This document shows positions 1 to 64,000 of a stretch of 64,000 nucleotides of DNA, piece after piece (position 1 is the first letter of the stretch; each line of letters opens with the position of its first letter). The notes beneath the pieces were generated by a model. That model was not told where the DNA came from and did no database searches. It saw only the letters and a list, made by a program, of their open reading frames with translations. The DNA lies in assembly GCA_000955795.1 (NCBI GenBank), contig JYOB01000010.1, forward strand, positions 1 through 64,000, written 5' to 3'. A program made the position numbers and the translations under genes. The DNA is from Burkholderiaceae bacterium 26 (lineage in GTDB: Bacteria; Pseudomonadota; Gammaproteobacteria; Burkholderiales; Burkholderiaceae).

Positions 1-154
1 CGCCCGGCGAGGTCGCGGTGGGGGCGACGTTGTTCTGGTAGTCGATGCCGCTGGCGACGCGGCCGTACAGCGTGACGTTGGTTTGTGCATGCGCGGCGCC
101 AGCGGCCGCGCACACGATTGCCGCGCAGAGCGGCCAAGTTACTCGTTTCTTCAT
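1..154 (-). CDS. Outer-membrane porin, N-terminal fragment
   Basis: Only the first 51 codons lie in the window; the gene continues beyond base 1. The protein starts MKKRVTWPLCAAIVCAAAG, a typical signal peptide ending in AHA. The mature part begins QTNVTLYGRVASGIDYQ, the first beta strand typical of trimeric general-diffusion porins of Burkholderiales. A GGAG ribosome site lies six bases before the ATG at 154; an in-frame ATG at 160 is less well placed. The gene follows the mutarotase gene by about 50 bases on the same strand, so it may be the last gene of the fucose operon and give outer-membrane access to the sugar. Family is fairly certain; substrate is inference. Confidence 0.8.
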   Translation of the reverse strand, partial: MKKRVTWPLCAAIVCAAAGAAHAQTNVTLYGRVASGIDYQNNVAPTATSPG

Positions 155-202
155 TGTCATCTCCTCTCTCTGGTGTCATGCCGGCCACGGCCGGAATTGC
201 TT

Positions 203-547
203 CTACTGCTGTTGCTGTTGCAAATCGAAAATGCGGCTCATCGGTATCCACTTCTGCCCCGCGGGCGTCCAGGGTGTGGGCGCCTGAAACTGCCACATCA
301 GCGCTTCCCATTCGCGGATCTTCGGGTCCGTGTCGGTGGCAAGCGCCATGCGCTCGGCGTCGTAGATGGCGTCGTCGGTCTCCATGAGCATCACCATGCG
401 GGTGCCCAGCCGATAGATCTCCATGCCGGTCACGCCATGCACGCGCAGGTGCCGCGCAACTTCCGGCCAGATGCGTTGATGGTGGGCTTCGTACGTGGCG
501 ATAAGCGCCGCGTCGTCTTTCAGATCCAGAGCAAGGCAGTAGCGCAT
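203..547 (-). CDS. L-rhamnose/L-fucose-type mutarotase (DUF718/RhaM family)
   Basis: A 114-residue protein, the usual size for the RhaM-like dimeric alpha/beta-barrel mutarotases that interconvert alpha and beta anomers of L-sugars. It begins MRYCLALDLKDD and carries the conserved HHQRIWPEV segment near residues 22-30 and a Trp-containing C-terminal part (WEALMWQF), as expected in the family. It is 7 bases downstream of the sugar dehydrogenase gene in the same operon, where it would supply the anomer that the dehydrogenase oxidises. The last five residues are all glutamine, encoded by a short CAA/CAG repeat; this tail is not part of the fold. L-fucose as the substrate is inferred from the neighbouring genes. 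Confidence 0.85.
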   Translation of the reverse strand: MRYCLALDLKDDAALIATYEAHHQRIWPEVARHLRVHGVTGMEIYRLGTRMVMLMETDDAIYDAERMALATDTDPKIREWEALMWQFQAPTPWTPAGQKWIPMSRIFDLQQQQQ

Positions 548-554
548 GGCAACC

Positions 555-1334
<780 letters not shown>

Positions 1335-2231
1335 TCAAGCCTTGAGTTGCAGGTTGTAGCAGCGGGCGGCGGTGCCACCCCAGAGGTCGGCGCGTTCAGT
1401 GGCGCTCAGCCGCTCTTCGGCCCAGACATGCAGCACGTCGTACACCGTGCCGTACGACGCCGCCAATTGGCACACAGGCCAATCCGACCCAAACATCACG
1501 CGGTTGGGACCGAAGACGTCGAGTGCCACGTCAAGGCATTGGCGCGCGTGCTGAACGTCGCGCACGGTCACGCCTTTTCGCCAATCGGCTTCGGTCAGCA
1601 GGCCGGAAAGCTTGCAGGCGACGTGCGGCATATCTTTCAGTGGCGCAAGCGCAGCCCGCCACCTTGCCAGTGCATGCGCATCACGCTCGAACGCTTCAAG
1701 CGGCGGCTTGCCCAGGTGATCCAGCACCAGCAAGTGGCGATCGTGCCGGCCGCAGAAATCCACGGCGGGCTCCAGTTGGTGGCCAAACACCAGCACGTCG
1801 TACGTGTAGCCCCAAAGCTGCAGTAACGCGACGCCTTGTTCGAAAGCTGGGTCCGACAAGAACGCCGCGACGTCGGGCTCGTCCTGCACGGTGTGCCGGA
1901 AGCCGACCAGTTTGTGCTCACCGCTCCTGGCTTCGAGGCGAGCCTCAAGATCGGCGGCATGCAGGTCTTCCCAGCCGACCACGCCGACAATCCAGTCGTG
2001 CGCAGCGGCGAGGCCCAGCAGAAAATCCGTCTCCTCTCGCACGCCGCGCGCCTGCACGGCAATCGCAGCGTCCAGGCGTTGCGCGCGCAGCTCGGGCAGC
2101 AAGTTGGCAGGCAGGCGGTCTTCGGCCAGGGCTTCCATGCCGGGGCCGATCCATGAATACGCCTCGGGTTGATAGCGCCAGAAATGCTGGTGCGCGTCTA
2201 TTCGTGGCACGGGCAGCGCGGGTACCGTCAT
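1335..2231 (-). CDS. Amidohydrolase-family L-fucono-1,5-lactonase
   Basis: A 298-residue amidohydrolase (COG3618 type). It opens with the metal-binding RIDAHQHFW motif near residues 10-18 and contains HLGKPP, CKLSGL and a C-terminal MFGSDWPVC motif with the conserved aspartate. These enzymes hydrolyse sugar lactones, here L-fucono-lactone to L-fuconate. I chose the ATG at 2231, four bases after the stop of the dehydratase gene, because it puts the HxH strand at the usual distance from the N-terminus. An in-frame ATG at 2261 would add ten residues and overlap the upstream gene. The dehydrogenase gene follows after only 3 bases. Confidence 0.85.
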   Translation of the reverse strand: MTVPALPVPRIDAHQHFWRYQPEAYSWIGPGMEALAEDRLPANLLPELRAQRLDAAIAVQARGVREETDFLLGLAAAHDWIVGVVGWEDLHAADLEARLEARSGEHKLVGFRHTVQDEPDVAAFLSDPAFEQGVALLQLWGYTYDVLVFGHQLEPAVDFCGRHDRHLLVLDHLGKPPLEAFERDAHALARWRAALAPLKDMPHVACKLSGLLTEADWRKGVTVRDVQHARQCLDVALDVFGPNRVMFGSDWPVCQLAASYGTVYDVLHVWAEERLSATERADLWGGTAARCYNLQLKA

Positions 2232-2235
2232 CGCA

Positions 2236-3513
2236 TCAGCCCCGGAAGCGGTATCGCTCAAGCGATGCCGGTTTCATCGTGATGGAGAAACCCGGTGCCT
2301 GCGGCGGCAGATAGGCGGCGTTTCGCACCACGCAGGGGTCGACAAAGTGCTCGTGCAGGTGGTCGACATACTCGACAACACGCCCTTCGCGCGTGCCTGA
2401 CACGCAGATGTAGTCGATCATCGACAGATGCTGCACGTACTCGCACAGGCCCACACCGCCGGCATGCGGGCACACCGGCAAGCCGTACTTGGCGGCCAGC
2501 AGCAACACGGCCAGGATCTCGTTCACACCGCCCAGCCGGCATGCGTCGATCTGCACAACATCGATAGCGCCGCGCATGATGAACTGCTTGAAGAGAATGC
2601 GGTTCTGGCACATCTCGCCGGTCGCCACCTTGACGGGGGCGACGGCTTCGCGAACCTTACGATGACCTTCCACATCGTCCGGGCTGGTCGGCTCTTCAAT
2701 GAACCACGGCTTGGCGAAACCGAGTTCGCGCACCCAGTCGATGGCTTCCTTCACCTCCCACACCTGGTTGGCGTCGATCATCAGTTCACGGTTGGGCCCG
2801 AGCACTTCGCGTGCGATCGAGACGCGGCGAATGTCGTCCTTCAAATCACGCCCCACCTTGAGCTTGATATGGCGGAAACCGCTGTCGACGGCCTCGCGGC
2901 AGAGGCGGCGCAGCTTGTCGTCGTCATAGCCGAGCCAGCCGGCGGACGTGGTGTAGCACGGGTAGCCTTCCTGCTCCAGCGTGCGGATGCGGTCGGCCTT
3001 GCCGGGCGCCTGCTTGCGCAGCAGCTCGAGCGCTTCTTCGGGCGTGATGCCGTCGGTGATGTAGCGGAAGTCGATGCAGCGCACGAATGCTTCCGGTGTG
3101 AGGTCGGCCACCAGGCGCCACAGCGGCTTGCCTTCGGCCTTGGCCCACAGATCCCAAGCAGCATTGACGACGGCGCCCGTCGCCAGGTGGATGGCGCCCT
3201 TGTCCGGGCCGATCCAGCGCAACTGGCTGTCGGACGTGACATGGCGCCAGAAGCGGCCCATGTCTTCACGAATCCAGTCGAGATCCAGCCCTTCCACCAG
3301 ATGACGCATCGCCTCGATGGCGGCGCAGCACACCTCGTTGCCGCGCCCGATGGTGAAGGTCAGGCCGTGGCCTTCCAGGCCCGGCTGGTCAGTCTCCAGG
3401 ATCACGTAGGCCGCGGAGTAATCCGGGTCCGGGTTCATCGCGTCGGAGCCGTCGAGATGCTGGGAAGTCGGAAAGCGCACGTCCAGCACGCGCAGGGATC
3501 GGATGATGGTCAT
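2236..3513 (-). CDS. L-fuconate dehydratase (enolase superfamily)
   Basis: A 425-residue mandelate-racemase/enolase superfamily enzyme that dehydrates L-fuconate to 2-keto-3-deoxy-L-fuconate. It carries the signature of the L-fuconate dehydratase subgroup: TTSAGWLGY near 188-196, the KLK pair K217/K219, metal ligands D247 (DANQ), E273/E274 (EEPT) and E300 (GEM), and H350 in CPHAGGVGLCEYVQHL. Both the length and these blocks match the characterised Xanthomonas enzyme family closely. This is the most diagnostic gene of the operon and fixes the pathway as fucose-type rather than rhamnose- or arabinose-type. Confidence 0.93.
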   Translation of the reverse strand: MTIIRSLRVLDVRFPTSQHLDGSDAMNPDPDYSAAYVILETDQPGLEGHGLTFTIGRGNEVCCAAIEAMRHLVEGLDLDWIREDMGRFWRHVTSDSQLRWIGPDKGAIHLATGAVVNAAWDLWAKAEGKPLWRLVADLTPEAFVRCIDFRYITDGITPEEALELLRKQAPGKADRIRTLEQEGYPCYTTSAGWLGYDDDKLRRLCREAVDSGFRHIKLKVGRDLKDDIRRVSIAREVLGPNRELMIDANQVWEVKEAIDWVRELGFAKPWFIEEPTSPDDVEGHRKVREAVAPVKVATGEMCQNRILFKQFIMRGAIDVVQIDACRLGGVNEILAVLLLAAKYGLPVCPHAGGVGLCEYVQHLSMIDYICVSGTREGRVVEYVDHLHEHFVDPCVVRNAAYLPPQAPGFSITMKPASLERYRFRG

Positions 3514-3547
3514 GAGTATCGTGTTCGGGATTGCGGAATGCGTGCCT

Positions 3548-4408
3548 TCAGCCTTGCGCGTTCACCGTGCGCTGGCGCTGCTCGCCCAGACCCTCGATGC
3601 CCAGGCGCATCGTCTGGCCGGCGCGCAGATAGACCGGCGGCTTCTGCCCCAGCCCCACGCCCGGCGGGGTGCCGGTGGAAATCACGTCGCCCGGTTGCAG
3701 GCTCATGAAGCGGCTCAGATAGCTCACCAGATGCGCCACGCCAAACACCATGGTCGACGTCGATCCGTTCTGGTAACGGTGCCCATCCACCTCCAGCCAC
3801 AGATGCAGCGCCTGCGGGTTGGGCACCTCGTCTGCGGTGACAAGCCACGGGCCGATGGGGCCGAACGTGTCGCAGCCCTTGCCCTTGTCCCACGTGCCGC
3901 CGCGCTCGAGCTGGTATTCGCGCTCCGACACATCGTTGATGACGCAGTAGCCCGCAACGTGCGCGAGCGCATCGGCCTCGCTGATGTACCGGCCGCCCTT
4001 GCCGATCACCACGCCAAGCTCGACTTCCCAATCGGTCTTCACCGAACCCTGCGGAATTTCCACGTCGTCATTCGGGCCGCAGATGGCGCTGGTCCATTTG
4101 CCGAAGACGACCGGCTCGGCCGGCACTTCGGCGCCGGTTTCGGCAGCATGGTCGGAATAGTTCAGCCCGATGCAGATGAACTTGCCCACGTTGCCCACGC
4201 AAGCGCCCAGGCGCAGGCCGGCTTGCGGCGTGCCGTCGACGATGGGCAGGCGGCTGATGTCCAGCGTGCGCAGGTGAGCCAGGCTCTCGGGCAGCAGCGC
4301 CGCGCCGCCAATGTCGTCAATCACGGCCGACAGGTCGCGCACTTGCCCTTGCGCATCGAGCAGGCCGGGCTTTTCCTGGCCCTTGGGGCCGTAGCGGAGG
4401 AGTTTCAT
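3548..4408 (-). CDS. FAH-family hydrolase, probable 2,4-diketo-3-deoxy-L-fuconate hydrolase
   Basis: A 286-residue fumarylacetoacetase-fold protein. It has the family blocks KFICIGLNYSDHAAE, the metal-binding ELGVVIG with preceding DWEVE, and GDVISTGTPPGVG. In the fucose pathway this family cleaves 2,4-diketo-3-deoxy-L-fuconate into pyruvate and L-lactate, the last step. I chose the ATG at 4408 (MKLLRYG), the conserved family N-terminus; an upstream ATG at 4435 would add nine unrelated residues. It sits between the keto-deoxy-fuconate dehydrogenase and fuconate dehydratase genes on the same strand. The fold is certain; the exact substrate is inferred from context. Confidence 0.87.
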   Translation of the reverse strand: MKLLRYGPKGQEKPGLLDAQGQVRDLSAVIDDIGGAALLPESLAHLRTLDISRLPIVDGTPQAGLRLGACVGNVGKFICIGLNYSDHAAETGAEVPAEPVVFGKWTSAICGPNDDVEIPQGSVKTDWEVELGVVIGKGGRYISEADALAHVAGYCVINDVSEREYQLERGGTWDKGKGCDTFGPIGPWLVTADEVPNPQALHLWLEVDGHRYQNGSTSTMVFGVAHLVSYLSRFMSLQPGDVISTGTPPGVGLGQKPPVYLRAGQTMRLGIEGLGEQRQRTVNAQG

Positions 4409-4444
4409 CGTGTTGTCTTTGTGGACTGCAATCAATCAAACCAA

Positions 4445-5194
4445 TCAGTTGGACCAGCCGCCGTCGATCACGCAGCAAGTGCCGGTCGTGAAGCGGGACT
4501 CATCCGAAGCCAGGTAGGTCGCCAGCGCGGCAATCTCGTCTGCCGTACCGACGCGGCCCATCGGCTGGCGCGCAACGAACGCGGCGCGGACGGTGTCGAT
4601 CGGCACGTTCTGTTCCTGCGCTTGCGTGGCAATGCGCTGCTCGAGCGAGGGTGACTCCACCGTGCCCGGGCAAATGGCGTTGCAGCGGATGCCGCGCGCC
4701 ACAAAGTCGGCGGCAATGGCTTTGGTCATCCCGATGACGGCAGCCTTGGTCGTGCCATACACGAAGCGGTTCGGCACGCCCTTCACGCTTGATGCGGCAG
4801 AGGCCATGTTGATGATCGACGCACCGCCGTTGTCCAGCATCTTCGGCAACAGCGCACGCGTCAGGCGGTACATCGACGTCACGTTGAGCTGCCACGAGAA
4901 CGCCCAGTCGTCTTCCGAACATTCGAGGATGCTGCCGGGGTGCACGAAGCCCGCGCAGTTGAACAGCGCGTCGAACGCGGCTTCTTCGCGTGCCAGGATG
5001 GCAACGGCATTGGCGTCCGTCACATCCAGGCGCAAGGTGCGGACGCCGGCGGTCTCTGCCAGCGTGGCCAACGCCTCTGCGTTGATATCGGTGGCGAGCA
5101 CCTGCGCGCCCTCTTTTGCAAACATCATCGCGCTCGCCCGGCCAATACCCTGCCCAGCCGCCGTCACGAGGATGCGTTTTCCTTGGAGTCTCAT
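4445..5194 (-). CDS. 2-keto-3-deoxy-L-fuconate dehydrogenase (SDR)
   Basis: A 249-residue short-chain dehydrogenase starting MRLQGKRILVTAAGQGIG. The cofactor loop TAAGQGIG is at 11-18, NCAG at 79-82, the catalytic Ser in the MASAASS segment (130-136), and Tyr146/Lys150 in YGTTK. TAAGQGIG is typical of the DHRS6/KDF-dehydrogenase group, which oxidises 2-keto-3-deoxy-L-fuconate at C4 to the diketo acid. An in-frame ATG at 5236 would add an arginine-rich stretch without similarity to the fold, so I start at 5194. It is followed by the hydrolase that would split its product. A hairpin at 5286-5316 separates it from the binding-protein gene. Confidence 0.85.
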   Translation of the reverse strand: MRLQGKRILVTAAGQGIGRASAMMFAKEGAQVLATDINAEALATLAETAGVRTLRLDVTDANAVAILAREEAAFDALFNCAGFVHPGSILECSEDDWAFSWQLNVTSMYRLTRALLPKMLDNGGASIINMASAASSVKGVPNRFVYGTTKAAVIGMTKAIAADFVARGIRCNAICPGTVESPSLEQRIATQAQEQNVPIDTVRAAFVARQPMGRVGTADEIAALATYLASDESRFTTGTCCVIDGGWSN

Positions 5195-5285
5195 TGCGTC
5201 TGCGTTCCGGCGCGGGCCACGTTGGCGGTGGCCCATTCCGGCAATGGAGTTAAAACACTGCGCCGTTCAGGAAAGGGATTCAGCC

Positions 5286-5316
5286 GGCATGGCGGCGAAC
5301 GACGCTCCGCCACGCC
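5286..5316 (-). other. Intercistronic hairpin between binding-protein and KDF dehydrogenase genes
   Basis: Two 10-base arms (5286-5295 and 5307-5316) pair at nine of ten positions around an 11-base loop. No U-run follows on the minus strand, so it is more likely an mRNA-stabilising or processing hairpin than a terminator. Such elements often follow periplasmic binding-protein genes and allow their higher expression. The role is inferred. Confidence 0.45.
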
Positions 5317-5334
5317 CCTTGTTGCGATGAATCG

Positions 5335-6282
5335 TCAGTACAGGACGTTCTTGGCCTCGGGCGAATCGAGGTTCTGCTTGTTGACCATCATCACGCCCGT
5401 GTCGACCTGCTTCTGTACGGGCTTCTTCTCGATCACGCTAACCACCGTGTCGATGCCCTTGTAGCCCATCTGGTACGAGCTCTGGACGGCGATTGCGCGG
5501 ATCGTGCCGTCGCGCACGAAGCCCTGCAGGTCCTGGTTGCCGTCAAAGCCGATAGCCGCCACCTTGCCGCTCTTGCCCGACTGCTGCAGCGCACGCCCCA
5601 TCCCGACCGCCGTAGGTTCGTTCGCACCAAAGATGCCCTTCAGATCGGGATTGGCGGCCAGCACGTCGGTCGTCTGGTTCAGCGCCGTGGCCATCTGCGA
5701 TTGCGAGTAGAACGGCCCAACGATCTGCAGCTTCGAGTGCGCCTCGATGTATTTCTTGAAGCCGCCCACGCGGCCGATTTCGGACCCCGCGCCCGGCACA
5801 TAAGACATGATCGCAATCTTGCCGGTCTGGCCGACAGCGTCGATCATCGCCTTCGCGCACAACTCACCCGCCTTCGCGTTATCGGTCGACAGGAATGACT
5901 GGTAATACTGCTTGCCGGAATCGGACACCATCGAGTCGATCAGCACCACCGGGATGTGCGCCTCCCATGCCTTCTTCATCGCCGGCACCAGCGCATCCGG
6001 GTCTGACGGCGCGAGGACAATGCCCGCGACATGTCGGTTGACGGCGTTCTCGACCATGTTCACTTCGTCGGCAATGGCCGATTCTGCTGCGGGGCCCTGG
6101 AAGGTCATCGTGTAGCCCTTCGCCTTGCCCATGGCGGCCGTCGCGCCCTTCTGAACGTTCTGCCAGTAGTTGGAATTTGCCGATTTCACGATCACGGCTA
6201 TTTCACCGCCTGCCGCCTGCGCATAAGCAGAGAACAGTGCACACGTTGCTGCAACCACCGCCAGTACGGAAAACTTCTTCAT
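5335..6282 (-). CDS. ABC transporter sugar-binding periplasmic protein (RbsB-like)
   Basis: A 315-residue periplasmic binding protein of the ribose/galactose type (Peripla_BP_4). The signal peptide MKKFSVLAVVAATCALFSAY ends near AQAA, and the mature part starts GGEIAVIVKSANSNYWQNVQ, the usual first strand of this fold. IVLAPSDPDALVPAM and GFDGNQDLQGFV are family blocks that line the sugar site. A strong AAGGAG ribosome site lies just before the ATG. It is the third gene of the transport part of the operon and would deliver the sugar to the permease. Fucose or a related L-sugar is inferred from the downstream enzymes. Confidence 0.9.
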   Translation of the reverse strand: MKKFSVLAVVAATCALFSAYAQAAGGEIAVIVKSANSNYWQNVQKGATAAMGKAKGYTMTFQGPAAESAIADEVNMVENAVNRHVAGIVLAPSDPDALVPAMKKAWEAHIPVVLIDSMVSDSGKQYYQSFLSTDNAKAGELCAKAMIDAVGQTGKIAIMSYVPGAGSEIGRVGGFKKYIEAHSKLQIVGPFYSQSQMATALNQTTDVLAANPDLKGIFGANEPTAVGMGRALQQSGKSGKVAAIGFDGNQDLQGFVRDGTIRAIAVQSSYQMGYKGIDTVVSVIEKKPVQKQVDTGVMMVNKQNLDSPEAKNVLY

Positions 6283-6317
6283 GTCTCACTCCTTGGTTTT
6301 GGTTTGAACTTCTCGAC

Positions 6318-7349
6318 TCACAACTTGCGGTTTCTGAGCTGATCGATCCAGACGGTGCCAAGGATGACCACGCCGATGATGATCTGCTGGATAAAACTCG
6401 ATACGCCGTTCATGTTGAGCCCGTTGCGCAACACGCCGATCACGAACGCGCCAATGGCCGTGCCCGAGACCGTTCCGACACCGCCCATCAGCGACGTCCC
6501 GCCGATGACGGCGCTGGCAATCGCATCAAGTTCGTACATCACGCCTTCGTTCGGTTGTGCCGTCACCAGGCGAGACATCAGCACGCACCCGGCCATCCCT
6601 GCCAGCAAGCCCGATAGCACATACGTGAACAGCTTCACGCCCTGCACGTTCACCCCGGACAAGCGTGCGGCCTCGGCGTTCGAGCCGACTGCATAGATGT
6701 GGCGACCCAGTGAAGTGCGTGAGAGCAGCACGGAGACAGCGATGAACAGCGCGAGCATGATCACCACCGGATAAGGAATGCCGGGGAAGACCGTGTCCGG
6801 AAAGCCGTCTGCCCCGATGTGCGAGATGCGGAACAGCGCGCCGTTGCCGAGTTCGCCGAAAGCATCTCCCAGGCCCGAGACAGGACGGGCGCCCGTGATC
6901 TGCAGGGCCACGCCGCGCGCCACCAGCATCATGCCCAGCGTGGCAATGAAGGGCGGCAGGCCCATCCTGGTGATACAGATACCGTTAACCCATCCGCACA
7001 CGCCGCCAACCAGCACGCCGGCCAGCATGGCAATCGGAACAGGTACGCCCATCTTGACGAGCAAGGCCGCCACCACGCCAGAGAGCGCCAGCACCGAACC
7101 CACCGACAAGTCGATGCCACCGGTGATGATCACGCACGTGGCGGCTACGCCCAGGTAGGCAATCGACGTGACCTGCAGTGCGACGGTCATGAAGTTGCCG
7201 ACCGAAAAGAAGGCCGCGCTGGTTGCAGAAAACGCAATCACAAGCGCCACCAGGCTACCGAGCGCTGCAAACTTTTGGATCAGGTCCCGATGGTGTTGCT
7301 TGCTCTGCTTTTTCACGGCCTGCGGCTGATCTGATGTCATTTCAAGCAT
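6318..7349 (-). CDS. ABC sugar transporter permease (RbsC-like)
   Basis: A 343-residue inner-membrane permease with about eight to ten hydrophobic segments. It contains the family motif GGIDLSVGS at 77-85 and the late SAVIGGTSLMGG block, both typical of ribose/xylose-type permeases. I start at the ATG at 7349 because AGGAAG lies five bases upstream. This leaves an 8-base overlap with the ATPase stop, a sign of translational coupling. An upstream in-frame ATG at 7442 would add 31 polar residues lying entirely within the ATPase gene. A single permease gene implies a homodimer. Confidence 0.9.
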   Translation of the reverse strand: MLEMTSDQPQAVKKQSKQHHRDLIQKFAALGSLVALVIAFSATSAAFFSVGNFMTVALQVTSIAYLGVAATCVIITGGIDLSVGSVLALSGVVAALLVKMGVPVPIAMLAGVLVGGVCGWVNGICITRMGLPPFIATLGMMLVARGVALQITGARPVSGLGDAFGELGNGALFRISHIGADGFPDTVFPGIPYPVVIMLALFIAVSVLLSRTSLGRHIYAVGSNAEAARLSGVNVQGVKLFTYVLSGLLAGMAGCVLMSRLVTAQPNEGVMYELDAIASAVIGGTSLMGGVGTVSGTAIGAFVIGVLRNGLNMNGVSSFIQQIIIGVVILGTVWIDQLRNRKL

Positions 7350-8889
7350 GTGTTCTTCCTGATGCGTAATGCAGAATTTCTTCCTGGTTTGTCTTCCGTG
7401 TTTCCAGGACTGCGGTAATGCGGCCTTCATGAAAGACGGCAATTCGATCTGTCATGCCCAGCAGTTCCGGCAGCTCCGAGCTGATCAGCACGACACCGAC
7501 ACCGTCTGCGGCGAGTTCGTCCATCAGCCCATAAATCGCGTACTTGGCGCCGACGTCGATGCCCCGCGTCGGCTCATCGAAAAACAGGATGCGCGAACCG
7601 CGATACAGCCATTTACCGATCACGATCTTCTGTTGATTGCCACCCGAGAGATTGCGCACCGTCTGCCCGACGGACGGCGTGCGGATGTTCAGCTCGCGCA
7701 CGTAGCGCTGCGCCACGGCGGTCTCTTCGGAAAAGCGCAGGAAACCATGCGATGAAATCGCCCGGACATTGGCCAGGGTGATATTCACGGCCACCGGCAT
7801 CGACAACGCCAGACCATCCTTCTTTCTGTCTTCCGACAAGTAGGCAATGCCTTGCCGGATGGCCTCGCGCGGCGAACGGATCGTGACCGGCGTGTCGCCC
7901 AGCGTGATCGACCCGGAATCGAGCCGTTCCGCTCCGAAAATGGCCCGTGCCACCTCCGTGCGCCCCGCGCCCATCAAACCGGCAAAACCGAGAATCTCGC
8001 CCTTGCGCAACTCGAACGACACCGGCCCGAAGACGCCTGCGCGGCTGAGTGCGTTCGCGCGCAACAACACCTCGTCGGTCGGCACCGATTTGCGCGCGGG
8101 GAACACATCGTCGAGTGACCGGCCGACCATCCGCGCGACGATCTCGTTGACACTGGTGGAAGCGAAATCGCTCGTGGCGATATGGCGGCCGTCACGCAGC
8201 ACGGTCACGCGATCGACGATCTCGGCCATCTCGTCAAGCCGATGCGAGATGTACAGAATCGCCACGCCATCGGCGCGCAACTCCTTGATGATGCGAAACA
8301 GCTGAACGGTTTCGGATTCCGTGAGCGAAGACGTGGGCTCGTCCATGATCAGCACACGCGCGTTGAGCGAGAGCGCCTTAGCAATCTCCACCATCTGTTG
8401 CTGTGCGATCGACAGCGCGCTGACCAGCGTGGTCGGCTCGACGGCCAGCCCGATCCGCTGCAGATAGCTGCGCGCGTTGGTGTTGAGCTTGCGGTAATCA
8501 ATGAACGGACCGCGCTTGGGCTCGCGTGCCAGGAAGATGTTCTCCGCCACCGACAGGTGCGGCACGAGATTCAGCTCTTGATGGATGATCGCAATGCCGG
8601 CCGCCTGCGCCTCGGATGTCGACGCAAACCGTACCGCTTCGCCCCGGTACGAGATCACGCCATCGTCTGCGATGTACTGGCCGCTGATGATCTTCATCAG
8701 GGTGGATTTGCCAGCACCGTTTTCGCCGCAGACGGCATGGACTTCGCCCACGCGCAGATCCAGATCCACACCATCCAGCGCAACGACGCCGGGAAAGCGT
8801 TTGCCGATGCGCTGCAAGCAAAGAATCTCTTGCGGCATCGACGATCTGGAGCTGCTTACGTGCGTGGGCACGGCATCAGCACTGCTCAT
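7342..8889 (-). CDS. ABC sugar transporter ATPase, two nucleotide-binding domains (RbsA-like)
   Basis: A 515-residue fused double ATPase. The first domain has Walker A GENGAGKS at 55-62, the signature variant LSIAQQQ at 159-165 and DEPT at 183-186. The second has the degenerate Walker A GLMGAGRTE near 304-312, LSGGNQQ at 414-420 and DEPTRG at 438-443. Degeneracy of the second P-loop is normal in this family. GGAG lies six bases before the ATG at 8889; a longer in-frame start at 8976 has no such site. It is the first gene of the long minus-strand operon and lies divergently from the regulator, so it probably carries the regulated promoter. Confidence 0.92.
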   Translation of the reverse strand: MSSADAVPTHVSSSRSSMPQEILCLQRIGKRFPGVVALDGVDLDLRVGEVHAVCGENGAGKSTLMKIISGQYIADDGVISYRGEAVRFASTSEAQAAGIAIIHQELNLVPHLSVAENIFLAREPKRGPFIDYRKLNTNARSYLQRIGLAVEPTTLVSALSIAQQQMVEIAKALSLNARVLIMDEPTSSLTESETVQLFRIIKELRADGVAILYISHRLDEMAEIVDRVTVLRDGRHIATSDFASTSVNEIVARMVGRSLDDVFPARKSVPTDEVLLRANALSRAGVFGPVSFELRKGEILGFAGLMGAGRTEVARAIFGAERLDSGSITLGDTPVTIRSPREAIRQGIAYLSEDRKKDGLALSMPVAVNITLANVRAISSHGFLRFSEETAVAQRYVRELNIRTPSVGQTVRNLSGGNQQKIVIGKWLYRGSRILFFDEPTRGIDVGAKYAIYGLMDELAADGVGVVLISSELPELLGMTDRIAVFHEGRITAVLETRKTNQEEILHYASGRTHA

Positions 8890-8978
8890 CGTGGTCTCCG
8901 TTGTGTTGCGAGGCTCTGATCTTCCGCTGGACGCACTGGTAAGTCCAGTTCGGAGCGATTCGATTAAGCCAAGCATTT

Positions 8979-8993
8979 TTTGGTCAAGCCAAT
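8979..8993. promoter_or_regulatory. Candidate GntR-family operator, copy 1
   Basis: The 15-mer TTTGGTCAAGCCAAT has inverted arms TTGG/CCAA. It matches the perfect palindrome at 10021-10035 at eleven of fifteen positions. It lies 90-104 bases upstream of the transporter operon start and 143 bases before the regulator start, so it could serve both divergent promoters. FadR-type regulators bind short TGGTxxxACCA-like palindromes; assignment to the adjacent regulator is inference. Confidence 0.55.
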
Positions 8994-9135
8994 ATCACTT
9001 AGAACACACCTGCCTGACCACTAGTGCAAACCCTGAAGTGTTGCTGACACCAGTCTAGACAACGGCTGGCGGTGCCCATGCTAGACTCGAAACACACCTA
9101 TGCGCGACAACACGCGCACCAAAACACACATCACA

Positions 9136-9843
9136 ATGAAGCAGACAGAGCCAAAGCGGCTTTACCAATCTGTAGCCGCGCAGATTCTCGCGCTGATCCA
9201 ACAGGAAAAGCTCGGACCGGGCACACGCTTGCCTCCGGAGCGCGAACTGGCGCAGACGCTAGGCGTATCGCGCCCGTCGCTGCGCGAGGCGTTAATCGCC
9301 CTGGAGATTGGCGGCCAGGTTGAGATCCGTATGGGTTCTGGCGTGTACGTGCAAGAGGCAAGCGCGGCGAGCGAGAGTGCGGCCATTCCGTCGCTGGGCG
9401 AAAGCCCCTCCGAACTGATGCAGGCCCGAGCCGTGCTTGAAGGCGACGTGATCACGCTCGCCACGGGGCGCCTGACGGCGGCCACGCTCGACAAGCTCCA
9501 GCGCACCATCGACCGCATGAAGAAACTCGCATTGGGCGGGAAGTCGCCCACCGATGCCGACCGCCAGTTCCACATGCTGATTGCGGAGACCGCCGGCAAT
9601 TCAGTTCTGAGCCGATTCGTGGCCGAGCTGTTCGATAGCCGCCATGACCCGCTGGCCATGGCCATCCGCGACCATGCAGAGGGCGAATCAAGCTGGCATG
9701 CGGCGGTGCACGAGCACGAAGAGATTCTCAAGGCGCTGCAGGCGGGCGATCCCATCGCGGCGCAAACCGCCATGCGGGCGCACTTGAAAGCGTCCGAAGA
9801 GCGCTGGATCGCGGGCGCCATTCAGCAAGACAGCGCACAGTAG
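9136..9843 (+). CDS. FadR-subfamily GntR transcriptional regulator
   Basis: A 235-residue regulator. Residues about 6-75 form the GntR winged helix, with RLPPERELAQTLGVSRPSLR as its helix-turn-helix. Residues about 95-220 form the all-helical FCD ligand domain, with an FHMLIAE histidine and a later HEEILKAL segment as likely metal ligands. I prefer the ATG at 9136 (MKQTEPKRLYQ), which matches the usual family N-terminus; an ATG at 9100 would add twelve residues. No strong ribosome site is visible. It lies between two catabolic operons read in opposite directions, and matching palindromes occur on both sides, so it probably represses both until a sugar acid or lactone is bound. Confidence 0.88.
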   Translation: MKQTEPKRLYQSVAAQILALIQQEKLGPGTRLPPERELAQTLGVSRPSLREALIALEIGGQVEIRMGSGVYVQEASAASESAAIPSLGESPSELMQARAVLEGDVITLATGRLTAATLDKLQRTIDRMKKLALGGKSPTDADRQFHMLIAETAGNSVLSRFVAELFDSRHDPLAMAIRDHAEGESSWHAAVHEHEEILKALQAGDPIAAQTAMRAHLKASEERWIAGAIQQDSAQ

Positions 9844-10020
9844 CCGCGCTCACCCCATGCGCGGTCCGCTCGCGGCCGCGCAACCTCTCCCCGGCACCCA
9901 TGCCGCTCCGCCCCAATGCGGCCTGACCAAATTTCAGGCCGCCTCGCCTTGCCCCCTTGAAAACAAGGTATTTTCAGCATCAGGGTTTCCCCCATCAAGG
10001 ATTTTCTCTCAAGATGTTAA

Positions 10021-10035
10021 ATTGGTCTGACCAAT
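10021..10035. promoter_or_regulatory. Perfect 15-bp palindrome, candidate GntR operator copy 2
   Basis: ATTGGTCTGACCAAT is a perfect inverted repeat with 7-base arms around one central base. It follows an AT-rich promoter-like stretch and lies upstream of the L-galactonate dehydrogenase-like gene. The TTGGTC/GACCAA arms resemble sites bound by FadR-type GntR proteins, and such a regulator is encoded 180 bases upstream. Confidence 0.7.
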
Positions 10036-10047
10036 AGGTGAGACCTG

Positions 10048-10062
10048 TTTGGCATGACCACT
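10048..10062. promoter_or_regulatory. Degenerate operator-like copy 3
   Basis: TTTGGCATGACCACT shares the TTGG and TGACCA blocks with the perfect palindrome 27 bases upstream, centre to centre. That spacing (about two and a half helical turns) is compatible with two regulator dimers bound side by side. A weaker half-site, TGACCACT, also occurs at 9015-9022 near the other promoter. Confidence 0.4.
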
Positions 10063-10246
10063 TGCCCAGGATGCGGGGAGCGACTCCCTCAACTTGGCAC
10101 AGTGCGCGCGCAATCAGACGTCACCTCATCACTCAAGGAGACCGGAAGGTGACCCAACGCTTGCCATTACTACGCGCGCATACACAGCCTCTTCAGCAGC
10201 CCAGTCGAACGAAGACGGGCGGCGCGACTTCGACCGGAGCCGCATC

Positions 10247-11254
10247 ATGTTGACGGTCGTTTGCGAAACCCCAGGCACCCTGCTCGCGCTGGACCGGCCG
10301 GTCCCTAGCCCCGCCGAGGGCGAAGTGCTGCTGCGCGTCAAACGCGTGGGCGTGTGCGGTACCGATCTGCACATCTTCACGGGCAACCAGCCCTATCTCA
10401 ATTACCCCCGCGTGATGGGGCATGAGTTGTCGGGAATCGTCGAACAGGCACCGCCCGACAGCGCGCTTGCCAAGGGCGACGTGGTCTACGTGATGCCCTA
10501 CCTGTCATGTGGGCACTGTGTCGCGTGCCGCCAGGGCCGGACAAATTGCTGCGTCAACATCCAGGTGCTGGGGGTGCATCGCGATGGGGCGTTCACTGAA
10601 TACCTGAGCGTGCCGCAAGCCTTCGTGCACAAGGCGGACGGCGTGAGCCTGGATCAGGCCGCGATGGTGGAATTTCTGGCCATTGGCGCGCACGCGGCGC
10701 GTCGTGCCCAGGTGCGCGCCGGGCAGCGCGTGCTGGTGGTAGGCGCCGGCCCGATCGGCATGGCGGCCATGATTTTTGCCAAACTGCGCGGCGCGACGGT
10801 CACGGCGCTGGACTCCCGTGCGGATCGCCTCGGCTTTGCGGTGGAGCAACTTGGTGTGGACGCCAGCGTTGCGCTGGGCGATACCGACGAAGCGCAACTC
10901 GGTGCGCTCACGGCCAATGAGTTCTATGACGTCGTCTTCGATGCCACGGGCAATCCGAAAGCCATGGAGCGTGGCTTGCGCTTTGTGGCACATGCCGGCA
11001 CCTATGTGCTGATCTCTGTGGTGGCGGCAAACATCTCGTTCTCCGATCCGGAATTCCACAAACGCGAGACCACGCTGCTCGCCAGTCGCAACGCCACCAC
11101 CGAAGATTTTGAGACTGTGCTCGACGCCATGCGCGCGGGCAAGATTCCGACCGCGCTGAACACGCACCGCATGGCGCTGGCGGACGTGCCCGAGCACTTC
11201 AAGACGCTGCTCGACCCCGCTGCCGGTGTGGTGAAAGCCATCGTGGAGTGCTGA
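10247..11254 (+). CDS. Zinc-dependent alcohol dehydrogenase, probable L-galactonate 5-dehydrogenase (LgoD-like)
   Basis: A 335-residue medium-chain dehydrogenase. Catalytic zinc ligands are C37 (GVCGTD) and H59-E60 (MGHE). The structural-zinc cysteines are C88, C91, C94 and C102, and the cofactor motif GAGPIG is near 166-171. The start at 10247 has CGGAG eight bases upstream; a longer frame back to 10094 has no support. It is followed after 4 bases by a tagaturonate reductase-like gene and then altronate dehydratase. An enzyme that makes tagaturonate from L-galactonate fits this order best; L-gulonate or L-idonate dehydrogenase is possible. Confidence 0.78.
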   Translation: MLTVVCETPGTLLALDRPVPSPAEGEVLLRVKRVGVCGTDLHIFTGNQPYLNYPRVMGHELSGIVEQAPPDSALAKGDVVYVMPYLSCGHCVACRQGRTNCCVNIQVLGVHRDGAFTEYLSVPQAFVHKADGVSLDQAAMVEFLAIGAHAARRAQVRAGQRVLVVGAGPIGMAAMIFAKLRGATVTALDSRADRLGFAVEQLGVDASVALGDTDEAQLGALTANEFYDVVFDATGNPKAMERGLRFVAHAGTYVLISVVAANISFSDPEFHKRETTLLASRNATTEDFETVLDAMRAGKIPTALNTHRMALADVPEHFKTLLDPAAGVVKAIVEC

Positions 11255-11258
11255 GCGC

Positions 11259-12386
11259 ATGACCGAGCCGATCCTCCAGTTCGGCACAAGCCGCTTCCTG
11301 CAGGCGCACGTCGACTTGTTCGTGTCGGAAGCGCTCGATGCGGGACAAGCGCTGGGTGGGATGACCGTCGTGCAGACCACATCCAACCCGGCCAGCGCAG
11401 CCCGAGTGGCGGCGCTCGCAGGCGGTGAGGGTTATCCGGTGCGCATTCGCGGCTTACGAGACGGCACACCCATCGACCAGACCGTCACCTGCCGCGCCGT
11501 GCAGCGCGCCCTTCAGGCCGAGGCCGACTGGGAACAGCTGCGCGAGCTCATGGCAACAGACGTGCAGGTGGTGATCTCCAACACGGCCGACCAGGGCTAC
11601 CAGCTCGACCCGCGCGATGATGCCAGCTTGATGCGGCAGCCCTCGCGCGTGCCACGCAGCTTCCCCGCCAAACTGGTGGCGCTGCTGCTCGGCCGCTGGC
11701 TGCGACAGCCGCAGGCACCGCTGTCGCTGTTTCCGTGCGAACTGATCGAGCGCAACGGCGACACGCTCTGCGCGACGGTCTGCGCGCTGGCACAGCAATG
11801 GGCGCTGCCCACCGCGTTCGTCGACTGGCTGCGCACGCATTGCGTGTGGGCCAACTCGCTCGTGGACCGCATCGTCTCCGAGGCGTTGCACCCCGTGGGC
11901 GCCGTGGCGGAACCGTACGCGCTGTGGGCCATCGAGCGCCGCCCGGGGCTGCTGCTGCCATGCACGCATCCGGCCATCGTGCTGACGGATGAGCTGGATC
12001 ACCACGAGCGGCTCAAGCTCTTTCTGCTCAACGCGGGCCACACCTTTCTGGCCGAGCGTTGGCGCGAAGATGCGCATCCCACCGATCTGACCGTCGTGCA
12101 GGCCATGGAAGACCCGCGCCTGCGGCCGGAGCTGGAAGCGCTGTGGCGCGACGAGATCGTTCCTGTATTCGCCGCCCTGCAAAAGCGCGAGGCCGCCGAG
12201 GCCTATCTCGTCTTGCTGCGAGAACGGCTGTTGAACCCTTACCTTGCCCACCGCCTCGCCGATATCGCGCAGAACCACGCGCAGAAGAAGCTACGGCGCC
12301 TGGCGCCCATCGTCGCGCTGACGCGGCAATTGGGCTTGCACCTCGCCCAGCCGCGCCTGAACGCCGCGCTGGCCAATCCGAATTGA
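11259..12386 (+). CDS. Mannitol dehydrogenase-family protein, probable tagaturonate reductase
   Basis: A 375-residue polyol dehydrogenase. The N-terminus ILQFGTSRFLQAHVDLF is the NAD-binding start of the family. CELIERNG, WANSLVDRIV and KLFLLNAGHTFLA form the central and active-site blocks, and KKLRRL is the usual late segment. The enterobacterial UxaB is about 480 residues, so this is a compact version lacking some of the C-terminal helical domain. Position directly before altronate dehydratase supports reduction of D-tagaturonate to D-altronate. Fructuronate reductase (UxuB) is the main alternative. Confidence 0.78.
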   Translation: MTEPILQFGTSRFLQAHVDLFVSEALDAGQALGGMTVVQTTSNPASAARVAALAGGEGYPVRIRGLRDGTPIDQTVTCRAVQRALQAEADWEQLRELMATDVQVVISNTADQGYQLDPRDDASLMRQPSRVPRSFPAKLVALLLGRWLRQPQAPLSLFPCELIERNGDTLCATVCALAQQWALPTAFVDWLRTHCVWANSLVDRIVSEALHPVGAVAEPYALWAIERRPGLLLPCTHPAIVLTDELDHHERLKLFLLNAGHTFLAERWREDAHPTDLTVVQAMEDPRLRPELEALWRDEIVPVFAALQKREAAEAYLVLLRERLLNPYLAHRLADIAQNHAQKKLRRLAPIVALTRQLGLHLAQPRLNAALANPN

Positions 12387-12400
12387 ACCTGCGAAGTCTC

Positions 12401-13912
12401 ATGTCCGACGCATCTCTCATCCTTCTTGCCCCCGACGACGACGTAGCCGTCGCGCGTGTTGCGCTGGCGCCCGGCGCGGCACTCGACGCCGGGTTGACCA
12501 CCCGCGATGCCATTCCCGCTGGCCACAAGGTCGCGTTGCGCGACATCGCAGCGGGGCAACCCGTGCACAAGTATGGGCAGGTCATCGGCGTGGCGACGGC
12601 GCCCATCCGCGTGGGTGAACACGTGCACGTACACAACGTCGGCATGGCCAACTCCGCCGCCCAGCACGCTGTTGGCCACGCGTACCGCGCCACAGTCCCT
12701 GTCGACACACCTGCCTCGTTCGAAGGCTACGTGCGGGCGGATGGCCGCGTCGGCACGCGCAATTTCATTGGCGTCATCTCCAGCGTGAACTGCTCAGCCA
12801 CCGTGTGCCGGCATATCGTGCAGGCGGCGCAGGCAGAGGCGGCCGCGTTTCCCAACGTGGACGGCGTTGTCGCCATCACGCACGGCAGCGGCTGCGGCAT
12901 GGCCGGCAACGGCGAGGGGCTCGAACTGCTGCAGCGCACGCTGCGCGGGTACGCCGACCACCCCAACTTTGCCGGCGTGCTGATCGTTGGCCTCGGTTGC
13001 GAAGTCAATCAGGTGGCGCCGCTTGTGCAGATGTTGGGGGCGCGCACGCCAGGCCTGTTTGCGTCGCTGACGATTCAGGAAGAAGGCGGCACGCGTGAGG
13101 CGATTGCTGCCGGCTTGACCATGCTGCGCGACATGCTGCCGATCGCGAATCAGGCACAACGCAGCACCGTCCCGGCAAGCCACCTGACGGTGGGCCTGCA
13201 ATGCGGCGGGTCGGACGGCTATTCCGGCATCAGCGCCAACCCTGCGCTGGGCGCGGCGGTGGATCTGCTCGTGCGACACGGGGGCACCGCAGTGCTATCT
13301 GAAACGCCTGAGATCTATGGTGCAGAACACCTGTTGACTGCACGCGCAGCAACGCCTGCCGTGGCCGGTGCGTTGATGGATCGGCTGGCCTGGTGGGAGC
13401 ATTACACCAGCACGCTGGGCGCCGACATGAACAACAACCCTTCGCCCGGCAACAAAGCCGGCGGCGTCACGACCATCCTGGAGAAATCGCTCGGCGCGGT
13501 CGCCAAGGGCGGCAGCAGCGGGCTGATGGCCGTGTATGAATACGCCCAGCCGGTGCAGGCGCACGGCCTCGTCTTCATGGATACACCTGGCTACGACCCT
13601 GTCTCGGCCACGGGCCAGGTCGCCGGTGGTGCCAACCTGATCTGCTTCACAACGGGCCGAGGGTCCACCTATGGCTGCAAGCCGGTGCCTTCGTTGAAGC
13701 TTGCCACCAACAGCACGCTTTTCCGGCACATGGAACTGGATATGGACTACGACTGCGGCGGCATCGTCGATGGCCGCCTCAGCATTGCGCAAGCCGGCCA
13801 GGCGCTGTTCCAACTGATGCTGGCCACAGCGTCGGGCAACCACACCAAGAGCGAACTCAACGGCCTGGGCGACAACGAGTTCGTGCCGTGGCAGCTTGGC
13901 GCGGTGATGTAA
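12401..13912 (+). CDS. uxaA: Altronate dehydratase
   Basis: A 503-residue UxaA/GarD-family dehydratase converting D-altronate to 2-keto-3-deoxy-D-gluconate. Residues about 1-95 form the SAF domain. The main domain begins GYVRADGRVGTRNFIGV and contains HGSGCGM, GLGCEVNQ, LQCGGSDGYSGISANPALG and GCKPVPSLKLATNS, with conserved cysteines and histidines expected for the metal centre. Length matches the family (about 495). The start at 12401 lies 14 bases after the previous stop. No 2-keto-3-deoxygluconate kinase or aldolase is in the window, so the last steps must be encoded elsewhere. Confidence 0.92.
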   Translation: MSDASLILLAPDDDVAVARVALAPGAALDAGLTTRDAIPAGHKVALRDIAAGQPVHKYGQVIGVATAPIRVGEHVHVHNVGMANSAAQHAVGHAYRATVPVDTPASFEGYVRADGRVGTRNFIGVISSVNCSATVCRHIVQAAQAEAAAFPNVDGVVAITHGSGCGMAGNGEGLELLQRTLRGYADHPNFAGVLIVGLGCEVNQVAPLVQMLGARTPGLFASLTIQEEGGTREAIAAGLTMLRDMLPIANQAQRSTVPASHLTVGLQCGGSDGYSGISANPALGAAVDLLVRHGGTAVLSETPEIYGAEHLLTARAATPAVAGALMDRLAWWEHYTSTLGADMNNNPSPGNKAGGVTTILEKSLGAVAKGGSSGLMAVYEYAQPVQAHGLVFMDTPGYDPVSATGQVAGGANLICFTTGRGSTYGCKPVPSLKLATNSTLFRHMELDMDYDCGGIVDGRLSIAQAGQALFQLMLATASGNHTKSELNGLGDNEFVPWQLGAVM

Positions 13913-13931
13913 GGCATGTGCCGGGCAAGCC

Positions 13932-13960
13932 TGACCGGGGATAATCCGTACGGCCGGTCA
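13932..13960. terminator. Possible convergent hairpin after uxaA
   Basis: TGACCGG (13932-13938) and CCGGTCA (13954-13960) form a 7-bp stem between the convergent ends of uxaA and the DUF2182 gene, overlapping the latter's stop codon. There is no T-run and the loop is 15 bases, so the call is weak. Confidence 0.3.
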
Positions 13961-14731
13961 TGGCAACACGGCGGAGGCCAACTGGAGCAACCCCGCCACG
14001 ATGGCCGCAGCACCGATGCAGCGGGCTACGCGGTCTCCGGCGGGCGCCAGGCGCTCCAGCGTGATCGCCGCTGACACCGCCGCCATTGCGCGCAGATCCA
14101 TGACGCCGATCACAAGCAGGATTGCCGTCAAGGCCGCGCAAGAGGTGGCGCAGCGCATGCCGAGGCGCAAGCCATATCGCCATGCCGTACTGCCCAGCGC
14201 GGGCGCTGCTCGGCACCCTGCAAGCTGCCGCGCCTTCCATGCGCTGAACTGCAGTGCTCCCGCCGCAAGAACGACTGCGCCGCTGGCAGCCGGCAACGTG
14301 CGCGCCAGCACGGGCCACGTCATTTCAAGCTGGGCCACCGCGGCGCCCAGCGCAAAGACCATCGCGCCGATCAGCCCCCACACGACAAAGTACGCCGTGC
14401 CTGCCAACGCGGTGTGCGCGTCAACATTCGGCTCGCCCGCCACGTGAAGCGCAACGCGATACCGCCGCAGCATCGGCAGCAATGACGGCAGCATCATCGC
14501 TACCATCATCACCGTCCACATGCCGGTGAATGACGCGGCAAAACTCCACCACGTCTGACCGCACATCGGCATCCACGCCATCGGCATCTCGCCCATGGCC
14601 GACATGGAATCGCACCACGCCACCGTCGCTGCCGCGCTGGCAATGAAGATCAGTGCCGAGACGGCCAGGAAGCCGCGCTCGGACACTGCATGCTCGCGTG
14701 GCAGCTCAACGCTGCTGAGCGTACTCGTCAT
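13958..14731 (-). CDS. DUF2182 integral membrane protein
   Basis: A 257-residue membrane protein with about six hydrophobic helices. MMVAMMLPSLLPMLRRY near 80-96 and the later GMRCATSCAAL motif are hallmarks of the DUF2182 family, described as predicted metal-binding membrane proteins. Its ATG at 14731 lies inside the end of the upstream DUF899 gene (26-base overlap), so the two are probably co-translated. In other bacteria DUF2182 genes also often sit beside small thioredoxin-fold or DUF1326 genes; the biochemical role is unknown. Confidence 0.82.
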   Translation of the reverse strand: MTSTLSSVELPREHAVSERGFLAVSALIFIASAAATVAWCDSMSAMGEMPMAWMPMCGQTWWSFAASFTGMWTVMMVAMMLPSLLPMLRRYRVALHVAGEPNVDAHTALAGTAYFVVWGLIGAMVFALGAAVAQLEMTWPVLARTLPAASGAVVLAAGALQFSAWKARQLAGCRAAPALGSTAWRYGLRLGMRCATSCAALTAILLVIGVMDLRAMAAVSAAITLERLAPAGDRVARCIGAAAIVAGLLQLASAVLP

Positions 14732-15476
14732 GGCGACGCCACCAGACACCGGTTTCGTTGCGGCCCAGCGGCGCGCGATCGAGCCACTGGTATGCGCCCC
14801 ACAAGCCATCGAGGCCGCGCGCGTAAGTGGAATACGTGTGATACACGACGCCGTCTTCCAGCACGAACGCGCTCATGCCAGGCCGGTCGCGCACGTAGGT
14901 GGGCGCATCGGTGCCGCACATGCTGGCGAACTGCTGCACAGGTTCGGGCAAGTCGGATGCATCCATCACGTGGCTGCCGCGCACGTAGTTGTAGTCGGAG
15001 TTGCCGGCGCGCTGCTGCTCCTCCGAGATCGAGACGTTGAAGTCGTAGTTGAAATCGCTGCCCACCGACGACACCCACGGAAAGGTCCAGCCCATCCGCT
15101 CGCGATACTCGATCAGTTTGACCAGCGGCCCGCGCGACACCGCCAGCAGCGTCACGTCGTGATTCGCCAGATGCGTGACGAAGCCGTCAAAGCCATCGGC
15201 AATCATCGAGCACGAGGGGCAGCCCGCCTTGTAGTCCGGCCCGAACATGAAGTGATAGACGAGCAGTTGCGACCGCCCGCCAAACAGATCGGCCAGCGAG
15301 GCGCTGCCTTTCTCGGTTTCAAAGCGGTAGTTTTTGTCGATGCGGACCCATGGCAGTGCCTGCCGGCGGCGTGCGAGTTCATCGCTGCGGCGCGTCAGTT
15401 CCTTCTCGGCCTTGAGCAGTTCAATGCGCTCTGCCAGCCAGGTTGCGCGGGTTGCTGTGGGGTGTGTTGCACTCAT
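14706..15476 (-). CDS. DUF899 thioredoxin-like protein
   Basis: A 256-residue DUF899 protein. RRQALPWVRIDKNYRFET near 38-55 and the AGCPSCSMIADGFDGF block near 85-100, with a CxxC pair, are the family signature. The C-terminal half contains YVRDRPGMSAFVLEDGVVYHT. GGAGG four bases before the ATG at 15476 decides the start over a longer frame. The fold resembles peroxiredoxin/thioredoxin, and a redox role is likely but unproven. It is transcribed divergently from the regulator that starts at 15563, with 86 bases between. Confidence 0.85.
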   Translation of the reverse strand: MSATHPTATRATWLAERIELLKAEKELTRRSDELARRRQALPWVRIDKNYRFETEKGSASLADLFGGRSQLLVYHFMFGPDYKAGCPSCSMIADGFDGFVTHLANHDVTLLAVSRGPLVKLIEYRERMGWTFPWVSSVGSDFNYDFNVSISEEQQRAGNSDYNYVRGSHVMDASDLPEPVQQFASMCGTDAPTYVRDRPGMSAFVLEDGVVYHTYSTYARGLDGLWGAYQWLDRAPLGRNETGVWWRRHDEYAQQR

Positions 15477-15562
15477 GCTTGCCTCCGTTTTGGGTGAGTG
15501 GTCGTGTGCTAGATTAGGCGCCGACCTCAAACGGCGGGAGTGACAAGTGTGGCGGGATTCGA

Positions 15563-16783
15563 ATGGATTCATTGATCACGGCTGCAGCCCGCGCACTCGC
15601 TGCCGGTGACCCATTCGGAGCACTGAACCGCGTCGCCTTGCGTGACGATGCGGCCGCGCTGGCCTTGCGCGGCATCGCCATGGCGCAGCTCGGTGACTTG
15701 GCGCGCGCCAAGCTGTTGCTGCGTCGCGCGGCTCGCGCATTCGGCTCTCGGGAGGCGCTGGCACGCGCACGCTGCATCGTTGCGGAAGCCGAAGTCGCCC
15801 TCGCCTCGCGCGATCTTGGCTGGCCCGACAAAAGCCTCAACACGGCACGCGCCACGCTTGAGGCGCATGGCGATTACGTCAACGCTGCGCACGCGCGGTA
15901 TCTCAGCATCCGCCGTCTTCTGCTAATTGGGCGCCTGGACGATGCTGAGGCCGCCCTTGCGACGCTGAACCCGGCGCATCTTCCGCCGGTATTGCGGGCA
16001 GCTCACGCGCTTGTCGTCGCGGGGATTGCCATCCGGCGCCTGCAGACGACTGCCGCGCGTACCGCCTTGGCCGACGCTGATCTCGCGGCGCGCCAGGCCG
16101 GTATCCCGACGCTCACCGCTGAAGTGGAACGCGCCGCCCTTGCCCTGAGCGCACCGGCTGCGCGGCTGATCTCACGCGGCGAAGAACGTGTCCTGCGCCT
16201 TGAAGATGTCGAAGCCCTCTTTGCATCAGACGCGCTCGTCGTGGACGCGTGCCGGCTCGCCGTGCGGCAAACCGATGCGGTCATCCCGCTCGCCACACGG
16301 CCTGTGCTGTTCACGCTGGCGCGCGCACTGGGCGAAGCGTGGCCGGAAGACGCGCCCAGAGACGCCCTCATCGCCCGGGCGTTCCGCACCCGGCATCCCG
16401 ACGAATCGCACCGTGTGCGCCTGCGTGTGGAGATCGGGCGTTTGCGCACCGCGCTTGGCGCGTTAGGCACGATCAAGGCGACCCGGCATGGATTCGCACT
16501 CCAAGCGAATGCGGCACAGAGCGTGGTCGTCCTCGCGCAACCCGTCGACGAGCAATATGCCGCGGTGCTGGCCTGTCTGGCCGATGGGGAATCGTGGTCC
16601 AGCTCCGCATTGGCGTTGGCGCTTGGTGCCAGCCAGCGCACCGTACAGCGGGCGCTCGACACATTGGCAGCCGCGGGCAAGGTGCAGTTCTTCGGACGCG
16701 GGCGGGCGCGCCGATGGGTGACGCCGCCGGTACCCGGATTCGCGACCACCTTGTTACTCCCCGCACCGCTGCCAAGTGACTAG
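15563..16783 (+). CDS. Putative regulator with TPR-like part and two winged-helix domains
   Basis: A 406-residue protein, not one of the standard regulator families. Residues 1-190 are alanine/leucine-rich paired helices like TPR repeats. Residues about 230-315 resemble an OmpR-type winged helix (PVLFTLARALGE ... RVEIGRLRTALG ... IKATRHGFAL). Residues about 325-395 form a second helix-turn-helix (ALALGASQRTVQRALDTLAAAG) ending in a GRGRARRW wing. There is no receiver domain. It faces the DUF899/DUF2182 pair and lies 36 bases before the beta-propeller gene, so either could be its target. DNA binding is well supported by the visible motifs; the signal is unknown. Confidence 0.7.
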   Translation: MDSLITAAARALAAGDPFGALNRVALRDDAAALALRGIAMAQLGDLARAKLLLRRAARAFGSREALARARCIVAEAEVALASRDLGWPDKSLNTARATLEAHGDYVNAAHARYLSIRRLLLIGRLDDAEAALATLNPAHLPPVLRAAHALVVAGIAIRRLQTTAARTALADADLAARQAGIPTLTAEVERAALALSAPAARLISRGEERVLRLEDVEALFASDALVVDACRLAVRQTDAVIPLATRPVLFTLARALGEAWPEDAPRDALIARAFRTRHPDESHRVRLRVEIGRLRTALGALGTIKATRHGFALQANAAQSVVVLAQPVDEQYAAVLACLADGESWSSSALALALGASQRTVQRALDTLAAAGKVQFFGRGRARRWVTPPVPGFATTLLLPAPLPSD

Positions 16784-16819
16784 GATAAAGACTCCACAAC
16801 CGGATCCAGCGAGCCCAAC

Positions 16820-17464
16820 ATGAAACGCTCCACCGCCGAACTCGTGCGCGAATACGGCCCCTTCCCTGGCGCAGAGAACGTCGGCGGCGTGACCTACGAT
16901 GGTCAACACGTCTGGTTTGCTGCCGGCGGTCAGCTAAAGGAACTCGACCCCGACAGCGGCAAGACGCAGCGCTCCATCGACGTGCCGGCCCATGCCGGTA
17001 CCGCGTTCGACGGGCGCCACCTGTTCCAGATCGCCGAAGACCGCATCCAGAAGATCGACCCGCAAACCGGCGCCGTGCTCGCCACGATTCCCGCGCCGGG
17101 CGCGGGCGGAGACTCGGGCCTCGCCTGGGCCGAAGGCACGCTATGGGTCGGTCACTATCGCGAGCGCAAGATCCGTCAGATCGATCCGGACACCGGCAAG
17201 GTGTTGCGCACCATCGAATCCAACCGCTTCGTAACTGGCGTCACGTGGGTCGACGGCGAACTCTGGCACGCCACATGGGAAGGCGATACGAGCGAGCTGC
17301 GGCATATCGATCCGCAAACCGGTGAAGTGCTGGAGCAGCTTGATATGCCGGCGGGCATCACTGTGTCAGGGCTCGAGTCGGATGGCGCCGATCAGTTCTT
17401 CTGCGGCGGCGGCACCACCGGAAAGATTCGCGCGGTACGGCGACCCCGCAAGCAGGCGGCATAG
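16820..17464 (+). CDS. Beta-propeller protein, Vgb/glutamine-cyclotransferase-like repeats
   Basis: A 214-residue soluble protein built of repeated blades of the form LWVGHYRERKIRQIDPDTGK, with at least five copies of a D-P-x-[TS]-G motif (LDPDSGKT, IDPQTGAV, IDPDTGKV, IDPQTGEV). This is the YVTN/NHL-like propeller repeat. No signal peptide is visible, so it is probably cytoplasmic. It follows the two-domain regulator by 36 bases and has its own terminator. The function is not known; proteins of this kind occur next to similar regulators and DUF899 genes. Confidence 0.75.
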   Translation: MKRSTAELVREYGPFPGAENVGGVTYDGQHVWFAAGGQLKELDPDSGKTQRSIDVPAHAGTAFDGRHLFQIAEDRIQKIDPQTGAVLATIPAPGAGGDSGLAWAEGTLWVGHYRERKIRQIDPDTGKVLRTIESNRFVTGVTWVDGELWHATWEGDTSELRHIDPQTGEVLEQLDMPAGITVSGLESDGADQFFCGGGTTGKIRAVRRPRKQAA

Positions 17465-17492
17465 GCGCGATACCGGCACACGGAAGGAACGG

Positions 17493-17520
17493 GGCCCGCT
17501 CAAATGCGGGCCTTTTGTTT
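17493..17520 (+). terminator. Intrinsic terminator after the beta-propeller gene
   Basis: GGCCCGC and GCGGGCC pair around a 6-base loop and are followed by TTTTGTTT, 28 bases after the stop codon. Confidence 0.85.
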
Positions 17521-17540
17521 GCGTGGCCCGCGCATAACAT

Positions 17541-17568
17541 TACAGCTTAACTGCACAGTTAAACTGTA
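17541..17568. promoter_or_regulatory. 28-bp imperfect palindrome, candidate MarR operator
   Basis: The core TTAACTGCACAGTTAA (17547-17562) is a palindrome with 7-base arms and a 2-base centre. It extends outward through TACAG...CTGTA to 28 bases with one mismatched pair of arms. It ends 19 bases before the marR start codon, in the position expected for autorepression. AT-rich long palindromes are usual MarR sites. Confidence 0.8.
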
Positions 17569-17587
17569 TTAATGCTATGCTCGCGAC

Positions 17588-18040
17588 ATGGCTAAATCAC
17601 CCTCTTCCAACGATCCCGCGCCGCCTGGCGCGCTGGCCGGCGATCTGCGCATTGCGCTCGGCAAGCTGTCCCGTCGCCTGCGCGAACAAGTCCATCCGAA
17701 CGATCTCACCCACGCGCAAAAGTCGGTTCTGCTGCGCCTGGACCGTGATGGCCCAGCCACCGTGTCTGCGCTTGCGCGCGCCGGCAGCGTGAAGCCGCAG
17801 TCGATGCGGGTCACGGTTGGGGCGCTGGAAGCCATGGGCGCGGTTGCCGGCAAGCCCGATCCGACGGATGGCCGGCAAACGCTCATCGAATTGACGCCGG
17901 GCTTCCGGAAAGCACTCAAGGAAAGCCGCGCCGCGAAGGACGATTGGCTGTTCCGCGCACTGCAGGCGCAACTGTCCGCGGCCGAGCAAGGAGAACTGGC
18001 GAAGGCCGTGATGTTGCTGCAACGGCTGGCAGAGTTTTGA
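17588..18040 (+). CDS. MarR-family transcriptional regulator
   Basis: A 150-residue winged-helix protein. TVSALARAGSVKPQSMRVTVGALEAMG (roughly 58-84) is the recognition helix-turn-helix, followed by the wing with DPTDGRQTLIELT. Helices at both ends would form the dimer. A long palindrome lies directly upstream. The next two genes on the same strand encode a small membrane protein and an MFS transporter, so it probably controls export of a toxic small molecule. No clear ribosome site precedes the ATG. Confidence 0.9.
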   Translation: MAKSPSSNDPAPPGALAGDLRIALGKLSRRLREQVHPNDLTHAQKSVLLRLDRDGPATVSALARAGSVKPQSMRVTVGALEAMGAVAGKPDPTDGRQTLIELTPGFRKALKESRAAKDDWLFRALQAQLSAAEQGELAKAVMLLQRLAEF

Positions 18041-18074
18041 GCCCCTCTTACTGTTCCTGATCCGGAGCGTCGAC

Positions 18075-18416
18075 ATGGCATGGCCCCATCTCATCTCTTG
18101 GTTTTTCGGCGGCGCCTTCCTCGCCAACGCCGTGCCGCATTTCGTCTTCGGTATCGCAGGCAAACCATTTCAGAGCCCATTCGCAACGCCACCCGGCGAA
18201 GGCCTTTCGTCTTCTACGGTGAATGTGCTGTGGGGCGCGTTCAATCTGGCCGTCGGTTACGTCCTCGTTCTGCGGGTTGGTGATTTCCACCTGCGAAACA
18301 CAACCGATGCCGTTGCGATCGGGTTGGGCATCCTGGCACTCGGCGTGCCGATGGCACGGCGCTTTGGCCGGTTCAACGGCGGCAATCTCGGCGGCGATCT
18401 GCCGCAACGCCAATGA
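18075..18416 (+). CDS. Small integral membrane protein of unknown function
   Basis: A 113-residue protein with three to four hydrophobic segments (residues about 5-27, 50-66 and 78-94). GGAG lies seven bases before the ATG. It shares an ATGA overlap with the MFS gene that follows, so it belongs to the MarR-controlled operon. I do not recognise the family with certainty. The FxxGxFLANAxPHFVxGxxGxPF pattern near the start looks conserved and occurs in uncharacterised small membrane proteins next to MarR/MFS genes. Confidence 0.75.
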   Translation: MAWPHLISWFFGGAFLANAVPHFVFGIAGKPFQSPFATPPGEGLSSSTVNVLWGAFNLAVGYVLVLRVGDFHLRNTTDAVAIGLGILALGVPMARRFGRFNGGNLGGDLPQRQ

Positions 18417-19681
18417 ACACATCGGCAAGTACGCCAGCAACCGGCGTCTTCCGCTCACTGCGCGTTTTCAACTACCGTTTGTGGGCCGTGGGGTCGCTGG
18501 TGTCCAACGTGGGCACGTGGATGCAGCGCACCGCGCAGGACTGGCTGGTGCTGACACAGCTCACGAACCACAACGCTTCTGCAGTGGGCACGGTGATGGC
18601 GCTGCAGTTCGGCCCGCAGCTTCTGCTATTGCCGTGGACGGGCGTTGCCGCAGACCGCTACAACCAGCGCAAGCTGCTGATGGCAACCCAGGCAACATCG
18701 GGCGCCCTGGCGCTGATTCTCGGGCTGCTGACCGTGACGGGCATCGTTCAGCTCTGGCACGTCTACCTGCTGGCGTTTCTGTCCGGCTGCGCATCGGCAT
18801 TCGATGCCCCGGTGCGCCAGACGTTCGTGGCAGAACTGGTGGGCGATGGCGATCTGCCCAATGCGGTCGCACTCAACTCGACGTCGTTCAACGCGGGGCG
18901 CATGGTCGGGCCAGCAGCGGCGGGCATGGCCATCGCCACCATCGGTACAGGCTGGGCATTCCTGGCCAACGGGCTTTCGTTCATCGCGGTGCTGGCTTCG
19001 CTCTTTTTCCTGCGCAAGTCCGAGCTACGCCCGAATGCGCGTGCACGGCGCTCGCAAGGCGGATTTGCCGAGGCCATCCGTTATGTGTGGGCCCGCCCCG
19101 ATCTCAAGGCCATGCTGGTCATGCTGTTCCTGATCGGCACATTTGGGCTGAACTTCCCCATCTTCATCTCGACGATGGCAGCGAGCGTCTTCCACTCGGA
19201 TGCGCGCGGCTACGGCGTGTTGTCGTCGATGATGGCGATCGGCACGATGTCCGGCGCGTTGTTCGCCGCAGGGCGTAAGCAGCCGGAGTTCAAGTCCCTG
19301 CTGATAGGCGCTGCGATATTCGGGCTGGGGTGCACATTGGCGGCCATCGCACCGGGCTATTGGCTGTTTGCGGCGGCGCTGGTCATCACGGGCATGGCGG
19401 CGCTGACATTCACCAACACGAGCAACAGCCTGATGCAACTCTCGACCGAGCCTGCCATGCGCGGGCGGGTGATGGCGTTACGCGTGGCCATCGCGTTGGG
19501 CGGTACCCCGATCGGCGCACCGATTGTGGGTTGGGTGGCAGACCATCTCGGCCCGCGCTGGTCACTTGGTGTGGGAGCGCTCTCGGGACTGCTTTCGGCA
19601 GCGGTTGCCGTCTATGTGATGCGACGGCAGATTCACCTGCCGCGGCAAGAGCCACCGACGCTGGAGCAAAGTGCGTCTTGA
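18413..19681 (+). CDS. MFS exporter (MFS_3/DHA3 type)
   Basis: A 422-residue transporter with 12 predicted membrane spans. The N-terminus FRSLRVFNYRLWAVGSLVSN and GTWMQRTAQDWLVL belong to the MFS_3 (enterobactin/multidrug exporter-like) group. GVAADRYNQRK is the loop 2-3 motif, and FDAPVRQTFVAELVG is a further family block. It is translationally coupled to the small membrane protein gene and ends before a strong bidirectional terminator. With a MarR regulator upstream, drug or metabolite efflux is likely; the substrate is unknown. Confidence 0.88.
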   Translation: MNTSASTPATGVFRSLRVFNYRLWAVGSLVSNVGTWMQRTAQDWLVLTQLTNHNASAVGTVMALQFGPQLLLLPWTGVAADRYNQRKLLMATQATSGALALILGLLTVTGIVQLWHVYLLAFLSGCASAFDAPVRQTFVAELVGDGDLPNAVALNSTSFNAGRMVGPAAAGMAIATIGTGWAFLANGLSFIAVLASLFFLRKSELRPNARARRSQGGFAEAIRYVWARPDLKAMLVMLFLIGTFGLNFPIFISTMAASVFHSDARGYGVLSSMMAIGTMSGALFAAGRKQPEFKSLLIGAAIFGLGCTLAAIAPGYWLFAAALVITGMAALTFTNTSNSLMQLSTEPAMRGRVMALRVAIALGGTPIGAPIVGWVADHLGPRWSLGVGALSGLLSAAVAVYVMRRQIHLPRQEPPTLEQSAS

Positions 19682-19700
19682 ATACTTTGATGTTGCCGCG

Positions 19701-19728
19701 AAAAAAAACCCCGCTGTGCGGGGTTTTT
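19701..19728. terminator. Bidirectional intrinsic terminator between MFS and cold-shock genes
   Basis: CCCCGC (19709-19714) pairs with GCGGGG (19718-19723) around a 3-base loop, with an A-run before and a T-run after. It can end transcription of the MFS gene on the plus strand and of the cold-shock gene on the minus strand. Confidence 0.9.
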
Positions 19729-19746
19729 CTTGGCAGATGCGACCGA

Positions 19747-19950
19747 TCAGATCGCCTCGATCTTCGTAGCAGCCGGGCCCTTTTGGCCAACGCCTGCAAC
19801 GTAGCGCACCTTCTGACCTTCTTGGAGGGACTTGAACCCGTTGCCCTGAACTTCAGAGAAGTGAGCGAAGAGATCGTTGCCGCCTGCGTCCGGGGTGATG
19901 AAGCCGAAGCCCTTGGAGTCGTTGAACCACTTTACTGTGCCGGTTTCCAT
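19747..19950 (-). CDS. cspA: Cold-shock domain protein (CspA family)
   Basis: A 67-residue single cold-shock domain. [18 protein letters not shown] carries RNP1 (KGFGFI) and DLFAHFSEV carries RNP2. The length and the C-terminal GPAATKI are standard. It acts as an RNA chaperone by binding single-stranded nucleic acid. About 250 bases of upstream sequence without a gene on this strand could hold the long 5' leader typical of cold-inducible csp mRNAs; AGGATATCC lies just before the start. Confidence 0.95.
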
Positions 19951-20091
19951 GTTGGATATCCTAAAAAGTTCTGCATGAGCCTGTGCTCACCAGGCACGAC
20001 AATCAAGGAAGAAACATGGAGCAAAGGAAGCACCGCTTGGTGTGACAACCCAGAACATCGGAGTAACTGCTTGAAGATCCTGCGAGGATGG

Positions 20092-20120
20092 TTTCTACAG
20101 ACATTCCAGACCCGCGTCAA
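20092..20120 (-). promoter_or_regulatory. Possible cspA promoter
   Basis: On the minus strand TTGACG (20115-20120) and TAGAAA (20092-20097) are separated by 17 bases. Transcription from here would give a leader of about 135 bases before the cold-shock gene. The -10 match is only moderate. Confidence 0.35.
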
Positions 20121-20217
20121 CAAATAATTAGATAAGCTTCACCTTTGACCCACCCCGCACCCCCACCGCTGAGTCAGCACGCCACAGTGGGCTTGCGCTC
20201 TTGAGAGACCCATCGGC

Positions 20218-20430
20218 ATGACACTCTGCTCGGCTTGCGCCGCAATCGAACTCCATAAACGCGGCGCGCCAGGCCATGCTTTGCTGAGAATCACCGACAC
20301 GCAGCGCATCAAATCCCCCTCCGCGCGCGCAATCACCGTCAGCACGTTCTCGTGTCCCACATGCGGTGCGCGATGGGTCTATCGCGACGAAAAGAACGTG
20401 GACAACCAAGGCTGGTCACTGGAGGCGTAG
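20218..20430 (+). CDS. Small CxxC/zinc-ribbon-like hypothetical protein
   Basis: A 70-residue protein with two CxxC pairs, CSAC near residues 4-7 and CPTC near 46-49, and a late WVYRDEKNVDNQGWSLE segment. The spacing fits a small zinc ribbon. No ribosome site stands out. It lies between the cold-shock gene and the probable left border of the accessory cassette. I do not know a function. The paired cysteines and the lack of a competing frame make it more likely real than not. Confidence 0.55.
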   Translation: MTLCSACAAIELHKRGAPGHALLRITDTQRIKSPSARAITVSTFSCPTCGARWVYRDEKNVDNQGWSLEA

Positions 20431-20724
20431 ACGCGCTGCAGGGCAGTTTTTCGCGTGCCACCGCACCGCGAGGCGCCGGGGCATATAGAACGCTACAGCC
20501 TCTCTGCGTCTCGCGTAGGGGCCCGTCCCGTAGCAGGCTAACCGTGGCAGACCCCGAATAAGACGTGATATCGGCGCCCTCTGGCCGTACCGCGCACCCA
20601 ACGCACCGGAAATCTGCCGCGGCTCGCAAGGCGCCTACGAAGGCAGTGCCGCATCAGTACTTGCATGCGGCACCGCTCCGTTTGTCGAGCCGAAGTCGTT
20701 CCGGAGCACGCGGTCACGCTGCCT
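20431..20724. other. 294-base gene-free stretch at the cassette's left border
   Basis: No coding frame here is believable in either direction. Apart from the hairpin at 20646-20673 I see no tRNA, integrase remnant or direct repeat that would mark an attachment site. Confidence 0.55.
20646..20673 (-). terminator. Hairpin downstream of the 2-hydroxyacid dehydrogenase gene
   Basis: GTGCCGCAT and ATGCGGCAC form a perfect 9-bp stem with a 10-base loop, 51 bases after the stop codon of the minus-strand gene. There is no U-run, so it may be a 3'-end stabilising structure or a Rho-assisted terminator. Confidence 0.4.
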
Positions 20725-21687
20725 TCACAGCGCGTTTGGCGCCGTCCTCCCATTAAGCACCGCAGCGATGTTGTCGAGTGCGGTGAACCCCATCTGATCG
20801 CGCGTCTCGATCGTCGCGCTCGCCATATGCGGCGACAGAAACACATTGTCGAGTGCTGCAAAGCGCGGATCGATATTGGGCTCGTTCCGATAGACGTCGA
20901 GCCCCGCTGCGAACAGCCGCCGCGACGCCAATGCATCGCACAGCGCATCCTCGTCGACGAGACTCCCGCGCGCTGCGTTGACGAACACCGCGCCGTCGCG
21001 CAACAAGCCGAACTCGCGGCGCGTCATCAACGGCGTGCCGCCGCCAGGCACGTGCAGCGTGAGGATGTCGCACTGCGGCAGCAGCGTGTCGAGATCAGCG
21101 CAATAACGCGCGCCGGCCTCGATCTCGGGTGGCGCGGGCCGCCGGTCTGTATAGACGATCTGCATTCCGAAGCCGCGCGCACGCTGTGCGACCGCCCTGC
21201 CGATCCGGCCGAAACCGACGATCCCAAGCGTCTTTCCGTTCACGCGCATGCCAAGCATGTCCGTCATGCCGAACGACTTTCCCCATCCCGCGCGCACGAT
21301 GCGCTCGTATTCCGACGCGCGCCGGCACGCGGCGAGGATCAACAACAGTGTGAAATCGGCAGTGCAGTCGGTCAGCGCGTCGGGCGCGTTGCTGACAACG
21401 ATGCCGCGTGCGCGCGCGGCCGCCACGTCCATGTGGTCGTAACCGGCGCTCGCGTTCGCGATGATCTTCACGCTCGGCGGCAATGCCGCGATGTGCTCGG
21501 CCTGCAGCCCCGATTTCTTGCCGATCAGCACCGCCGGCGTCTCGTGGCGGTTGCAGAATTCGACGACGGTCGGCGCGTCCATGTCGGCGTCGGTCACATA
21601 CGCGTGGAATTCGGCTTCGGCACGTGCGGCCACCGCCGCGGGAACCCGTCGCGCTACTAGGAGACGGGGGCGATTGTTGTCAGGCAT
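20725..21687 (-). CDS. D-isomer-specific 2-hydroxyacid dehydrogenase
   Basis: A 320-residue NAD(P)-dependent dehydrogenase of the glyoxylate/hydroxypyruvate reductase type. The cofactor motif GFGRIG is at 158-163. The catalytic triad is visible as R240 (NAARGSLVDE), E269 (NEPNIDP) and H287 (LSPHMAS). NASAGYDHMD near 78-87 is the substrate-side block. It is read away from the SDR-MFS-VOC-citrate-synthase genes, and the divergent promoter region holds two similar operator-like repeats, so it is likely part of the same pathway. The physiological 2-oxo acid is unknown; glyoxylate, hydroxypyruvate or 2-ketogluconate are family options. Confidence 0.85.
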   Translation of the reverse strand: MPDNNRPRLLVARRVPAAVAARAEAEFHAYVTDADMDAPTVVEFCNRHETPAVLIGKKSGLQAEHIAALPPSVKIIANASAGYDHMDVAAARARGIVVSNAPDALTDCTADFTLLLILAACRRASEYERIVRAGWGKSFGMTDMLGMRVNGKTLGIVGFGRIGRAVAQRARGFGMQIVYTDRRPAPPEIEAGARYCADLDTLLPQCDILTLHVPGGGTPLMTRREFGLLRDGAVFVNAARGSLVDEDALCDALASRRLFAAGLDVYRNEPNIDPRFAALDNVFLSPHMASATIETRDQMGFTALDNIAAVLNGRTAPNAL

Positions 21688-21745
21688 GGTCTCGTCCTTG
21701 GGTCGGAAAACGGAGCACAGCCTACGAAGCAGGGTCGGCGCGGGT

Positions 21746-21770
21746 CAATATTGATTGTTTCGATCAATGT
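21746..21770. promoter_or_regulatory. Operator-like inverted repeat, dehydrogenase side
   Basis: ATTGAT and ATCAAT arms flank a 7-base spacer, about 60 bases upstream of the hydroxyacid dehydrogenase start. The sequence shares ATATTGATTG and ATCAA with the element at 21910-21934 (16 of 25 positions identical overall, the differences lying mainly in the spacer and at the ends). Confidence 0.6.
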
Positions 21771-21909
21771 ATGTGCGTGGCGCGCCGCCGCGGTCTTTCG
21801 GCCTCACTCCGGCGGTGTCCTGCACCGCCCATCCGGCCGCGCCAGTCCGCGAGCGACGTCTCGCCGAACTCAGGAAAACCCTGACGCCGCCCCGTCGCGA
21901 CAGGGCTGT

Positions 21910-21934
21910 TGATATTGATTGAAAGAATCAAGAT
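21910..21934. promoter_or_regulatory. Operator-like inverted repeat, SDR side
   Basis: TTGATT and AATCAA arms around GAAAG, 66 bases before the SDR start. It is the partner of the repeat at 21746-21770. Two matched sites at divergent promoters point to one shared regulator; no standard regulator gene lies in the cassette. Confidence 0.6.
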
Positions 21935-22000
21935 TGCTGGGGAATCGTCACCGCGCAATGCTTTTTGCATGTTCAACGCACTGAAGACGAGGTCGTGAAG

Positions 22001-22759
22001 ATGCAGGCAGAGAAAAGAATCGCGGCGGTGACAGGCGCCGGCACCGGCATCGGCCAGGCGGCGGCCGTCGCGCTGGCGCGCGCCGGGTTCAGCGTCGCAC
22101 TGCTCGGCAGGCGCATCGAACCGCTGCTCGAAACGAAAGAGATCATCGAACGGGCCGGCGGTGTGGCGGCGGCCATTCCAACCGACGTTTCCGACGAAGC
22201 ATCGGTCGACGCCAGCTTCGCGCAAATCGCGCACGCGTTCGGGCGCCTTGACGTGCTGTTCAACAACGCCGGCCGCAACGCGGGCGCCGTGCCGCTCGAC
22301 GACTACTCGCTGCAATTCTGGAACGACGTGGTCGCGACCAACCTGACGGGCGTGTTCTTGTGCGCGCGCGCCGCGTGGCGCCAGATGAAGCGCCAGATGC
22401 CGCAAGGCGGCCGCATCATCAACAATGGTTCGATCTCGGCACACACGCCGCGCCCGAACACGATCGCGTACACCGCCACAAAGCATGCGGTGCTCGGCAT
22501 CACCCGCTCGCTTGCGCTTGATGGCCGGCCGTTCAACATCGCGTGCGGCCAGATCGACATCGGCAACGCCGCTACGTCGCTGACGGAGCGAATGGACAGC
22601 GGCGTGCTGCAGGCCGACGGCCGCGTCGCGCCAGAGCCGCGTGTCGACGTCGCGCACGTCGCGAACGCCATCGTGCAGATGGCGAGCCTGCCGCTTGAGG
22701 CCAACATTCTCAACATGACGATCATGGCCAGCGCGATGCCTTTCGTCGGACGCGGCTGA
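22001..22759 (+). CDS. SDR-family oxidoreductase
   Basis: A 252-residue classical short-chain dehydrogenase starting [18 protein letters not shown]. The cofactor loop TGAGTGIG is at 11-18, NNAG follows in the [10 protein letters not shown] block, and GSISAH plus YTATK give the catalytic Ser, Tyr and Lys. An in-frame ATG at 21965 would add twelve residues; I prefer 22001, with GAGG nine bases upstream. It is the first gene of the SDR-MFS-VOC-citrate-synthase unit. The substrate is not predictable from sequence; a hydroxy acid or its ester imported by the next gene's product is likely. Confidence 0.83.
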
Positions 22760-22825
22760 CCCGACGCGCGCCGGCACACACAAGAACCATACGCCGGCCC
22801 ATCCATCAGACAACAGGAGACAACA

Positions 22826-24142
22826 TTGAAAACTGCAGAAGAACAGGTTCCGGTCATGCGCGAGTTCGACGCGCACGCAGGCGCCGCCAGGCGATCGCGG
22901 GTGCGCTACGGCGTGCTGTCGATGCTGCTGGTGGCGACCGTCCTCAACTTCGTTGATCGCTCGGCGCTCGGCATCGTCGCGCCCGCGCTATCGAAGGATC
23001 TGGCGCTCACCCGCGTGCAGATGGGCGAGCTGTTCGCCGTGTTCGGACTCGCCTATTCGATCGCGCTGCTGCCCGCAGGCGTGCTAGCCGACATGCTGGG
23101 CTCGCGTGTCGCGTATGCGCTGTCGCTCGTCGGCTGGTCGCTGGCCACGCTGACGCAAGGGCTCGCACACGGCTACCACATGCTGCTCGGCTCGCGGCTG
23201 GCGATGGGAGCACTCGAGGCACCCGCGTTTCCGTCGAACGCGCGCGCGGTCACGATGTGGTTCCCGGTCCAGGAACGCGGCTTCGCAACGAGCGTGTACG
23301 TGATGGGCCAGTACATCGGCACGCCGCTCTTCACCGGGCTGCTGTTGTGGATCTCGTCAGCGTTCGGCTGGCGGGCCGTGTTCTTCTCAACGGGTGCATT
23401 CGGCATCCTGTTCAGTGTCGTCTGGTATCGGTTCTATCGCGATCCGTCACGGCATCGCAGCGTCAACGCGGCCGAGCTGCAGTACATCACTGAAGGGCGC
23501 TCCGTGGTGACTGCGCGCGATCGCTTCGAATGGCGCGTGGCGCTGCGCCTGCTCGGCTACCGGCAAATCCTCGCGATCTGTCTGGGCAAGTTCTGCAACA
23601 ACACGCTGCTGGTGTTCTTCACGACCTGGTTCATGACCTATCTGGTCGAGGAACGGCACATGTCGATGATCAAGGTCGGTTTCTTCCAGGCGATGCCGTT
23701 CATCGGCGCGACGCTCGGCATCCTGATCGCAGGCTATCTGTCCGACCTCTGCATCCGCCGCGGCGTGTCGATGTCGTCGTCGCGCAAGGCGCCGCTCGTG
23801 ATCGGCACCTTCCTCGGCGCGTCGATCGTGCTCGTCAACTTTGTGCACTCGAATGGGCTTGTGATCGCGATCCTCACCGTCGCGTTCTTCGCCCAGGGGA
23901 TCGGCTCGATGTCCTGGGCCGCCGTGTCTGAGATTGCGCCTAAACGCTATGTTGGGCTCACCAGCAGTATCACGAGTCTCGCCGCGAATATCGCAGCCGT
24001 CACCACGCCGCTGATGATCGGCTACGTGACGCAGCACACCGGCAGCTTTTTCTGGGCGCTGAACTTGATGGGCGCGATCTGCCTGGTCGGCACACTGTCG
24101 TATTCGGTGCTGCTCGGCAAGCTGTCGCGTATCGAGCTCTAA
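22826..24142 (+). CDS. MFS transporter, anion:cation symporter-type organic acid importer
   Basis: A 438-residue, 12-helix MFS protein. VLNFVDRSALGIVAPALSKD in the first helix region and GVLADMLGSR in loop 2-3 are typical of the ACS family (hexuronate, galactarate, phthalate and tartrate importers). The start codon is TTG at 22826, supported by AGGAG seven bases upstream; the first ATG in frame (22856) has no such site. Its place in the cassette suggests uptake of the carboxylate that the other enzymes degrade. Confidence 0.86.
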   Translation: MKTAEEQVPVMREFDAHAGAARRSRVRYGVLSMLLVATVLNFVDRSALGIVAPALSKDLALTRVQMGELFAVFGLAYSIALLPAGVLADMLGSRVAYALSLVGWSLATLTQGLAHGYHMLLGSRLAMGALEAPAFPSNARAVTMWFPVQERGFATSVYVMGQYIGTPLFTGLLLWISSAFGWRAVFFSTGAFGILFSVVWYRFYRDPSRHRSVNAAELQYITEGRSVVTARDRFEWRVALRLLGYRQILAICLGKFCNNTLLVFFTTWFMTYLVEERHMSMIKVGFFQAMPFIGATLGILIAGYLSDLCIRRGVSMSSSRKAPLVIGTFLGASIVLVNFVHSNGLVIAILTVAFFAQGIGSMSWAAVSEIAPKRYVGLTSSITSLAANIAAVTTPLMIGYVTQHTGSFFWALNLMGAICLVGTLSYSVLLGKLSRIEL

Positions 24143-24199
24143 CCCCATACATGCCATTTGTCTGCCAAGCGCCGACCCCTTCACCCGCAGACCACGACC

Positions 24200-24592
24200 A
24201 TGATCGAATTCAAGTGGGACCACCTGCAACTCTGCTCGGCCGATGCGGAGGCCACCGCCGCATGGTTCGCGCGCTGCCTGAACGCCGAAATCGTGCGACG
24301 CCCCGGTCGCGTCGACCTGCGAATCGGCGCCGTCAACCTGTTCATCACCGCCCAGCCGGACGCGCGTTCGGCGACCGTGACGGAGGGGCGCCGCGTGCAA
24401 GGCATCGACCACTTTGGCGTGCTGGTCGATGATTTGGATGCCGCCTACGCGCACCTGGTCGCGCACGACGCCGAGATCGTCCAGCCCATCATGCGGATCC
24501 GCGCGGGTGTGCGCGGCTGTTTCGTGCGCGCGCCAGGCGACATCCTCGTCGAAGTGCTTGAGCGGCGCCCGACTGAAATGACATTCAACTGA
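24200..24592 (+). CDS. VOC-family (glyoxalase/dioxygenase fold) protein
   Basis: A 130-residue vicinal-oxygen-chelate protein with two beta-alpha-beta-beta-beta units. Likely metal ligands are the histidine in KWDHLQL near residue 7, the histidine in GIDHFGVLVDD near 73 and a glutamate in DILVEVLE near 119. I start at the ATG at 24200 (MIEFKWDHLQL); a TTG at 24158 would add 14 residues that do not fit the fold. Family members include lyases, epimerases and dioxygenases, so the reaction is open. Confidence 0.78.
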   Translation: MIEFKWDHLQLCSADAEATAAWFARCLNAEIVRRPGRVDLRIGAVNLFITAQPDARSATVTEGRRVQGIDHFGVLVDDLDAAYAHLVAHDAEIVQPIMRIRAGVRGCFVRAPGDILVEVLERRPTEMTFN

Positions 24593-24652
24593 ACCCGGTC
24601 TATAGTCGGCGCAAGCGGCCGGACACCGGCCGCATCGTCATCACGACTCCCC

Positions 24653-25900
24653 ATGCAGAACTGGATCACCCTGACGGAAGCGGCGCGTCGGCTCGGCGTG
24701 CGGGCACAGACCGTCTATGCGTATGCGAGCCGCGGCAGTATCGCCGTGATGCAGGACCCCAACGATCCACGCAAGAGCCTGTATCGCGCGGAGGACGTGG
24801 TCACGCTGTGCCGCAAGAAACAGGTCGGCCGCAAGCGCGCGGCGCTGGCAGCCAGCACGATCTTTGGCGCTGAGCCGTGCATCTACAGTGGTATCACCAC
24901 GTTCTCCAAGGGTCGCGCCTGGTATCGGGGCCGCGACAGCATTCAGCTCGCGGATACCGCCACGCTGGAGGAAACGGCCGCTCTGCTCTGGCAGGCCACC
25001 ACGCCCGTGTCGTTCGACGCGCCCGCGATCGCGCTGCCATCCGGCGAGCGCGATCGGCAATGTGCGTTCTCGGTACTCGCGATGCTGGCCGCGCACGGCC
25101 ACTCGACGCTCGGCCGGCTCGACAGCGCTCTGCACATCGAAGCGGGGCAACTCGTCGCGATCGTGTCGAGCGCCTTCGGCGCTCATGGCGATGTCGGTGC
25201 AAGTCCGCTCCCGACCCATCAGCGGCTCGCAGCCGGCTGGGGCCTCGACAGCGATGGCGCGGACCTGCTGCGCCGGGCGATGGTGCTGGTTGCGGATCAC
25301 GAGATCACGAGTTCGGCATTCGCCGCGCGCATCACCGCGTCGACCGGCGCATCGCTCGCCGGCTGCCTGCTGACCGGGCTCGCGACGTTGTCGGGCCCGC
25401 TGCACGGCGACGCGTCGGGGCGCGTGCGCGCGGTGTTCGACGATGTGCAGAGATTGGGCGCCGCGCACGTCGTCGATCACTACCTGAAGTCAGCGATCCC
25501 GATTCCCGGCTTCGGTCATCATCTTTACCCCGATGGCGATCCGCGCGCGGCCGCGTTGCTCGCGCGGCTCCATCCGCCCGCAGAACTGGCGCATTTCGTC
25601 GACAAGGTTACGGAGCTCACCGGCCAGCGGCCGACCATCGATGTCGCGTTCGCGATGCTGTCGGTGCAGCTTCAGTTGCCGTGCGATGCGGCGTTCGGCT
25701 TGTTCTCGATCGCGCGCAGCGTCGGGCTGCTCGCGCACTGCATCGAGCAACTCCGCGTGGGCAAAGTGATTCGGCCGCGCAGCCGCTACACGGGGCCTGC
25801 GCTAGACGAGCGGCATCTGCGCCCCGACATTGAGGACGAAGGCAAATTGCCGAAAGCCGGTGTGATCGAGAAGAATCGGGTGTTCAAGATAGTGGAGTAA
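24653..25900 (+). CDS. Helix-turn-helix domain fused to a citrate synthase-like enzyme
   Basis: A 415-residue protein. Residues about 5-55 (ITLTEAARRLGVRAQTVYAY ... LYRAEDV) form a MerR/excisionase-type DNA-binding domain. From about 70 on it is a citrate synthase fold, with both catalytic histidines (H251 in GPLHGDA, H289 in PGFGHHLYPDGDP) and the aspartate D345 in the LPCDAAFG segment retained. The enzyme part therefore looks active, either as a synthase or as a citryl-CoA-type lyase acting on the pathway's intermediate. It is the last gene of the cassette operon. With no other regulator nearby, the HTH part may link catalysis to control of the cassette; that is inference. Confidence 0.82.
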   Translation: MQNWITLTEAARRLGVRAQTVYAYASRGSIAVMQDPNDPRKSLYRAEDVVTLCRKKQVGRKRAALAASTIFGAEPCIYSGITTFSKGRAWYRGRDSIQLADTATLEETAALLWQATTPVSFDAPAIALPSGERDRQCAFSVLAMLAAHGHSTLGRLDSALHIEAGQLVAIVSSAFGAHGDVGASPLPTHQRLAAGWGLDSDGADLLRRAMVLVADHEITSSAFAARITASTGASLAGCLLTGLATLSGPLHGDASGRVRAVFDDVQRLGAAHVVDHYLKSAIPIPGFGHHLYPDGDPRAAALLARLHPPAELAHFVDKVTELTGQRPTIDVAFAMLSVQLQLPCDAAFGLFSIARSVGLLAHCIEQLRVGKVIRPRSRYTGPALDERHLRPDIEDEGKLPKAGVIEKNRVFKIVE

Positions 25901-26009
25901 GGCTACCTAGCTCCGCTCGGCCGAATCTGTCCGCAATCTCGTACAGAGCTGTGCGAGGCTTAAGGTCGCCAAGTGAAAATTCTCACATTGCATGAGACTG
26001 GGTGAAAGC

Positions 26010-26037
26010 GGTTGAGGCATCATGAGACGCCTCAACC
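26010..26037. terminator. Hairpin between the cassette and guaA
   Basis: GGTTGAGGC and GCCTCAACC form a perfect 9-bp stem with a 10-base loop, between the convergent ends of the citrate synthase-like gene and guaA. There is no T-run on either strand. The rest of the 200-base gap holds three copies of CATGAGAC but nothing else I can name. Confidence 0.5.
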
Positions 26038-26100
26038 CTTGTCGCACTTGGCTTTCTTGCGATGTTCGCCCTGCCTGAAACGGCATGAGACGATGCTAGA

Positions 26101-27720
26101 TCACTCCCACTCGATCGTCGCAGGCGGTTTACCCGACACGTCATACACGACCCGGCTCAACCCGCGCACTTCATTGATGATGCGGTTCGACACGCGGCCC
26201 AGCAGCGTGTACGGCAGATGCGCCCAATGTGCGGTCATGAAATCGGTGGTCTGCACAGCACGCAGCGCGGTCACGTAGTCGTACGTCCGACCATCGCCCA
26301 TCACGCCGACCGACTTGATCGGCAGGAACACCGCAAACGCCTGGCTGGTCAGGTCGTACCAGCTCTTGCCGACATCGCCTTCGCCACACAGGCCGGCGGC
26401 CGCGTCCTGCGCCGTGGCCTTGGTGCCGCGCAGCTCTTCGATGAAGATGGCATCGGCACGGCGCAGCAGGTCTGCGTATTCACGTTTGACCTCGCCCAGA
26501 ATGCGCACGCCCAGACCCGGTCCCGGGAACGGATGGCGATACACCATCTCGTGCGGCAGGCCCAGCGCCACGCCCAGCTCGCGCACTTCGTCCTTGAACA
26601 GATCGCGCAGCGGCTCGAGCAGCTTCAACCCCAGCGTTTCCGGCAGTCCGCCCACGTTGTGGTGGCTCTTGATGGTCGTCGCCTTCTTGGTCTTGGTGCC
26701 GCCCGATTCCACCACGTCCGGGTAGATCGTGCCCTGCGCCAGCCACTTGGCGTTGCTGAGCTTCTTGGCTTCGGCCTGGAACACTTCAACGAACTCGCGG
26801 CCAATGATCTTGCGCTTGGCTTCCGGGTCCGTCACGCCAGCCAGATGGCCCAGGAACTGCTCGGAGGCATCCACGTGCACGACCTTGGCGTGCAGGCGGC
26901 CAGCGAACATGTCCATCACCATCTTGCCTTCGTCCAGGCGCAGCAAGCCGTGATCGACGAATACGCAGGTGAGCTTGTCGCCAATCGCACGGTGGATCAG
27001 TGCCGCTGCCACCGACGAATCAACACCGCCCGACAGGCCGAGGATCACCTCCTCATCGCCCACCTGCTCGCGGATGGCCTTGACGGCTTCGTCGATGTGG
27101 TCGCGCATGACCCAGTCGGGCTTGGCACCGGCAATTTCCAGCACAAAGCGCTCGAGCAGCGCACGGCCTTGCACGGTATGGGTAACTTCCGGGTGGAACT
27201 GCACGGCGTAATAGCCACGCGCCTCATCGGCCATGCCGGCGACCGGGCAGCTCGGCGTCGAGGCCAGCAGCTTGAAGCCGGGCGGCAGTTCCGTAACCTT
27301 GTCGCCGTGGCTCATCCAGACCTTGAGCATGCCGTGGCCTTCCGGCGTGGCGAAGTCCTGGATGTCCTTGAGCAGACGGGTGTGGCCATGCGCGCGCACT
27401 TCGGCGTAACCGAATTCGCGGTGGTCGCTCCACTCCACCTTGCCGCCCAGCTGCACGGCCATGGTCTGCATGCCGTAGCAGATGCCGAGCACAGGCACGC
27501 CAAGGTCCCACACGGCCTGCGGCGCGCGCAGTTGATGGTCTTCGTACGTGCTGGCGTGGCTGCCGGACAGGATGATCGCCTTGGGCGCGAACTCGCGCAC
27601 GAAGGCGTCGGACACGTCGTTCGGGTGAATCTCGCAGTAGACGTGTGCTTCACGCACGCGCCGCGCAATCAGTTGCGTGACCTGCGAGCCGAAATCAAGG
27701 ATGAGGACTTTGTCGTGCAT
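26101..27720 (-). CDS. guaA: GMP synthase (glutamine-hydrolysing)
   Basis: A 539-residue enzyme converting XMP to GMP. Residues about 1-200 are the class I glutamine amidotransferase ([18 protein letters not shown] at the start, GICYGMQ with the catalytic cysteine, and a C-terminal HPE). The ATP-pyrophosphatase domain has the P-loop [16 protein letters not shown], and the C-terminal dimerisation domain ends TIEWE. I start at 27720 (MHDKVLIL). The upstream membrane-protein gene overlaps by 26 bases, and guaB lies just beyond it, so guanine-nucleotide synthesis genes are grouped here. Confidence 0.97.
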
Positions 27721-28276
27721 GTTGTGGAGGAATAGAATCGGCAATCGTGTCGACTTCAGTGCCGGGGCCGTAGCCCGGAGGCGGCATGTAGCCAGGTTCT
27801 TTGCGCTGCGCCTTTTCTGCGCGTTCGCGTTCTCGCGCGGCCGCGGCGTCTTCGCGGGCCTTCTGGGCGCGCACGCGCTCATTGGTGCGGACGCGGCGCG
27901 AGGCGGGAATCTGCACGGCGGAAAACGCCGCCAGCACCGCAGCAAACGTCGGCAGCCAGATGCGACCGGCGCCGTCCACCGGCAAGTGGAAGAACAGCAG
28001 CCAGGCAATCACCAGCACGGCAACAGCCAGGTTCACATGTCCGACCACCTGCGCCACGGCGGTGGTCAGTTGCCCGTTGACAGTGGCATGCCACAGCAGC
28101 CAGGCCACGCCAATCAGCGTGACGCCGAGCAGCTGACCGTACATCGCCGGCTCCGGCTGCGGTAATTGCAGCGCGCCAAAGATGGACGTCATTGGTGAAG
28201 CCAGCAGGACGAGACCGACGCACAGTGCGACAGCCGCATCCAGAAACAAAACGAGTCGCAAAAGCGCTTTCATCAT
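27695..28276 (-). CDS. Hypothetical four-helix membrane protein between guaB and guaA
   Basis: A 193-residue protein. Residues about 5-130 hold four hydrophobic helices. The last 65 residues are charged and proline-rich ([20 protein letters not shown], then PPPGYGPG). It starts [11 protein letters not shown] and overlaps the guaA start by 26 bases, so guaA translation may be coupled to it. I do not recognise the family. The position suggests co-transcription with guaB and guaA but not a role in nucleotide synthesis. Confidence 0.72.
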
Positions 28277-28396
28277 CGTCTCCAGTTGCGGGCGGCCGCC
28301 CGTGCTTCGGCCACCGGTTGAATCGGCCGGAGCGCCCGCGCGCCCCGGCGGCAGTACTGCTTGCCTTCTATCTTGTATGCGGTGATCGGCAACCGA

Positions 28397-29860
28397 TCAG
28401 TCGCGATGATAGTTCGGCGCTTCCTTCGTGATCTGCACGTCGTGCACGTGCGATTCGTTCATGCCCGCGGCGGTGATCTCGACAAACTGGGCTTTCTCGT
28501 GCCATTCGGCAATCGAGGCACAACCGCAGTAACCCATCGACGAGCGAACGCCGCCCGTGAGCTGATGCACGATCGGCAACGCGGAGCCCTTGTACGGCAC
28601 GCGCCCCTCGATACCTTCCGGCACGAGCTTATCGACGTTGGCGGTGTTGTCTTCCTGGAAGTAACGGTCGGCGGCGCCATCCTTCATCGCGCCTACCGAG
28701 CCCATGCCGCGGTAGCTCTTGTACGAGCGGCCCTGGAACAGGAACACCTCACCCGGGGATTCGTCCGTACCGGCAAACATGCCGCCCATCATCACGGTGT
28801 GTGCGCCGGCAGCCAGGGCCTTGGCGACATCGCCCGAGTAGCGGATACCGCCGTCAGCGATGAGCGGAACGCCGGTGCCCTTCAGTGCCTCGGCCACATT
28901 CGATACAGCAAAGATTTGCGGCACGCCCACGCCAGCAACGATCCGCGTCGTACAGATCGAGCCCGGGCCAATGCCAACCTTGACGCCATCCGCGCCGTGG
29001 TCGACCAGCGCCCTGGCTGCGTCGCCCGTGGCGATGTTGCCGCCAATCACCTGCACTTGCGGGTAGTTGTCCTTGATCCAGCGCACGCGACTCAGCACGC
29101 CCTGGCTGTGGCCGTGCGCGGTATCGACCACGATCACGTCCACGCCGGCCTTGACCAGCAAATCGATACGCAGATCGTTATCCGGACCCACGCCCACCGC
29201 CGCGCCCACGCGCAGCGAACCGCGTTCGTCCTTCGAAGCCAGCGGGTATTCGGTGGCCTTCTGGATATCCTTGACGGTGATCAGGCCGCGCAGCTCAAAG
29301 GCTTCGCCCACCACCAGCACGCGCTCCAGGCGGTGCTTGTTCAGCAGGCGCTTGGCCTCTTCCAGCGTGGCGCCTTCCTTGACGGTGACGAGCTTCTCGC
29401 TCGGCGTCATCTTGGCGCGCACCGGGGCGTCCAGTTCCTCTTCGAAACGCAGATCGCGGTTGGTGATGATGCCCACCACCTTCTTGCCTTCCAGCACCGG
29501 GAAACCCGAAATGCCGTGCTGTGCCGACAGCGCCATCACGTCGCGGACCTTCATGTCCGGACCAATGGTGATCGGATCGCGCAGCACGCCCGATTCAAAG
29601 CGCTTGACCTTGGCGACTTCGCGCGCCTGTTCTTCGGGCTTCAGGTTCTTGTGGACGATACCGATGCCACCTTGCTGCGCCATGGCGATGGCGAGCCGCG
29701 CTTCCGTAACCGTATCCATGGCGGCGGAGACGAGCGGAATGGCGAGTTCGATCGAACGGGTGAGCTTGGTGCGAAGGGACGTATCGCGGGGCAGGACGGC
29801 CGAATAGGCCGGGACGAGCAGCACATCATCGAACGTGAGTGCTTTCTGGACAAGACGCAT
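28397..29860 (-). CDS. guaB: Inosine-5'-monophosphate dehydrogenase
   Basis: A 487-residue IMP dehydrogenase, first committed step of GMP synthesis. [20 protein letters not shown] is the canonical N-terminus. Two CBS domains occupy about 95-210. The active-site loop GPGSICTTR holds the catalytic cysteine, and the flap block GSVGAM ... [12 protein letters not shown] is present. The start at 29860 has GAGGA eight bases upstream; an ATG at 29881 is only an extension. A TATAAT-containing promoter lies just upstream. Confidence 0.97.
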
Positions 29861-29887
29861 AGCAATTTCCTCTAGGCGCAAAATCGG

Positions 29888-29916
29888 ATTATACGGGAAT
29901 TCGCCCCACGGTTGTA
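29888..29916 (-). promoter_or_regulatory. guaB: guaB promoter
   Basis: On the minus strand a perfect TATAAT (29888-29893) lies 17 bases after TACAAC (29911-29916), 28 bases before the guaB start. The -35 match is weak, but spacing and -10 are good. Confidence 0.6.
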
Positions 29917-29940
29917 GAGACCCGTGCTATGCTCGATAAA
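29912..29940 (+). promoter_or_regulatory. Possible promoter of the EamA transporter gene
   Basis: TTGTAG (29912-29917) and GATAAA (29935-29940) are 17 bases apart on the plus strand. Its -35 overlaps the guaB -35 on the other strand, so the two promoters would compete for polymerase. Confidence 0.45.
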
Positions 29941-30014
29941 TTTTTCTTCGCGCACGCACCTCCAGCGCCCTGCGCCGCCAGCAGCCGCGCGGAATCAGCC
30001 TCGCGAGTGTTCGA

Positions 30015-30959
30015 ATGGGAATTGGCGTATTGTGCGCCCTGCTGGCCGGGGCGATGTGGGGCATGGTCTTTATTGCACCCCGCGCGCTGCCCGCGTTTTC
30101 ACCGTGGGAACTGACCCTCGGCCGCTACCTCGCCTACGGCGCGATCGCAGCCATTGCCGCTGCCCCGATCCTCCCCCGCATTGCCCACAAGATCACCCGC
30201 GCCGATTGCCTGGCGCTGTTCAGGCAGTCCTGCAGCGGCAACCTCGTTTACTTCGTTTTCGTGGCGTTTGGCGTGCAACTGGCTGGCGTTGCACCCACCT
30301 CGCTCATCGTCGGCATCCTGCCCATCACGGTGACGATGCTTGGCCGGCGCGACCATGGCGCCGTGCCGCTCTCCCGGCTGATCTGGCCGCTATTGGTTGT
30401 CGCTGCCGGCATCGTCTGCATCAACGTCGATCTGTTCGGCCATGAAGCAGCAACGGCAGCCGCCAACGTCCGGCCGGTCTGGCAACGCATTGCCGGCATC
30501 GCTTGTGCCGTGGGCGCGCTTTGCAGCTGGACCTGGTACGCCGTGGACAATGCCCGCTACCTGCAGCGCAATCCGCATTTCTCCAGCAACGAATGGTCTG
30601 CGTTGTACGGCATTTCCAGCGGCATTCTGTCGGCGGCTTTGACCTTGGTGGCCCTGCTCGCGGTCGGTACGAGCTGGGTGAATGCCGGCGGGCGCGTCTG
30701 GGGCACGTTCTGGGTGGTCAATGCTGCCGTGGCGCTCGGCGCGTCGCTGATCGGCAACAACTTGTGGAACATCGCCTCCCGACGGCTGCCGCTCACGCTG
30801 TCGGGCCAGATGATCGTGTTCGAGACCCTGTTCGCGCTGGCATATGGCTTCGTGTACGACGACCGCTGGCCGCGTCCGCTTGAGATGGCCGCAATCGCCT
30901 TGCTGATTGCGGGTGTCGGCTGGTCGGTGCGCTTGCACGCCAACGACAAGTCTGCATAA
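30015..30959 (+). CDS. EamA/DMT-family transporter
   Basis: A 314-residue membrane protein with about ten spans in two EamA-like repeats. MGIGVLCALLAGAMWGMVFI opens the first repeat. The second half contains an NNLWNIASRRLPLTLSGQ block and the usual late PLEMAAIALLIAGVGWSV segment. These carriers export or import amino acids, nucleobases or other metabolites. It is a single gene divergent from guaB; the substrate is unknown. Confidence 0.83.
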   Translation: MGIGVLCALLAGAMWGMVFIAPRALPAFSPWELTLGRYLAYGAIAAIAAAPILPRIAHKITRADCLALFRQSCSGNLVYFVFVAFGVQLAGVAPTSLIVGILPITVTMLGRRDHGAVPLSRLIWPLLVVAAGIVCINVDLFGHEAATAAANVRPVWQRIAGIACAVGALCSWTWYAVDNARYLQRNPHFSSNEWSALYGISSGILSAALTLVALLAVGTSWVNAGGRVWGTFWVVNAAVALGASLIGNNLWNIASRRLPLTLSGQMIVFETLFALAYGFVYDDRWPRPLEMAAIALLIAGVGWSVRLHANDKSA

Positions 30960-31113
30960 ACTGGGCGCCTTGCCGGGGGGCGAGTCGACAGGCCAAGCCA
31001 GGCCGTCGGCCTAAATTGGCGAGTGGCGATCACGCCACCGGGCTCCCGTGCGCGTCCAGGGGCCGTCGTCGGGTCGGCCAGCGCGCCGTCGGCAGTCCAC
31101 GAACGAGAACTTC

Positions 31114-31653
31114 ATGAAACGACTGCACGTCCTGTTGCCTGCCACCGCCACCCTGATCGCCCTTGCTTGCCCGGTTGCCCAGGCGCAATGGGCTTGGCAA
31201 TGGCGCGATGACAAGGGCCACATGGTCTACAGCGATGCCGCACCGCCGCCGTCGGTGCCGCCCAGCCGCATCATCCGCAATCCGAACAGCCGCACGGCTA
31301 CTGCCTATGAAGCGCTGTCCGCGCCGGCCTCGGGCGTCAAGGCGGCGGGCCCGAACGCGGCGGCCAAACCCGGCCAGCCAGCCTCGGGCGTCGCCGCATC
31401 CAACCCCGATGAAGAGCTGCGCAAGCGTATGGCCGATCGCGCCAAGAAAGAACAGGACGAAGCCAGGCAGGCAGAGGCTGCCCAGCGCAAGCAAGCCGAA
31501 TGCGCACGCCTGCGCAACGAAACCACGTATATGCAAGACGGCCGCCGCGTCGGCTCGGTGCAGGCCGACGGCTCGATCGCCTATATGGATGACAACCAGC
31601 GCGCTGCAGCCCTGCAGCGCAACCAGGCAGCCCTGAGCGCCAACTGCAACTGA
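31114..31653 (+). CDS. DUF4124 periplasmic protein
   Basis: A 179-residue secreted protein. The signal peptide MKRLHVLLPATATLIALACP ends near VAQA; the mature part begins QWAWQWRDDKGHMVYSD, the DUF4124 motif. The middle is alanine/proline-rich, then a charged coiled-coil-like stretch (about 110-145), and the C-terminus has two cysteines likely to form a disulfide. DUF4124 proteins are common in betaproteobacteria and have no firm function. I start at 31114; an upstream in-frame start at 31048 would disrupt the signal peptide. Confidence 0.82.
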   Translation: MKRLHVLLPATATLIALACPVAQAQWAWQWRDDKGHMVYSDAAPPPSVPPSRIIRNPNSRTATAYEALSAPASGVKAAGPNAAAKPGQPASGVAASNPDEELRKRMADRAKKEQDEARQAEAAQRKQAECARLRNETTYMQDGRRVGSVQADGSIAYMDDNQRAAALQRNQAALSANCN

Positions 31654-31660
31654 TTTCTTG

Positions 31661-32026
31661 TTATTCGAGGACGTCGTCTTTGGGCGGCGCCTCGTTGCGC
31701 AGCCACTTCAGCCCTTCGCGCGTCCCGGTGGCCCGCACCTTCTGCACACGCCGCCGGCGTGCAGTTTTCGGATCGGCGATCAGCGGACCCAGGATTTCTA
31801 CCCGATCGCGCGCATGCAATGCGGCATCCGGCGTCTTGCGCTTGCCGTAAACGCCCAGCCGGCAGGTATCGATGGTCAGATCCAGGCCGTTGAGCACGCC
31901 GGACGCATGCACGGCGTCAGCCACCGTCGCCTGCGCCGGCACTTGTACGTTGACGAGCCGCGGCGGCGTGACCGTCGCCAGGCAGACCATCACGTTGATC
32001 ACGGTGTTGGAATCAGGATTCGCCAT
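31661..32026 (-). CDS. rnfH: RnfH family protein (UPF0125)
   Basis: A 121-residue ubiquitin-like fold protein. INVMVCLATVTPPRLVNVQVP and the later VGVYGKRKTPDAAL-like region with DRVEILGPLIADPKTARRRR are the family signature. The gene overlaps the end of ratA by 14 bases, the standard ratA-rnfH pair found beside smpB. The molecular role is not established. Confidence 0.92.
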   Translation of the reverse strand: MANPDSNTVINVMVCLATVTPPRLVNVQVPAQATVADAVHASGVLNGLDLTIDTCRLGVYGKRKTPDAALHARDRVEILGPLIADPKTARRRRVQKVRATGTREGLKWLRNEAPPKDDVLE

Positions 32027-32450
32027 ACACCGTCTCCGCGCGTTTGACGAACGAATCGACGAAGGTGTTGGCGATCATGCTGAACACCGGGCCAATCAGC
32101 TTTTCCAGAATCACGCTGGAAAACTCGTAATGCAGGTGGAAGTTGATCTTGCAGGCGTCCGCGCGCAACGGCGTGAAGATCCAGAAACCGGTGAACGACT
32201 TGAAAGGCCCATCTGCGAACGTCATATCAATGCGCGTGGGCCGCGCTTGCACGTTACGCGTGCGAAAGAACTGGTGAATGCCCTTGAAGGCGATGTCCAC
32301 TCGCGCGTCGAGTGACGTTTCCGTCTGCTCGTAGATTTCCACCCCGCCGCACCATGGCAGGAAGTTCGGATAGTCCTTGACGTCGGTGACCAGGTCGAAC
32401 ATCTGTTCGGCCGAGTAGCCTATCAACACGGTTTTTTCAACATCTGCCAT
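32013..32450 (-). CDS. ratA: RatA-like START/coenzyme Q-binding domain protein
   Basis: A 145-residue SRPBCC-fold protein with [36 protein letters not shown] at its start, the signature of the RatA/COQ10 group. Known members have been linked to ribosome-association toxicity and to ubiquinone binding in respiration; which applies here is not visible. It is divergent from smpB with 125 bases between, a widely conserved arrangement. Confidence 0.92.
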
Positions 32451-32575
32451 GCGTCATCCGAAAGCTTTGCGTGCCGCGTCCCGGCTGGGATTGCGGCGGA
32501 TTTGTTAAACTCGCCATTTTATCGCAGCGCATGCAGGGATCGTCACCCCAAGGCGCGCACCGCATATTCCAAAAA

Positions 32576-33022
32576 ATGACCATCGCCGACAACAAAAAGG
32601 CCTTTTTCGATTACTTCATCGAAGAGCGCTACGAAGCAGGCATGGCTCTTGAGGGCTGGGAGGTGAAAGCCATCCGGGCCAACCGTGCGCAGATCAAGGA
32701 AGGCTACGTCGTCATCCGCAACGCCGAACTGTTCCTGATCGGGGCCCATATCAGCCCGCTGCAATCGGCCTCCACGCATGTCAATCCAGACCCCGTGCGC
32801 ACTCGCAAGCTGCTGTTGCACGCCGAAGAGATCAAGAAGCTCATCGGCAAGGTGGAGCAGCGCGGCTACACGCTCGTGCCGCTCAACCTGCACTACACGC
32901 GCGGCCGCGTGAAATGCGAAATCGGCCTCGCTAAAGGCAAGAAACAGTTCGACAAGCGCGAAACCGAGAAAGACCGCGACTGGCAGCGCGAAAAAGCCCG
33001 CCTCATGCGCGAGAAGGCTTGA
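32576..33022 (+). CDS. smpB: SsrA-binding protein SmpB
   Basis: A 148-residue tmRNA partner in trans-translation. [20 protein letters not shown] opens the beta-barrel, [19 protein letters not shown] and the GAHISPL segment are core blocks, and the positively charged tail ([20 protein letters not shown]) enters the decoding centre. I start at 32576; upstream in-frame ATGs would add residues without similarity. The ribosome site is poor, just A-rich sequence. Confidence 0.96.
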
Positions 33023-33042
33023 GCCCTCTGGCTTCCCGACTT

Positions 33043-33969
33043 TTATGCGGCCGGCCGTTGCTGCTTCACAATCGTCAACGCTGACGCAATCATCGTGCTC
33101 AGGTCGCCCATGTTGCCCGGCACGATGAGCGTGTTGCCCTGCTTGGCCAGGTTGCCGAACGCGCTGACATACTCTTCCGCCACCTTCAGGTTGACGGCAT
33201 CGACACCGCCCTCGGTGCGAATGGCCTGACCGATCTTCTGGATCGCCTGGGCGTTGGCTTCTGCCACCGCCAGAATCGCCGCCGCTTCGCCCTGCGCCTT
33301 GTTGATCGCGGCCTGCCGTTCCCCTTCTGATTTTTGGATGGCGGCCTCGCGCGCACCGGATGCCAGATTGATCTGCTCCTGGCGCTTGCCTTCGGATGCG
33401 GCGATCAGCGCACGCTTTTCACGCTCTGCCGTGATCTGCGCCTGCATGGCGTGCAGGATTTCCTTCGGCGGCGTCAGATCCTTGATCTCGTAGCGCAGCA
33501 CCTTCACGCCCCAGTTCGATGCGGCCTCATCCAGCGCATTGACCACGCTGTGGTTAATGAAGTCTCGCTCCTCAAACGTCTTGTCCAGTTCCAGCTTGCC
33601 GACAACCGAGCGCAGCGTCGTCTGCGCCAGCTGCGTGATGGCGATCACGAAATTGCTCGATCCATACGAAGCCCGCATCGGGTCGGTCACCTGGAAATAC
33701 AGGATGCCGTCCACTTGCAGCTGCGTGTTGTCCTTGGTGATACAGATCTGGCTCGGCACGTCGAGCGGGATTTCCTTGAGCACGTGCTTGTAGGCCACGC
33801 GATCGACAAAGGGCAGCACGATATTGAGCCCCGGCGAGAGCGTCGCGTGATACTTGCCCAGTCGCTCCAGAATCCAGGCGTGCTGTTGCGGCACGATCTT
33901 GATGCCTTGCGCGATGAGCACGATGGCGGCAAACAGGACGATGATCGCGAGAGTCCCCAGCTCGAACAT
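33043..33969 (-). CDS. SPFH/stomatin-like membrane protease-associated protein
   Basis: A 308-residue stomatin/QmcA-type protein. One N-terminal membrane helix (about 4-22) is followed by the SPFH domain (VPQQHAWILERLGKYHATLSPGLN ...), then a long coiled coil (about 195-255, ITAEREKRALIAASEGKRQE and AQGEAAAILAVAEANAQAI), then the conserved tail with LIVPGNMGD. GGAGG precedes the ATG at 33969. It follows the NfeD gene in the usual partner arrangement and would form membrane microdomains. Confidence 0.93.
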   Translation of the reverse strand: MFELGTLAIIVLFAAIVLIAQGIKIVPQQHAWILERLGKYHATLSPGLNIVLPFVDRVAYKHVLKEIPLDVPSQICITKDNTQLQVDGILYFQVTDPMRASYGSSNFVIAITQLAQTTLRSVVGKLELDKTFEERDFINHSVVNALDEAASNWGVKVLRYEIKDLTPPKEILHAMQAQITAEREKRALIAASEGKRQEQINLASGAREAAIQKSEGERQAAINKAQGEAAAILAVAEANAQAIQKIGQAIRTEGGVDAVNLKVAEEYVSAFGNLAKQGNTLIVPGNMGDLSTMIASALTIVKQQRPAA

Positions 33970-34018
33970 AGAACCTCCGTGGTTGGGCTTGTTGGTTGTT
34001 TTTGGTTGTTGTTGGTGG
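33970..34018 (-). promoter_or_regulatory. A/C-only leader between nfeD and the stomatin gene
   Basis: In the mRNA sense the 49 bases are almost purely A and C, with repeated AAC triplets (CAACAACAACC, AAAAACAACC). Such unstructured tracts can boost translation, and their AAN repeats resemble Hfq/Crc target motifs. No function is proven. Confidence 0.35.
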
Positions 34019-34444
34019 CTACCTGGGCGCGACGACAAGCACGTTGCCACGCACTTCGACGATCCGGAATTCGCCAGCGGCGGCCGATGCGTGCGGTGCA
34101 AGTTCGACATCCCATGCGGCGCCGCGATATTGCACGCGCGCGCGTCGCTCGGGTGACCAGGCATCGACGCGCAACGTCTCGCCGATGTCCAGATTGACGT
34201 TGCGATTGCGCGCGGCATTTTCCCGCGTGGTGCGCCCGTAGCGCGTGCGCCGCAACCCGACGATGCCGAACACCGCCACGATGGCGGCCACGATGGCCTG
34301 GGCAGGAAACGCAAGGCCGATCAGCGCGGCGAGACCGCCAGCGACCAGGCCGATTGCCACCATCAGCAGATAGAACGTCCCCGTCATCAGCTCGCCGATC
34401 ACGAGGAGCACGGCCAGAGAAAACCAGACGGTCTGAGCCGACAT
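34019..34444 (-). CDS. NfeD-like membrane protein
   Basis: A 141-residue short NfeD protein. Three hydrophobic helices occupy about 5-70 (VWFSLAVLLVIGELMTGTFY and the following segments), then an OB-fold domain begins GETLRVDAWSPERRARVQYR and ends GNVLVVAPR. Short NfeD proteins pair with SPFH proteins, which fits the downstream gene. The start at 34444 has GGGAG just upstream; a frame open to 34543 would run through the ppsA terminator. Confidence 0.9.
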   Translation of the reverse strand: MSAQTVWFSLAVLLVIGELMTGTFYLLMVAIGLVAGGLAALIGLAFPAQAIVAAIVAVFGIVGLRRTRYGRTTRENAARNRNVNLDIGETLRVDAWSPERRARVQYRGAAWDVELAPHASAAAGEFRIVEVRGNVLVVAPR

Positions 34445-34466
34445 ACTCCCTCTCCCGGAATCCCAT

Positions 34467-34500
34467 AAAAAAAACCCCGCGACGCTGCACGTCTGCGGGG
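34467..34500 (-). terminator. Intrinsic terminator of ppsA
   Basis: On the minus strand CCCCGC and GCGGGG, extended by an inner GACG/CGTC pairing, are followed by eight U residues. It lies 110 bases after the ppsA stop and just before the nfeD start. Confidence 0.88.
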
Positions 34501-34609
34501 GCATGTCGCTCGGCCCCCGCCAGCGTAGGACGCCATCGGGCACTTCGCGTTCTTGTTGGCGCGTACCCGTCAGGATACGCGCCTTGTCTTACGACACTCT
34601 AGGTCGGAA

Positions 34610-36997
34610 TTAAGCGGAACCCAGCTTCTGCCACGTGGCGATCACCGAATCCGGGTTCAGCGAGATCGACGAGATACCTTCCTTGGCCAGCCACTCGGCA
34701 AAGTCCGGATGATCAGACGGGCCCTGCCCGCAGATGCCGACGTACTTGTCCATCGACAGCGCCGTGGAAATGGCACGCTGCAGCATGAACTTGACCGCCG
34801 GATCACGTTCGTCGAAGTCCTTGGCCAGCAACTCCATGCCGGAGTCGCGATCCAGACCCAGCGTGAGCTGCGTCAGGTCGTTCGAACCGATCGAGAAGCC
34901 GTCGAAATGCTGCAGGAACTGCTCGGCCAGGATCGCGTTGGACGGCACTTCGCACATCATGATCAGGCGCAGGCCGTTCTCGCCGCGCTTCAGGCCGTAC
35001 TTGGCCAGCAGCTCGACAACCTTCTCAGCCTGGCCGAGCGTACGCACGAACGGCACCATCACTTCGACGTTGGTCAGGCCCATCTCGTCGCGCACGCGCT
35101 TCATGGCACGGCACTCCATCTCGAAGGCTTCAGCGAAGTCCTCAGCGATGTAGCGCGAGGCGCCACGGAAGCCCAGCATCGGGTTTTCTTCGTCCGGCTC
35201 GTAGCGCGAACCACCGATCAGCTTCTTGTACTCATTGGACTTGAAGTCCGACAGACGCACGATCACAGGCTTCGGATAGAACGCCGCTGCGATGGTGGCA
35301 ATGCCCTCGGCCAGCTTGTCGACATAGAACGCACGCGGGCTGGCATGGCCGCGAGCCACGCTTTCCACGGCCTTCTTCAGGTCGCTGTCGACCTGCGGGT
35401 AGTCGAGGATCGCCTTCGGGTGAACGCCGATGTTGTTGTTGATGATGAATTCGAGACGGGCCAGGCCCACGCCGCCGTTCGGGATCTGGCAGAAGTCGAA
35501 CGCCAGTTGCGGGTTGCCGACGTTCATCATGATCTTGGTGCTGATCGTCGGCATTTCGCCACGCTGGACTTCCGTGATTTCGGTTTCCAGCAGGCCGTCG
35601 TAGATCTTGCCTTCGTCGCCTTCGGCGCACGAGACCGTCACGAGCGTGCCGTCCTTCAGCAGATCGGTCGCATCGCCGCAGCCGACCACCGCCGGCACGC
35701 CCAGCTCACGCGCGATGATGGCCGCATGGCAGGTACGGCCGCCACGGTTGGTCACGATGGCCGAAGCACGCTTCATCACCGGTTCCCAGTTCGGGTCGGT
35801 CATGTCGGCAACCAGCACGTCGCCGGGCTGCACACGCTCCATTTCAGCCGGGTCGTTGATCACGCGCACCGGGCCCGTGCCGATCTTCTGGCCGATGGCG
35901 CGGCCGGTGGTCAGCACCGGTGCCGAGCCCTTCAGGCGGAAACGCTGCTCGACCTTGCCGTGCGACTGGCTCTTCACCGTCTCCGGGCGAGCCTGCAGGA
36001 TGTAGATCTTGCCATCCTTGCCGTCGCGGCCCCACTCGATATCCATCGGGCGGCCGTAGTGCTTCTCGATGATGACGGCGTACTTGGCCAGTTCCGTCAC
36101 ATCCGCATCGCTGATGGAGTAACGGTTGCGGAGTTCGCCCGGCACGTCGACGGTCTTCACGCGGCCTTCTTCGCCCGGCGCGGTGAATTCCATCTTGATC
36201 AGCTTGGAGCCGATCGAGCGGCGGATGATCGGGTACTTGCCGGCGGCCAGCGTCGGCTTGAAGACGTAGAACTCGTCGGGGTTGACAGCGCCCTGCACCA
36301 CCGTTTCGCCCAGACCGTAGCTGGAGGTGATGAAGACGACATCCTGGAAGCCCGATTCGGTGTCGATCGTGAACATCACACCCGAGGCGCCGCAGTCCGA
36401 GCGCACCATGCGCTGGATGCCGGCTGACAGGGCCACCACGTCATGGGCGAAGCCCTTGTGCACGCGGTAGGAAATCGCACGGTCGTTATACAGCGAAGCA
36501 AACACGTGCTTGATCTTGTCGAGCACGTCATCGATGCCGAGAACGTTGAGGTAGCTCTCTTGCTGGCCGGCGAACGAAGCATCCGGCAAGTCTTCGGCGG
36601 TGGCCGACGAGCGCACCGCGAACGATGCCTCGGCGCCTTCGCGGGCCGACACGCGAGCGTACGACTCGCGAATCTCCTGCTCCAGACGCGGCTGGAACGG
36701 TGCGGTAGCGACCCACTCGCGGATCTCCTTGCCGGCGACAGCCAGCGCCTTGACGTCGTCGACGTCGAGGCTGGCCAGACGCTGCGAGATGCGCTCGGTC
36801 AGGTTGTTGTGTGCAAGGAAATCGCGGAATGCCAGTGCCGTGGTGGCAAAACCGCCCGGAACGCGCACGCCGGCGCCATCCAGCTGGGAGATCATCTCGC
36901 CCAGCGAAGCGTTTTTACCGCCAACGACCTCAACATCGGTCATCCGCAATTGCTCGAACGGCAGCACATAGGCGCCGTCTTGCGACAGGTTAGTCAT
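34610..36997 (-). CDS. ppsA: Phosphoenolpyruvate synthase
   Basis: A 795-residue enzyme making PEP from pyruvate and ATP for gluconeogenesis. The N-terminal ATP-binding domain starts [15 protein letters not shown]. The swivelling domain has [15 protein letters not shown] with the catalytic histidine at 424. The C-terminal PEP/pyruvate barrel ends with the [16 protein letters not shown] cysteine block. Length is standard. AGGGG precedes the ATG. It faces ppsR, the kinase/pyrophosphorylase that controls it. It also connects to the fucose and galactonate routes, which deliver pyruvate. Confidence 0.97.
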
Positions 36998-37066
36998 ACA
37001 AGCCCCTAAACTAAGTGAAAAACCGGTCGGATGCGCACGGGGCTTTGTTCTTGTCGTCTGGCCGCG

Positions 37067-37088
37067 CGAATCGCTTGGCTAAATCATC
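37067..37088. promoter_or_regulatory. Direct repeat copy 1 in the ppsA/ppsR divergent region
   Basis: A 22-base element with core GCTTGGCTAAATCATC. It matches the element at 37141-37162 at 18 of 22 positions in the same orientation. The start-to-start distance is 74 bases, about seven helical turns. It may be a paired regulator site controlling ppsA and ppsR. Confidence 0.5.
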
Positions 37089-37140
37089 CGGAAGCCCTGC
37101 CAGGACTGCCGCAGTGGCATTGCCCGGGAGGCGATTGGCC

Positions 37141-37162
37141 CGAATTGCTTAGCTAAACGATC
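37141..37162. promoter_or_regulatory. Direct repeat copy 2 in the ppsA/ppsR divergent region
   Basis: A 22-base element with core GCTTAGCTAAACGATC, containing the palindrome TTAGCTAA. It is the partner of 37067-37088 and lies 66 bases before the ppsR start. Confidence 0.5.
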
Positions 37163-37227
37163 GCCGCTATTCTACCGTGCCGCAGCACGATTTCCTGCCG
37201 GCGTGCTGGAAAAACCCCTCGTTTTCG

Positions 37228-38079
37228 ATGACCGACCTCGCCTCCGCATCTCCCAACCGCACACCGTTCCGCACCGTTTTCATCGTGTCGGATGGCACCG
37301 GGATCACCGCAGAAACGTTTAGCCACTCGATCCTGGCGCAGTTTGAGATGAAATTCCGCCAAGTCCGGATCCCGTTTGTCGACACGATCGACAAGGCGCA
37401 CGTTGCAGTCGCAAAGATCAACGAGGCATTTCACGTCGAAGGGGTGAGGCCGATCGTCTTCACCACATTGGTGGATGCCGAAGCAAACGAGATCGTCCAT
37501 CGGGCCAAGGCCACCATCCTGGACATGTTCCAGACCTTCATCGAGCCGCTCGAGAGGGAACTGAACCTCAAGTCCACCCACGCCATCGGCCGGTTTCACC
37601 AGAACGCCGACACCGAGGCGTACAAGAACCGCATCGAAGCGATCAATTTTTCACTTGCGCACGATGACGGCCAGTCACACAAGAACCTGGCCGAGGCGGA
37701 TGTGATCCTGGTGGGGGTATCGCGCAGCGGCAAAACGCCGACCAGCTTGTACCTGGCAATGCAATACGGCGTGAAATCAGCCAATTACCCGCTCATTCCG
37801 GACGATTTCGAGCGCGGCAAGCTGCCCACGGTGCTGTACAACTACAAGAACAAGATTTTCGGGTTGTCGATCGACCCTCAGCGCTTGTCGGAAATCCGCA
37901 ATGAACGTCGCCCAGGCAGCAAATATGCCGCGTTGGAAAACTGCCGCTATGAGGTCAACGAAGCCGAATCGATGATGCGGCGCGAGGGCGTCAAGTGGCT
38001 GTCGTCGACGCACAAGTCGATCGAGGAAATTGCCACGACGATCCTGCAGGACATCAAGATGGATCACAACAACTACTGA
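37228..38079 (+). CDS. ppsR: PEP synthetase regulatory protein (kinase/pyrophosphorylase)
   Basis: A 283-residue DUF299 protein that inactivates PEP synthase by ADP-dependent threonine phosphorylation and reactivates it by Pi-dependent dephosphorylation. FIVSDGTGITAETFSHSIL near 18-36 and the P-loop GVSRSGKT at 163-170, followed by PTSLYLA, are diagnostic. I choose the ATG at 37228; a GTG at 37177 would add 17 residues. It is divergent from its target ppsA. Confidence 0.94.
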   Translation: MTDLASASPNRTPFRTVFIVSDGTGITAETFSHSILAQFEMKFRQVRIPFVDTIDKAHVAVAKINEAFHVEGVRPIVFTTLVDAEANEIVHRAKATILDMFQTFIEPLERELNLKSTHAIGRFHQNADTEAYKNRIEAINFSLAHDDGQSHKNLAEADVILVGVSRSGKTPTSLYLAMQYGVKSANYPLIPDDFERGKLPTVLYNYKNKIFGLSIDPQRLSEIRNERRPGSKYAALENCRYEVNEAESMMRREGVKWLSSTHKSIEEIATTILQDIKMDHNNY

Positions 38080-38103
38080 GCGCGGTACTCCCAAGTCTCA
38101 AAT

Positions 38104-38138
38104 AAAACGGCCGGCATTGCACCGGCCGTTTTGCTTTT
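38104..38138. terminator. Bidirectional terminator between ppsR and the hydrolase gene
   Basis: ACGGCCGG (38107-38114) pairs with CCGGCCGT (38122-38129). TTTTGCTTTT follows on the plus strand, and AAAA precedes it to serve the minus strand. Confidence 0.88.
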
Positions 38139-38150
38139 CTGCGGCCCAGA

Positions 38151-39047
38151 TCAGGCGCGATCGCGCACCCAGTTGCCGCCGTGCGCGGCGGCTTGCGCTG
38201 CTGGCGATGTTTCCAGGTAGGCCAGCGCCTGCTCGGTCGAGCCCTCATGATGCGGCGTATAACTGGGTCGGAAATAGCGCAGCGCGGCCCCCAGCATTTT
38301 CCAGAACGATGGCAGGCAGTTGCGCCGCGAGCCATGCCACCAGCCACGGATAAAGCCGGGAAACTTGCCCGCGCCCGGATCGCGTTTGTACATGAAGCGG
38401 AAGCCCGTCACCAGGAAGTACAGCAACAACAGGATCGTGGTCAGCATGTGGAAGCAGCGTTCGAGATACGAGCCGCCCATGTGCCGGAAGATGTCGAACG
38501 CGACGGTGCGGTGCTCAACCTCCTCTGCACCGTGCCAGCGCAGCAGGTCGAGCATGACAGGATCGGCGTGGGCGGCATCCAACCCCTTTGCGTTGAGCAC
38601 CCAGTTGCCCAGATAGCCGAAAAAGTGCTCCAGCGCAGCGATGATGCCGAGCTGCTGCCGCAGCCAGAAGCGCGTGTGGCCGATCTTCAGGCCCAGCGGC
38701 TGTTCGCCTAGCACCTTGGAGAACAGCCAATCGAGGCGTTTGGTGAAGGGCTGGGTATCGATGCCGTGGTCTTTGTAGTAATGCGCAAGCACACCGCCGT
38801 GCGAGCGCGAGTGGACGGCCTCCTGGCGCAGGAATCCCTCGGCGTCGGAGCGCAGCTTCGCGTCGGTAATCAGCGGCAACGCCTTGTTGTAGACACGGCA
38901 AAACCATAGCTCACCGGCGGGGAACAGCAAGTTCAGGATGTTGATGATGTGCGTGCTGGACGGGTCGCCCGGAATCCATTGGATGGGCGTGTCCTTCCAG
39001 TCGAAACGGACGTGGCGGGCCTTGATGAAGTAATCGGGCGCGGTCAT
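38151..39047 (-). CDS. PF10118-type predicted metal-dependent hydrolase
   Basis: A 298-residue protein of the COG3687 group. GFLRQEAVHSRSHGG near 90-104 and HGAEEVEHRTVAFDIF near 168-183 provide carboxylate and histidine residues like a ferritin-type di-metal site. A hydrophobic stretch at about 198-215 suggests membrane association. AGGAG six bases before the ATG at 39047 fixes the start. It is the last gene of a three-gene operon with the EphD-like fusion and the M24 protein. The reaction is unknown; an oxygenase-like activity on lipids is conceivable. Confidence 0.82.
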   Translation of the reverse strand: MTAPDYFIKARHVRFDWKDTPIQWIPGDPSSTHIINILNLLFPAGELWFCRVYNKALPLITDAKLRSDAEGFLRQEAVHSRSHGGVLAHYYKDHGIDTQPFTKRLDWLFSKVLGEQPLGLKIGHTRFWLRQQLGIIAALEHFFGYLGNWVLNAKGLDAAHADPVMLDLLRWHGAEEVEHRTVAFDIFRHMGGSYLERCFHMLTTILLLLYFLVTGFRFMYKRDPGAGKFPGFIRGWWHGSRRNCLPSFWKMLGAALRYFRPSYTPHHEGSTEQALAYLETSPAAQAAAHGGNWVRDRA

Positions 39048-39079
39048 GGTGGTCTCCTGATGTTCTTGTCTGCGCGGGC

Positions 39080-40888
39080 TCAATGCCCGGCCATGCTTAC
39101 GCGCGCGATCAGCCGGCTGAGCCACTGCGCATAGCGCGAGATGAAGCGCGACGAATGCGCCTCGATACCGATCGTGACAACGGGCTTGTTGCGCTGAACC
39201 GCCCTGAACATGGCTTTCGCCACGGTCTCGGGCTTGAGGCCGCGCAGCTGGTAGAGCTTGGTCGCGCGGGCGCGCAGTTGGGCCTGTTGCGCCTCGGTCG
39301 TGCCGGTGTAGACGGTGGAGGCCATGATTCCCGTCTCCGCAAAACCAGGGCAGATGGCAGACACGCCGATGCCCTGCCCGGCCAGCTCACCGCGCATGCA
39401 TTCCGACAGCATTAGCACCGCGGCCTTCGTCGTCGCATAAGCGGCAAGATCGCGCGATGGCGCAAAGGCAGCCGCCGATGCGGTGTTCAGGATGTGCCCG
39501 CCCTGCCCGCGCGCCACCATCTGCTTGGCGAACAGCCGGGCGCCATGGATTACACCCCACACGTTCACGTGCAGGATGCGCTGCCAATCGCGCTCGGACG
39601 TGTCGACAATGCCGCCCGCCATGCCGATGCCCGCGTTGTTGACGACGATGTCGGCGCCGCCAAGGTCCTTGCCGACCCAGTCGACCAGCGCTTCCATTTG
39701 CTCGGTATTGCCGACATCGACGGTGCGCGCCCACGCCTTGCCGCCGGTAAGGCGGATGAGTGTGGCCGTGCGCTGGGCATCTTCGGCGCGGATATCGACA
39801 GCGACGATCGCCGCACCCTGCTCCGCGAATTCCAACGCCGCGCAACGACCGATGCCGCTGCCAGCTCCAGTGATAACGGCGAGTTTGCCGGAGAGCGGTT
39901 TGAGCTCGCCATGCTGACGCGCGCGTTGCAGCGCTTCGGATTCCGGCTTGCCCTCGGCATGCTCGATCAGGTCGCGCGCCATTTCCGCCATGCGTGTGGC
40001 ATGGGTAACCGGCAACCAATGCCGCGCCACCACTTCGCGCCGCCAATACTGCGGCACCCAGCGCGAGAGGTCTTCGGACAACGCGGGGCTGACGTACTTG
40101 TCCAGCGTCGGCACAATGACCTGCACCGGCGCATGCGCGACACGCTTGCGCGGTGTGAACAAGCTGCGGATGAAATTGGCGCGATACAGCGAGACACCGT
40201 GCACGCCGTCACCGGTCTGCGTGGCACGCGGCACGATGGCGGTCTTCTCCACGCGACGCAGCACACGCGGCCACGCGCACCCGAGCCACAGGCGCCAACT
40301 CAGCTCTGGCACGATGGGTAAATGGAACAGCAGCACGTACCACGAGCGCACGAGCTGCCCCAACATCTTGCCCAGCGACGACGGCGTCGGCCGCAGCAGC
40401 CGCGCGCGCATCCAGTAACCCACGTGGTCCAGGCAAGGCCCTGAGCACGATGTGTATGACGCGATGCGTCCGCGCAGGCGCTCCTCCGTCACGAATTCCC
40501 ATGACTGGATCGAACCCCAGTCGTGCGCGATCAGGTGCACGGGCTTGCCTGGGCTCAGCGTATCGATCACGGCGATGAAGTCGTCGGTCAATCGCGCGAA
40601 GGTGTAATTGCGTATCCCCTTGGGCGAACTCGACTTGCCGGCGCCGCGCACGTCGTAGGCAACGACGTAGTAATCCCGCGCGAGCAGCGGCGCCATCTCG
40701 TGCCAGACCTCGCTGTTGTCGGGGTAGCCGTGCACGAGTACGACGGTTGGATGCGCCGGGTCGCCCCAGGTCTTGACGGCGAGCGAGACGTCGCCGGATT
40801 GCACCGTGCGCTCCGAATGTCCTGTCGGTAGAACTACGGCGACCGGCTCAAACAACGCCAGCGGAGCCTCTTCAAGAAGCGTTTTCAT
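39080..40888 (-). CDS. EphD-like fusion: alpha/beta hydrolase plus SDR
   Basis: A 602-residue two-domain protein. Residues 1-315 are an alpha/beta hydrolase with the oxyanion motif HGYP at 53-56 and the nucleophile elbow AHDWGS, where the nucleophile is Asp123. This is as in epoxide hydrolases, not the serine of esterases. D263 and H296 complete the triad. Residues about 330-600 are an SDR with TGAGSGIG at 340-347, NNAG at 417-420, Ser471 and Y484/K488. The same domain order occurs in mycobacterial EphD. GAGGAGG precedes the ATG. Neighbours suggest lipid or xenobiotic modification; the substrate is unknown. Confidence 0.87.
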   Translation of the reverse strand: MKTLLEEAPLALFEPVAVVLPTGHSERTVQSGDVSLAVKTWGDPAHPTVVLVHGYPDNSEVWHEMAPLLARDYYVVAYDVRGAGKSSSPKGIRNYTFARLTDDFIAVIDTLSPGKPVHLIAHDWGSIQSWEFVTEERLRGRIASYTSCSGPCLDHVGYWMRARLLRPTPSSLGKMLGQLVRSWYVLLFHLPIVPELSWRLWLGCAWPRVLRRVEKTAIVPRATQTGDGVHGVSLYRANFIRSLFTPRKRVAHAPVQVIVPTLDKYVSPALSEDLSRWVPQYWRREVVARHWLPVTHATRMAEMARDLIEHAEGKPESEALQRARQHGELKPLSGKLAVITGAGSGIGRCAALEFAEQGAAIVAVDIRAEDAQRTATLIRLTGGKAWARTVDVGNTEQMEALVDWVGKDLGGADIVVNNAGIGMAGGIVDTSERDWQRILHVNVWGVIHGARLFAKQMVARGQGGHILNTASAAAFAPSRDLAAYATTKAAVLMLSECMRGELAGQGIGVSAICPGFAETGIMASTVYTGTTEAQQAQLRARATKLYQLRGLKPETVAKAMFRAVQRNKPVVTIGIEAHSSRFISRYAQWLSRLIARVSMAGH

Positions 40889-40905
40889 ATGAGCCTCCTC
40901 GCGCG

Positions 40906-41781
40906 TCAGGCGGCGCGCTGCTGCGCAAGCTGGCGTTGCTGCCAGCGGCGCACGTGCGGCAGATCGTCGTCGAGCCAGTAGGCGTCGTCTTCGGTAATGA
41001 CGAGCAGCTCTTCGAACTTGGCACCGACGCCATGGAAACCCAGGTGCGGCTCAACGGCCCACAGGCCCGGCACCGGCGCGTGCTCAGATCGACGGTCGAT
41101 CGACCACAACGGCGACCACCCTTCCTGCTTGCCGCTGCGCACCTGGTCGAGGATCAGATTGCGCGTGGCATTCAACCCGAAGCGCGCAACGAAACGCGGT
41201 TTGGATGGGCTCTCCAGCTTGGCCACGCGATGCGCCAGAACCTTGAATGGATATGCCTTGTGGCGCGGCTCCACGCCCTGCTTCATGCAAAGCTGGTCCA
41301 CCGCGCGTGCCACGTCGGCCATTGATCGACGCTCGCGGATCAGGCGCACGATCAGTTCGCGATGCGCCATCAGATCGTCCTGCAGTTGTTCGAGGATGGC
41401 GTTCTCGCCAAGGCACATGGCGTAGCCCACATCAGCGATCACGCCATTGCGCACGGGCGCCACGTCGAGGATGACCGGCATGTTCTCCTCCAGCCGCCGC
41501 GACGACGGAAAGAACGCCAGGTTGAAGCCGGCCATGTGCGTCAGGCCCGAAAAACCCTGGAACGCAGTGCGATCGCCAAACCAGGCGAACGGCTTGTGCA
41601 GCCAGTCGTGGACGCCACGGTCGCCGAGCCACTCAGTGAGCAGCTTGGCTGCATCCTTCTCGGTCATGCCGGGGCGCAGCATGCCGCCGACGGCCTCGAC
41701 GCACGCGTAGGCGAGTTGCTGGATTTCGCGAAACTGGGCGAGTTCGTCGACATGGACGCGCGCCAGGGTGGGGTTCGGCAT
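40906..41781 (-). CDS. M24 family (creatinase/aminopeptidase fold) protein
   Basis: A 291-residue pita-bread fold protein. Probable metal ligands are the aspartates in VILDVAPVRNG and IADVGYAM, the histidine in the HKAYPFKVLAHRV segment, and glutamates in VEPHLGFHG and KFEELLVI. Compared with methionine aminopeptidase it lacks an N-terminal extension and some spacing is different, so it may be a prolidase-like or non-peptidase hydrolase. It is first in the operon with the EphD-like fusion 17 bases downstream; AGGAG precedes the ATG. Confidence 0.84.
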   Translation of the reverse strand: MPNPTLARVHVDELAQFREIQQLAYACVEAVGGMLRPGMTEKDAAKLLTEWLGDRGVHDWLHKPFAWFGDRTAFQGFSGLTHMAGFNLAFFPSSRRLEENMPVILDVAPVRNGVIADVGYAMCLGENAILEQLQDDLMAHRELIVRLIRERRSMADVARAVDQLCMKQGVEPRHKAYPFKVLAHRVAKLESPSKPRFVARFGLNATRNLILDQVRSGKQEGWSPLWSIDRRSEHAPVPGLWAVEPHLGFHGVGAKFEELLVITEDDAYWLDDDLPHVRRWQQRQLAQQRAA

Positions 41782-41923
41782 GCCGGTCTCCTTGAGTGTG
41801 GGTATCGGGGGTGCTCAACGGCACCGCGCTCAATGTTCCATTACTCAATGTCAAAGTCAATGCGGGACTTTTCTGGCGTTTGAAAACGCCGTGTGACCGG
41901 TAATCGACAGAAAAAAGAGGGAC

Positions 41924-42706
41924 TTAGCCCGCGCGGCGTTGTCGCACGGCCTCGAACAAACAGATCGCTGCTGCGGCAGCCACATTGAGCGATTCCATGC
42001 CGCCCGGCTGCGGAATCGTCACCGGCGTCGTCACGGCAGAAAGCCATTCTTCTGACACGCCCGCGCCCTCGTTTCCGAACACCCAACCGACGGGCGCCTT
42101 GAGCGGCACATCAAACACAGCCTGCTTGGCGTGTGAGGACGTCGCCAACAGCGGCACTTGGAGGCGCGAATGCACGCTCTCGAACGTGCAGTGTTCAACG
42201 ATGTTCAGGTGGAAATGCGCACCCATGGCCGCCCGCAGCGTCTTGGCCGACCACGCGAACGCGCAGCCCGGCGTCATGAACACATCGCGCACGCCGGCGG
42301 CGGCCGCACAGCGCAAGATTGAACCGACGTTGCCGGCATCCTGAATGCCATCAAGAATTACGCAGTCCGCATCAATGATTTGCGGCAACTGGCCTTCCGG
42401 CGTCTCGACCAAGGCCATCAGATCGACGCCGTTGACGACGGTGGTGAGCTGAGCAAACAGGTTGTCTGCCAGCAGGATGACGATTTCCGGATCAACGCGA
42501 TCGAGCACCGCAGCCACTTCCGGATGCCGGATATGGCGCTCGGAAACCAGGCATTGCGTTGGCATGTGGCCCGCATCCAGATACGCCGCAACCAGATGCA
42601 CGCCATCGAGCACGGATTGTCCCGCGCGCCGACGATGCTGCGTCGAGCCCGAAAGCGCCTTGAGATGCTTGAACACCGCGTTATCGCGGGAAGTGATGTG
42701 CTTCAC
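41924..42706 (-). CDS. TrmH/SpoU-family RNA 2'-O-methyltransferase
   Basis: A 260-residue SPOUT methyltransferase. An N-terminal substrate-binding domain (about 1-95) is followed by the three SpoU motifs: LDGIQDAGNVGSILRCAAAAG, VFGNEGAGVS and IPQPGGMESLNVAAAAAI, which form the knotted AdoMet site. It probably methylates rRNA or tRNA ribose; the exact nucleotide cannot be read from sequence. It is the last gene after rnhB in the lpx-block direction. Confidence 0.9.
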   Translation of the reverse strand: MKHITSRDNAVFKHLKALSGSTQHRRRAGQSVLDGVHLVAAYLDAGHMPTQCLVSERHIRHPEVAAVLDRVDPEIVILLADNLFAQLTTVVNGVDLMALVETPEGQLPQIIDADCVILDGIQDAGNVGSILRCAAAAGVRDVFMTPGCAFAWSAKTLRAAMGAHFHLNIVEHCTFESVHSRLQVPLLATSSHAKQAVFDVPLKAPVGWVFGNEGAGVSEEWLSAVTTPVTIPQPGGMESLNVAAAAAICLFEAVRQRRAG

Positions 42707-42728
42707 GAATGGGCCCAGCAGAAGAAGG

Positions 42729-43427
42729 TCAGTCGTCCCAGGCGCTGCCTGCAGCGGTGGTTTCGATGCTGATGGCGCTCATGCCCTCCAGCGCACGACG
42801 CACGGGCGCGAACGAGCGGCGATGATGAGGCGTCACGCCATGCTGGTCGATCGCCGCCAGATGTTGCGGCGTGCCATAGCCGGCATGGACGTCAAAACCG
42901 TAGAGCGGAAACTCGATATGCAGCGCGGCCAATTGACGGTCACGCGTGACCTTCGCCAGGATGGAGGCCGCCGAAATGGCCGGCACCAGCGCATCGCCCT
43001 TGACGATGGCCTCCACCGCGAACGCCACCTGCGGGCACCGATTGCCGTCCACCTGCACGAGATCAGGCAGCGTGCCCAGTGCGGCCACGCCCTGCACCGC
43101 ACGCTGCATGGCCAGCATGGTCGCGTGCAGGATGTTGATGCGATCGATTTCCTCGACGGTGGCTTCGGCCACGTGCCAGGCGTGCGCCTTTTCGACGATC
43201 TCGTCGTACAGCGCCTCGCGCTTCTTGGCGGTCAGGATTTTGGAGTCGGCCAAGCCTTTAATTGGCTTGCGCGGATTGAGAACGACCGCCGCAGCCGTCA
43301 CTGGTCCGGCCAAAGGCCCGCGTCCGGCCTCATCCACGCCGCAGAGGATGCGACGCGCGCGCTTGGCCGCCGGCTCTTGCGAGAGCAGCAGGCCAAGCTG
43401 GTCGGGATTGGGTTTGCGGGACGCCAT
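42729..43427 (-). CDS. rnhB: Ribonuclease HII
   Basis: A 232-residue RNase [18 protein letters not shown] holds the first catalytic Asp-Glu pair; the VDGNRCP aspartate and the [14 protein letters not shown] block supply the remaining acidic site. It removes ribonucleotides from DNA hybrids. The start at 43427 lies 4 bases after the lpxB stop, so it is in the lpx operon, as in many proteobacteria. Confidence 0.95.
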
Positions 43428-43431
43428 GGGC

Positions 43432-44610
43432 TCAAAGCTTACCGCGACTGCGCAACAGATCGACCACGACTTTCGCGCCGATCTCCGCCATGTTCTGCTT
43501 GAGCGTGAGGTGCATCTGCGTGAAGTGCTCACGCAGGAACGTGGCGTTGCCATGGTCGCTCAGTTGCAGCAGCGTTTCGCGCGCGAGTGCCTCGGGCGTC
43601 GCGTCATCCTGCAGCAATTCCGGTACGACAAAGCGGCCGGACAGGATGTTCGGCAGCCCCACGTACGGCAGATAGCCCTTGCGCTTCATGATCTGCGCCG
43701 TCAGCCAGGGCACCTTGTAAGTGATGACCATCGGCTTCTTGTACAAGGCCGCTTCCAGCGTGGCCGTACCGCTGGCCAGCAGGATGACGTCAGCCGCTTC
43801 CATGGCGGCGTGCGACTGGCCATCGACGACCCACAGATGCAGGCCTGGGTGCTCCGCGCGCATCGCATCGATACGCTCGCGCAGCGTCGCATTGGCCGCC
43901 GGCAGCACAAAAGCCAGATCCGGCTCGACCGCCTGCATGCGCGACATCGCCGCAAACAGCGTCGGCCCGAGATGCTTCACCTCGGAATTGCGGCTGCCCG
44001 GCAGCACCGCAACGACTTTACGGCCTAACGGCAGGCCAAGGCGCGTACGTGCGCCCTCTACGTCCGGCACCAGCGGAATCTCGTCCGCGAGCGGATGCCC
44101 GACGTACGTGGCGGGAATGCCGGCCTTGGCGTAAATCTCAGGCTCGAACGGGAACAGGCAGAGGATATGGTCGACAGCGCGGGCAATCGTCTTGATACGG
44201 CCGGCACGCCACGCCCAGATCGACGGGCTCACGAAATGCACCACCGGCACACCCGCCTGCCGCATGGCGATCTCGACGTTGAAATTGAAGTCCGGCGCAT
44301 CGACGCCGATGAATGCCAGCGGCGGCCTAGCCAGCAGATCCTGTTTGAGTTCCTTGCGGATGGTAAGAATCTCGCGCAGCTGGCCGAGCACTTCCACGTA
44401 GCCGTTGACCGACAGCTTGTGCATCGGCCAGTTCGACTGGAAACCCTGCTCCGTCATGCGGGCCCCGCCGATTCCGTTGTAGGCAATGTCGGCAGGCAAT
44501 TGTGCGTGCAATCCCTTGAGCAGAAGCGAGGCCAGCAAATCGCCGGAAGCCTCGCCTGCCACCATGCCGATGCGGCGCACCGGCGTGGCGTTCTGAAGCT
44601 GCTCGCTCAA
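43432..44610 (-). CDS. lpxB: Lipid-A-disaccharide synthase
   Basis: A 392-residue GT19 glycosyltransferase joining UDP-2,3-diacyl-GlcN and lipid [21 protein letters not shown] is the diagnostic N-terminal block, with [21 protein letters not shown] and [14 protein letters not shown] further in. It overlaps lpxA by four bases (ATGA), showing coupled translation. Peripheral inner-membrane enzyme of lipid A synthesis. Confidence 0.96.
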
Positions 44611-45422
44611 CGCACGATGCCGCGCTTGGTGGCGGCAATGAAATCAGCAAACGCGGTCAACACCTCACGCGTGGGGGCGTCGTCCGTCTGAGCAATCTGG
44701 GCAGCGATTTCCGCCTTGGCCTGATCAAAGCTCAGATCGCTCTTGTAGAGCAGCTTGTACGCTTGGCGCAGACCGGTGATCTGCTCGGCCGTAAAGCCAC
44801 GGCGGCGCAGGCCTTCCACGTTGATGCCGTGCGGTGCGGCCTTGTTGCCACCCTTGTCGCTTGCGGCGATCACGAACGGCGGCACATCCTGCACCAGCGC
44901 CGATGCTCCACCGAGCATGGCATGCGCGCCGATACGCACGAACTGGTGCACGCCCGACATGCCGCCGAGAATCGCCCAGTCACCGACTTCCACGTGACCC
45001 GCGATCTGCGCGTTGCTCGAGAACACCGTGTGGTTGCCCACGCGGCAATCGTGCGCGATATGCACGTAGGCCATGATCCAGTTGTCGTCACCGATGGACG
45101 TGATGCCGGCATCCTGCGCGGTGCCGGTATGGATCGTGGTGAATTCGCGGATGGTATTGCGATCGCCGACGATCAGCTGCGTCGGCTCGTCGCGATATTT
45201 CATGTCCTGCGGGCGGCCGCCCACCGATGCGAAGTGGCCGATGCTGTTGTCGCGACCCAGCGTCGTGTAGCCCTCGATCACCGTGTGGTGGCCGACGCGC
45301 GTGCCTGCACCCATCCGCACGTTCGGGCCCACGACCGTGAACGCGCCGATCTCGACGCTCGAATCCAGTTCGGCCTTCGGATCGATCTGCGCGGTTGGGT
45401 GGATCTTCTGTGCTTGCGTCAT
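44607..45422 (-). CDS. lpxA: UDP-N-acetylglucosamine O-acyltransferase
   Basis: A 271-residue left-handed beta-helix acyltransferase, first step of lipid A synthesis. Hexapeptide repeats run from about 10 to 190 ([20 protein letters not shown] onward). The catalytic histidine is in the [14 protein letters not shown] segment, and [13 protein letters not shown] is a conserved late rung. The start at 45422 shares an ATGA overlap with fabZ. Confidence 0.96.
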
Positions 45423-45922
45423 GCCTCGCCCTTGGACTTGTCTTCGCGCACGGCACACATGATTTCGGCTTCCACAGCGACTTCACCGTCAACCTTGCCG
45501 TACACCTTGAACTTCCACATACCGCTCTTCGAGCGCAGCAGTTCTGCCGTCATCACAAGCTGGTCGCCCGGCGTCACCTGGCGCTTGAAGCGTGCACCGT
45601 CAATGCTCACGAACAGGTAGAGCTGGTTTTCCTTGCGCTCGTGATCGGCCTCGCCGAAAGTCAGCAGCGCAGCGGTTTGCGCCAGCGCTTCGAGCATCAG
45701 CACGCCCGGCATCACCGGATGGCCGGGGAAGTGCCCGTTGAAGAACGGCTCGTTGAACGTCACGTTCTTGATAGCCGTAATCGACTTGCGCGGCTCCAGC
45801 GAAATCACGCGGTCAACCAGCAGCATCGGGTAGCGATGCGGCAGCAGGTCGAGAATCTTCTTGATGTTGAAATCACTGACGGGGCTGGGGGTCGCGCTCG
45901 TCGCATTCGTTGCTTCGGTCAT
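45419..45922 (-). CDS. fabZ: 3-hydroxyacyl-ACP dehydratase
   Basis: A 167-residue hot-dog fold dehydratase. [14 protein letters not shown] and [20 protein letters not shown] carry the catalytic histidine and glutamate. It has about 15 extra N-terminal residues rich in Thr, Ala and Ser. It overlaps lpxA by 4 bases and lpxD by 4 bases. Its place between lpxD and lpxA links fatty-acid elongation to hydroxyacyl demand for lipid A. Confidence 0.96.
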
Positions 45923-46992
45923 GATTGTTGCTGCAGGTCTTTGACCCGCTGTTCCAGTTGTTGCAACCGTTCGCGCATGCGCGTCAGGCCTCGGACGATG
46001 GCCGCGTTACGCTCCCAGTCGCCATGCGGCATGAATGGGAAAACGCTGGTGAAATGGCCACCGGGCTTGGTGATGGATTTGGTAATGGAGGTGCCGCCCG
46101 AGACGGTCACACGGTCCGCAATCGTCAGATGGCCGGCAAAATTGGCCGCCCCGCCGATGATGCAGTAGCGCCCGATCTTCGTGCTGCCCGAAATGGCAGC
46201 GCAGCCGGCGATAACGGTATAGGCGCCCACGTGCACGTTGTGCGCGATCTGCACTTGGTTGTCGATCTTGCAGCCCTGCTCGACCACCGTATCGGCCATC
46301 GCACCGCGGTCGATGGCGGTGTTCGCGCCGATCTCCACGTCGTCGCCAATCACGGCCCGACCAACCTGCGGAATCTTCACCCATTCGCCGCCCTGCGGAC
46401 CGAAGTCGGGTGCAAAACCGAAGCCATCCGCGCCGATCACGACGCCGCTATGCACAATGCAGCGCGCGCCGACCATGCAGCCGTGGTAGATCGAAACGTT
46501 CGCGTAAAGCAACGTGTCATCGCCAATGCGGGCACCGGCGCCAACGAAACTGTTGCCGGCGATGCGCACACGCTCGCCGAGCACCGCGCCGGCTTCGATG
46601 GTCACATTCGGGCCAATGGAGCACGACGCCGGCACCGTTGCGCCCTCTTCCACGCTGGCCGTCCGGTGAATGCCGGGCACAACCGGGCGCGCCGCCAGCG
46701 CGACAAAGCGCTGGGCGACACGAGCAAACGCAGCATACGGGTTGGCTGCGATGAGCCAGTTCCGGCCAGCAGCATGGCCTTGGCTTTCGAGCGTTTCCAG
46801 ATCACGGGGCGACACGATGATCGCCCCCGCACCGGAACTCACAGCCTGATTGAGGTACAGCGGATTGGAAAGAAAAGCGAGCTGATCGGCGCCCGCTTGA
46901 TCCAGCGGCGCGATCGACTTGACGATCAGGCCTGCGTCACCCTGGACGGTCGCACCGAGCGACGCAGCAAGTTCACCAAGCGGAAACGACAT
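45919..46992 (-). CDS. lpxD: UDP-3-O-acylglucosamine N-acyltransferase
   Basis: A 357-residue enzyme for the third step of lipid A synthesis. The N-terminal uridine-binding domain (about 1-105) is followed by left-handed helix repeats and the catalytic region [20 protein letters not shown]. The C-terminal helix ([19 protein letters not shown]) is longer and coiled-coil-like, as common in betaproteobacteria. It overlaps fabZ by four bases. Confidence 0.96.
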
Positions 46993-47002
46993 GCGAACAA
47001 CC

Positions 47003-47554
47003 TCATTTGGCCGATTGCGAATTCAGCGCCTTGAGCACTTCGTCCGTGATGTCGATGCGCGGGTTCACGTACACAGCTTCCTGCACGATCAGGTCGTACT
47101 TGCGCTGCTCAGCGATCGAGCGGATCACGCGGTTGGCGCGCTCGAGCACCTGGGCCAGCTCTTCATTGCGGCGCTGGTTCAGGTCCTCACGGAATTCGCG
47201 CTGCTTGCGCTGAAAATCACGATCCAGGTCCGACAATTCACGCTGACGGCGGGTGCGATCGGAATCGGCCAGCACAGCCGACTCCTTGTCCAGCTTGTCG
47301 GACATGCCCTTGAGCTTGGCAGCCATGTCCTGCAGCTCGCGGTCGCGCTTGGCGAACTCGGTTTCCAGCTTGGCCTGTGCGGCCTTGGCAGGCTGCGAGT
47401 CGCGCAGGATGCGCTCGGAATTGACAGCAGCGATGCGCGCTTCCTGCGCCGTGGCCGGCAGCGCAAAGCTGGCTGCGGCAAGTGCGGCGAAAGCAGCGGA
47501 CACGCCCATGCGGGACAAGGTGATGCGCGTGGATTTCATGATGAATGCAGTCAT
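47003..47554 (-). CDS. skp: Periplasmic chaperone Skp/OmpH
   Basis: A 183-residue OmpH-family chaperone that keeps outer-membrane proteins soluble on the way to BamA. The signal peptide ends near ALPATAQ, and the mature part starts [20 protein letters not shown], followed by two long charged helices forming the tentacles. The ATG at 47554 overlaps the bamA stop as TAATG; the ATG at 47539 (MKSTRITLS) is an equally plausible start because it gives a standard signal peptide. Neither has a good ribosome site, so coupling to bamA is likely. Confidence 0.92.
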
Positions 47555-49851
47555 TAGAATGCAGTCCCGATCTGGAACTGGAAGCGTTGCGTTTGATCTT
47601 GGGTCTTGCGTTTGATCGGGAAGCCCATGCTGATCTTGAGCGGGCCGATCGGTGACAGCCACGACAGACCGAAACCAGTCGAGTAGCGCATGTCGCCCAG
47701 CTTGTACGGCTGACCTTCGGCGAACACGTTACCGTAGTCAAAGAAGGTGAACAGGCGAACGGTGCGGTCCACGCCCGAACCCGGCAGCGGGAAAATGAAC
47801 TCCACATTGCCGACGAACTTGCTGGCGCCACCGATGGCCACGCCGTTGGCGTCGCGCGGGCCCAGCGTGCTGGTTTCGTAACCGCGCACCGAGCCAATAC
47901 CGCCGGCGTAGTAGTTCTTGAACACCGGGAAGTCCTTGCCGCCGTAACCGTGGCCGTACCCGATTTCGTTGTTGAACGCCATCGTGAACGACTTCGACAG
48001 CGGGTAGAAATACTGGTGCTGATAATACGCACGGAAGTACTGCAGATCGCCGCCCGGAATACCGAACTCCAGATTGGCCTGCTGATAGCGACCACGCGTT
48101 GGCACCAGAGCGCTGTCACGCTGATCCTTCGACCAGCCGATGGTGATCGGGAAGTTATTGGTGATACGGCCGTTCTTCGCGACGTAGTTCTGGTAGGCCA
48201 GCGGCGTGTTGGCCGTCACGTCGATGGTCGTGCGCTCGTAGCCGATGCCGAAGAAGACGGTATCGGTTTCCGAGAACGGCACGCCGAACTTGACGTTGCC
48301 ACCCTGTTGCACGACACGGTAGTCCTGGTCACCCGTGTAGTACAGCGGGCGGTACGTGCGGTAGTACAGCTCGGTCGAACGGCTGATGCCATCCACAGTG
48401 AAGTACGGATCGAACTGCGTCACGGCAATGGTGCGGTTCGACTTGGACGTGTTCACATCCAGGCCCAGGCTCGTGCCGGAGCCGAACACGTTGTCCTGAC
48501 GGATACCGGCCGACAGCACCAGCTTGTCGGTCGACGAGAAGCCCACGCCCAGGTTGATCTGGCCGGTCGGCTTCTCGGTCACGTTGACGTTCACATCGAC
48601 CTGGTCGGTCGTACCCGGCACGTCTTCCGTCGTGATGTTCGCATCGGTGAAGTAGCCTGTGCGGTTCACGCGGTTCTGCGAAAGCTGCAGCTTCTCGCCA
48701 TCGAACCACGAGGCTTCCATCTGGCGCATTTCGCGGCGCACGACTTCGTCGCGGGTCTTGCTGTTGCCGACAACGTTCACGCGACGCACATACACACGGC
48801 GACCCGGATCGACCACCAGCGTGAGTGCAACCGTGCGGTCCTTCTGATTGATCTGCGGCTGCGGGTTGATGGTGGCGAAAGCGTAGCCGTACGTGCCGAG
48901 CAGGTCGGTAATCGACTTGGTGGTCGACGACAGCTTGGCCGAAGAGAAGACATCGCCCTGCTTGAGCTTGATGAGCTTCTCCATCTCGGCCTGCTTGCCC
49001 AGCAGTTCGCCGGTCAGCTTGATGTCCGATACCTTGTACTGCTCACCCTCGTGGATGTTCAGCGTCAGGTAGATGTCCTTCTTGTCGGGCGTGATCGACA
49101 CCTGGGTCGACTCGATAGCGAATTCCAGGTAGCCGCGATCCAGATAGAACGAGCGCAGCGCTTCCAGGTCAGCCGTGAGCTTCTGCTTGGAGTACAGATC
49201 GTTCTTGGTGTACCACGACAGCCAGTTCGGCGTGGACAATTGCATCTCGTCGCGCAGGTCGCCTTCCTTGAAGGCCTTGTTGCCGACGATATTGATCTGG
49301 CGAATCTTGGCGGTCGGGCCTTCGTCCACCGTGAACGTGATCGACACACGGTTGGCATCGACCGGCGTAACGGTTGTCGTCACCTCAGCCGCGTAGTAGC
49401 CGCGCGAAACATACTGGCGCTTGATTTCCTGCTCGGCGCGGTCGATGAGGGACTTGTCGTAGTAACGGGCCTCAGCAACACCCACGCCGCGCAGCGTACG
49501 ACGCAGCGCTTCCTTGTCGAACTCCTTGAAGCCGATGAACTCGAGCTGCGAGATCGCCGGACGCTCTTCCACGCGCACCACCAGCACATTGCCTTCGGAG
49601 CGGATCTGAACGTCCTTGAAGAAGCCGGTGTTGTAGAGCGCGCGAATCGATTCGGCGCCCTTCTCGTCGGTAAAGGTCTCACCCACCTTCACGGGCAGAT
49701 AGCCGAACACGGTGCCCGGCTCGACGCGCTGCACCCCCTCCACGCGAATGTCCTTGACGACGAACGGCTCCACTGCATGAGCCTGACCGGCAGTAACGGT
49801 CAGCACGGAAGCCGCCAGCACGCTGAGCGGGAAGCGATGTTGTCTGATCAA
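47554..49851 (-). CDS. bamA: Outer membrane assembly factor BamA
   Basis: A 765-residue Omp85 protein. After a signal peptide ending in GQAHA come five POTRA domains (first [20 protein letters not shown]), then a 16-strand barrel. [21 protein letters not shown] marks POTRA5, and the late [20 protein letters not shown] contains the conserved RGYE/RGF-like loop-6 motif. The last residue is phenylalanine, the outer-membrane signature. It is essential for outer-membrane protein insertion and stands between rseP and skp as in most betaproteobacteria. Confidence 0.97.
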
Positions 49852-49966
49852 TCTAATCCCCTAGTTGGATTCAATCGGAATCCACTTCTGAGTGTTTTCA
49901 AAACCCTGAGTTGCCCGCTCACGCCGGTGGCAACGAAGGGGCTGACCGACTCAGTTTGAATACGGT

Positions 49967-51355
49967 CTAGCCACGAGTCAGAAACAACCGACTCAAATCG
50001 TTGTACAGGGCGAGCGAAGTGAGAAGCAGGATGCAGGCGACGCCGATCTTCTGAAGGACTGCTTGCCAGGATTCCGGCACGGGTCGGCCAGTCAAAAATT
50101 CCACGCAATAATACAGCAAATGCCCCCCATCCAATACCGGAACGGGCAATAAGTTCAGTACGCCGAGACTGACACTGATCAACGCGAGAAAGCTCACAAA
50201 CGTCTGCCAGCCAAGGCTTGCCGCCTTGCCCGCAAAGTCAGCCACCGTGATCGGTCCGCTCAGGTTCTGCAGCGATGCCTGACCGACGATCATCTTGCCG
50301 AGGACCTGCAGCGACAGCGCCGAAGTCCGCCAGACCTCGCCCACGGCATGACCCAGGGCGGCGACCGGCTCATCCCGGATCATCGCCGTTTCCACCTTCT
50401 GGTTGAGCTGCGCGCCGAGCTTGCCGATCTTCGGGCCAGTGGGGTTCTTGGGATCGGTGTCTGCATCTGGGCGAACGGGCAAGGTCATGGGCTGATCGTT
50501 GCGCAGAATATCGATCGACGCATTCTGCTCGGGCATGGCGCGGATCTGGCGGATGAGGTCCATCGCCTGATCGGCGGGCTGACCCGCGAAGCGAACGATC
50601 TGATCGCCGGCCCGCAACCCGGCGCGTGCCGCGGCACTGGCGGGCAGTACGTCGACGATGGTGACGGGGCCGCCAAGCAGGCGCAAACCAATCTGGTCAA
50701 TCACGTCGGCCTGGGGCGTACGGGCTGCGCTCGGCAAACCATGCAAGCGAACGGTGCGCTCGGCGCCATCGGCACCGCGCACTTGTACAAGCGCGTCGCG
50801 GCCCGCGATGCCAGCCGAATACAAGCGCATGCGAACATCGCTCCAGCTGCGCACGGGAGCAGGTGTTTCATCATCCGTACCAATGGCGATCACGCGGTCC
50901 TTGGCACGCAGGTCGGCCTGAGCGGCAATGCTGCCCGGCGGCGGAGCACCAAGGATAGGCAACGGCTCGATTGCGCCCACCCACGCCAGCACTGCATAGA
51001 GCGCAATCGCGAGCAAGAAATTGGCGATCGGGCCAGCAGCCACGATGGCGAATCGCTTGTAGACCGGCTGATGATCGAAGGTGCGCGGCAGATCTTCGGG
51101 GAGGATGGGCGGGTCTTTCTCGGGGTCTCGCGAGCCTTCGCCCAGCATCTTGACGTAGCCGCCGAGCGGAATGGCGCAGATCGTCCATTCGGTGCGGTCA
51201 GGGCCGCGACCCACACGGCGGAACAGCACTTTGCCGAAACCAACGGAAAACCGGAGCACTTTAACGCCGCACAGACGCGCGACGCTGTAGTGGCCCAGTT
51301 CGTGAATGACGATCAGTACCGCGATCGCAAAGACAAACGCTAAAACGGTCTGCAA
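49967..51355 (-). CDS. rseP: Site-2 zinc metalloprotease RseP
   Basis: A 462-residue membrane protease of the envelope-stress cascade. HELGH (18-22) near the first helix and the C-terminal NLLPVPVLDGGHL give the zinc site. Two PDZ domains lie between (about 120-300). The likely start is TTG at 51355 (MQTVLAFVFAI), because GGAG lies six bases upstream. A GTG at 51373 would add MHPEKV and place that same ribosome site inside the gene. It precedes bamA with 115 bases between. Confidence 0.93.
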   Translation of the reverse strand: MQTVLAFVFAIAVLIVIHELGHYSVARLCGVKVLRFSVGFGKVLFRRVGRGPDRTEWTICAIPLGGYVKMLGEGSRDPEKDPPILPEDLPRTFDHQPVYKRFAIVAAGPIANFLLAIALYAVLAWVGAIEPLPILGAPPPGSIAAQADLRAKDRVIAIGTDDETPAPVRSWSDVRMRLYSAGIAGRDALVQVRGADGAERTVRLHGLPSAARTPQADVIDQIGLRLLGGPVTIVDVLPASAAARAGLRAGDQIVRFAGQPADQAMDLIRQIRAMPEQNASIDILRNDQPMTLPVRPDADTDPKNPTGPKIGKLGAQLNQKVETAMIRDEPVAALGHAVGEVWRTSALSLQVLGKMIVGQASLQNLSGPITVADFAGKAASLGWQTFVSFLALISVSLGVLNLLPVPVLDGGHLLYYCVEFLTGRPVPESWQAVLQKIGVACILLLTSLALYNDLSRLFLTRG

Positions 51356-51442
51356 AACCTTCTCCGGATGCACTGAAGGGCATGTGCGGGGCTAGCCCCG
51401 CACGAAGCCGCTATGTTACCCGCTTGCTCTGACGGGGCGCTT

Positions 51443-52633
51443 TCAGGCGGCCGGCAGTTGCGCGCATACGGTCGCGATATAGCGCTCGGCCTGCTGACGT
51501 GCTTGGGCGTCGGCCGCAAAAACGGTGTCGAGCGAGTCGGCGGGCACGATGGAAGTGCGGGCGAGCGTATCGTCCACCACGGCGGCAATCTCGGTGAACC
51601 GGATGCGGCGCTGCAAGAATGCTTCAACAGCCACCTCGTTGGCTGCGTTCAGTGCAGCAGGCGCCGTACCACCGGCGCGCAATGCGTCAAAAGCCAGCGC
51701 CAAACACGGGAAGCGACGCAGGTCCGGCGCCTCGAACGTGAGCGCGCCCGTCGTAACGAGATCGAGCAGCGGAACGCCGGCTTCGATGCGTTCGGGATAT
51801 GCCAAGCCGTAGGCAATCGGCGTGCGCATGTCTGGATTGCCTAGCTGCGCCAGCACCGAGCCATCGTCGTAGCCGACCATCGAATGGATGACACTCTGTG
51901 GGTGGATCAGGACTTCGAGATGCTCGACCGGAACGCCGAACAGCCAGTGCGCCTCGATCACCTCCAGCCCCTTGTTCATCATGGTGGCGGAGTCGACGGA
52001 GATCTTGCGCCCCATCACCCAGTTCGGATGCGCGCAAGCCTGGTCTGGCGTGACATCCGCAAGAGAATCCACCGCGCGCGTGCGGAACGGACCACCGGAT
52101 GCCGTCAGCACGATGCGCGACACGCCACGCGCGAACTGCGGAACTTGCTGCGGCAAGCATTGGAAGATGGCGTTGTGCTCGCTGTCGATCGGGAGAACGG
52201 TGGCGCCATGCTGACGCACGGCGTCCATGAAGAGCGCGCCGGACATCACCAACGCCTCCTTGTTGGCAAGCAGCACGCGCTTGCCGGCGTGCACGGCGGC
52301 AAGCGTCGGGCGCAAACCTGCCGCGCCAACGATGGCCGCCATCACGGCATCGCAGTCGGGGTGGGCGGCCGCCTCTTCCAACGCTTCAGTGCCGGAACGG
52401 ATTTCGATGCCGGCAGCATCTGCGCCTAGCTGATCACGCAAGGCATCTGCCGCAGCCACCGAACCCAGCACAGCCATCTTCGGGCGAAACTCACGGCAGA
52501 GCACCGCGAGCTTGTCAGTCTGTGCGTTGGCAGTCAGCGCAAAAACACTGTATTTGTCGGGATGACGGCGCACCACGTCGAGCGTGCTGTCGCCAATGGA
52601 GCCGGTGGCGCCAAGAACGGTCAAACGCATCAT
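51443..52633 (-). CDS. dxr: 1-deoxy-D-xylulose 5-phosphate reductoisomerase
   Basis: A 396-residue MEP-pathway enzyme producing 2-C-methyl-D-erythritol 4-phosphate. [20 protein letters not shown] is the NADPH site; [14 protein letters not shown] is the substrate loop, and [23 protein letters not shown] carries metal and substrate residues. Two start ATGs are adjacent (52633 and 52630); the first is better spaced from GAGG. It lies between cdsA and rseP as is common in the class. Confidence 0.96.
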
Positions 52634-52644
52634 GTTCAGACGCC

Positions 52645-53463
52645 TCAGGAAATCAGCAATGCAGCCAGCGGAAACACCGGCAGCAGCGCGTCGATGCGAT
52701 CGAGCACACCGCCATGGCCGGGCAACAGGCGGCTGCTGTCTTTCATGCCGACCTGACGCTTGAGCAGGGATTCAAACAAATCACCACCGACGCTCGCGGC
52801 TACCAGCAAGATGGTCAGCGCCAGGGCGGCGACCGCGCCGCGCTGGTCGAACTCGTGGGAGAACCACGTCGGGGCAAACCAATGCGTGACGCCGGCCACG
52901 GTGGCAATCACCGCAACCAGCACGGCACCACCGATTGCACCTTCCCAGGATTTTCCGGGGCTGATAGTCGGAGCAAGCTTGCGGCGACCAATGGCCTTGC
53001 CGACAAAATAGGCGCCCACATCAGCCGCCCATACGAGCAACGCGACAGAAAGCAGAAACGCGATGCCGTGCGTGCGCAATTCAATGGCGCCATGCACGAA
53101 CGCCGGCAGCATCACCAGGCCCAATAGCGTGAACACGACGCGGCGCGTGCCATGCAATTCGCGCACACCGCCCGCCAGCAACCCCCAAGCGATCACCCAC
53201 GCGATCACCGCGCCATGGAACAGCGGCTGCACATCACCCCGAACCGGAATGTCATGCCAAGCGATCGTCAGCATGACGACAACGACCGCATAGAGAATTG
53301 GCCCCCACGAGCCCGGCAGGCGCACGAGACGCCCCCACTCCCACGCGGCGAGGGCGGCAAACACCGTCACGAGCCCGGCCAGGCCGGCGGGCGGCGCGAA
53401 AAACAGAATAGGCAGGATGACAATCAGCAAGCAGACAGCGGTAATGACGCGAGTCAGCAGCAT
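52645..53463 (-). CDS. cdsA: Phosphatidate cytidylyltransferase
   Basis: A 272-residue inner-membrane enzyme making CDP-diacylglycerol. Eight or so hydrophobic segments are visible, and the CDP-alcohol cytidylyltransferase signature ends the protein ([20 protein letters not shown] followed by [11 protein letters not shown], about 222-252). The gene is 3 bases from uppS and 11 from dxr, so the three are tightly linked. Confidence 0.95.
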
Positions 53464-53466
53464 GTG

Positions 53467-54243
53467 TCAGGCTCCGGCGGATAGCGCGGGGGGAACATCG
53501 GGCTCGAGCTGCGCGCTGGTGCGGCCAAAGCGGCGCTCGCGGTTGCGATACCACGCAAAGGCGCGATCGAGTTCTGCGGCATCGAAGTCGGGCCAGTAGC
53601 GATCGGTGAAGTACAGCTCGGAATAGGCAAGCTGCCACAACAGAAAGTTGCTGATGCGCTGCTCGCCGCCTGTGCGGATAAACAGATCCGGCTCCGGCGC
53701 GTAAGACAGCGCCATGTACGGCGCAAGCATCTCTTCCGTGATGGCGTCGGGTGCAATGCCGGGCTGCGCCGCCAACAAGGCGCGCATGGCTTGCAGGATG
53801 TCCCAGCGCCCACCGTAATTGGCGAGAATCGTGACAGTCAGACCGGGGTTGGCAGCCGTCTTGGCCTCAGCTTCGCGAATCAAAAGCTGGATGCGCGGGC
53901 TAAACGCGGATAGATCGCCCACCACGCGCAGGCGGATGCCGTTGTCATGGAGCTTGCTCACTTCGCGGCGCAGGGCCGTCATGAACAGCTTCATGAGGAA
54001 GGTGACTTCCTCGGCAGGACGACGCCAGTTTTCGGAGCTGAAGGCAAACAGCGTCAGGTAACCGACGCCACGGCGCGCAGCAGCTTCAACGGTTGCTCGG
54101 ACGGCGTCGAGGCCGCGGCTATGTCCGGCCACACGCGGCAGATGCCGTTCGGTGGCCCAGCGGCCGTTACCGTCCATGATGACGGCGACGTGGCGCGGCG
54201 TATCGGCGGTGTCAGGCACCGCCAGTGTCGAACTGATATGCAT
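53467..54243 (-). CDS. uppS: Undecaprenyl diphosphate synthase (cis-prenyltransferase)
   Basis: A 258-residue enzyme that builds the C55 lipid carrier for peptidoglycan and [16 protein letters not shown] near 18-30 has the catalytic aspartate, [14 protein letters not shown] follows, and the late [20 protein letters not shown] block is diagnostic. I start at 54243 (MHISSTLAV); an ATG at 54264 would add seven residues without a ribosome site. Confidence 0.95.
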
Positions 54244-54295
54244 GAATCGGGCTTCCCACCGCATGCGCCCAATGCGCCGGCGGCGGGAGACGGCC

Positions 54296-54856
54296 TTACA
54301 CCGTCATGATTTCCTTGTCTTTCTCGGCGACCAGCTTGTCGATCTCGGCGACGAACTTGTCGGTCAGCTTTTGAACGTCGTCTCCGCCGCGACGCTCGTC
54401 GTCTTCCGAGATGGCCTTGTCCTTCACCAGCTTCTTGAGCTGTTCGTTGGCGTCGCGACGCAGGTTGCGCACGGCGACCTTGGCATCTTCGCCCTCGCCC
54501 TTCACGACCTTGGTCAGTTCCTTGCGGCGCTCTTCGGTCAGTGCGGGAGTCGGCACGCGAATGATGTCGCCCATGGTGGCGGGGTTCAGGCCGAGGTCCG
54601 CTTCACGGATGGCCTTCTCGACGGCTTGCACCATCTTCTTTTCCCACGGTTGCACGCCAATAGTGCGTGCGTCCACCAGGGTCACGTTGGCAACCTGGCT
54701 GATTGGCACCATCGAGCCGTAGTAGTCGACTTGCACGTGATCGAGCAGACCGGTGTGGGCACGGCCAGTACGGATCTTGGCCAGATCCGCCTTGAGAGCC
54801 TCGATCGACTTCTGCATCTTCTGCTCGGCATTCTTTTTGACATCGGCGACGCTCAT
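54296..54856 (-). CDS. frr: Ribosome recycling factor
   Basis: A 186-residue RRF, one residue longer than the typical 185. It begins [20 protein letters not shown], and the hinge and domain II block [20 protein letters not shown] is canonical. GGAGG precedes the ATG. It sits between pyrH and uppS in the conserved order. Confidence 0.97.
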
Positions 54857-54997
54857 ACTTCCTCCGAACGATAACGGCGGTCTGCCGAACTTGCGCCCCG
54901 GAAAACGACACAGGGCGCCGGCAAGACCAAAAAGACAATAGGCGATTTTACATGGAAGCCGCTCGCCAACGCCATTTACGCTGGGTCAGCGAACGGT

Positions 54998-55020
54998 AAA
55001 AAAGGTGCCTGCAACCAGGC
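54998..55020 (-). terminator. Weak terminator or attenuator after pyrH
   Basis: On the minus strand GCCTG and CAGGC form a short stem with a 4-base loop, followed three bases later by six U residues. It lies between pyrH and frr, so it would tune rather than block expression of the downstream essential genes. Confidence 0.5.
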
Positions 55021-55032
55021 TTACCGCAGTCT

Positions 55033-55743
55033 TTAGACGTGCACCAGCGTGCCTTCGTCTTCACCCAGGATCACACGCTTGAGCGCGCCCGGCTTCTGAA
55101 TCGAGAACACCTTGATCGGCAGCTTCTGGTCGCGGCACAGCGCGAAAGCGGTCGCATCCATCACCTGCAGGTTGCGCGAGATGGCTTCGTCGAAGGTGAT
55201 GGTGGTGTAGCGGGTAGCGCTCGGATCCTTCTTCGGATCAGCGGTGTAGACGCCGTCCACCTTGGTGGCCTTGAGGACGATCTCGGCACCGATTTCCGAG
55301 CCGCGCAGCGCGGCGGCGGTGTCGGTGGTGAAGAACGGGTTGCCGGTGCCGGCGGCGAAAATCACGATCTTCCCTTCTTCCAACTGGCGAATCGCGCGCG
55401 GACGGATATACGGCTCGACCACTTGGTCCAGGCGCAGCGCCGATTGCACACGGCCTTCGAGGTTGGCATGACGCATGGCGTCTTGCAGGGCCAGGGCGTT
55501 CATCATGGTGGCCAGCATGCCCATATAGTCGGCCGTGGCCCGGTCCATGCCGGCGGCGCCGCCCGCGACACCGCGGAAGATGTTACCGCCGCCGATCACC
55601 ACTGCCACCTGCACGCCCAGCTTCACGATTTCGGCGATATCGTTGACCATCCCTTCGATGGTGCTGCGGTTGATGCCAAAGGCATCGTCGCCCATCAGGG
55701 CTTCGCCGGAAAGTTTGAGTAGAACGCGCTTATAGGCAGGCAT
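55033..55743 (-). CDS. pyrH: UMP kinase
   Basis: A 236-residue amino-acid-kinase-fold enzyme phosphorylating [23 protein letters not shown] is the N-terminal signature, with [11 protein letters not shown] and a C-terminal GTLVHV end. The start at 55743 has GAGGA upstream. The order rpsB-tsf-pyrH-frr is conserved across bacteria. Confidence 0.97.
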
Positions 55744-55909
55744 GGAGATCCTCGTGACGATTCCTGGTACGGGAAACAGGAAAAGGGAAATGACGCTGCG
55801 GATATGACAACGACGTGCAAAGCGGGGACTTCGCACATCCCGCAACCTTCTTGCGCGGAAGCCGTCAGAAAACATCCCCGACGATGCCCGCGCAAGCAGG
55901 CTGCACCTG

Positions 55910-55939
55910 CAAACAGGGCACCTTTCGGTGCCCTGTTTG
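55910..55939. terminator. Strong hairpin between tsf and pyrH
   Basis: A perfect 13-bp stem (55910-55922 with 55927-55939) closes a 4-base loop that reads GAAA in the minus-strand mRNA, a GNRA-type tetraloop. Only UUUG follows the stem, so it may end or attenuate the rpsB-tsf message, or protect its 3' end. Confidence 0.7.
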
Positions 55940-56035
55940 TTCGGCATTATACGGCTGCGCCAATGGTGGAAACGACACCTCCCGGCCTGCGCCGGAGTGT
56001 GAATCGCCGCACCATCGAAAACGGCCGTCGCAGCA

Positions 56036-56914
56036 TTACGCTTGTTGCTTGGCGGCGGCCACTTGGGCAGCCACTTCAGCAGCGAAGTCGTCTTGCTTCT
56101 TCTCGATGCCCTCGCCCACCACGTACAACGTGAAAGCCTTCACGGTCGTGTTGGCAGCCTTGAGCATCTGCTCAACGGTCTGCTTGTCGTTCTTCACGAA
56201 CGGCTGGTTCAGCAGCGAGACTTCCTTTAGGTACTTCTGCACGCTGCCTTCCACCATCTTGGCAACGATTTCAGCCGGCTTGCCCGATTCGGCAGCCTTC
56301 TGCTCAGCAACGCTGCGCTCCTTGGCGACCAGCTCAGCCGGCACATCGTCAGCCGACAGCGACACCGGCTTCATAGCGGCAGCCTGCATTGCTGCGTCCT
56401 TGGCCGCCACTTCGTTGCCCTCGAATGCCACCATCACGCCAATGCGGGTGCCGTGCAGATACGAAGTCAGCTGGGTACCTTCGAAACGCTGGAAGCGGCG
56501 GATCGTCATGTTCTCGCCGATCTTGCCGATCAGGCGGGTACGCACGGCTTCAACCGTTTCGTCGCCGATCGACAGCGCCGACAGAGCAGCCACGTCAGCC
56601 GGGTTCTTCTGAGCGATCAGCTTGGCAACATCGTTCGTGAAGGCCAGGAAATCGTCGTTCTTCGAAACGAAGTCGGTTTCGCAGTTCACTTCGACCAGGG
56701 CGCCCGTGGTGCCCTCGACGAAAGCTGCAACCACGCCTTCAGCGGTGACGCGGCTCGAAGCCTTGCCGGCCTTGTTGCCCAACTTCACGCGCAGGATCTC
56801 TTCGGCCTTTTCCAGGTTGCCTTCGGCTTCGGTCAGGGCCTTCTTGCATTCCATCATCGGCGCGTCGGTCTTCGCGCGCAGCTCTGCAACCATGCTTGCG
56901 GTAATTGCCGCCAT
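56036..56914 (-). CDS. tsf: Elongation factor Ts
   Basis: A 292-residue EF-Tu nucleotide-exchange factor. [20 protein letters not shown] is the N-terminal UBA-like block with the conserved TDAPMM(E/D)CKKAL signature, followed by the two core subdomains; length is standard. AGGAG seven bases before the ATG at 56914 decides the start. It follows rpsB, but a terminator lies between them. Confidence 0.97.
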
Positions 56915-57045
56915 TCTCATGCTCCTTGTTTCAGATCGTCGTCCGGTCGCAAGCGGATTCTTCGCCTCGCGCCGGCCTGTCGTCCGGGTTCCATCCGGCC
57001 GCCCCACGAAATACGACGCGCGTGGGACATCCGCATGACAAATTT

Positions 57046-57076
57046 CAAAAAAAAGGGGCGTTTGTTACGCGCCCCT
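57046..57076 (-). terminator. Intrinsic terminator between rpsB and tsf
   Basis: On the minus strand AGGGGCG and CGCCCCT pair around a 9-base loop and are followed by eight U residues. It would release part of the rpsB transcripts, giving more S2 than EF-Ts message. Confidence 0.85.
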
Positions 57077-57164
57077 GTCTGGCCATCGGCCCCGATGCGT
57101 TGCACCAGGTGCGGCCTGGCACGCGTCCCGCGCAATCAAGCCGCGGGCGCACGCCTTCTTGTCT

Positions 57165-57908
57165 TTAGCCTTCTTGGACTTCGACGAAGTCGTCGCCACC
57201 GCGAGCGGCTTCAACCACTTCCTGGACCGCGTTGGCGCGGCCTTCCAGGATCGCGTCGGCCACGCCGCGCACGTACAGTGCAACAGCCTTGCTCGAGTCG
57301 TCGTTACCCGGGATGACGTAGTCGATGCCTTCCGGCGAGTGGTTCGTGTCAACCACGCCGATCACCGGAATACCCAGCTTGGCTGCTTCGGTCACGGCAA
57401 TCTTGTGGTAGCCAACGTCCACCACGAAGATGGCGTCCGGAATGCCGCCCATGTCCTTGATGCCGCCAATGGACTTCACCAGCTTGTCCATTTCGCGCTC
57501 GAACATCAGCGCTTCCTTCTTGCTCATGGTTTCGGTCGCGCCGGCTTCCTTGGCGACTTCCATCTCCTTCAGGCGCTTGATCGAGGTCTTGACCGTCTTG
57601 AAGTTGGTCAGCATGCCGCCGAGCCAGCGGCTGTCGACGAACGGCATACCTGCGCGAGCCGCTTCTTCAGCCAGGATCTCGCGCGATTGACGCTTCGTGC
57701 CGACGAACAGAATGGTGCCCCGGTTGGCTGCCAGCTGGCGCACGTACTTCAGTGCGTCCTGGTACATCGGCAGCGTCTTTTCCAGGTTGATGATGTGAAT
57801 CTTGTTGCGATGGCCGAAGATGAAGGGGGCCATCTTGGGGTTCCAGAAGCGGGTCTGGTGGCCAAAGTGGACACCGGCTTCCAGCATTTCGCGCATGGTC
57901 ACGGACAT
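57165..57908 (-). CDS. rpsB: 30S ribosomal protein S2
   Basis: A 247-residue S2 protein. [20 protein letters not shown] is the canonical start, [13 protein letters not shown] follows, and the late [22 protein letters not shown] block is highly conserved. TTGGAG precedes the ATG at 57908. Transcription starts about 125 bases upstream from a TATAAT promoter, leaving a leader where S2 autoregulation usually acts. Confidence 0.98.
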
Positions 57909-58212
57909 GAAATTCTCCAATCGGGTTAGGTCTGAAGCCGCCTCAGACATCCGTTGCATGCGTTACGACGGACACCCGCGGTGAAGCGGCTCGCGATTTC
58001 AAGCGCCACCGGCCACACGACCAGCGACTGCTTAGCCAGCGATTATAGCGGCAAAAACCCAATTGACTCAAGACCTTCCGAGCATTCGCAGCAAACAGGC
58101 CGAGGCTGGCGCCCAGCGCCCGAAAACCCCGGCCGGGGCGCTTTGGTGCGATAATTCACGCTTTAGCCACGACGCGGCGCCTCGCGCGCCTGCGTGCAGA
58201 AAGAGTCACAGC
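57909..58212. other. Divergent rpsB/map intergenic region
   Basis: A 304-base stretch with no gene. It holds the rpsB leader (about 57909-58035), the rpsB promoter at 58042-58071, a hairpin with AGCGCCC/GGGCGCT arms at 58115-58142, and a GATAAT at 58150-58155 that may be the map -10. Confidence 0.6.
58042..58071 (-). promoter_or_regulatory. rpsB: rpsB promoter
   Basis: On the minus strand a perfect TATAAT (58042-58047) follows TTGAGT (58066-58071) with an 18-base spacer. Transcription would start near 58035. Confidence 0.75.
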
Positions 58213-59037
58213 ATGGCCGTTACCATTCACACCGCCGAAGACATTGCGCAAATGCGCGTAGCCTGCCGGCTTGCGTCCGAAGTTCTGGATTACATCACCC
58301 CGTTCGTAACGCCCGGCGTGACCACGGGCAAGCTGGACGAGCTCTGCCACGCCTACATGCGTGACGTGCAAGGCACGGTGCCGGCGCCGCTGAACTACGC
58401 CCCACCGGGCTATCCGCCCTTCCCGGCATCGATCTGCACGTCCGTCAACGATGTGATTTGCCACGGCATTCCGGGCGACAAGGTGCTCAAGAGCGGTGAC
58501 ATCGTCAATCTGGATATCACCGTCATCACCAAGGAAGGCTATTACGGCGACACCAGCCGCACCTTCGTCGTGGGCGAAGGATCGATCCTGGCCAAGCGCC
58601 TGACGCAGGTGACGTTCGAATGCATGTGGAAGGGCATCGCCGCGGTGCGTCCCGGCGCCCGCCTGGGCGACATCGGCCACGTGATCCAGCAACATGCTGA
58701 AGCCGCCGGCTATAGCGTGGTGCGCGAATATTGCGGCCACGGCATCGGCAAGAAATTCCACGAAGATCCGCAGATCCTGCACTACGGCCGCCCCGGCACC
58801 GGGATGGAACTGAAGGCCGGCATGATCTTCACGATTGAACCGATGATCAACGCGGGCAAGCGCGATATCCGGACGATGCCCGACCAGTGGACGGTCAAGA
58901 CACGCGATCGCAGCCTGTCGGCGCAGTGGGAACATACGCTTCTGGTGACGGAAACCGGCCACGAAGTGCTGACCGTGTCGGCGTTGACGCCGCCGGCACC
59001 GGAATTCGTACACGAAGGCGCGCCGGCCACGGCCTGA
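58213..59037 (+). CDS. map: Methionine aminopeptidase type I
   Basis: A 274-residue enzyme removing initiator methionine. All metal ligands are visible: aspartates in IVNLDITV and YYGDTSRTFV, histidine in YCGHGIGKKFHEDP, and glutamates in IFTIEPM and QWEHTLLVT. I start at 58213 (MAVTIHTAED); the frame is open further upstream but into the promoter region. It is divergent from rpsB and upstream of glnD, a conserved arrangement. Confidence 0.96.
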   Translation: MAVTIHTAEDIAQMRVACRLASEVLDYITPFVTPGVTTGKLDELCHAYMRDVQGTVPAPLNYAPPGYPPFPASICTSVNDVICHGIPGDKVLKSGDIVNLDITVITKEGYYGDTSRTFVVGEGSILAKRLTQVTFECMWKGIAAVRPGARLGDIGHVIQQHAEAAGYSVVREYCGHGIGKKFHEDPQILHYGRPGTGMELKAGMIFTIEPMINAGKRDIRTMPDQWTVKTRDRSLSAQWEHTLLVTETGHEVLTVSALTPPAPEFVHEGAPATA

Positions 59038-59111
59038 TCCTCGCGGGCGAGCCGCACCGTCAGCGGCAGCACCGTCGCGCTGATCTCGCTTCGCACCGGC
59101 TCAACTCTTGC

Positions 59112-59140
59112 AGCGACCGGCTCATTCCGGTCGCTGTTTC
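59112..59140 (+). terminator. Terminator-like hairpin between map and glnD
   Basis: AGCGACCGG and CCGGTCGCT form a perfect 9-bp stem with a 6-base loop, followed by GTTTCATT. The T-run is short. It lies just before the glnD start, so it may partly separate the two genes. Confidence 0.55.
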
Positions 59141-59155
59141 ATTCACGCTCCACTC

Positions 59156-61744
59156 ATGCCCTCCGCTGCTGCTGCCCCTGCCGAAGAAGCCCATCCGCGC
59201 GACGCCCTGAAAGCTGAGCGCGCACACCTGTTCGCGCAGTTCGACCAGCACGCCAACGTTCAGCAACTCGTGACCAAGCTGGCGCGCGCGGTGGACCGTG
59301 CGCTGGCGCGGCTCTGGCAGGAAGAGCAGATGCCTGCCACCTGCGCGCTGATTGCCGTGGGCGGCTACGGGCGCGGCGAGCTGTTTCCGCATTCCGATGT
59401 GGACATCCTCCTGTTGCTGCCGGGCGCCGCAGACAAGGCATTGGAGGCCCGGCTAGAGGCCTTCATCGGCCGCTGTTGGGACATGGGGCTGGATATCGGC
59501 TCGTCGGTGCGCACGGTCGACGAATGCATCAATGAAGCCGCACAGGACGTCACGGTACGCACGTCGTTGCTGGAAGCGCGTCTGCTGACCGGCGACGAAG
59601 GCCTGTACCGGACGTTTGAGACGCACTATCAAGGCCACCTCGACGCGGCAGATTTCTTCCAGTCGAAACTGCTGGAAATGCGCCAGCGGCATGCCAAGTA
59701 TCAGGACACGCCATACTCGCTTGAACCGAACTGCAAGGAAAGCCCTGGCGGCCTGCGTGATCTGCAGGTGATTCTGTGGATGACGCGCGCGGCCGGTTTC
59801 GGTTCGAGCTGGAATGAGCTGCTTGCCAACGGCCTGCTCACGCGCCGTGAAGCGCAGGAGTTGACCAGCAACGAGCGCCTGCTCAAAACCGTGCGGGCGC
59901 GCCTGCACCTGCTGGCCGGGCGTCGGCAGGACGTCTTGGTGTTCGACCTGCAGACGCAACTGGCCGAGTCGTTCGGCTACCGTCCGACCACCGCCAAGCG
60001 CGCGAGCGAACAGCTCATGCGCCGCTATTACTGGGTAGCCAAGGCCGTCACGCAGCTCAATACCGTGGTGCTGCAGAACATCGAAGCGAAGCTGTTCCCG
60101 AGCGAGCTGGGCATCACGCGCAAGATCAACGACCGCTTTGTCGAACGGCAAGGCATGCTCGAAATTGCCGATGCCGATCTCTACCAGCGCGAGCCGACGG
60201 CCATTCTTGAAACGTTCCTGCTGTACGAGCAGACGCGAGGCATCAAGGGATTGGCAGCCAGCACAATGCGCGCGCTCTATAACGCGCGGACGTTGATGGA
60301 TGCCAAGTGGCGCAAGGATCCGGCCAATCGCGCGCTGTTCCTGTCGATCCTGCAGCAGCCGCAGGGCATCACACACGCCCTGCGCCTGATGAACCAGACC
60401 AGCGTGCTCGGCCGCTACCTGGTCAACTTCCGCCGCATCGTCGGGCAGATGCAGCACGACCTGTTTCACGTCTACACGGTCGATCAGCACATCCTGATGG
60501 TGGTGCGCAACATCCGCCGCTTCGCCATCGTCGAGCACACGCACGAGTTTCCGTTCTGCAGCCAGTTGATGGCGAACTTCGACAAGCCGTGGGTGCTGAC
60601 CGTGGCCGCGCTGTTCCATGACATTGCGAAAGGACGCGGCGGCGACCACTCCGTGCTCGGCATGTCCGACGCGCGGCGCTTCTGCAAGGAACACGGCATC
60701 GCCAAGGAAGACGCCGACCTGGTCGTCTGGCTCGTCGAACACCACCTGACCATGAGCCAGGTCGCTCAGAAGCAGGACCTGGGCGATCCGGAAGTCATCC
60801 GTCATTTCGCCGATCTGGTTGGTACCGAGCGTCGGTTGACCGCGCTGTATCTGCTGACCGTTGCCGACATCCGTGGCACCAGCCCGAAAGTGTGGAACGC
60901 CTGGAAGGGCAAGCTGCTGGAAGACCTGTATCGCATGACGCTGCGCGTGCTCGGCGGTGCCACCACCGACCCGCACGCCGTGCTCGAAGGCCGCAAGGAA
61001 GAAGCGCGCGCCCTGCTGCGCCTGGCCGCACTGGACGACACCGCGCACGAGGCGCTATGGAAACAGCTCGACGTGGGCGTGTTCCTGCGCCACGACGCGC
61101 GCGACATCGCCTGGTTCACGCGGCACTTCTACAACCGCGTCGACACCACGATCCCCATCGTGCGTGCGCGCATTTCCCCGGCGGGCGTCGGCCTGCAGGT
61201 GGCGGTGTACTCGCCGGATCGGCCCGATCTGTTCGCGCGCATCTGCGGCTACTTCGAGCGCAAGAGCCTGACGATTCTGGACGCCAAGATCCACACCACC
61301 AAACACGGCTATGCGCTCGACACCTTCCAGGTGGCCGACCCCAGCAGCGGCTTGGTGGAGCCCGGGCATTACCGCGACATCATCACGCTGGTCGAACACG
61401 AACTGGCTGAACAGATCTCGCGCGAAACCGCCCTGCCCGAGCCGCCGCGTGGGCGCATCTCGCGCCAGTCGCGCAGCTTCCCGATCAAGCCTCGCGTCGA
61501 CCTGCGCGCGGACGAGCGCGGCCAGTATTACCTGCTCTCCATTTCTGCGACAGACCGCACCGGTCTGCTCTACGCGATTGCCCGCGTGCTCGCGCACCGT
61601 CGCGTGTCGGTGCACACCGCGCGTATCAACACGCTCGGCGAGCGCGTGGAAGACATCTTCCTGGTCGACGGCACCCGCCTGACCCAGGACAACAAACTGC
61701 AGCTCGAGCTTGAAAGCGAGCTGCTTGATGCGCTCGCCATCTGA
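59156..61744 (+). CDS. glnD: PII uridylyltransferase / uridylyl-removing enzyme
   Basis: An 862-residue nitrogen sensor that uridylylates PII when glutamine is low. The nucleotidyltransferase site is [19 protein letters not shown] near 75-93. The HD hydrolase domain has [16 protein letters not shown] near 485-500. Two ACT domains (from about 685 and 795) bind glutamine at the C-terminus. Length is standard. I start at 59156 (MPSAAAAP); an in-frame ATG at 59108 would overlap the hairpin. Confidence 0.96.
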
Positions 61745-61769
61745 GCGCCAGCCTTACCGGTCTAGATTC

Positions 61770-63791
61770 ATGACTACCGATTCCGATGATTTCCCCGGCG
61801 ACGACGACAAGCGCGGCGCCAGCGACCCGACTCAGCGCGCGACCCGCCCGGGCAAGCGCGCCACGCTCGGCGTGCGCCGCGACGACGAAGGTAATGCCGT
61901 ACGTTCCACGGGCAAGCCGCTGCGCTCGTCTGACCTGAACCGCGAGCGCCAGCCGCTGCGCCCGTCGCAGCGCCGCCCCAAGCCGGAAGAAGGTGCCGGT
62001 AAGCCGCCGCGCCCCGCACGCCCTCCGCGCCGCGACGACGACGGCCAGACGCGCGACGCCAAGCCGCGCCGCGTACAAGGCGATCGCCCACCGCGACGCT
62101 TTGATGACGAACGTCCTCCGCGTCGATTCAACGACGACCAGCGCCCGCCCCGTCGCGCTGACGACGAGCGCCCGCCGCGACGCTTCGAAGATCGGCCACC
62201 TCGTCGGTCCGACGACGAACGTCCTCCGCGACGTTTCGACGATGAACGTCCACCGCGCCGGTTCAACGACGATCAGCGCCCGCCCCGTCGATTCGATGAA
62301 GAACGCCCGCGCCGCTATGGCGACGATCAACGCGCGCCGCGTCGTGATGGCGACCAACGTCCTCCACAACGCTTTGACGATGAGCGCCCTCCGCGCCGCT
62401 ACGGTGACGACCAACGCCCGCCACGCCGATTCGACGACGAGCAACGCCCGCCGCGCAAGTTCGGCGACGATCAACGGCCGCCCCGTCGTTTCGACGACGA
62501 ACGCCCGCGACGCTATGGCGATGATCAACGCGCGCCCCGTCGTGAGGGCGACCAACGCCCCCCGCGACGCTACGGTGACGACCAGCGTCCGCCACGCCGA
62601 TTCGACGACGAGCAACGCCCGCCGCGCAAGTTCGGCGACGACCAACGGCCGCCCCGTCGTTTCGACGACGAACGCCCGCGACGCTATGGCGATGATCAAC
62701 GCGCGCCCCGTCGTGAGGGTGACCAACGTCCGCCGCGTCGCTTTGACGATGAGCGTCCGCCGCGCCGGTACGGTGACGACCAACGTCCGCCACGCCGATT
62801 CGACGATGAGCAACGGCCGCCGCGGCGCTATGGCGACGATCAACGCGCTCCGCGCCGTGAGGGCGATCAACGTCCTCCGCGTCGTTTTGACAATGATCGC
62901 CCGCCACGCCGCTTTGAAGATCGTCCAGCCCGTCCGCAACGGCCCGAGCGTGAACGCGAGGAACGCGCTCCGCGCCATGCTGAAGAGCGGGCACCCCGTC
63001 AGGCACCGGAAACCGAATCGAGCGGGTTGGTCCGTCTGTCCAAGCGCATGTCCGAACTGGGTCTGTGTTCGCGCCGCGAGGCCGATGAATGGATTCCGCG
63101 CGGCTGGGTGCTGGTGGATGGCGAGCCGGTCACCGAACTTGGATCGCGCGTCAAGCCGGATGCGATCATCGAAATCCATCAGTCGGCGCGCTCCGAGCAA
63201 GGCGAGCGCGTGACTGTGCTGATGCACAAGCCGGTCGGCTACGTGTCGGGCCAGGCAGAAGACGGCTATCAGCCTGCCGTTTCGCTATTCGTGCCGGAAA
63301 ACCAGTGGGAAGCCGATCCCACCCGCAAGCGCTTCGCGCCTTGGCAACGCCGGGCGTTGGCGCCAGCCGGCCGACTGGATATCGACTCCACAGGCTTGCT
63401 GGTGTTGACGCAGGACGGCCGCGTGGCGCGCCACCTGATCGGCGAGGATTCGACGGTCGAGAAGGAATACCTGGTGCGCGTGGTGTGGGATTCGCCGAAC
63501 GGCCTAGTTGAGCGCGACATCTCCAAGGTCTTCCCGGAAGAGTTGATGGAGAAGCTGCGCTTTGGCCTGTCGCTCGACGGCGAAGAACTGAAGCCCGCGA
63601 AGGTGAGCTGGCAGAACGAAGAGCAGCTGCGTTTTGTGCTGCGCGAAGGCAAGAAACGCCAGATCCGCCGCATGTGCGAACAGGTGGGACTGGAGGTGGT
63701 GGGCCTCAAGCGCATCCGCATGGGCAGCATCGTGCTGGGCGACCTGCCGGTCGGCCAGTGGCGCTTCCTGGGGCCGTTCGAGAAGTTCTGA
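61770..63791 (+). CDS. rluB: 23S rRNA pseudouridine synthase RluB with long N-terminal repeat extension
   Basis: A 673-residue protein. Residues 1-90 are charged and disordered. Residues about 100-400 are a low-complexity tract of units such as RPPRRFDDE, RPPRRYGDDQ and RAPRREGDQ. The enzyme begins near 425: an S4 domain (RLSKRMSELGLCSRREADEW), then the RsuA/RluB catalytic domain with the aspartate in APAGRLDIDSTGLLVLT and the GKKRQIRRMCEQVGLEV block. Typical RluB proteins are 250-300 residues, with betaproteobacterial forms carrying variable basic extensions. The tract should bind RNA. It lies 25 bases after glnD. Confidence 0.9.
   Translation: MTTDSDDFPGDDDKRGASDPTQRATRPGKRATLGVRRDDEGNAVRSTGKPLRSSDLNRERQPLRPSQRRPKPEEGAGKPPRPARPPRRDDDGQTRDAKPRRVQGDRPPRRFDDERPPRRFNDDQRPPRRADDERPPRRFEDRPPRRSDDERPPRRFDDERPPRRFNDDQRPPRRFDEERPRRYGDDQRAPRRDGDQRPPQRFDDERPPRRYGDDQRPPRRFDDEQRPPRKFGDDQRPPRRFDDERPRRYGDDQRAPRREGDQRPPRRYGDDQRPPRRFDDEQRPPRKFGDDQRPPRRFDDERPRRYGDDQRAPRREGDQRPPRRFDDERPPRRYGDDQRPPRRFDDEQRPPRRYGDDQRAPRREGDQRPPRRFDNDRPPRRFEDRPARPQRPEREREERAPRHAEERAPRQAPETESSGLVRLSKRMSELGLCSRREADEWIPRGWVLVDGEPVTELGSRVKPDAIIEIHQSARSEQGERVTVLMHKPVGYVSGQAEDGYQPAVSLFVPENQWEADPTRKRFAPWQRRALAPAGRLDIDSTGLLVLTQDGRVARHLIGEDSTVEKEYLVRVVWDSPNGLVERDISKVFPEELMEKLRFGLSLDGEELKPAKVSWQNEEQLRFVLREGKKRQIRRMCEQVGLEVVGLKRIRMGSIVLGDLPVGQWRFLGPFEKF
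62400..62820 (+). repeat. rluB: 171-bp tandem repeat inside rluB
   Basis: Similar DNA blocks start at TACGGTGACGACCA at 62400, 62571 and 62769. The first two are 171 bases (57 codons) apart and nearly identical. The third is spaced 198 bases, one 27-base unit more. Smaller 24-30-base units fill 62090-62930. All spacings are multiples of three, so length changes keep the frame. Confidence 0.85.
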
Positions 63792-63811
63792 GGGTGCCCT
63801 CTGCCCCAAAG

Positions 63812-63853
63812 AAAAAAAACCGGTCAACGCATTGCGCGCTGACCGGTTTTTTT
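63812..63853. terminator. Bidirectional terminator after rluB
   Basis: ACCGGTCA (63819-63826) pairs with TGACCGGT (63840-63847), with eight A before and seven T after the stem. It serves rluB and the minus-strand gene ending at 63870. Confidence 0.9.
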
Positions 63854-63869
63854 ATGTCTGCCGTCTAGG

Positions 63870-64000
63870 TTACAGACGCGGAGCCTGGCACGCGGCCCCC
63901 GCGGTGTTGGCCGATGCGGGCATGCCAAACACCGCTTGCGCCCCGCAGCGCGAGCCGAACATCTTCGCCTGGTCGTGGCCCACGCCAACCACTTCGTGCG
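63870..64000 (-). CDS. C-terminal fragment of an unrecognised protein
   Basis: The last 42 codons of a minus-strand gene are present; the start lies beyond the window. The end reads HEVVGVGHDQAKMFGSRCGA and then continues to CQAPRL with a TAA stop. Two cysteines 20 residues apart could form a disulfide in a secreted protein, but too little is visible to name a family. The bidirectional terminator just downstream supports a real gene end here. Confidence 0.55.
   Translation of the reverse strand, partial: HEVVGVGHDQAKMFGSRCGAQAVFGMPASANTAGAACQAPRL

Follow-up and report, generated by a model that had tools for sequence, protein, structure and literature searches.

The window, a 64,000-nucleotide stretch of Burkholderiaceae bacterium 26 (contig JYOB01000010.1, positions 1 to 64,000), harbors a five-gene cassette arranged around a single divergent promoter region and flanked by a cold-shock-like gene (19747-19950, minus strand) and guaA (26101-27720, minus strand), both recognised by eye. 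The open reading frame list and a Pfam search recovered all five genes where an earlier note on this DNA had placed them. A D-2-hydroxyacid dehydrogenase resembling glyoxylate/hydroxypyruvate reductases is encoded on the minus strand (20725-21687; PF02826/PF00389). The plus strand carries an SDR oxidoreductase (22001-22759; PF00106), an MFS importer of the D-galactonate-transporter type (22856-24142; PF07690), a VOC protein of the glyoxalase-fold family (24200-24592; PF00903) and a helix-turn-helix (HTH)-citrate synthase fusion, the proposed regulator of the cassette (24653-25900; PF00285 and HTH_17). Arg240, Glu269 and His287 of the dehydrogenase, which we take to be its catalytic residues, are conserved in 39/39 other cassette loci matched, and Ser144, Tyr157 and Lys161 of the SDR are kept in all 40 loci matched (39 cassette loci and the distant locus L050). 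The importer aligns with the DgoT structures 6e9n and 6e9o (E-values of 1.1e-94 and 3e-94), in agreement with the organic-acid-type importer proposed before; an alternative TTG start of its gene is open at 22826. Three of the five proteins are oxidoreductases or a transporter according to the Pfam search, which yielded no match to a CoA ligase or transferase among the five.

A search for related loci returned 42, among them 38 cassette loci, 34 of which contain all five genes; with added loci, the set is complete in 40/44. The exceptions are three loci without the VOC gene (L012, L015 and L023) and one truncated where its contig ends (L019). The association of the five genes therefore exceeds chance, and the co-occurrence whose absence the earlier note would have held against its proposal is evident. 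Hosts comprise Ralstonia, Burkholderia, Paraburkholderia, Caballeronia, Ideonella and a Pandoraea-labelled MAG; a Paraburkholderia orthologue of the HTH-citrate synthase shares about 70-75% identity with it. Flanking genes vary, the commonest flanking family being present in 9 of the compared cassette loci, and, as judged by gene content, the five genes form a portable, self-contained unit. Since the SDR was found in just 3/16 genomes of the window's genus, the cassette is accessory. The literature searched contained no described pathway corresponding to it under other names and no paper naming four of the five genes jointly; assignment to a named known pathway was dropped on this ground. The view of the cassette as a conserved but uncharacterised system thus holds.

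Between the dehydrogenase and SDR genes, both divergent promoters carry one copy of the palindrome TTGAT-N7-ATCAA, and exactly two copies per locus are present in 40/40 cassette loci. In the window these are operator 1 (TTGATTGTTTCGATCAA, 21751..21767) and operator 2 (TTGATTGAAAGAATCAA, 21915..21931), both strand-neutral palindromes carrying the motif common to distant HTH-citrate synthase genes; the cassette version of this putative 17-bp operator mostly reads TTGATY-N5-RATCAA. Operator 1 adjoins a candidate -35 element of the dehydrogenase promoter (TTGACC, 21743..21748, minus strand; consensus ATTGAC in 39 aligned loci). A candidate -10 element (TAGGCT, 21719..21724, minus strand) belongs to the same promoter, and the aligned cassette promoters conserve TAGTCT/TAGGCT at 18 bp from TTGAC on this side. 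Operator 2 adjoins a weak candidate -35 element of the SDR operon (TTGCTG, 21934..21939, plus strand; consensus ATTGCT in 39 aligned loci).

The motif was further analyzed in a distant test set of 90 HTH-citrate-synthase loci, whose neighbours are mostly unrelated to the cassette. In 74 of the 90 loci, TTGAT-N7-ATCAA occurs no more than 91 bp ahead of the fusion gene, with one site in the remaining 1.15 Mb of distant-locus sequence. At these loci the operator is situated 8-91 bp ahead of the regulator's own start and adjoins, on the upstream side, a predicted -35 element of the target promoter; the best -35/-10 spacing is 17 bp in 26, 18 bp in 16 and 14 bp in 9 of the 74, counting the single best -10 per promoter and keeping 15 ties apart. 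The fusion gene and its neighbour are divergently oriented in 87/89 loci, relative to a baseline of 31%, with gene calling seeded with the fusion gene and applied to annotated loci too. Genome-wide, an extended form of the site is present in 47/58 genomes with the fusion protein versus 20/339 without it, and 50/51 extended sites in the former lie at the fusion gene or at cassette promoters. Collectively, these comparisons show a predicted operator tied to the fusion family across Pseudomonadota, whatever its neighbours.

The earlier note had suggested that the cassette enzymes could condense or cleave their substrate with acetyl-CoA; on this reading, the HTH-citrate synthase is a plain pathway enzyme and its HTH incidental. 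The cassette gene does lie downstream, in line with enzyme genes, and its active site is intact, but the relatives, which face a variety of catabolic genes in divergent orientation and have one operator in common, behave as regulators do. Operator and divergent layout accompany the fusion protein across loci with unrelated enzymes, and the HTH segment T.YAY.SRG is nearly invariant and among the most conserved parts of the protein, which makes the plain-enzyme reading very improbable. As far as sequence comparison can tell, the protein is very probably the cassette's dedicated one-component transcription regulator. We see a similarly slim chance that an unlinked regulator occupies the sites, with the fusion gene as just another target. 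The operator role of the sites comes from sequence comparison, the extended site also occurs in some genomes devoid of the fusion protein, and the half-sites resemble FNR-type boxes (TTGAT-N4-ATCAA). A general regulator, however, would not be expected to have its sites so confined to the fusion gene and cassette promoters, and the half-site spacer at the 90 distant loci is 7 in 74 and 4 in 3; FNR-type control was rejected on this spacer length.

DNA binding by the fusion protein is predicted to reside in a winged-HTH domain (residues 1-54; 24653..24814, plus strand), delineated by the HTH_17 match, alignment and modelling. The window protein scores 26.7 bits against PF12728 (HTH_17), just below the cut-off of 27, while 32/32 aligned family members match HTH_17 (E up to 0.01) and 23/32 match MerR_1. 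The nearest solved structures to a model of residues 1-67 (pLDDT 87) are Xis, BldC-DNA and SoxR-DNA, with CarH also matched, and the domain models as a MerR/Xis-type winged helix. The HTH is therefore of the type found in MerR-family proteins, BldC and Xis, which, unlike the fusion protein, lack a citrate-synthase effector domain; moreover, MerR-family operators lie within an over-long -35/-10 spacer, whereas the operator described here lies upstream of the predicted -35. The gene layout of the fusion protein equals that of LysR-type regulators, which are divergent from their target operon and have a site upstream of the target -35 with their own start nearby. LysR-type effector domains, in contrast, adopt a periplasmic-binding-protein fold instead of a citrate-synthase fold, and the HTH class differs too.

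The proposed sensor is the citrate-synthase domain (residues 77-376; 24881..25780, plus strand), which the PF00285 fold spans entirely, as assessed by Pfam and a fold comparison of residues 71-378. His251, His289 and Asp330, presumably the citrate synthase catalytic triad, are kept together with Arg298, Arg355 and His216 in 43/43 aligned cassette-clade sequences and in the majority of those from other classes; Arg374/376 is also kept. As the catalytic residues are intact, enzymatic activity is possible. Fold and catalytic His, His and Asp are shared with citrate and 2-methylcitrate synthases (PrpC, GltA and M. tuberculosis CitA), from which the fusion protein is distinguished by its N-terminal winged HTH, a shorter stretch before the Asp, a mostly divergent gene and a linked operator. 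From the DPR motif to the catalytic Asp, fusion proteins of the cassette clade, like those of most other classes, have 31 residues, compared with 41 in PrpC, 48 in GltA and 45-49 in neighbouring HTH-less enzymes; the prp class is the exception with 38. The CoA-binding small domain is shortened by this difference (31 against 41-49 residues), and basic residues after the His differ from GltA, as they do in PrpC. A loss of CoA-binding residues was considered and is weakened by the similar GFGHP change in the genome's own PrpC-like protein and in the PrpC of locus L099, which scores above its NCBIfam cut-off and has the GFGHP loop as do many fusion-protein members.

These features bear on whether the protein could be a trigger enzyme, an active pathway (alkyl)citrate synthase and regulator in one, in which substrate turnover sets DNA binding. 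We regard this as rather unlikely: the six conserved active-site residues and the L099 loop would fit it, but the shortened stretch before the Asp argues against it, as does the separate HTH-less citrate synthase or PrpC often found beside the fusion gene at distant loci. Enzyme-derived regulators are known, among them NrtR, which stems from Nudix hydrolases. Like NrtR, the fusion protein would have taken over the fold of a metabolic enzyme as a sensor beside its HTH; the enzyme fold and the operator are different ones, and the catalytic residues of the fusion protein are still intact. We conclude on comparative grounds that the fusion proteins make up a widespread, predicted transcription-factor family with a citrate-synthase sensor and intact catalytic residues. 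With hits up to an E-value of 1e-40, members were detected in 58/397 sampled Pseudomonadota genomes, 13/300 genomes sampled from the order and 75/150 genomes of the window's family.

For the regulator, we propose that the N-terminal winged HTH would bind the operator as a dimer that the citrate-synthase fold holds together. An oxaloacetate- or citrate-like acid may be sensed by the citrate-synthase domain, whose oxaloacetate/citrate pocket is intact, and the regulator bound just upstream of the -35 would activate the dehydrogenase and SDR-MFS-VOC-regulator promoters. At distant loci, the additional position of the operator at the regulator's own start should limit its own expression. More tentatively, the cassette enzymes might import a hydroxy- or keto-di- or tricarboxylate, tartrate- or malate-like, and redox-convert it into central metabolism. 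Repression of both cassette promoters, released by ligand, is a possible though doubtful alternative to activation. The operator touches the predicted -35, and its closeness to the regulator's start at distant loci would suit a repressor; it nevertheless precedes the target's predicted core promoter without overlapping it, and the SDR-side -35 is poor (TTGCT), both as at activated promoters.

Titles and abstract beginnings in the literature searched revealed no published HTH-citrate synthase regulator, and the 20 of 314 papers listed for PrpQ were unrelated. A 2012 study by Suvorova et al. on malonate and propionate regulation (J Bacteriol) reportedly introduced new regulators, one perhaps called PrpQ. 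Six distant relatives of the fusion protein flank prp genes, a target shared with X. citri PrpR, which, in the consulted portion of PMC12153269, controls prp genes, binds GTTGCAA-N2-TTGCAAC and is compared by its authors with Salmonella PrpR, a sigma-54 activator. That portion does not describe X. citri PrpR as a citrate-synthase protein, unlike the fusion protein, and the different site given there rules it out as the same regulator (PMC12153269).

A further-reaching, speculative proposal is that the family arose from an undisabled citrate synthase, each member being a working or nearly working (alkyl)citrate synthase in which the closed state, filled with substrate, signals DNA binding. If so, the cell would directly gauge how much keto acid and acyl-CoA are available. 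One operator, nearly invariant across Alpha-, Beta- and Gammaproteobacteria and present as a variant in Deinococcus, would serve the family while the genes under its control were exchanged, be they those of the methylcitrate cycle, for a second citrate synthase, for CoA transferases or of hydroxyacid cassettes such as the present one. If the fusion proteins are regulators, many proteins annotated as 'citrate synthase' would be gene regulators, and metabolic models counting them as enzymes would therefore be wrong. The operator would allow the controlled genes to be read off locus by locus, providing a way into several uncharacterised sets of organic-acid genes, this cassette included, and the family may offer sensors for keto or citrate-like acids.

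All five genes that the earlier note had placed around one divergent promoter region are present in the window as described (20725–25900): a D-2-hydroxyacid dehydrogenase gene runs leftward from one intergenic region, and on its other side four genes run rightward, encoding an SDR, a D-galactonate-type MFS importer, a VOC protein and the HTH-citrate synthase fusion. The co-occurrence of the five families elsewhere, which the same note had proposed as a check, was analyzed by homology search. Cassette loci make up 38 of the 42 loci retrieved, and 34 of these 38 contain all five genes; VOC is missing from three (L012, L015, L023), and the 38 include a record that begins within the cassette (L019), one with a partial SDR match (L033) and one whose fusion gene is truncated by the contig end (L046). 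The non-cassette remainder (L043–L045, L047) harbors the fusion gene alone, in L047 as a fragment. After addition of plasmid and whole-genome loci, all five genes were found in 40/44 cassette loci, which are partly non-independent (L018 and L139 are apparently one locus; L137 and L138 are two copies on a single replicon). These two copies lie on a 210-kb contig (G790:C4), and their fusion proteins are 92% and 90% identical to that of the window. The closest locus is that of Ralstonia pickettii SSH4 (L006; fusion protein 99%). The cassette is accessory: among 16 genomes from the window's genus, three have its SDR; its annotated neighbors differ between Burkholderia cepacia and Paraburkholderia sprentiae plasmids, and the commonest family after the cassette genes is found at 9/44 loci, in variable position. 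Judged by sequence comparison, the cassette is real and conserved, and its five genes are one unit.

The window's intergenic region contains the palindrome TTGATY-N5-RATCAA twice. Wherever the cassette intergenic region could be excised (40 loci), it contains exactly two putative operators TTGAT-N7-ATCAA, one per promoter, with no third site in the same 40 stretches (10–21 kb each). This loose pattern occurs at eight places in the 5.68-Mb genome of the window's own strain (G000), two of them in the cassette. A further operator-like palindrome in this genome (G000:C44:222270-222286), TTGATCGCCGCGATCAA, obeys the Y/R rule. Between the VOC and fusion genes, window positions 24615–24633 form a perfect hairpin with an 8-bp stem, GCGGCCGG ACA CCGGCCGC, possibly tuning regulator expression; G+C-rich repeats resembling it are found in the closely related Burkholderia loci, with none obvious in Paraburkholderia. 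Paraburkholderia cassettes L012, L014 and L016 harbor the stretch GTCAATATTG, similar to half of the extended operator, directly upstream of the fusion gene (one change in L015).

The operator motif, discovered in the cassette clade, was then tested on 90 distant loci, comprising every locus collected by that stage outside this clade, including L043–L045, except L047; their fusion proteins are 31–59% identical to the window's in the best segment. An exact site lies at −91 to −8 of the fusion-gene start in 74/90, compared with a single site across the other 1,153,932 bases of distant-locus DNA, and alternative spacers of 0–14 yield only 0–4 loci each versus 74 for N7. Nine of the other 16 loci have a site with one mismatch and seven have no match at up to two mismatches; one of these, from Deinococcus (L079), has both half-sites with a spacer shorter by one base, and the remaining six show no such site. 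When the distant proteins were clustered at 60% identity, the exact site occurred in 22 of 33 clusters, and in 21 of these every member has it; close kinship alone therefore does not explain the link. Neighbor classes were named from Pfam/NCBIfam scans of representatives, annotated records and BLAST clustering. The exact operator accompanies an HTH-less citrate synthase in 25/30 loci, a CoA transferase III in 15/18, 2-hydroxyacid dehydrogenase-FAH-SDR genes in 12/12, MFS-dehydrogenase genes in 8/9, methylcitrate-cycle (prp) genes in 6/6, a methyltransferase in 2/2, cation efflux in 0/4 and other classes in 6/9.

Among the 89 distant loci where an upstream neighbor was called, 87 have the fusion gene divergent from it (exceptions L091 and L132; L093, at a contig end, lies outside the count), against a baseline of 222/713 for other genes in the same loci. 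Cruder gene calling gave 74/76 (baseline 177/603), and another run, with some loci on the wrong strand, 79/89. The cassette clade differs in that the fusion gene is the last of the SDR operon and the operator lies at the promoter of that operon. Given the shared operator and the divergent layout, the fusion, previously read as the citrate synthase enzyme of the pathway, belongs instead to a family of what are very probably regulators.

We also scanned 397 Pseudomonadota genomes, the same draw as in the protein search, for the extended pattern CAATMTTGATN7ATCAA. It is present in 47 of the 58 genomes with a fusion protein (E up to 1e-40) versus 20 of the 339 without (Fisher p about 2e-34, a guide only, as the genomes are related). 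Of 51 extended sites in the protein-bearing genomes, 46 lie directly upstream of the fusion gene, four at cassette promoters (G000, G264) and one elsewhere. With 50/51 sites at fusion genes or cassette promoters, each fusion protein appears to control little besides its own neighbor.

Toward the target gene at distant loci, the base next to the operator is G or T and the following six are ATTGA(C/T), placing TTGA at the −35 position in 65 of the 74 loci with an operator. A −10-like hexamer (at least 4/6 matches, 14–21 bp) follows in 48/74, versus 4/74 for a control stretch; a single best predicted spacing of 17 bp applies to 26 of the 74 loci, one of 18 bp to 16 and one of 14 bp to nine; 15 loci are ties. 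Cassette promoters share this layout, with a predicted dehydrogenase promoter (−35 TTGACC, −10 TAGGCT, 18 bp between) and a weaker predicted −35 on the SDR side (TTGCTG). Sites next to the −35 are frequently those of activators, and the layout resembles that of LysR-type regulators. It is possible that the fusion protein acts as a repressor; activation is the reading we consider fairly likely.

A second HTH-citrate synthase in the strain's own genome (L051, G000:C6:359674-360852; 39% identical) is divergent from a CoA transferase III gene and has an operator with one mismatch, TTGACTAGACTGATCAA, with identical letters at L129 in another genome of the genus. The six prp loci are L099–L102, L104 and L106, with prpB, prpC and acnD divergent at L099 and prpF ~3 kb off at L106; the operator at all six suggests a methylcitrate-cycle regulator unlike PrpR. 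HTH-citrate synthases without the catalytic triad are divergent from a cation-efflux gene (L097 by Pfam; L105, L113 and L114 by similarity), and no operator is recognizable at these four loci. The HTH-less partner enzymes of 30 distant loci (e.g., L043:8819-9910) have Glu at the catalytic Asp position in 30/30 cases.

A quick tree was built from 73 rows that sample the loci, two of the outgroup rows having long branches; fusion proteins and HTH-less enzymes fall on opposite sides of one of its branches (SH-aLRT 96). The dehydrogenase-FAH-SDR class is sister to the cassette clade (100) and the MFS-dehydrogenase class joins both (95), so that the three classes controlling a 2-hydroxyacid dehydrogenase are one lineage. 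This lineage keeps the dehydrogenase and either an MFS importer or a TctC-type binding protein, with an SDR in two classes, VOC in one and a FAH-family protein in another.

Whether the ligand belongs to the oxaloacetate- or citrate-like acids is an even call. Because the sensor pocket is presumed to be for such acids, the cassette substrate might be a tartrate-, malate- or citrate-like hydroxy acid, which the SDR would oxidize, VOC or FAH would decarboxylate or tautomerize, and the dehydrogenase would reduce as the resulting keto product. A mandelate-racemase-family gene adjoins the Burkholderia cepacia cassette (L048:4395-5540), its similarity to talarate/galactarate dehydratase well below cut-off, and may hint at a sugar-acid-like substrate. 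Among the papers listed in a literature search, none is on an HTH-citrate synthase regulator or on the cassette, judged by titles and abstract openings. The most interesting part of the cassette is a very probable regulator family derived from citrate synthase.
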